A stretch of 21,521 bases of DNA from a virus: positions 1 to 21,521 of IMG/VR virus record IMGVR_UViG_3300040801_006105. One strand, given 5' to 3'. A model generated the notes under the pieces. The model was not told where the DNA came from. It ran no database searches and saw nothing but the letters and a program-made list of their open reading frames with translations. The position numbers were made by a program, and so were the translations under genes. Shown in pieces: positions 1-21,521 of this stretch. Numbering within the stretch: position 1 is the stretch's first letter; each line of letters starts with the position of its first letter.

Positions 1-594
1 TCATTTTAATTTATATTTAATAAATAGAATCAGAAAATCAATTGGCACAAAAAATAAAGCGCAGTATTTTAAAAGATGCCATTTTAACAAAAACAAACAA
101 GACCATTTCCCAGCCAAAGAAAATAAATAACTTTTTAATTGATAAGCATGATTTTTTTCTGCTGCCACTAAACCAAAAAAATCTTTAGACTGAATATAAG
201 GCGACAACTGTTGATAAAATATATATTGAAAATTTTCTAAGACGTGCATAAAAGCCAACTTATTAGCCCAATCATAACTATCAGCAGTTTTGCCCCTGAA
301 AAACATTTTTCCAGCTAGCGAGTTGACGCTCAGTCCGTCAGCTTGATATCTTGAACCGTTCCAATCAACTTTTCTCCAGTCATTCGTTTTTTTCCCTCTA
401 TTAAATAACTCTTCAGAATTCATAGATAATCCTACTCCTTCTAAAGTAGAAAAATAATAACAATGGCTGTATTCAGATTCGGCTTGCTCTTTAAGGTATT
501 TTTCAAAATCTTTGTTTTCTGATTCAGCTTTTAAAGCTTGTTTATAGCAGAAAAAAAATACACCCATCTCTAGCTTTCTTAAAATGCTAAACAT
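1..594 (-). CDS. Ferritin-like di-iron-type membrane protein (putative)
   Basis: I see the carboxylate/histidine pattern of a four-helix di-iron bundle. In numbering from the longest reading frame (ATG at 721-723) these are Glu52, Glu84-x-x-His87, Glu163 and Glu189-x-x-His192, i.e. E, ExxH, E, ExxH as in ferritin/COQ7/rubrerythrin-type proteins. The C-terminal 35 residues are strongly hydrophobic, so membrane attachment is likely. The frame is open up to 723, but that start would overlap the upstream gene by 83 bases and has no Shine-Dalgarno. The ATG at 592-594 avoids the overlap, keeps all metal ligands and is my choice (197 residues), though its ribosome site is also weak. It is the last visible gene of the virion operon. 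Its substrate is unknown. Oxygen or iron chemistry is inferred only from the ligand pattern. Confidence 0.5.
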   Translation of the reverse strand: MFSILRKLEMGVFFFCYKQALKAESENKDFEKYLKEQAESEYSHCYYFSTLEGVGLSMNSEELFNRGKKTNDWRKVDWNGSRYQADGLSVNSLAGKMFFRGKTADSYDWANKLAFMHVLENFQYIFYQQLSPYIQSKDFFGLVAAEKNHAYQLKSYLFSLAGKWSCLFLLKWHLLKYCALFFVPIDFLILFIKYKLK

Positions 595-640
595 CGGTAG
601 CTTACTAAAAATGTGAGCTAAAAAATAACAGATTATTTTA

Positions 641-1003
641 TCAATCAAATCCAAAAATTCGGATAATATTCCCGTCAATATTAAAGCAGCATCCATCATA
701 ATCAAAATTGGAATTTCGAGCAAAAATAGAAATCCATTGATACGGTTGATTCAAGGTTAGTGAGAAATTTTCATTAATATTAAATCTGCCGTATAAACTT
801 ATGCCTTCAAGGTCGAGGTTTGGCAATCTGTCCCAAATATAGATTTCAATTTCTTCGTTTGGGTAGTCTATAACGTTATTATTAAAAAGCTCTATTATCA
901 TCAACCCATTGAAGCTTGGCAGAAAGTATGCTTTTCCCCCGTTAACACACTCACTCGTACAAATCAAACCCGTTTTAGGTTTACAGCAGCATCTTCTTAT
1001 CAA
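641..1003 (-). CDS. Hypothetical 120-residue cysteine-rich protein
   Basis: The gene starts with TTG, supported by a strong ribosome site (GGGAGGGG, 5 bases before the start). The start overlaps the stop of the upstream gene as TTGA, so translation is probably coupled. The N-terminus has a run of three Cys (residues 5-7) and further Cys at 15 and 19, possibly a metal-binding cluster. The rest alternates hydrophobic and polar residues, suggesting a beta-rich domain, with two more adjacent Cys near residues 104-105. I do not recognise the family. Position at the end of the head-gene chain suggests a virion or virion-assembly role, but this is context only. Confidence 0.6.
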   Translation of the reverse strand: MIRRCCCKPKTGLICTSECVNGGKAYFLPSFNGLMIIELFNNNVIDYPNEEIEIYIWDRLPNLDLEGISLYGRFNINENFSLTLNQPYQWISIFARNSNFDYDGCCFNIDGNIIRIFGFD

Positions 1004-1461
1004 TAATCCCCTCCCGTTGCTACTACAACTAAAGGGTTATTTACTGCATTAGTTAGTCCAGCGTACAAACCCCAACCAGCAGGAATCCTTAGTCCGTGGT
1101 GTGGGGACGAACCATCACAAGACGCTGGGGACAAGAGCTTCGGAAGCTCGATTTCAATTACATCTGAGGTTTCGTCTTGAAAATCGTAATAGCCTGGATC
1201 TTCCAAATACTTTTTAAGCTTTGCGCTATACTTACCACTTTCGTCATTTTTGAGATAGAAAAAGATCGTAGTGTTATCCCCTTGCTCTCCGCTTCTAATC
1301 AACGACATCTCTTCAATTAAGCTGCCGTTTTGACCAGCCTTACCAATTAGTGCGGGAACGCTAGAACCAACCCGCACCCCTGGAACTGTTTGATTAGAAA
1401 TTTCAGCCTCAAATATTAGCGGTTTCTTAATAAATATTGGCTGTACGTTTGGTGTAGTCAT
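1000..1461 (-). CDS. Hypothetical 153-residue virion-operon protein
   Basis: ATG start overlaps the stop of the preceding gene by four bases (ATGA) and its own stop overlaps the next start, so it is the middle of a coupled trio. The protein begins MTTPNVQPIF and is mostly beta-prone, with Gly/Pro-rich stretches near residues 28-45 and 118-137, and a hydrophobic NPLVVVATGG end. No membrane segment or signal peptide is visible. I do not recognise the family. Composition and position downstream of the capsid gene fit a small structural or head-completion protein, which is an inference. Confidence 0.65.
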   Translation of the reverse strand: MTTPNVQPIFIKKPLIFEAEISNQTVPGVRVGSSVPALIGKAGQNGSLIEEMSLIRSGEQGDNTTIFFYLKNDESGKYSAKLKKYLEDPGYYDFQDETSDVIEIELPKLLSPASCDGSSPHHGLRIPAGWGLYAGLTNAVNNPLVVVATGGDY

Positions 1462-1928
1462 GCGAACTCTCTACTTAACTGCAATCTATCTGAAATACAA
1501 GTATCAGCAGGTCCCGGAACAGCCTTTATAAATTCCCCTCCAATTCGAGCAAATCGATAGCGAATATATTCTTCTCTGCGATAGTTGGGAACCCACAGGG
1601 GATGTTGTGCCAACAGGTCAGTTTCTCGCAAGTAGTTCTCCCACCAGGTTCGATAATCGCGGGAAGTTTCGCGAATCACTGCTCGGTTGATATCCCCCAC
1701 ATATAATTCCTTACTGTCAAATTTCCCTTCGATAGAAGCAACCGACTCAGTTAGTGTAAAAGCGCGATCGCACCGAGCGAGAATTTCCCGCACTCGATCA
1801 ACTTCGTAATTGTCCTGTAAAGTATTCATTGCCTCTTCCAACCTTGCCCTGTCACCAGCGGGGACACCGGGACCGATAGCAAGGTGAAAACGGCAGCGAG
1901 ATTTATCTAAATCTGAAAGTGCTGGCAT
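1458..1928 (-). CDS. Hypothetical 156-residue protein, possible head-completion protein
   Basis: Starts ATG sharing bases with the upstream stop (TAATG) and ends in an ATGA overlap with the next gene. The protein is Arg- and Trp-rich and predominantly helical by inspection, with a motif-like stretch around YRTWWENYLRETD (residues about 92-104) and YRREEYIRYRF (about 116-126). No catalytic motif or membrane segment is seen. In tailed phages, small helical proteins in this position between capsid and tail genes are often connector or head-closure proteins. That role is suggested by position only; the family is not recognised. Confidence 0.65.
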   Translation of the reverse strand: MPALSDLDKSRCRFHLAIGPGVPAGDRARLEEAMNTLQDNYEVDRVREILARCDRAFTLTESVASIEGKFDSKELYVGDINRAVIRETSRDYRTWWENYLRETDLLAQHPLWVPNYRREEYIRYRFARIGGEFIKAVPGPADTCISDRLQLSREFA

Positions 1929-2314
1929 TAAAATTCAATGTGGGGTAAAACTGCTTCCCAGTTGATATTTAGATCGGCGTTCAGGGTTTTTAGCTGCTCA
2001 AAGCCAGAATACCCACCGTCAGGTTTTTTGCCGATAATTTTTTTTGCAGCTAATTGACCAATACCCTTAAGAGCTTTACCTAAAGTATTTGACGAAACTT
2101 CGTTGATATTGATTTTTTCAATTGGTTGATTTTCGTCTTTTTTTCCCCCGTCAAGAACCGCAAAACTCTTGACGGGGGTTAAATCAACCCCTTCAACTTT
2201 GGAAGCATTAATAAAATTGTTTTCATCAGCGCATTGGAAGTGTGAGGAGTATTCGCATTTAATCTTTACCTCTTTTCCTAACCCGCGATGGAAAACTGTT
2301 TCTCCTACTTTCAT
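1928..2314 (-). CDS. Helix-hairpin-helix-like protein in virion operon
   Basis: 128 residues in two parts. Residues 1-50 look like a small beta domain. Residues about 68-128 resemble a ComEA-type helix-hairpin-helix module: ININEVSSNTLGKALKGIG, then AAKKI and a final FEQLKTLN segment, the usual signature of non-specific DNA backbone binding. The linker between them is Lys/Asp/Glu/Asn-rich and its DNA contains a perfect 12-base-pair inverted repeat (2145-2178). The start is ATG with AAAGG about 10 bases upstream. The stop shares bases with the next start (TAATG). A role at the DNA portal or head-tail gate is inferred; a non-virion DNA-binding role is equally possible. Confidence 0.65.
   Translation of the reverse strand: MKVGETVFHRGLGKEVKIKCEYSSHFQCADENNFINASKVEGVDLTPVKSFAVLDGGKKDENQPIEKININEVSSNTLGKALKGIGQLAAKKIIGKKPDGGYSGFEQLKTLNADLNINWEAVLPHIEF
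2145..2178. repeat. Perfect 12-bp inverted repeat inside the HhH gene
   Basis: CCCCCGTCAAGA at 2145-2156 is followed by a 10-base loop and TCTTGACGGGGG at 2167-2178. It falls in the linker codons between the two domains of the helix-hairpin-helix gene. On the gene strand it is followed by seven A, not T, so it is not a standard intrinsic terminator for that operon. It may be an RNA stability hairpin or a protein-binding site. Confidence 0.8.
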
Positions 2315-2369
2315 GACTAATTTACCTTTCTACATATCTACAGAAAAAATTTCTCTGATTAGTGCGTGA

Positions 2370-2747
2370 TTATTGTTCTGTAGGCTTAGGCTCGTAAATG
2401 CCGCGAACCTCTGCAATAGCTGAATCTAAAGCGGTAGCTGAATCATTAATTTCTTTTTGAGAGGTTTCTAAGTCTGCTTTTAATTTGGTGATTTCAGCGT
2501 CTTTCTTAGTTAATTTGTTAGTCAATTGTCCAACAATCGTCTCATTGTCGGTAATCAACTCCTTAAACTTCGACACATCGTTTTGCAAGCTATCAATTTT
2601 TTCTCTTACCTGCTTGCGTTCTTCGGATGCAGCTAATTGTAATTCGCTGATTTTTTCAGATAAATTCACGTACCCCTCCTTGATTTCGTTAGAAAACTTT
2701 TCAAAAGCGCGGTTGAATCCCGCTTCAATAAAATCTGCCCAGTTCAT
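2370..2747 (-). CDS. Coiled-coil protein, 125 residues
   Basis: The sequence is a nearly continuous heptad-like helix from about residue 15 to 112, rich in Lys, Glu, Ser and Leu, ending in a Pro-containing tail (IYEPKPTEQ). There is no signal peptide, membrane segment or catalytic motif. It lies 2 bases downstream of the preceding gene, so it belongs to the same transcript as the capsid gene. A long single coiled coil next to the capsid gene would suit a fibre, spacer or assembly chaperone. That is inference; similar sequences occur in many unrelated proteins. Confidence 0.65.
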   Translation of the reverse strand: MNWADFIEAGFNRAFEKFSNEIKEGYVNLSEKISELQLAASEERKQVREKIDSLQNDVSKFKELITDNETIVGQLTNKLTKKDAEITKLKADLETSQKEINDSATALDSAIAEVRGIYEPKPTEQ

Positions 2748-2749
2748 AA

Positions 2750-3307
2750 TTAATAACTGCTTGGATATCCCAATTGTTCAAGCCTAGAAGGCTCCGCTAC
2801 AGTCAAGTAGCAGATATCAACTACTACCCGTTTTTTACCCTCTGCTACCTTTACCCCGGTTCCTGCTGCTGTACTACCAGCGTTAGAGCAAAGTAAATAA
2901 TATTGAGTCGCACCAGGAGCTGTTGCCAGCACACTGTCAAAAGGAGTCGCCACGGATTTGGCGGTACTCGACGCTGCGATCACGTTACTTGCTACCGCAA
3001 TGTTAGGAGTAACGTCGGTAAGAGCAGTGCCTACTTTCAGTAAGTTTCCTGTAGTGCCAGTTAAAGCAACATCCGGCGTGCGGAATCCGATGTAGTAAAC
3101 TTTCGCACCATTCGGAACGATTAAAGGTAAATCCTCCACGTCTCGTTTGTGAGACGGTACCAATATATCTATTTGAGTTCTTAAAGTCGTATCTATTTCG
3201 GCATACCCTATAGCGTGCCAAAGAAAATACTTGGGGAAAATTTCCGCACATTCTGCCTCAAACCAATTAAGTAAATTAGCTTGATTAGCTGGAAATAAAC
3301 TGCTCAT
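2750..3307 (-). CDS. Putative structural protein next to capsid
   Basis: 185 residues. The N-terminal 45 residues are mixed helix with Trp and Cys (NWFEAECAEIFPKYFLWHAIG). From about residue 60 onward the protein is beta-rich and Ala/Thr/Val-rich with low-complexity strands, typical of virion decoration or head-fibre proteins. The ATG start has GGAG about 10 bases upstream. The gene follows the capsid gene by 5 bases. No catalytic motif is visible. A decoration or head-stabilising role is inferred from composition and from the position directly after the major capsid gene. Confidence 0.6.
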   Translation of the reverse strand: MSSLFPANQANLLNWFEAECAEIFPKYFLWHAIGYAEIDTTLRTQIDILVPSHKRDVEDLPLIVPNGAKVYYIGFRTPDVALTGTTGNLLKVGTALTDVTPNIAVASNVIAASSTAKSVATPFDSVLATAPGATQYYLLCSNAGSTAAGTGVKVAEGKKRVVVDICYLTVAEPSRLEQLGYPSSY

Positions 3308-3312
3308 ATTAG

Positions 3313-4482
3313 TTAGTCTCCATAAGTCCGAGCAACAGTTACAAAACGTTCATTGAGAAGTGCCCAACCGCCATACGTTGCCCAAATAGCGATAACGAAT
3401 CGCTGATAATCGTCGTTATTGTTCAAGCGAATTGACACGGGCAGTTCAGTTGCTAGAGCCTCACCTACAGCCTGCTGACCGAGAAAAATTCCTAAATTTC
3501 CGGTGCGATTAGCTGCTCCGGTAGGATGCAAAGTATTATTTGAGCTAGCAGTGTAGTTGAGGTTAACGGTAGCGGTAGGTAGATTATTGGATTCAAAAAA
3601 CCTTACACCTTCAAAAACAAACCCTGTAGGCATCGCTTCACCCATAAAAGAAGCCTGCCCGTACTGCGAACCACCAAAAATTAACTGGTTGGGTCCAGAT
3701 ACATATCCCATCCCTGGTGCAGGCATCGCGGGTGCTGCAAAAGCGCCCACACCGGGCTGTAATGCTGCAACTGGAGTAAACGACGGGTATTGAGCAACCG
3801 CACGAAAATCGGAATCTTGTCTCAAATGTTTGATAAAGCGTGGCGATGCCAAGCAGTAATAATAACCATCGGAAAAAGTCGGGACATTTCGAGTCCGCAT
3901 TCCCTCTACGATTGTTAGCAAGTCTTCCTTAACATCAATCTTCGGAGGACCACTAGCGTAGGTTCCCCCATCGTCAACACCTTTGGGGTTGTAGGTGAAA
4001 GAAGATTCTAGAAGAGTGTTGATATAAACCCTGTCCAACCATTTTCTATAATCCCGGAATAGAGTCAGCGCACCAATAGATTGATGAAACTGTTGAATTT
4101 GCTGCGGATTGTATTGCCATAAAACCCTTTGTGCAAGGGCTATAGCTTCCATTGGAATTTTAAAGTTCCCCGGCGAGTTAGGGTTGTTGGGGTCGCCGCC
4201 AGAGGGTCCCGTATATTCGTCAATCGTGACGATTATTTTATTCTTTAAAATATCGCGGGAATTAGCGGTACCTATTGTCTGTAAAGGATTTCGTCGTCTC
4301 GATTCCTTCGTATAGGAGTCGTCTTCCCAATAGTCATATCTATCTAATTGGACGCTTTTGCCGCGATTCGCGGTAGCATCCCAGACTACCTGGGGCTGAC
4401 AGACAAACTTAGCTATAAATTGTGCATCCGGACGTAAAAGCTCTGCTCCTAGAATCCGGGGAAAATCATCATCAAACCACAC
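3313..4482 (-). CDS. Candidate major capsid protein (HK97-fold, N4-gp56-like)
   Basis: 389 residues, the right length for an HK97-fold major capsid protein and in the right place, after terminase, portal and scaffold-like genes. Supporting features by eye are an early region with charged/aromatic residues and a long spine-helix-like segment (about residues 105-150). There is also a segment YYYCLASPRFIKHLRQDSDF (about 206-225), resembling the conserved hydrophobic-Pro...Leu-Arg-x-Asp segment of the N4-gp56-type capsid family. A late GFVFEGVRFFESNNLP strand resembles the family's substrate-like 'V.F.E' strand. The start is GTG; AGGA lies about 10 bases upstream, and no in-frame ATG is close. 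A conserved hairpin and a candidate antisense RNA occupy its leader. The family assignment is from memory of motif shape, not alignment. Confidence 0.62.
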   Translation of the reverse strand: MWFDDDFPRILGAELLRPDAQFIAKFVCQPQVVWDATANRGKSVQLDRYDYWEDDSYTKESRRRNPLQTIGTANSRDILKNKIIVTIDEYTGPSGGDPNNPNSPGNFKIPMEAIALAQRVLWQYNPQQIQQFHQSIGALTLFRDYRKWLDRVYINTLLESSFTYNPKGVDDGGTYASGPPKIDVKEDLLTIVEGMRTRNVPTFSDGYYYCLASPRFIKHLRQDSDFRAVAQYPSFTPVAALQPGVGAFAAPAMPAPGMGYVSGPNQLIFGGSQYGQASFMGEAMPTGFVFEGVRFFESNNLPTATVNLNYTASSNNTLHPTGAANRTGNLGIFLGQQAVGEALATELPVSIRLNNNDDYQRFVIAIWATYGGWALLNERFVTVARTYGD

Positions 4483-4483
4483 T

Positions 4484-4509
4484 ATGCTTGGTTCCTAAAT
4501 TGTGGGTAG
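4484..4509 (+). promoter_or_regulatory. Candidate phage-sigma promoter P4 (toward short RNA)
   Basis: ATGCTT (4484-4489), 12-base spacer, GTGGGTAG (4502-4509). It matches the element found before the virion and lysin operons, and shares AATTGTGGGTAGA with the copy inside the portal gene. It points away from the capsid gene, into the intergenic space, and reaches an intrinsic terminator at 4546. Confidence 0.4.
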
Positions 4510-4515
4510 AGGTAA

Positions 4516-4582
4516 TTTGAAACCAAAAAGCTAAACGTAGTGACGACCCCGGAATCATCTCCTCCGGGGTTTTTTATTTTTT
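4516..4582 (+). ncRNA. Candidate short antisense RNA in capsid leader
   Basis: A promoter-like element (4484-4509) is followed within 37 bases by a perfect intrinsic terminator (4546-4582) on the plus strand, while both flanking genes are on the minus strand. The implied RNA is about 65 nucleotides, carries no open frame, and is fully complementary to the leader of the capsid mRNA if that mRNA is read through from upstream genes. The start is estimated at 6-8 bases after the -10-like element. Role, such as tuning capsid output, is inference. Confidence 0.35.
4546..4582 (+). terminator. Intrinsic terminator, plus strand, opposite to virion operon
   Basis: The stem ACCCCGGA (4546-4553) pairs with TCCGGGGT (4563-4570) across a 9-base loop, followed by TTTTTATTTTTT. 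The T tract is on the plus strand. On the minus (operon) strand the same hairpin is preceded by A-rich sequence and has no T tail, so the virion mRNA should pass through it with a stable hairpin in its capsid leader. Confidence 0.8.
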
Positions 4583-4988
4583 AATACAGGCTGGCTGTAG
4601 CCATTTGCATAGCAGCTGCACGAGCTTGATTATAAGAATCTAGTAAAGATGCGGCTGCGTTTGCGCGGTTGTTTTGATCGTTTATCCCCATAGTGTTAAA
4701 AGTTGCCTGTCTCATTTGATCAGCTTCCAGGCCGCGTTTGAATCCCGCATTTTGCATAGCATAGCCTTGCTGCATACGAGCATCTTCATTCGCAAACTGT
4801 CGCGACTGGTTGAGGTTGCGATCGTACATTCCCTGCAAGCCGGCCCCAGTACTTGCGGCGTAGTTTCCTATTGGGTTTGTATAGCTTTGATTTCCAAAAG
4901 TTGCAGCTCTAGCTTGCATATTCCCCATCGCAGGATTCAATCCTTGCTGTAATACTCCTGCTGCCATTTGACCTAAAAAAGGATTCAT
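4581..4988 (-). CDS. Small Q/N/A-rich helical protein, possible internal virion protein
   Basis: 135 residues from the ATG at 4986-4988, chosen because TTAGGAG lies 8 bases upstream. An in-frame ATG 21 bases earlier has no ribosome site. The N-terminal 55 residues are Gly/Ala/Asn/Met-rich. The rest is helical with a FANEDARMQQG segment and Arg/Gln/Asn/Ala repeats, resembling the two Q-rich proteins at the head of the operon (10083-11245), which carry similar ANED-type segments. It lies between the scaffold-like and capsid genes. Ejection or internal core proteins of short-tailed phages have this kind of composition, but no family was identified. Confidence 0.6.
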   Translation of the reverse strand: MNPFLGQMAAGVLQQGLNPAMGNMQARAATFGNQSYTNPIGNYAASTGAGLQGMYDRNLNQSRQFANEDARMQQGYAMQNAGFKRGLEADQMRQATFNTMGINDQNNRANAAASLLDSYNQARAAAMQMATASLY

Positions 4989-5019
4989 TTGTTTAACTCC
5001 TAAGTACATAAATAAAAAA

Positions 5020-5946
5020 TCAACCTAAAAGCCGCCAAGCCTGACTTGGATCTTGCCCATAAGCTTGACGAAACTGACTTGCACTATCCCCACTACCCCC
5101 AGGCGCAGGAGGAGCGGGAAATTCTGGTCGCGATACGGTTGGTAGTGGTTGTTGCGGTGGATCTAAATCCAGGTACCAAGCCGCACATTCATCTGGATTC
5201 AGCAGAATGGTTGCGAATTCTTGTATTAAAGCGTTTGCGTACTCTTCGATTTGAGCAATCGCTTCTAATCCCTGAGTGTAATTAGCTAGGTTGTCAGCGT
5301 ATTGAAGTGCTAATTCTTGCTGTTCAATTGATGCAACCGCAGCTTCAAAACGTTGAGCAATTTTATCGGCAATTTGTAACTGCTGTTCCTGTGCCTGATA
5401 CGCTTGTGCGATTCGGTCGGCAATTTGAAGCTGTACTTCTTGAGCTTGATAAACTTGAGCAATTTGGTCTGCAATTTGTAACTGCTGTTCCTGTGCCTGG
5501 TAGACTTGAGCAATTTGGTCTGCAACCTGTAAAGCTTGATGGCTAGCTTGCAGCGAACTTTCCAACCAGTTAATATACTGCCCAACTTCAGCGTTTTGAT
5601 TTTGATTTTGACTTTGATTTAGTCCTAGAGCTTGTGCGGTCGCTGCTCTGTTGTTGTTGGAAAATCGACCATAACTCTGGGGAGACTGAAATGTCTGCTG
5701 GTAGCCCTGGTACGGGATTTGGGCGCTGGTACCCGGTTCCACCGTTGGCATATACGCGGCCTGTGACGGTGCCCCCTGGTGCTGGGAGTGGGTTGCTGAA
5801 GTCTGCCTTTGACCGAGGATATCCAGTAGTCGGTTCGTAACTTGCCCCAAATCCGGGGAACTCGGTTGGGATACCTGCGGCTGCGATGGAACCGCGTGCA
5901 TCGTCGGGTTTGTATAAGCTGGGGTTGGTTGTGCTGCTGCGACCAT
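5020..5946 (-). CDS. Scaffold-like Q/A-rich protein with 17-residue tandem repeats
   Basis: 308 residues from the ATG at 5944-5946. Residues 1-120 are Pro/Gln/Ser-rich and disordered-looking. Residues 139-198 are about four copies of a 17-residue helical unit, LQIADQIAQVYQAQEQQ. Then follow more helix and a Pro-rich tail ending SQAWRLLG. Length, composition and place between portal and capsid suit a capsid scaffolding protein. The first 359 bases overlap the portal gene in the +1 frame with no stop in either frame. Possible readings are true dual coding, an internal start (TTG at 5563-5565, 22 bases after the portal stop, giving 181 residues), or a fusion by +1 frameshifting near the portal stop. 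The ATG has only a weak AAGAG upstream, so the start is uncertain while the frame downstream of 5588 is secure. Confidence 0.6.
   Translation of the reverse strand: MVAAAQPTPAYTNPTMHAVPSQPQVSQPSSPDLGQVTNRLLDILGQRQTSATHSQHQGAPSQAAYMPTVEPGTSAQIPYQGYQQTFQSPQSYGRFSNNNRAATAQALGLNQSQNQNQNAEVGQYINWLESSLQASHQALQVADQIAQVYQAQEQQLQIADQIAQVYQAQEVQLQIADRIAQAYQAQEQQLQIADKIAQRFEAAVASIEQQELALQYADNLANYTQGLEAIAQIEEYANALIQEFATILLNPDECAAWYLDLDPPQQPLPTVSRPEFPAPPAPGGSGDSASQFRQAYGQDPSQAWRLLG
5353..5532 (-). repeat. 51-bp tandem repeats within scaffold-like gene
   Basis: About three and a half copies of a 51-base unit encode LQVADQIAQVYQAQEQQ and close variants (ADQ, ADR, ADK). Variation between copies is mostly conservative, so the repeat has been maintained as protein rather than arising very recently. 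Copy number may vary between relatives. Confidence 0.85.
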
Positions 5947-7684
5947 TTACATTCTGCTCTTGAGTTGGTTGATATTGCTGCGAACTAAAAGGATTTTGTT
6001 GTTGTGGGTAGCTGGTTTCGTCAACAGGGTCATATTTTTGGCCGTAGCTAAACTCCTGAGATAGTAGATACAGAGCCTGATCGATCAACTCGACAACAGG
6101 TGCCCCCATGCTCGCACCCAAGGGCAAGCTTGGATCGGAGGGGTCAGGGACGTTTAACATTTGACCAAATAGACCAATCAATTGGTTGATTGCAGCAACC
6201 TTGTTTTGAGTCGTTCGATAGGAAAAATTCCCGCTTTGCATCTTAGCTATTTCTTTCTCGGTTTTATCCGGGAATAAAAAGCGTAAAACGTGTTCGGTAT
6301 TAATCCCTGCTTCCGCTAAGTTTCTACCCACAATTGATTTGTCGAGAATTTCCCTTGAAGTGTCGGGAAATATTTCAGCAGTAAATCGCCATTCTAACGT
6401 TCTATCCCCAGACGGAATCATCCCCATCACTCCCGGTGGAATTTTTCCCGCTTCTGCCATCTGCTGGATAAACTCGTCTCTGAGCTGCTCTGGGTATTCA
6501 AGCTTTTTAAAATCTTTTGATTTTGATTCTTTTAGTTTGACAAACAATGACTGCTTAAAAAGTTGCTCCTCAGCCATGATGACCATTTCAAAAAGCTTGC
6601 AAACCCCATAATCATATAAAGCTAAGCATTTTTTTCTCGCAGTCGCAGCAGTTTGACCGGATTTTATTTTCACCTCATAAGCAGTCGCACCCGATCGAAT
6701 CCCCAGCGGATCGGTTCCACCCAAAGCGGTATGCAGCTGCTCGCGGTATTCCCGCTGATATAAATTTTGGTCACCGCTTACGGGGTCACATTGAATATAT
6801 CCGACTCTTTCATCAGCACCAACACCACCCAAAATAGTTGCTACCCTCTCTCCCCCCTCCCACAAAAATCTTTCTCTGGGGTCGGATTTGTAAGAACTGG
6901 GGTAAAAGCCCGACTGGTTAACAATATTTGGGATGTGGCGAACGCTTCCAGCAGCTTCTAAAACCTCCCCGCGACTTCTAGTCGTTACCAAGGTCGGATT
7001 TGCAAACAGCGACAAATTTCTGTTAATCGTCGTCAGCATATCGTCATGACGCTCAAGTGGTTTTTGCAACCAGTGAAACTCGCTCGTTCCCGGTTGTCCT
7101 GGACGAGTAGGATGGTTCGGTACAACTACACAAGGAATAAAACCTAAAGTATTATCTACTACCTCTAGGTTCGCACCAATATGATTAACCAATCCTTTCA
7201 AGTCTGGCTTTTGATTCATGTCCCGACGCTCAATCTTATCCTTGGTAATATCGAGTTTTACCCATCGGCTTTCTTCCATCCCGATAGCCGATTGCACCTT
7301 GTAAGGATAAGCAATTACAACCTTTTCTAGCTCTCTGCCCCCTGGTTTATAATAAGCTTTGAATTCCGGATCGGGGTCGGATATACCACCGTGAAACCAG
7401 CTTATCTCGTAGGTATTGTTAGTAGGCCGTAAATAAAAACAAATCTCGCCACAACTAAGATATAAATCCCAGATGTAATCAAGGTAGAGGTCGAATCGGT
7501 TATTATGCCAAATCGAAGAAATTAACTTTTTTCTTTCCCCAGTTGGGTCTTGTACTGGGTAAACTTCGATACCTCTAGCACCAAACATTTTTAACTGAGC
7601 AAGATGATTTGCGACGATGAGGGACTCTCCCCCGCCGCTACCGTCTCGGTTAACAATTGCCTGGATAATTTCCTTGAGTGACAT
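5588..7684 (-). CDS. Phage portal protein
   Basis: 698 residues. It forms the DNA entry ring at one capsid vertex and is the docking site for the terminase. Evidence by eye: a segment LYLDYIWDLYLSCGEICFYL (about residues 61-80), as in portal wing domains; NRNLSLFANPTLVTT (about 221-235), the typical portal stretch before the crown; and SGATAYEVKIKSG followed by a long helix (about 333-375), the usual position of the long portal stem helix. The C-terminal 150 residues are Pro/Gln/Ser/Gly-rich, end in a Lys-Ser repeat (KSKSKSKSKR), and overlap the scaffold-like frame. Position directly after the large terminase supports the call. The ATG has no clear ribosome site; a GGGTAG-type promoter element lies 28 bases upstream. 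Confidence 0.75.
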   Translation of the reverse strand: MSLKEIIQAIVNRDGSGGGESLIVANHLAQLKMFGARGIEVYPVQDPTGERKKLISSIWHNNRFDLYLDYIWDLYLSCGEICFYLRPTNNTYEISWFHGGISDPDPEFKAYYKPGGRELEKVVIAYPYKVQSAIGMEESRWVKLDITKDKIERRDMNQKPDLKGLVNHIGANLEVVDNTLGFIPCVVVPNHPTRPGQPGTSEFHWLQKPLERHDDMLTTINRNLSLFANPTLVTTRSRGEVLEAAGSVRHIPNIVNQSGFYPSSYKSDPRERFLWEGGERVATILGGVGADERVGYIQCDPVSGDQNLYQREYREQLHTALGGTDPLGIRSGATAYEVKIKSGQTAATARKKCLALYDYGVCKLFEMVIMAEEQLFKQSLFVKLKESKSKDFKKLEYPEQLRDEFIQQMAEAGKIPPGVMGMIPSGDRTLEWRFTAEIFPDTSREILDKSIVGRNLAEAGINTEHVLRFLFPDKTEKEIAKMQSGNFSYRTTQNKVAAINQLIGLFGQMLNVPDPSDPSLPLGASMGAPVVELIDQALYLLSQEFSYGQKYDPVDETSYPQQQNPFSSQQYQPTQEQNVNGRSSTTNPSLYKPDDARGSIAAAGIPTEFPGFGASYEPTTGYPRSKADFSNPLPAPGGTVTGRVYANGGTGYQRPNPVPGLPADISVSPELWSIFQQQQSSDRTSSRTKSKSKSKSKR
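6324..6349 (-). promoter_or_regulatory. Candidate phage-sigma promoter P2 inside portal gene
   Basis: On the minus strand: ATTCTC (6344-6349), 12-base spacer, GTGGGTAG (6324-6331). It shares a 13-base core AATTGTGGGTAGA with the element at 4484-4509. It would boost transcription of the scaffold-like and capsid genes relative to portal and terminase. Confidence 0.38.
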
Positions 7685-7711
7685 ACAGCAGTTGTGATTG
7701 GCTATATGCTT

Positions 7712-7737
7712 CTACCCAGAGTTATAAAAGTAATTAT
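7712..7737 (-). promoter_or_regulatory. Weak candidate phage-sigma promoter P5 before portal
   Basis: On the minus strand: ATAATT, 12-base spacer, CTGGGTAG, ending 28 bases before the portal ATG. It matches the GTGGGTAG elements at seven of eight positions, but the upstream hexamer matches only four of six. Confidence 0.25.
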
Positions 7738-7778
7738 CCTACTCCAATCTCGCAATGCACAGAAATTATCCTATTCCA
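7732..7778. repeat. Imperfect 15-bp direct repeat upstream of portal
   Basis: AATTATCCTACTCCA at 7732-7746 and AATTATCCTATTCCA at 7764-7778, one mismatch, 32 bases apart (about three helical turns). They lie in the short gap between the portal gene and the 89-residue gene, next to a candidate promoter, so a regulator-binding site is possible. Confidence 0.6.
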
Positions 7779-7784
7779 GCCAAT

Positions 7785-8054
7785 CTAAATGGTAATCCTA
7801 TGAGATGTAATCCTTATAGAAAAGATTTTCTCTACCATTATGAAAAAGTGGTTTTTCTCTATGAGAGAATTTAAAGATATTCCGATAATTCCTTTCTTGA
7901 TTAACTCTCCAGCAATAGCTCTCAAGCTTATATTTATCTTGTTTGTTCCCTCTGCGCTTATAGCCTCGATGTACGTTTCATCAATGTTTTCTGCTTTTAC
8001 TAGTCGAATATTTTGGTTATCCGTAGTTAAAGTATTTAATTCATAGATTTTCAT
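7785..8054 (-). CDS. Hypothetical 89-residue protein between terminase and portal
   Basis: The ATG at 8052-8054 overlaps the stop of the large terminase gene (TGATG) and has a clear ribosome site, GGAGG seven bases upstream; an upstream in-frame TTG is less likely. The protein starts MKIYELNTL and contains a beta-rich N-terminus, a helix near residues 44-55 and a hydrophobic/basic C-terminus. No known motif or confident membrane segment was seen. Because it is coupled to the terminase gene it is probably expressed with the packaging proteins. Function not recognised. Confidence 0.65.
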   Translation of the reverse strand: MKIYELNTLTTDNQNIRLVKAENIDETYIEAISAEGTNKINISLRAIAGELIKKGIIGISLNSLIEKNHFFIMVEKIFSIRITSHRITI

Positions 8055-9508
8055 CAACCAACCTCCAATTTTCTTCTACCAATTAATCCTTGAAGACAAT
8101 AGACAACTGCATCAACACAGTCATCCTTGTCCATCGATCCAAAATTAATCAACTCGTCAACCAACCGCGACAAGTCACGGTACTGGTTAAATATAACCAA
8201 ATTATTTTGAAACAAACCAGATACACCACGCAACCGCTGTAACTTATCCCCTTTAGTAGTTGGCTGCTGGTAGGTTAAGTTAAAAATCTGCTTCTCGTTG
8301 ATTAGGTAATGAACAAAATCCCCTTTCAATGACGACTGATACGCAACGGATTCAGCGGATAAAGTCATGGGTAGCTCCTCCCACTCCTCCCAGAGTTCAA
8401 TAATTTGATCGAGCTTCTCGATGTTCCCAGACCACCTACCTCGACGAATATCTAAGATGTAAAATTTATTTCCAATTCTCCCCCCCAACACAAACACCGT
8501 GTAGTCTGCTTTTTCCTTCAAAGAAGACGCTAAATCACCACCAATGCACAGCGAGTCAAACCGTTCGGGAATATCGCCATAATGAATCCAACTAGGATCA
8601 ATACTAGTTTCGCTAATCCGAGTTATTTTGTTTTGATACTGGAAGCTAAAAACAATCGGGTTCTTTTCACGAATCTCCCGCAACTCTTCAATACTAAATC
8701 GCTCTTTCCAGTAACTTTCTTCTTCCCCAGTTATTGGATTCTCAACAATTGCACTTTGCACCAATCGCTTCCACTTCTTAGCTAGTGTAAATTTTGTAGA
8801 GTGAATATCGTTAGCTGAGAAAATTGTCCCGATATCCAGCTTTCTTCCTCCCGGCACTAACGTAGGCTCCAGAGCCTCATCCCAATTGGTTTCAATCTTC
8901 TCGCGAACGTCGGGATTCTTGATACTCTCACTATTTTTAATAACGTCATCACCTACAATCAGATGCGATCGCCGAGAAGTAATCGAACCAGTAATGCCGG
9001 TAGCATAAAACGTATAGTCGGAATCCAAGGAAGTCACGCCAGCAAAGTCTTTGCGGATTTCCCAGTCAGTATCACTCCATCTTTTACCTGGCAATATATG
9101 CGGGAATATTTCTCTATACTTATCGCTCTCGATAATACGTTTGATAATCCGACTGCGGGACAAAGCAACCGATTCGGAGTAGCTAATATAAATAATTTGA
9201 ATTGACGGGTTATGACCAATTGCCCACGCCACAAATAGCGCAATCCAAGTACTTTTAGCTGAACCCCTGGGAGCTAAGATGTCAATGTCTTCGCCAGCAA
9301 TTAAACTCAAACATTGAGAATTTTTCCCTGTTACCAGCGCGTCAATCCATTCCTGGTGATGCCTTGCTGGTGCCTTGTCTGCGACATACTGACCAAAAAA
9401 ACCCAAATTATTCCTAGCCCGAATTGCGTCAGGAGAAGCCGTTTGAATCGTAGCTTCTCGACTCATCTCCCTTGCCCGCATTCTGTAGGGCAACCACAGT
9501 TTAGCCAT
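8054..9508 (-). CDS. terL: Terminase large subunit (packaging ATPase and nuclease)
   Basis: 484 residues from the ATG at 9506-9508. It drives ATP-powered DNA packaging and cuts the concatemer. The ATPase has a Walker A-like APRGSAKST (residues 79-87) and a Walker B strand HLIVGDD (182-188). The RNase H-like nuclease has the expected acidic residues: Asp325 in CIGGDLASS, Glu386 in the AES segment and Asp462/Asp463/Asp466 in KDDCVDAVVY. Length is normal for the family. The start overlaps the small terminase stop by eight bases; a TTG six bases further upstream is possible. It lies directly downstream of a candidate small subunit and upstream of the portal gene, the classic packaging order. Confidence 0.93.
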   Translation of the reverse strand: MAKLWLPYRMRAREMSREATIQTASPDAIRARNNLGFFGQYVADKAPARHHQEWIDALVTGKNSQCLSLIAGEDIDILAPRGSAKSTWIALFVAWAIGHNPSIQIIYISYSESVALSRSRIIKRIIESDKYREIFPHILPGKRWSDTDWEIRKDFAGVTSLDSDYTFYATGITGSITSRRSHLIVGDDVIKNSESIKNPDVREKIETNWDEALEPTLVPGGRKLDIGTIFSANDIHSTKFTLAKKWKRLVQSAIVENPITGEEESYWKERFSIEELREIREKNPIVFSFQYQNKITRISETSIDPSWIHYGDIPERFDSLCIGGDLASSLKEKADYTVFVLGGRIGNKFYILDIRRGRWSGNIEKLDQIIELWEEWEELPMTLSAESVAYQSSLKGDFVHYLINEKQIFNLTYQQPTTKGDKLQRLRGVSGLFQNNLVIFNQYRDLSRLVDELINFGSMDKDDCVDAVVYCLQGLIGRRKLEVG

Positions 9509-10064
9509 TTTCAATCTTGGCTATAGCAGACCTAGAAGCTTCTTTGAGTGGTGCCTCAAACGGGGTATCTTTGAAGATTAACTGTAACTCTTGTAGCACC
9601 CGATAAGCCCCTGCTATCTCCAATTCCCTGCGATCGCGCAAATATTTCAGCCCATTAACTTCAGAAGCACAAGCTCGAATTTCCCTTGATAACTGCGGTA
9701 CAGAAGATAGCAGATGGGAAAACTGCACCTCCTCTAAATCTTTGGCTTCAATAGCTACTAGTAGGTTGTCAATCAGGTTTGCATTGACCACTAGCAACTT
9801 TTCTAGGGCATCTTGTATCTCAACTCCGGTAAAGGCTGAAGTTAGCATATTAAATCGTTTCGCTTCAGCCCCTACGGGAAAATTTCTCCTATACCAATTC
9901 TGTACGGCAGTTTGTGAGACTTGATAACCCCAATCTTCTAGTAGTTGACGAATCGCTGTAGTGTTGCGGTTATACCTGCAAAACTCGTCAAACTCCTGTA
10001 ATCGGTCAGCGTCCATTTCCGACCGAATCTTATCTACTTTATGCTGTGGGGTATTTCTCGACAT
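9501..10064 (-). CDS. terS: Terminase small subunit-like protein
   Basis: 187 residues. The N-terminal 60 residues look like a DNA-binding helix-turn-helix (DEFCRYNRNTTAIRQLLED, then SQTAVQNWYRRNF). The middle and C-terminus (about 75-180) are helical, suited to oligomerisation. This plan resembles the small terminase family of Mu gp27 type (DUF3486), and the gene sits immediately upstream of the large terminase with an eight-base overlap. It would recognise phage DNA and hand it to the large subunit. The ATG has no evident ribosome site. Family resemblance is from pattern memory; the context is strong. Confidence 0.75.
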   Translation of the reverse strand: MSRNTPQHKVDKIRSEMDADRLQEFDEFCRYNRNTTAIRQLLEDWGYQVSQTAVQNWYRRNFPVGAEAKRFNMLTSAFTGVEIQDALEKLLVVNANLIDNLLVAIEAKDLEEVQFSHLLSSVPQLSREIRACASEVNGLKYLRDRRELEIAGAYRVLQELQLIFKDTPFEAPLKEASRSAIAKIENG

Positions 10065-10082
10065 ATTGGTAGATAACGGGAA

Positions 10083-10583
10083 TTAACGCCCACCTCTGAA
10101 CACAGACATTGCTGCACCGCGTTCCGACTCCTGCTGTCGCTGCTTCAGTCGCTGCTGCAATCCCGCGAATTCATTCTGTTGTTTGAATTCGTTGCCCTGT
10201 AACCGTTCCTGTGCTTGTTGTTGCGCTAAATCCCTACGCTCCGAACTCGCTAAGGAATCCCCTTGAATTGTTCTATCTTGTTCAAAAGTTTGACGCGACA
10301 AGTCTTTGTCGAACCCAAATTGGCGGTTCGCTTCTTGGTCGCGATAACGGAACGCTCGCGAAGCGTTGTCTTCGGCTTCTCGCTGCCGTTGCCCAAATGC
10401 CGTCTCCCAAAGTTCCTTTTGGTTCGATAAAGTGTTTTGCCAGACACTTGTATTATTCCCGGAAGGTTTTGTCTCTATTTGAACTTGGGTCGATCCGTTG
10501 CTTCTTAATTGGCCGTTAACCCAGCTTCGCCCTAAGTGGTCTGTAAAATTCTGCCTGCCGTAGCTGTATTCCGGAGTTGCCAT
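10083..10583 (-). CDS. Q/R-rich helical virion-operon protein
   Basis: 166 residues from the ATG at 10581-10583, chosen because GGAGGTGG lies five bases upstream and the start shares bases with the upstream stop (TAATG). An in-frame ATG 15 bases earlier is less well placed. The N-terminus (1-60) is polar and Gly/Asn/Ser-rich. From about residue 60 to 155 it is a long Gln/Arg/Glu helix without Cys or clear hydrophobic core (for example RDLAQQQAQERLQ). It resembles its upstream neighbour and the protein at 4581-4988. Such sequences are seen in internal or ejected virion proteins, but the position before the terminase is unusual for them. Function not recognised. Confidence 0.65.
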   Translation of the reverse strand: MATPEYSYGRQNFTDHLGRSWVNGQLRSNGSTQVQIETKPSGNNTSVWQNTLSNQKELWETAFGQRQREAEDNASRAFRYRDQEANRQFGFDKDLSRQTFEQDRTIQGDSLASSERRDLAQQQAQERLQGNEFKQQNEFAGLQQRLKQRQQESERGAAMSVFRGGR

Positions 10584-11245
10584 TAAAACCACCTCCACGA
10601 AGATTGTCCTGGACTGCCGCCAAATATAGATTGATATATGGAAGTTTGCTGTCCTATTCTGGCTAGTCTTTCTTGTGCTTGTTGTTGTGCTTGTTGTTGT
10701 TTGAGGGTTGCAGCATTATTTTGTTGTTGTGTGACAATAGATGCGTTGTATTTCCTTGCATCAGCGTGCTTTTGCTGCTCGTATTGTGACCTCAGTCTTT
10801 GTGCTTCATCGCTAGCAGAATAATTACGAACAGATGTGCTAGCTGTAATCGTTTTATTACTGCGCTCTAGTTGCTGCTGTCTAATTGCGTTGTTTAAATC
10901 AATCTGCTTCTGGTTCGCATAAGAAGAATCCGAGATTTTATTCGTTGCCTGAGTTTTGCGAATCTCTCTGTTCGCAGAGTTTTCAGCGTTTTGATTCGCT
11001 AATTGATTCCCTCTCAAAGCATCTTCGTTAGCCCGCGATCGCGTTTGATCGAGCTGCTGAAAATCTACCTGGTAAGGATTTGATTGATATTGGCTTTGAT
11101 AATTTTGCGGGGATTCGTAGGGAGCAGGGGTAGAGTAATAACTTTGTTCTCCTTTGTTAGACATCGCATCAGAAAAAGATTTGAGCGATTTCGCTAAGTC
11201 ATTCCAAGTTCGTTGTTGTGCGATAGAGTTTACGCTAGTAGCCAT
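10583..11245 (-). CDS. Q/N-rich helical protein, first gene of virion operon
   Basis: 220 residues. Residues 30-65 are Tyr/Gln/Pro/Ser-rich and disordered-looking; residues 65-200 are Gln/Asn/Ala/Arg-rich helix, with RSRANEDALRGNQLANQN resembling the FANEDARMQQG segment of the protein at 4581-4988. There is a short Gly/Ser/Trp tail (PGQSSWRWF). It is the promoter-proximal gene of the operon; a candidate phage-sigma promoter lies 29 bases before the ATG. No ribosome site is obvious. The next gene starts within its stop codon. A virion-internal or assembly role is inferred from composition and position only. Confidence 0.65.
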   Translation of the reverse strand: MATSVNSIAQQRTWNDLAKSLKSFSDAMSNKGEQSYYSTPAPYESPQNYQSQYQSNPYQVDFQQLDQTRSRANEDALRGNQLANQNAENSANREIRKTQATNKISDSSYANQKQIDLNNAIRQQQLERSNKTITASTSVRNYSASDEAQRLRSQYEQQKHADARKYNASIVTQQQNNAATLKQQQAQQQAQERLARIGQQTSIYQSIFGGSPGQSSWRWF

Positions 11246-11274
11246 TTTTTAACGAGAAAGCAACTAACTGATAA

Positions 11275-11300
11275 CTACCCACTAACCCCGTATTAAGAAT
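11275..11300 (-). promoter_or_regulatory. Candidate phage-sigma promoter P1 of virion operon
   Basis: On the minus strand: ATTCTT (11295-11300), 12-base spacer, GTGGGTAG (11275-11282), ending 29 bases before the ATG of the first virion-operon gene. The -10-like part resembles the GGGTAT element of SigB/SigF-group sigma factors, and the gene for such a sigma lies 330 bases away in the opposite direction. Confidence 0.45.
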
Positions 11301-11305
11301 TAGGA

Positions 11306-11512
11306 ATGAGAATTACGGTTCTCGGAAGTAATCTTTTTACTATTAAAATGAAAGATTTTACAGTATTGGTATTTGGCATCATCCTTGTAAATATTAGTTT
11401 TTGGTTTTGGTCTTACGCCATAAAAGGTTTTGATAGTTTTTCCTGGATGACTGGTTTCATTTCTGCAATATGTATATATGGCTCGATTTTGAACTTTTTA
11501 CACCGAAAATAG
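11306..11512 (+). CDS. Small two-helix membrane protein
   Basis: 68 residues with two predicted membrane helices: about residues 18-37 (FTVLVFGIILVNISFWFWSY) and 46-64 (around SWMTGFISAICIYGSILNFL). It lies between the divergent virion operon and the sigma gene, on the sigma strand. TAGGA directly abuts the ATG, so an in-frame ATG at 11348 may be the true start, though it too lacks a clear ribosome site. Its upstream region overlaps promoter P1 on the other strand. Function unknown; it could be a holin-like, superinfection-exclusion or cargo protein. Confidence 0.5.
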   Translation: MRITVLGSNLFTIKMKDFTVLVFGIILVNISFWFWSYAIKGFDSFSWMTGFISAICIYGSILNFLHRK

Positions 11513-11629
11513 GGTTCAAAAATTTTCAGACACTTGGATTATCGTACCCTCCCCCTCAACTCAGCTAAAAAAAAGGTTCTATTGCATGGGTAAGTGGGAA
11601 TAATAAGCGAGTGTTGTTGGATTCTTGAT

Positions 11630-12247
11630 ATGAAAAGCTTGGAGTCAAAAATTTTCTTGGAATATAACTATTTAGTAAATCCGATTGCTCGAAAATTTGC
11701 GCTGAGAAATCAAATGCCCTATGAAGACTTAATCCAAGTCGGAAATATTGGTCTTGTTAAAGCTATTCGTAGTTTTGATTCTCAGCAAGGAGAGATGAAA
11801 CCTTTTGCTCGAAGATGCATTGAGCGGGAAATTTTCCACTATGTCCGCGATCGCAAACGGCTGATAAAAATTTCCCGATCTTTAAAGGACTTGTATTTTG
11901 CTGGAATAAAGTTAAAAGAATCCGGTGCAGCAGATAAAGTAGTTGCTTTTAAACTAGGAGTGACAGCAGAGAGGTGGAGGGAAGCTGTTGACGCAATGTC
12001 AATGCCAGTCATCAATCTTGAAACAGTTTATTGTCCTATAGAAACCAACAACTTTAATGATTGTGTGTCAGTACAACCACCTTCCAAACTATCTGCCGAA
12101 GAACTACAGCTAGCTCGAATGTTCTGGATCGAGAATCTCAGTTTGAAGGATATTAAGTACGAGGCAAGTAAGATGGGATTTTGCGGAAACAAGGTCAAAA
12201 CTGTTCTACAGCAAATTGCGCTCAAGGCTAATTTTGCTTTTCAGTAA
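11630..12247 (+). CDS. Phage-encoded sigma-70 family factor (SigB/SigF-like region 2)
   Basis: 205 residues from the ATG at 11630; a GTG at 11594 gives a 12-residue longer form. Residues about 14-78 form sigma region 2: LVNPIARKFALRNQMPYEDL, then QVGNIGLVKAIRSFD and FARRCIEREIFHYVRDR. The last resembles the region 2.4 helix of group 3 sigma factors (SigB/SigF type) that read a GGGTAT-like -10. Regions 3 and 4 are degenerate; the C-terminal part (about 165-205) may be a shortened region 4 helix-turn-helix. It probably directs host RNA polymerase to phage promoters. The gene is divergent from the virion operon and convergent with 12228-12518, overlapping it by 20 bases. A weak GTTCTA-N12-GTGGGAAT element before the ATG could make it autoregulated. 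Confidence 0.75.
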   Translation: MKSLESKIFLEYNYLVNPIARKFALRNQMPYEDLIQVGNIGLVKAIRSFDSQQGEMKPFARRCIEREIFHYVRDRKRLIKISRSLKDLYFAGIKLKESGAADKVVAFKLGVTAERWREAVDAMSMPVINLETVYCPIETNNFNDCVSVQPPSKLSAEELQLARMFWIENLSLKDIKYEASKMGFCGNKVKTVLQQIALKANFAFQ

Positions 12248-12518
12248 CTTCTTTTATTTCGTCCATACATCGTTTGAATTTGTGCGCTACTGCTTCACGG
12301 ATTCCGTGTAATTGGTAATCGACAAACTCTTTCCTATCTTCCGAAGAGCTTTTCGTAACAGCTATATTAATTTCCAATTGATTTAATTTGGCATCACGGA
12401 TTGCCATTTCAGAATCAATATATTTATAGATAGCGGTTTTCATTTCCGCTATCTGCCAGACTATGGCACCAATAGATACTAATGGTGTTAATAATTGTGC
12501 TAACTCAATAATTTTCAT
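12228..12518 (-). CDS. Small membrane protein with coiled-coil tail
   Basis: 96 residues. An N-terminal membrane segment (about residues 6-24, LAQLLTPLVSIGAIVWQIA) is followed by a charged helical tail that would sit on one side of the membrane. Its 3' end overlaps the end of the sigma gene by 20 bases on the opposite strand, and its start overlaps the upstream gene by 14 bases. One-membrane-helix proteins of this plan occur as holin partners or spanin-like proteins near lysin genes, and the lysin gene is nearby but divergent. Function not recognised. Confidence 0.55.
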   Translation of the reverse strand: MKIIELAQLLTPLVSIGAIVWQIAEMKTAIYKYIDSEMAIRDAKLNQLEINIAVTKSSSEDRKEFVDYQLHGIREAVAHKFKRCMDEIKEVTEKQN

Positions 12519-12732
12519 ACTGCATTTTAATCAAAATATTTATAATCCATTTCTCATCAATCTCGGATAAAAGTAATTTAATTCTTTTCCATATTTTTTT
12601 AATTTCTTCTTGAGTGTAAAGTACACTCAAGAGGTTAATAGACTCAATTGCTTGTAATTCATCTTTTTTTAAAACAGCATTACAAAGAGACATGGCTGCC
12701 CAGTCACCGCCATAAACATCTGAGTTTTTCAT
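12505..12732 (-). CDS. Hypothetical 75-residue helical protein
   Basis: Short soluble-looking helical protein with a Trp-containing N-terminus (DVYGGDWAAMSLCNAVLKKD) and a Leu/Ile/Lys-rich second half. It is co-transcribed with the small membrane protein downstream (14-base overlap) and divergent from the lysin operon. No ribosome site, motif or family recognised. It may be a small regulator or early phage protein. Confidence 0.5.
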   Translation of the reverse strand: MKNSDVYGGDWAAMSLCNAVLKKDELQAIESINLLSVLYTQEEIKKIWKRIKLLLSEIDEKWIINILIKMQYENY

Positions 12733-12807
12733 TTTTAAATTTTGCTTTAAAAATATTTATTTTATATTTATAAATTTTGGCTTTTCTTAGTTAATTCTTC
12801 ATCAGTG

Positions 12808-12832
12808 ATTCTTCCTAATCGAAAGTGGGTAG
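12808..12832 (+). promoter_or_regulatory. Candidate phage-sigma promoter P3 of lysin operon
   Basis: ATTCTT (12808-12813), 11-base spacer, GTGGGTAG (12825-12832), 30 bases before the lysin ATG. It is the same element as P1 of the virion operon, so lysis and virion genes may be switched on together. Just downstream lies AGAAAAG-N8-CTTTTCT (12831-12852), an inverted repeat that could form a leader hairpin. Confidence 0.45.
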
Positions 12833-12862
12833 AAAAGGTTAAAAGCTTTTCTTAATTCATTT

Positions 12863-13705
12863 ATGGAAATCACGAGCAAAGAATCTACGGTTTTAAAATT
12901 AATTAACAAGCCAAGCAAGCAATTAACACAATCTGAGAAAACTTACGTTAAAGCAGAAGAGGTTTTACAGATTAAATCGATCGCTCTTGATAAGTACAAA
13001 CACGCAAAAGTAACTTTAAGTAGCGGTAGATTGTTTAATGAAAAACTACAAGACGATGGTTACGTTTATCTACCTGACTGGGTTGTTCCTTATGCGGTAC
13101 TACCCCGGTCAATTAAGCTAGACGTTGATTACTACTATCAAATCGATAACTCCACAAATCTTTTTGGAACCGGACACAGGCAATGCAAGTTGACCTGCTC
13201 CGCTATGCTAGCTCAACACCTGCTCGAATTATTTGGATTAAAGGACTTGAAGCAGCGACAACAGGAGGGCGGTTTTAGAGAGCCAGAAAGCGTGTATGCA
13301 AAAATTATGCGTCCTTACGGGGATACTATTTACAATACCCCCCATGTAAAAGCGCTCAGTGATTTAGGAATTAAAGCGCATTATTCTAAGAGTTACGAAT
13401 TGGAAGACCTCATAGACGTACTGCTTTGCAATGTTCCAGTACCGATTTCGGTTGATTATAAATCGGGGGGACACATTATTTTGGTGGTGGGTTATGACCG
13501 AGATAAGAAGACTTTTTTGGTACATGACCCCTATGGAAGTCGAGCAGGTGCGGCTCACCGCTATAGCGATCGCAGTCCATTAGCAGGTAAGTACGACACT
13601 TACTCATGGGGCTTGATGGAGGAAATCTATACCAAATACTGGAACCGTCATGCGTTGATTGCGACTGAGGTAAACGGGAAAATTACCGGAACTAGCTTGC
13701 TGTGA
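12863..13705 (+). CDS. C39-type cysteine peptidase, probable endolysin
   Basis: 280 residues. The core matches the C39-like peptidase fold (Peptidase_C39_2). Gln93-x-Asp95-Asn96 precedes the candidate nucleophile Cys108 (HRQCKLTCSAM); then come His204 in SGGHIILVVGYD and Asp222 in VHDPYGS, completing a Cys-His-Asp triad. Residues about 30-80 look like a small beta domain that may bind the cell wall. No signal peptide is present, so a holin would be needed for export. Place in a plus-strand operon with a small membrane protein, under a candidate phage promoter, supports a peptidoglycan-cutting lysin. A virion maturation peptidase is the alternative. The start is ATG without a strong ribosome site. 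Confidence 0.7.
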   Translation: MEITSKESTVLKLINKPSKQLTQSEKTYVKAEEVLQIKSIALDKYKHAKVTLSSGRLFNEKLQDDGYVYLPDWVVPYAVLPRSIKLDVDYYYQIDNSTNLFGTGHRQCKLTCSAMLAQHLLELFGLKDLKQRQQEGGFREPESVYAKIMRPYGDTIYNTPHVKALSDLGIKAHYSKSYELEDLIDVLLCNVPVPISVDYKSGGHIILVVGYDRDKKTFLVHDPYGSRAGAAHRYSDRSPLAGKYDTYSWGLMEEIYTKYWNRHALIATEVNGKITGTSLL

Positions 13706-13869
13706 GGTTCTTTACTATAGGAGTTCCGGAAATATTAGTGTTATCCGTCTGTATCGTCAGCGGATATCTCGCAGTTCAAGATCCAGCCTATCGCGAACAT
13801 TTTAGTCGGTTGGCTGATGCCGCTCTCGTCGGGTTCTGGGCCTGGATGCAAGCGGCAAGAGATCGATGA
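13702..13869 (+). CDS. 55-residue membrane protein, holin candidate
   Basis: GTG start overlapping the lysin stop (GTGA), and stop overlapping the recombinase start (ATGA), so the three genes are coupled and this gene exactly fills the gap. The protein has a membrane segment of about 18-20 residues near its N-terminus (EILVLSVCIVSGYLAV), a polar middle (QDPAYREHFSR) and a second hydrophobic/aromatic helix (ALVGFWAWMQ) with a basic end. This is a small class II holin-like layout, directly downstream of a signal-less lysin. Its size would let most gene finders miss it. Function is inferred from context. Confidence 0.65.
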   Translation: MRFFTIGVPEILVLSVCIVSGYLAVQDPAYREHFSRLADAALVGFWAWMQAARDR

Positions 13870-14801
13870 GCGATTTAATTCAAGCCAAAGAGGGAATATT
13901 TCACCCTCTTTCTCTTAACCCAGCGGTGGTTTATATTTCTTCGTTAGCTCCCGGCAGCCGTCGCACCATCAGGCAATCGTTAGACGTGATCGCAAACTTA
14001 GTAACCAATGGCAATCACAACGCGATTACCTGTCCGTGGGGAAGTTTGAGGTACCAACACACCACCGCTATCCGTAGTTTATTGGTAGAAAAATATTCTC
14101 CTGCAACCTGCAATAAAATGCTCGCAGCTTTGAGACAGGTACTCAAGGAAGCGCAACGATTAGGGTTGATTTCACCAGAAGATTGCGCTAAGGCGATAGA
14201 TATCAAGCGAGTTAAGTCTACTGCACTACCCAAAGGCAGAGCTTTGTCATCAGCAGAACTGGATAAGCTACTTACTGTTTGTTTGGAAGATAGAACAGTT
14301 ACAGGTGTCCGTGACGTTGCAATGCTGATGATTTTGCGGGTTGGTTTGCGAAGATCAGAAGTAGTCAGTCTTGACTTATGGGATTTTGACTCGAATGAAG
14401 GTAATTTAAGGGTGCGGAGTGGAAAGGGGAATAAAGATAGATTGGTGTGGATGCCAGACGCAGCTACTGACTATATCTGTCAGTGGGTGAAGGCTAGAGG
14501 AAATCAAGCTAAGGATAGTCCTCTATTGTTGCCAGTCAGTAAATCAAAGAAGGTGATTTTTAGAAGATTATCTGACCAAGCGGTACTTAAAATTATGGTT
14601 GGACGGGGGAAGCAAGCCGGACTAGAAAGTTTCACTCCCCATGATTTCCGTAGAACTTTTATCGGTGAATTGCTAGATTCTGGAGTTGATATTGTTACTG
14701 CTCAGAATTTAGTTGGTCACGCCTCACCTATTACTACCTCAAAATATGATCGACGGGGAGAAGCAGTCAAGAAGCGAGCGGTTAATAACTTGAGGATTTA
14801 G
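13866..14801 (+). CDS. Tyrosine recombinase (phage integrase)
   Basis: 311 residues. The N-terminal core-binding domain spans about 15-105 and the catalytic domain about 125-311. All expected residues are visible: Arg162 in GLRRSEV, Lys187 in SGKGNKDR, His259 and Arg262 in PHDFRRTF, His285 in LVGHAS, and the nucleophile Tyr294 in TTSKYDRR. It resembles the compact XerC/D-type or simple phage integrases. It would carry out site-specific integration, excision or dimer resolution. The ATG overlaps the stop of the small membrane gene. No clear attachment site was identified nearby. Its place in the same transcript as the lysin is unusual, because integrases are normally expressed separately from late genes. 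Confidence 0.92.
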   Translation: MSDLIQAKEGIFHPLSLNPAVVYISSLAPGSRRTIRQSLDVIANLVTNGNHNAITCPWGSLRYQHTTAIRSLLVEKYSPATCNKMLAALRQVLKEAQRLGLISPEDCAKAIDIKRVKSTALPKGRALSSAELDKLLTVCLEDRTVTGVRDVAMLMILRVGLRRSEVVSLDLWDFDSNEGNLRVRSGKGNKDRLVWMPDAATDYICQWVKARGNQAKDSPLLLPVSKSKKVIFRRLSDQAVLKIMVGRGKQAGLESFTPHDFRRTFIGELLDSGVDIVTAQNLVGHASPITTSKYDRRGEAVKKRAVNNLRI

Positions 14802-14840
14802 AATATCCTAGATGTTACTGTTTATCACTAAGAATCAATC

Positions 14841-15056
14841 ATGGGAACTAATGTAGACAAGTATTTCAAATCCGAACATCTAAAGCTTGAGTTACAAGAA
14901 ATTGTAATACCTATAGAAGAGTTAGCAAAGATGTTAAATGCGAGACTTCCAGACGGTTCGGAGAAAAGCGCGGGAATGAGGAAATTACTTGAAGCTAAGG
15001 ATTGTTTCGTCCGAGCAATGCTAGACAGCCTAGATGAGAATAGAGTCGATAAGTAA
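14841..15056 (+). CDS. Acb2/Tad1-like small helical hairpin protein (anti-defence candidate)
   Basis: 71 residues, two helices. The second half, LPDGSEKSAGMRKLLEAKD followed by CFVRA (residues 36-59), resembles the conserved helix of the Acb2/Tad1 hairpin domain, whose members typically show Pro-Asp/Gly, Arg/Glu-Lys-Ser, then Leu-x-Lys-Leu-Glu-Glu-Ala. Those phage proteins bind cyclic oligonucleotides or ADP-ribose signals and so block CBASS and Thoeris defence. The gene is 39 bases after the integrase in the same direction and is followed by a hairpin terminator, so it is the last gene of the operon. Resemblance is from memory and moderate; an unrelated small phage protein is possible. No catalytic residues would be expected. 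Confidence 0.45.
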   Translation: MGTNVDKYFKSEHLKLELQEIVIPIEELAKMLNARLPDGSEKSAGMRKLLEAKDCFVRAMLDSLDENRVDK

Positions 15057-15117
15057 CATCTGTGTGATCACATCTGAACCTTGTTGAGTACAAAGCTGAA
15101 AACACTGAAAACTCGTT

Positions 15118-15143
15118 ACAAGTTTTCAATGATGAAAACTTGT
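15118..15143 (+). terminator. Perfect 11-bp hairpin, likely terminator of integrase operon
   Basis: ACAAGTTTTCA (15118-15128), 4-base loop ATGA, TGAAAACTTGT (15133-15143), followed by TTTAACAATAATTTTT. It lies 60 bases after the Acb2-like gene and just before the end of the convergent 15163-15450 gene, so it could stop transcription from both sides. The T tail on the plus strand is interrupted, so efficiency is uncertain. Confidence 0.6.
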
Positions 15144-15162
15144 TTAACAATAATTTTTATCA

Positions 15163-15450
15163 TTAAGATATTCTAGTGGCTATCACTCTGACTAAGTATT
15201 CCTCTACAGAAACGTCTTGTGCAGCCGCTTGTAATTTTATCTCCTCAAAATGTTTTTCCTTGTTGCGAATTAAATAGGTTTCGATTGCCGTTGATAAACA
15301 GTTGGTAACACTTTTCTTTGTTGCCAAGCTAGCAATGGTTAAACCAACATACACCCGTGCTGGGAGTTCAGTTGTTGTCAATCGCTTTGACTGGATCTCC
15401 TCTAAAATTCCTTCCTGCTTTAACGCTTCAATAAGTTTATCAATATCCAT
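15163..15450 (-). CDS. Ribbon-helix-helix-like regulator
   Basis: 95 residues. Residues about 23-60 (RLTTTELPARVYVGLTIASL, then TKKSVTNCLSTAIETYLI) have the shape of a ribbon-helix-helix domain: a short beta strand followed by two helices. The C-terminal part is helical, and a second segment near 70-90 (AAQDVSVEEYLVRVI) may be another short ribbon-helix-helix-like unit. Such proteins bind DNA as dimers at short operators. The gene is divergent from a small HTH-like gene; the 100-base gap contains overlapping promoters and inverted repeats. This suggests a phage repressor or plasmid-type partition or antitoxin regulator. The start is ATG; TATACT lies 15 bases upstream as a likely -10. Confidence 0.55.
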   Translation of the reverse strand: MDIDKLIEALKQEGILEEIQSKRLTTTELPARVYVGLTIASLATKKSVTNCLSTAIETYLIRNKEKHFEEIKLQAAAQDVSVEEYLVRVIATRIS

Positions 15451-15464
15451 ACTGCAAGAATAAT

Positions 15465-15499
15465 AGTATATTGATGAATATTATCATCATAGGTGATAT
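15465..15499. promoter_or_regulatory. Overlapping divergent promoters with operator-like repeat
   Basis: Plus strand: TTGATG (15471-15476), 17-base spacer, TGATAT (15494-15499), toward the HTH gene. Minus strand: TATACT (15470-15465), toward the ribbon-helix-helix gene, with a poor -35. The inverted repeat GATGA-N6-TCATC (15473-15488) lies over the plus -35 region, where a bound repressor would block one promoter and possibly the other. Confidence 0.5.
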
Positions 15500-15520
15500 T
15501 CCGGTGCGTTAACACCGGAA
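15499..15520. repeat. 8-bp inverted repeat in leader of HTH gene
   Basis: TTCCGGTG (15499-15506), 6-base loop CGTTAA, CACCGGAA (15513-15520). It begins at the candidate -10 and lies 33 bases before the ATG. It could be an operator or a leader hairpin. The ribosome site GGGAAGGA follows it at about 15534-15541. Confidence 0.65.
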
Positions 15521-15552
15521 GCTCTCCACCGCAAGGGAAGGACAAACATATC

Positions 15553-15786
15553 ATGACACCAAAAGAGTTAGCTGCAAAGTACCGAATCTCTAGAGGTTTG
15601 CTACCTGCAATTCTGCAAAAGAGTTATCGCCAAGTTGACAATTATTACTCTGGGAAAATTACTCCCGCAGTGCGATCACAGTGTTGGTTGATAGATAAAT
15701 TTTTGTCCAATGGTGGCACTTTATCAGAACTTGTTGAAGCTGCGAATCGGAGTTACGACGAAATTATTTCTACGTCAGTTCGTTGA
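15553..15786 (+). CDS. Small HTH-like regulator
   Basis: 77 residues from the ATG at 15553; the upstream in-frame GTG at 15493 lies inside the promoter-like region, so I reject it. GGGAAGGA is placed about 10 bases upstream. Residues 3-35 (TPKELAAKYRISRGLLPAIL, then KSYRQVDNYYSGK) look like a helix-turn-helix of Cro/XRE-like or MerR-like shape, in which VDNYYSGK follows the recognition helix. The remainder is helical. It is the first gene of the plus-strand accessory operon and divergent from the ribbon-helix-helix gene. The pair may form a two-state switch. Exact family not recognised. Confidence 0.5.
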   Translation: MTPKELAAKYRISRGLLPAILQKSYRQVDNYYSGKITPAVRSQCWLIDKFLSNGGTLSELVEAANRSYDEIISTSVR

Positions 15787-15814
15787 ACTAATTTTCTGAT
15801 TATTTTATTTTGAG

Positions 15815-15842
15815 AAGCGTACCACTAAGCGTACAAGCGTAC
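15815..15842 (+). repeat. Triple AAGCGTAC direct repeat before 234-residue gene
   Basis: AAGCGTAC occurs at 15815-15822, 15827-15834 and 15835-15842, with spacings of 12 and 8 bases, and ends three bases before the ATG at 15846. It occupies the place where a ribosome site should be. Iteron-like or operator repeats of this kind suggest DNA or RNA binding by a regulator, perhaps by the gene product itself. Confidence 0.65.
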
Positions 15843-15845
15843 CCT

Positions 15846-16550
15846 ATGCAGACAGAAGAAAGACCGCAAACCAACCACGAAAAGACCTATACTCAGACCG
15901 AAGCAGCACGGTTGTGTGGTGTGACGCAACGAGTTCTGGTTAACAGGGATGGGAGAATTGGATATTTATCTAAACTTCATCAATGTTTCCCCGGCAGGCA
16001 TTTTTCTGAGGTTGCAGTTGGTTCTATAGAGAACCAAAGAGAACTGCAATTTACAAGTAAAGGCGTTGAAGAGTTAAGGGATTTAATTCAATCAATTTCC
16101 CCTGAACCTCCAATACTCAACGAAAAGAGAAAGCCTACCTACGATTCAAATGGCAAGGTTATCAAAAAACGTCAAACGCCGATGCTTTTGAATCAATATG
16201 CCGAATACGTTTGGTTTAAAGAAGGTATCGATGGTGCCGGAGAGTTAAAACTGTTGCAGCAGCCAGCACCGCCAACGCTCGAAACTATTGAAGCTGCTGT
16301 AGTCGAGGAGGAATCCGGAATCGTTCAAGTAGATAACCCCACAGAACTAATAGAAACTGCTTTCGACCAACTAGAACAAATAGATTCTAACTTCTGGGGA
16401 GAAGTTGATAGACGGCTTTCTGCTGGGTATCAACAGGGTATATTTTTGAAGTCGATCGAACTCAAAGCCAGAGCCAAAGGGGAATCCGACCGCGAACAGG
16501 AGTACTATAAGCAAGCAAAAAACGTGGCAACCCGCAGGAAAAAATCTTGA
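15846..16550 (+). CDS. Putative DNA-binding protein with N-terminal HTH-like segment
   Basis: 234 residues from the ATG at 15846; an upstream TTG adds 12 residues and is unlikely. Residues about 12-35 (KTYTQTEAARLCGVTQRVLV) look like the start of a MerR/excisionase-type winged helix. The middle has a Lys/Arg-rich stretch around KRKPTYDSNGKVIKKRQTP, and the C-terminus is helical with a basic end (NVATRRKKS). No ribosome site is visible; three AAGCGTAC repeats replace it. It leads the coupled set of genes that follows. Likely a DNA-binding regulator or replication/partition adaptor; the family is not recognised. Confidence 0.55.
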   Translation: MQTEERPQTNHEKTYTQTEAARLCGVTQRVLVNRDGRIGYLSKLHQCFPGRHFSEVAVGSIENQRELQFTSKGVEELRDLIQSISPEPPILNEKRKPTYDSNGKVIKKRQTPMLLNQYAEYVWFKEGIDGAGELKLLQQPAPPTLETIEAAVVEEESGIVQVDNPTELIETAFDQLEQIDSNFWGEVDRRLSAGYQQGIFLKSIELKARAKGESDREQEYYKQAKNVATRRKKS

Positions 16551-16672
16551 ACCTGCGGGACAACTTAATTGCGATCGCGCTCCTTATATTCCTGGTATTG
16601 GCAGGGATAAATATTTTTTCACCATTGAACTTTCACAATTCAAATTCAACAGAGGTTTATCATGACAGATGA
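16547..16672 (+). CDS. 41-residue single-helix membrane protein
   Basis: TTG start overlapping the previous stop (TTGA), with AGGA seven bases upstream, and its 3' end overlaps the next start by 11 bases. The protein has an N-terminal polar cap (MNLRDN) and then one membrane helix, LIAIALLIFLVLAGINIF (about residues 7-24), and a polar Asn/Ser tail. The overlap on both sides and the clean helix argue it is real although it is very short. Function unknown; it is one of two small membrane proteins in this operon. Confidence 0.5.
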   Translation: MNLRDNLIAIALLIFLVLAGINIFSPLNFHNSNSTEVYHDR

Positions 16673-17222
16673 AATTTTAGAAATTGAAGCAACCGAGATT
16701 ACAGAAGATAAGCCAACAGCAGAATTACACGCTGGAGGATATAACAACGAGTGGGGTAGTAAGCTCTCAACATTCGCACCCGACGCACAGCAATTTAATC
16801 AAGCATTCACCCGCACCGATTTAGGTGATGGACAGGTAATGAGCGCTGCTGAATCCTCACGACTGGTTGCTCAACATGGATTGAGGAAAAATGCCGGAGT
16901 AGCTGCGAATGCCTCTTTAGATGCCGATTTAGAGTGGGCTGATGTTCGAGTCAAGGAGCAAAAGCGCACTGGTAAGCAATTAGAGCGCGGTATCCAACAG
17001 GCTAAAAATGTCGAACTTGGTAACGAATTACTGTATCGGGTTGGACGAATTCCACTACACGCAGAAAAACGCCACCTACAGCTGCAACAACTAGGCAATC
17101 AGGTAAAAGGCTTGCGTCAAACAGTGCAAATCAATGCAACTCGATTAACGATTGAGTCTGGTGCTGACGATGCTATCGACGCAGAAGAAATTGATTTCAC
17201 CAGCATTGAAGTTGAGGAATGA
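16662..17222 (+). CDS. Hypothetical 186-residue acidic helical protein
   Basis: Starts ATG with GAGG six bases upstream. The N-terminus and C-terminus are acidic (for example LEIEATEITED and AEEIDFTSIEVEE). The middle is helical, Gln/Arg/Lys-rich, with a segment around KEQKRTGKQLERGIQQAK suggesting a coiled coil of about residues 90-155. No membrane segment or catalytic motif. It lies between two small membrane genes and upstream of the membrane coiled-coil gene, with an ATGA overlap to the next. It may be a soluble partner of that protein. Not recognised. Confidence 0.6.
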   Translation: MTDEILEIEATEITEDKPTAELHAGGYNNEWGSKLSTFAPDAQQFNQAFTRTDLGDGQVMSAAESSRLVAQHGLRKNAGVAANASLDADLEWADVRVKEQKRTGKQLERGIQQAKNVELGNELLYRVGRIPLHAEKRHLQLQQLGNQVKGLRQTVQINATRLTIESGADDAIDAEEIDFTSIEVEE

Positions 17223-17398
17223 GATGGTGTTTCGCTGCTGGACTAGCTGGGTTTTCCGCAACCAGTTTATTACTTAAAGGGTTAAAACATCTTGTAGCGG
17301 TTAAGCCTCAGTCCGCAGTCGTTGTTATTGCTTTTTTGATGTTTGTGCTTTCCTCTCTCCCCTTACTATGGCAATTTCAGAGAAAATCCAAAAAGTAA
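17219..17398 (+). CDS. 59-residue two-helix membrane protein
   Basis: ATG overlapping the previous stop (ATGA), with GAGGA immediately upstream, and its 3' end overlaps the start of the 523-residue gene by 31 bases. It has two hydrophobic helices, about residues 4-20 (CFAAGLAGFSATSLLLK) and 34-51 (VVVIAFLMFVLSSLPLLW), and a basic tail (QRKSKK). No stop interrupts it and its codons read as a natural protein. The next gene also begins with two membrane segments, so the two products may work together in the membrane. Holin-like size, but function is not recognised. Confidence 0.6.
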   Translation: MRWCFAAGLAGFSATSLLLKGLKHLVAVKPQSAVVVIAFLMFVLSSLPLLWQFQRKSKK

Positions 17399-18939
17399 TT
17401 TTAATTACATCTCTAATTGCTGTAGTATTGGGGGCAAATTCTTCTAGCCGAAAACTAAGCTCCTCTCTACTGTTGCTGGGCTTCACGTCCAGCAGCTTTT
17501 ATTGTTTAACTGCTCCCAAACCTTGGGTGGTCGCTAAGTCTCGCCGTCGCAGATATCGTGAATTTTTCTCGCTTCTGCATCAATACCGTGATCGCACCCT
17601 TTACTTGGAATCCCAGATAAATTTCTCTGATTCAGTAGAGGAGTTGAGAGGGAAAATTGCACACCTTGAAGTGCAGCGGAATCAACTCGAATCGGATTGT
17701 ACTCAGCTAGAGCAGTTGGCTGAAGAATTAAAGCTAGAGTCCCAGGCGAAAGCAGAGGGAAAATATCAAACTACTCTTTCCCAACTTGAGGAAGAAAAAC
17801 GGCAACTACTATCGGAAGTTTCGGAACTAAAAAAATTGGCTGATGAAATTACTTCCAACACCGAACGAGATGCGAGACTTGAGGCTGCAAAAATCAAACA
17901 AGCAGCACAAGAACAAGCGCAAAAGATAATTAAAGCGACTGAAACTAACCTTCAAAATACTGTTTACGGTCCCAAAGAAAAATCGCACCTGTTGTTACTG
18001 CAAGAAATCGATGAAAAAAGGCAGACAGCGACTGCCGAATTAGAGCGGGTAATGGGGTTACAGGAAAAAACCCGACTAGCCATTGAGAAGATGAAGCATC
18101 AGGCACAGCAGGAATACGCACGAATCAAAGAGCGAATTACCAAGAAAGCTAAAGAACAGTACCTACGAGATATTGAAAAATTTAATCAAATCATTGAGGA
18201 GCAGCAGAACCAATTAAAACTGCTGGCGACTCAAAACCAGATGATGCAGTTGGAGATTGAATCTTATGACGAGCCGACGTATCCGGAGGGGTATAGAGAG
18301 GATGAGGTTTACGCTAGGGGAATTATTGATTTTTACAAATCTTTAGGAATCAAACTCGACCACAAGAACTGCTGGAAAGACGGCAATCGAGTAGTAGTGC
18401 GGGTAATTCCCAGAGATGAAAAAATCGGGGAAAATCAATTGCGGAGGTACCACGATAGATTGCAGCGAAAATTTGATTTGTCGGAATTGCCGACTATTGT
18501 TACCACCAGCGGCTGTATTCAATTCGAGTTGAAGCTAATTGAATTGCAAACCCCTGTAGTTGAATTAATTCAATCGCTACACTCTCCCCATTCGCCTGTC
18601 CCCTTGTCCCCCTCACTACCAATTCACCCAGAGTTAGTTAGTCACGAGGAGATGCGATCGCACCTCGGGCAATATAAGCAAAAGCAATTTGTACCACCAG
18701 AACACAGGTTTTCGCCATTCGAGCCTTTGTGCGAAACCGAACGGGACTGGGTGGTGTGGCTGTGGAACTGCTGCAAGATAACCGACCAAAACACCATTAT
18801 GGGAATTGTTTGGAAGAACACCAGAGGGAGAGGGGTTTCTCAAGGTGTTGGTCAAAGCTACATTCGAGCCAGGGAAAAATTACACCGAATAATGGACGAG
18901 GCAGGAATACCAAGGAGAAGAAAGAATGATTTCCCGTAA
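17368..18939 (+). CDS. Membrane-anchored coiled-coil protein with C-terminal globular domains
   Basis: 523 residues. Two N-terminal membrane segments (about 8-24 and 30-46) are followed by a basic stretch (KSRRRRYREF). A long coiled coil spans about residues 70-300. A compact beta/alpha domain (about 310-395, around GIIDFYKSLGIK and NRVVVRVIPRD) vaguely resembles the non-ATPase domain of FtsK-type translocases. There is a Pro/His/Ser linker, then a C-terminal domain (about 445-523, VWLWNCCKITDQNTIMGIVW onward) with an HTH-like IRAREKLHRIMDEAGIP end. No Walker A motif is present, so no motor is encoded here. The start lies inside the previous small gene and the next gene overlaps its end by 14 bases. 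A scaffold tying DNA to the membrane is a guess. Confidence 0.55.
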   Translation: MAISEKIQKVILITSLIAVVLGANSSSRKLSSSLLLLGFTSSSFYCLTAPKPWVVAKSRRRRYREFFSLLHQYRDRTLYLESQINFSDSVEELRGKIAHLEVQRNQLESDCTQLEQLAEELKLESQAKAEGKYQTTLSQLEEEKRQLLSEVSELKKLADEITSNTERDARLEAAKIKQAAQEQAQKIIKATETNLQNTVYGPKEKSHLLLLQEIDEKRQTATAELERVMGLQEKTRLAIEKMKHQAQQEYARIKERITKKAKEQYLRDIEKFNQIIEEQQNQLKLLATQNQMMQLEIESYDEPTYPEGYREDEVYARGIIDFYKSLGIKLDHKNCWKDGNRVVVRVIPRDEKIGENQLRRYHDRLQRKFDLSELPTIVTTSGCIQFELKLIELQTPVVELIQSLHSPHSPVPLSPSLPIHPELVSHEEMRSHLGQYKQKQFVPPEHRFSPFEPLCETERDWVVWLWNCCKITDQNTIMGIVWKNTRGRGVSQGVGQSYIRAREKLHRIMDEAGIPRRRKNDFP

Positions 18940-19465
18940 ACTGACTCCACAAGAATTCTGCGATAAATTTCTTCCTACACCTTGGAACGAGCGTGATTTA
19001 CAGCTTTATGTCCAACGAGTAATTAAGCATCGGTGGGGAGCGGGAATTTTTCAACCTCCGGATGAAGTGGTGGTGGTAACTCCTAACTCGCGTCGCCGGA
19101 TTGATTTAGCTACACTGATCGCGGTTTATGAATGTAAATGTTGGCTCACCTATGACAACGTTTATCATGCAATTGCCCAAACTGAGATTTACACTAGGTA
19201 CGGGGGTAAAATATTAGGAGTCGTAAAGAAACGTAGGGTAGTTATTGGTGTCGCTCCAGTTGATTTTAAAGAATATCAATCAGCGAAAAGATTAGCTGAT
19301 GATTTTAGTAAGTTAAGAGGAATAACCGTAATTTTTATTAACGAATGTCCGAAATGGCATTTGCATTCTGGTGGGGAAGTTCAGGTTAATAAATATTTAA
19401 TTTATATAATTTATTTCCTAATTTTATTTATTATTAGTTTTGTCGTATTTATTTTAATAAAATGA
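18926..19465 (+). CDS. PD-(D/E)XK nuclease-like protein with C-terminal membrane anchor
   Basis: 179 residues. Residues 56-100 show a PD-(D/E)XK-type core: Asp60 in SRRRIDLAT, Glu69-Cys-Lys71 in VYECKCW and Gln85 in HAIAQTE, as in restriction-endonuclease-like folds. Residues about 157-178 form a strongly hydrophobic C-terminal helix (YLIYIIYFLILFIISFVV), unusual for such nucleases. AAGGAG is eight bases upstream of the ATG, and the gene overlaps the coiled-coil gene by 14 bases and the next by four (ATGA). A nuclease held at the membrane and co-expressed with a membrane coiled-coil protein could act on DNA entering the cell or as a phage exclusion factor. Enzyme activity is predicted from motif only. 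Confidence 0.6.
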   Translation: MISRKLTPQEFCDKFLPTPWNERDLQLYVQRVIKHRWGAGIFQPPDEVVVVTPNSRRRIDLATLIAVYECKCWLTYDNVYHAIAQTEIYTRYGGKILGVVKKRRVVIGVAPVDFKEYQSAKRLADDFSKLRGITVIFINECPKWHLHSGGEVQVNKYLIYIIYFLILFIISFVVFILIK

Positions 19466-19920
19466 TTGATTGGGGTTTTACACCTTGGACGACTAATGTT
19501 TTTAGTGTCTACAGAAATTCGGAACAAGGATATTTAATTCAAAATCAAGAAAGATATTGGATTCTAGACGATAGCAGTCTTCCACAGCAAGGAACCGAGG
19601 AATACTGGGAGCAGAATGAGTTAAAGCAGGAAGAATGCAGCGATATATTTAGTAACTTGAATCCTGACGAAACTCACTGTCTTTGCTTTGAAGGGTGCTT
19701 GAATGATTTTATAACTTTAAGTGGGTATTCAAAGAGTCTATATAGTGCAGAAGAAATAGAAGATATAGTTAATCTTTTAGCTTCTAGAATAAAGGTTGAA
19801 GTTGAAAACAAGAAAGTCGTTGCTTTGAACTATAATCCTTATGATTTAGAAGAACGCCGTCAGATAGGAGAGCCTATGCTTTTGTTTGACGTGTACGATA
19901 ATATTGATTTTGAAGAATAG
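19462..19920 (+). CDS. Hypothetical 152-residue protein after nuclease gene
   Basis: ATG overlaps the nuclease stop by four bases, so translation is coupled. The protein is acidic, Trp/Tyr-rich and mixed alpha/beta. It starts MIDWGFTPWTTNVFSVYRNS and includes a Cys-rich CLCFEGCLNDF segment (about 75-85). No membrane helix, signal peptide or motif is seen. A tight overlap with a nuclease gene would fit a modulator or immunity protein, but the family is not recognised and the idea rests on position alone. Confidence 0.55.
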   Translation: MIDWGFTPWTTNVFSVYRNSEQGYLIQNQERYWILDDSSLPQQGTEEYWEQNELKQEECSDIFSNLNPDETHCLCFEGCLNDFITLSGYSKSLYSAEEIEDIVNLLASRIKVEVENKKVVALNYNPYDLEERRQIGEPMLLFDVYDNIDFEE

Positions 19921-19962
19921 ATAAAGCAAATTTCATGATATTTTCGCAATTACTCTGATGCG

Positions 19963-19968
19963 TATAAT
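19963..19968 (+). promoter_or_regulatory. Candidate -10 element (TATAAT) before secreted protein
   Basis: A perfect TATAAT at 19963-19968, 46 bases before the ATG at 20015. No good -35 is present at 16-18 bases (TTTTCG at 19941-19946 is the best), so it may need an activator. It would initiate near 19975. Confidence 0.35.
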
Positions 19969-20014
19969 CATCTCTTGATGTCATGGTAGAAAAAACTGTC
20001 TTTAACATCTACCT

Positions 20015-20398
20015 ATGAAAAAGTTATTTATTTTAGCTTCTGCCATTACCGTTTTATTCCCTGCTGTTGCCAACGCCCAAAATATTCAACACGGCTTTAT
20101 CCGTGCTGCTGATGGCACCCTTCTAGGAACGCTCAACCCGAATAAATACGATGGTTCGTCTGTTTGCAATCAGTACGGTAAATATGGCAATAAGTATGGT
20201 GAAAGTATTTTTAATGTTTACGGCAAGCACGGGGGAACTCACTCGGAGATAGGAGCTAACAACCCCAGGGCGAAATATCCTCCTCTTATGTTCCACCCCG
20301 ACGGCCGCTTCTTTATGTATGTGACTAAGAATCCAAGATTCCAGCCACGAGTTGAGCCGACACATATCCTTTCCTTGTGCGCTCAATACCAGCAATAA
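20015..20398 (+). CDS. Secreted cyanobacterial-type protein of unknown function
   Basis: 127 residues. A clear Sec signal peptide, MKKLFILASAITVLFPAVANA, is likely cut after residue 21, leaving about 106 residues. The mature part has Gly/Tyr/Asn-rich turns (VCNQYGKYGNKYGE, NVYGKHGGTH) and two Cys (near residues 51 and 122) that could form a disulphide. Similar N/Y/G-turn secreted proteins are familiar from cyanobacterial genomes, which fits host-derived cargo. It lies alone behind its own TATAAT, with a gap to the preceding operon, so it is likely independently expressed. Exported cargo such as a surface modifier is inferred; no family named. Confidence 0.6.
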   Translation: MKKLFILASAITVLFPAVANAQNIQHGFIRAADGTLLGTLNPNKYDGSSVCNQYGKYGNKYGESIFNVYGKHGGTHSEIGANNPRAKYPPLMFHPDGRFFMYVTKNPRFQPRVEPTHILSLCAQYQQ

Positions 20399-20410
20399 TT
20401 TAATACCTTT

Positions 20411-20430
20411 TCGCGATTCCCACATCGCGA
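20411..20430 (+). terminator. Weak hairpin after secreted-protein gene
   Basis: TCGCGAT (20411-20417), loop TCCCAC, ATCGCGA (20424-20430), 13 bases after the stop codon. The following sequence has only a delayed T run (about 20443-20447), so this is a possible, not certain, terminator. Confidence 0.4.
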
Positions 20431-20456
20431 TGGTAATTTGAATTTTTCCCGCCTTC

Positions 20457-20660
20457 TATAATCTAAGATACAAATATGCCCATGTATTTGCCATTTTTAC
20501 GGTCTAATACATGGGCACGTGTATTGCTACATCTTAATAATTCTTAACGGAAATTTTCCCTCTGTTGGTGCGATCGCAGTAACAATGTATTAACAAGTGC
20601 ATCCGCAATATAATGAGGTTTAGTCTTTACTTACTTGCCCGCTCGTCAAGCGGGTTTTTT
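20457..20660 (+). ncRNA. Candidate small RNA with 12-bp inverted repeat and terminator
   Basis: This fills the gene-free stretch 20399-20724. A perfect TATAAT lies at 20457-20462 but the -35 is poor (TTGAAT only 13 bases upstream). A perfect 12-base-pair inverted repeat is at 20477-20488 / 20506-20517 (TGCCCATGTATT and its complement, 17-base loop). AATACA at 20506 can alternatively pair with TGTATT at 20520-20525, giving two exclusive hairpins. A strong intrinsic terminator ends it at 20638-20660. The transcript would start near 20469 and be about 190 bases long. It also contains a short frame (ATG at 20476, 23 codons), probably fortuitous but possibly a leader peptide. Function unknown. Confidence 0.35.
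20638..20660 (+). terminator. Strong intrinsic terminator
   Basis: CCCGCT (20638-20643), loop CGTCA, AGCGGG (20649-20654), followed by TTTTTT. It ends transcription from the left; no protein gene lies between the secreted-protein gene and it, which suggests a noncoding transcript. Confidence 0.85.
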
Positions 20661-20700
20661 GTTGGGTATGGTGCGGACTGAATTACATGGTCACGCCATT

Positions 20701-20730
20701 GCCTGAGAGATTCATTTTCTTCTCTCAGGC
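20701..20730. terminator. 10-bp hairpin overlapping RHH gene stop
   Basis: GCCTGAGAGA (20701-20710), 10-base loop, TCTCTCAGGC (20721-20730). It covers the stop codon of the minus-strand ribbon-helix-helix gene and probably marks its 3' end, but lacks a T tract on that strand. Confidence 0.5.
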
Positions 20731-20988
20731 TACGGATTTTCCCGACATTTGATTTTTCATCAACTGGAATTCGGACTTAAGTTCATTCAATTCCACTTCA
20801 AGTCTTGCGATAGCGCTATCTCCTACATCTTCTGTATGTTCATCATTTAAGTAAGATTCAATAAAATTCATTATCAAAGCTGAAGCAACTCTCTTCTCAG
20901 ACTTCACTTTCTCCATAAAAGCTTTTTTGGTCTCGTCATCAATTCTTACAACGAGATGAGTATTTTTCTCGGCAGCCTTTTTTGTCAT
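20725..20988 (-). CDS. Ribbon-helix-helix DNA-binding protein
   Basis: 87 residues from the ATG at 20986-20988, with AGGTG eight bases upstream; a 13-residue upstream extension is unlikely. Residues about 10-45 (THLVVRIDDETKKAFMEKVK, then SALIMNFIESYLND) fit a ribbon-helix-helix domain as in plasmid regulators. The C-terminus (about 55-80) is a coiled coil for oligomerisation. The gene diverges from the SWIM gene; direct repeats in the shared promoter are a likely operator. A plasmid-type control or partition regulator, or phage repressor, is plausible. Confidence 0.7.
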   Translation of the reverse strand: MTKKAAEKNTHLVVRIDDETKKAFMEKVKSEKRVASALIMNFIESYLNDEHTEDVGDSAIARLEVELNELKSEFQLMKNQMSGKSVA

Positions 20989-21056
20989 GTAATAACACCT
21001 ATATCTCTTATGTTTAGGGCATTTCAACTTATTTTAAACTTTTTTGTATTAACGTG

Positions 21057-21085
21057 TTGACGTTCTGGATATACAAGGATATACT
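21057..21085 (+). promoter_or_regulatory. Strong sigma-70 promoter with operator-like repeats
   Basis: TTGACG (21057-21062), 17-base spacer, TATACT (21080-21085), a near-consensus promoter 44 bases before the SWIM gene ATG. GGATATAC is repeated at 21067-21074 and 21077-21084 (10 bases apart, one helical turn) and AACGT-N4-ACGTT spans the -35. Such repeats between and over the promoter elements fit a ribbon-helix-helix repressor, probably the divergent gene product. Confidence 0.75.
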
Positions 21086-21128
21086 TGGATTAACACAAGG
21101 AAATTTTCACACACCCATATAACAAACC

Positions 21129-21521
21129 ATGATATTTACCAAAATCCGCACTTTAGCTAAAAGACTTACTCAAATGCTAGGCAAACTAAAAACCTATTTA
21201 AAGCTAGCTGAAACCTATAAAAAGTATGTAATTCAAGTACTCGATCTAGAGGAGAAAATCGCGCACTTGCAACGGGTACAGCGCTCCTTTGAAGGTATGG
21301 AAATTGTAGATGTTGTTGAGGGAGATCACTTCGTAGTTAAATCAAAAGCTAACTTCTACATCGTTCGTCCCCTTCACTTTGCACCAAATCAACGCTGCGA
21401 CTGCGGCGACTGTTATTACCGGGGGAAAAAATGTAAGCATCAAATATTAGTAGAAAGGTTTTGTCAGGTTCCAGAGGTGCAGCGACTGCTGGGGATTAAC
21501 TCGCGGTTGGTGGGGTTGAGT
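21129..21521 (+). CDS. SWIM zinc-finger protein, 3' end beyond window
   Basis: At least 131 residues, open to the window end; the remainder is outside. Residues 1-55 are helical and basic. Around residues 85-105 a SWIM zinc-finger pattern is visible: CDCGDCYYRGKKCKH (Cys-x-Cys ... Cys-x-His), a protein- or DNA-binding module common in mobile-element and phage proteins of cyanobacteria. The upstream promoter is strong and carries operator-like repeats, so it is probably an early or regulated gene. The ATG has no close ribosome site. Whole function cannot be judged because the C-terminus is missing. Confidence 0.75.
   Translation, partial: MIFTKIRTLAKRLTQMLGKLKTYLKLAETYKKYVIQVLDLEEKIAHLQRVQRSFEGMEIVDVVEGDHFVVKSKANFYIVRPLHFAPNQRCDCGDCYYRGKKCKHQILVERFCQVPEVQRLLGINSRLVGLS

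Follow-up and report, generated by a model that had tools for sequence, protein, structure and literature searches.

In the present study, a 71-amino-acid protein encoded in a 21.5-kb virus record (hereafter the window, meaning the whole stretch of DNA analysed) is best read as belonging to the Acb2/Tad1 hairpin superfamily through a divergent sister family, being neither Acb2 nor Tad1 proper. Acb2 is a hexamer that binds cyclic nucleotides, and Acb2 and Tad1 are used by phages to sequester bacterial alarm molecules; Acb2 is in turn a cue to which the Panoptes system responds. The window protein is probably an accessory protein that forms an oligomer and binds nucleotides with a specificity different from theirs. 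The gene, which we annotate as encoding a divergent Acb2/Tad1-type helical hairpin protein of the phrog_1761/phrog_5120 family (14841..15056, plus strand), starts with ATG, and its product, which includes LPDGSEKSAGMRKLLEAKD, is exactly as described in the original prediction. Because relatives with 45-70% identity are encoded in hundreds of phage genomes, this open reading frame is regarded as a genuine gene.

The window protein matches phrog_1761 (E 1.4e-21) and phrog_5120 (E 2.9e-17), neither of which has a known function, and these constitute its own family. A literature search found no paper naming phrog_1761 or phrog_5120, and searches of NCBIfam and PADLOC returned nothing for the window protein. 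Phmmer matches in the PDB (ribosomal protein L3 and a hemolysin fragment) were at noise level and were rejected as chance similarity on LPDG-like strings. At least 587 relatives were found in one scan of IMG/VR, and the family was matched by 330 phage records, among them phages of Vibrio, Erwinia, Mycobacterium, Acinetobacter, Brevibacterium, and Gordonia, and by 119 bacterial genome loci from Chloroflexi, Proteobacteria, Actinobacteria, Firmicutes, Planctomycetes, and the cyanobacterium Stenomitos, which carries two copies. The family consensus reads [YFW]-F-x-[YF]-x-H-L-P-x-x-L-Q-x-V-S-K-P, followed by L-P-D-G-x-E-K-S-A-G-[LM]-R-K-L-L-E-A-K-D-C-F-V-R-A. Since KLLEAKDC was among the seeds used in searching for the family, the apparent conservation of these eight residues is exaggerated; outside this seed, R47 and R58 were each present in 158 of 160 family members.

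In the window protein, the N-terminal motif, with the family consensus [YFW]-F-x-[YF]-x-H-L-P-x-x-L-Q, occupies residues 8-19 (14862..14897, plus strand) and reads YFKSEHLKLELQ, lacking the aromatic residue at position 11 and the proline at position 15. The core turn and helix 3, LPDGSEKSAGMRKLLEAKDCFVRA, span residues 36-59 (14946..15017, plus strand). The window copy departs from its family only towards the N-terminus (14862-14910), with the unusual residues Y11S, P15K, S22V, and K23I, and the C-terminal half is intact. This copy may be diversifying or decaying, and with Ser11, Lys15, Val22, and Ile23 its activity is therefore more doubtful than that of the other family members.

The resemblance to the Acb2/Tad1 hairpin, as claimed in the original prediction, is real and, judging from profile and model comparisons, reaches homology at the superfamily level. 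The Pfam model was of little help in this respect. The window protein scored 13.3 bits against PF24729, short of the curated cut-off of 27, and the best E-value among 52 relatives was 0.0093. Long unrelated cyanobacterial proteins score up to 24.7 bits with the same model, so Pfam alone proves nothing here, and since the score lay within this noise, a set of canonical PF24729 proteins was collected for profile comparison. This set comprised seven seed proteins (PF24729 E-values from 3.5e-11 to 1.8e-27), T4 Vs.4 (7e-20), and IMG/VR relatives, giving 81 canonical hairpins, none of which contains the EAKD motif and none of which belongs to the phrog_1761/phrog_5120 family. First, the alignment of the family profile with these 81 hairpins using hhalign gave a probability of 95.8%, a P-value of 7.3e-9, and a score of 45.8, against a mean of 9.8 and a maximum of 17.2 for 200 column-shuffled canonical profiles and a score of 9.4 for the reversed profile; the similarity of the conserved helix motif is thus far from chance. 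An initial hhalign run with fewer family members agreed. When an HMM of the canonical hairpins was run over 16,131 open reading frames from 160 loci, 69 family members preceded the first unrelated one, with a best E-value of 1.6e-5. Second, PHROG matches were reciprocal. The window protein matches phrog_1454 at 4.7e-4, a level similar to that of T4 Acb2 (Vs.4) itself (7.1e-4); all 28 canonical PF24729 proteins tested fall in phrog_1454, and 4 of these 28 match phrog_1761, at up to 4.9e-4. Residues P37, G39, E41, K42, S43, K48, L49, E51, and A52 are common to the family and the canonical hairpins.

Third, the predicted structures agree in both directions. Acb2 consists of a short N-terminal helix followed by two long antiparallel helices (PMC12043709), and this layout is present in the AF2 monomer model of the window protein, which is all helical (pLDDT 90.8; helices at residues 6-9, 16-35, and 40-69) and arranged as in the model of the canonical protein L094 (helices 7-16, 25-48, and 53-79). 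Outside its own family, the named matches of the window model in BFVD were enriched in proteins designated "Acb2/Tad1 hairpin". Conversely, a BFVD search with the canonical model returned family models interleaved among Acb2/Tad1 hairpins at probabilities of 0.85-1.0, e.g. A0A023NHU2 at rank 16 with a probability of 1.0. The window protein resembles Acb2 (T4 Vs.4 and PaMx33-type p26; PF24729/phrog_1454) in its helical layout, in the turn and helix-3 residues P, G, EKS, K, L, E, and A, and in an F-x-[YF]-H-P-like N-terminal motif, and it resembles Tad1 (PDB 7uav/7uaw) in the C-terminal two-helix hairpin. Tad1 differs in having an N-terminal beta-sheet domain, whereas the model of the 71-residue window protein contains no strands. 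The hairpin also forms the C-terminal part of a longer chain in Gordonia phage Sting gp25 and in BFVD A0A6G6XYP8 from an Ochrobactrum phage, the latter named as an Anti-TRAP domain protein. Two hairpin-type proteins, L084 of Paenibacillus phage Vegas and L090 of Brevibacillus phage Jenst, are publicly annotated as "phosphomannomutase", an apparent annotation error; PF24729 membership was checked for L084.

Despite the common scaffold, the residues that affect ligand binding are changed. In helix 3, the canonical hairpins align as R40 E K S x A x T47 K L E E A x x W55 x N57 A, and the phrog_1761/phrog_5120 family aligns as [PA]40 E K S A G x R47 K L L E A K D C55 x V57 R58. The canonical side of this comparison was anchored on a Thr-containing pattern, and a separate alignment found the Thr nearly invariant; it is present in the aligned segments of the solved T4 Acb2, p26, Acb2 homolog 43 (PDB 9ptq, a canonical-type relative), and Tad1. 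In T4 Acb2, affinity is reported to be reduced by the T68M substitution, and the Y8A mutant to be deficient in binding (PMC12657230). The position of T68 is Arg47 in the window protein and Arg in 158 of 160 family members; that of Y8 is Ser11 in the window protein and Tyr or Phe in most relatives, in a loop where the alignment is less certain than in helix 3. Furthermore, the Arg preceding helix 2 in canonical proteins is Ser22 in the family and Val22 in the window protein, and the canonical Trp55 and Asn57 are both replaced in the family. Since these positions differ and the hairpin residues are shared, the scaffold is retained and the pocket altered. With such altered grip residues, the protein may sequester a different molecule or serve another purpose. 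The anti-CBASS/Thoeris sponge of the original prediction does not follow from the resemblance: the PF24729 cut-off is missed, the T68 residue is lost family-wide, and the Y8 residue is lost in the window protein.

Herein, we propose, with about an even chance of being right, that the window protein is a phage accessory protein with the Acb2/Tad1 hairpin fold, a sister-family oligomer that would sequester a nucleotide-type signal. It would form a small symmetric oligomer, as in Acb2 and Tad1, and the pockets between its subunits would bind and sequester the signal, which would blunt an abortive-infection defence of the host. The altered pocket, with the invariant Arg47 and Arg58 together with Cys55 and Val57, would favour a ligand other than 3',3'-cGAMP.

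The surroundings of the gene in the window were considered next to those of its relatives. A tyrosine integrase gene (13866..14801, plus strand; Phage_integrase E 2.3e-27), included here for context only, lies directly upstream, with 39 bases between its stop and the start of the 71-amino-acid gene. The original prediction regarded the end of an integrase operon as a typical spot for such cargo; the integrase is indeed present in the window, but a BLASTP search with it, an insensitive test, placed a homologue close to the family gene in no more than 4 of the 160 related loci, so this setting is not supported as typical or conserved. Further upstream, at 12863-13705, lies a C39/C70-type cysteine peptidase (E 7.6e-17) that also matches a PHROG endolysin family and is possibly a papain-like type of phage endolysin; a 55-amino-acid open reading frame and the integrase separate it from the 71-amino-acid gene. 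Downstream, the predicted hairpin terminator corresponds to an AT-rich, perfect 11-bp inverted repeat (15118-15128 / 15133-15143), a possible terminator or operator; the repeat itself was thus found, but a terminator scan reported none at 15118-15143, and the RNA fold around it was unremarkable (z -1.2). Convergent with the 71-amino-acid gene, a 95-amino-acid protein is encoded at 15163-15450 on the minus strand and weakly matches a profile of Arc-like repressors (E 0.0014).

Among related phages, the neighbourhoods of the family gene differ, including capsid, DNA metabolism, and lysis genes, as expected of accessory cargo. Lysis genes (endolysin, Amidase_2, and Rz spanin) recur beside the family gene in loci L001-L080 and L254-L333, as raw counts. 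These neighbourhoods bear on a serious, though rather unlikely, alternative, namely that the protein has retained the ancestry and fold of Acb2/Tad1 and lost nucleotide sequestration, serving instead in another job, e.g. lysis timing or the binding of a phage or host protein. Such a loss would be in keeping with the replacement of the ligand-affecting positions. For a role in lysis, 84 neighbouring open reading frames yielded, in raw counts, several endolysin profiles with at most five members apiece, along with Rz spanins and five Amidase_2 matches; in Brevibacterium phage AGM6 the gene follows the holin gene, and in the window the endolysin-like C39 peptidase lies upstream. However, the placement varies, since the gene adjoins a capsid gene in a Vibrio phage and lies within DNA metabolism in RcZahn, and the ends of late operons commonly hold accessory genes. 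Against the proposed sequestering role, the family motif is far more invariant than might be expected of an arms-race protein, with the reservation that the search seeds favoured KLLEAKDC. CBASS cyclases over the cut-off were found in 5 of 49 host genomes carrying the family, a figure without a matched control, and these hosts are not visibly rich in them.

A typical Acb2-type sponge, with the ligands known for Acb2 and Tad1 (cyclic di- or trinucleotides or gcADPR), would agree with the homology and the common fold; it is improbable, however, given that Arg in the family takes the place of the Thr shared by all canonical hairpins compared, that Trp55, Asn57, and the Arg preceding helix 2 are replaced, and that the window copy is without the Tyr8-equivalent aromatic residue. 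Comparison with solved structures was not distinctive. A Foldseek search of the PDB with the window model gave no match below an E-value of 1.5, and in VIA-align the top match (Z 8.0) was a designed mini-binder, with Tad1 7uaw (Z 4.7, rmsd 5.6 over 55 residues) lying amid unrelated hairpins; in the same comparison the true PF24729 member L094 reached only Z 5.6 to T4 Vs.4, so the PDB comparison was set aside as not discriminating. Convergent helical composition in an unrelated two-helix hairpin (e.g. Rop-like) is very improbable, because, although such hairpins are common and the PDB matches at similar Z are unrelated, the shuffled and reversed profile controls, the reciprocal PHROG matches, and the nine specific residues in common all stand against it.

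A cyanobacterial host was an earlier inference with which GCGATCGC-type sites in the window are compatible, and the suggestion that cyanobacterial examples would extend the host range of Acb2/Tad1 proved weak, given the spread of the family across many bacterial phyla and the two copies in Stenomitos. In 386 sampled cyanobacterial genomes, the family was matched in three, one of which was borderline, and canonical PF24729 proteins over the cut-off were found in none; nine weak PF24729 matches in these genomes were to long proteins and were taken as noise. The canonical hairpin search lists one cyanophage record.

Taken together, a family of unknown function in hundreds of phage genomes is now linked to a characterised counter-defence fold. 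As a tentative possibility, phrog_1761/phrog_5120 might represent a major clade of viral sponges that has gone unrecognised, in which a re-tooled Arg-rich pocket sequesters a defence signal other than those of Acb2 and Tad1, and which would serve phages of many bacterial phyla including cyanobacteria. The named departures from Acb2 and Tad1 pose a specific question, namely which nucleotide, if any, is bound by the Arg47/Arg58 version of the hairpin. If the protein is a sponge, the family may lead to an immune signal that has yet to be characterised.
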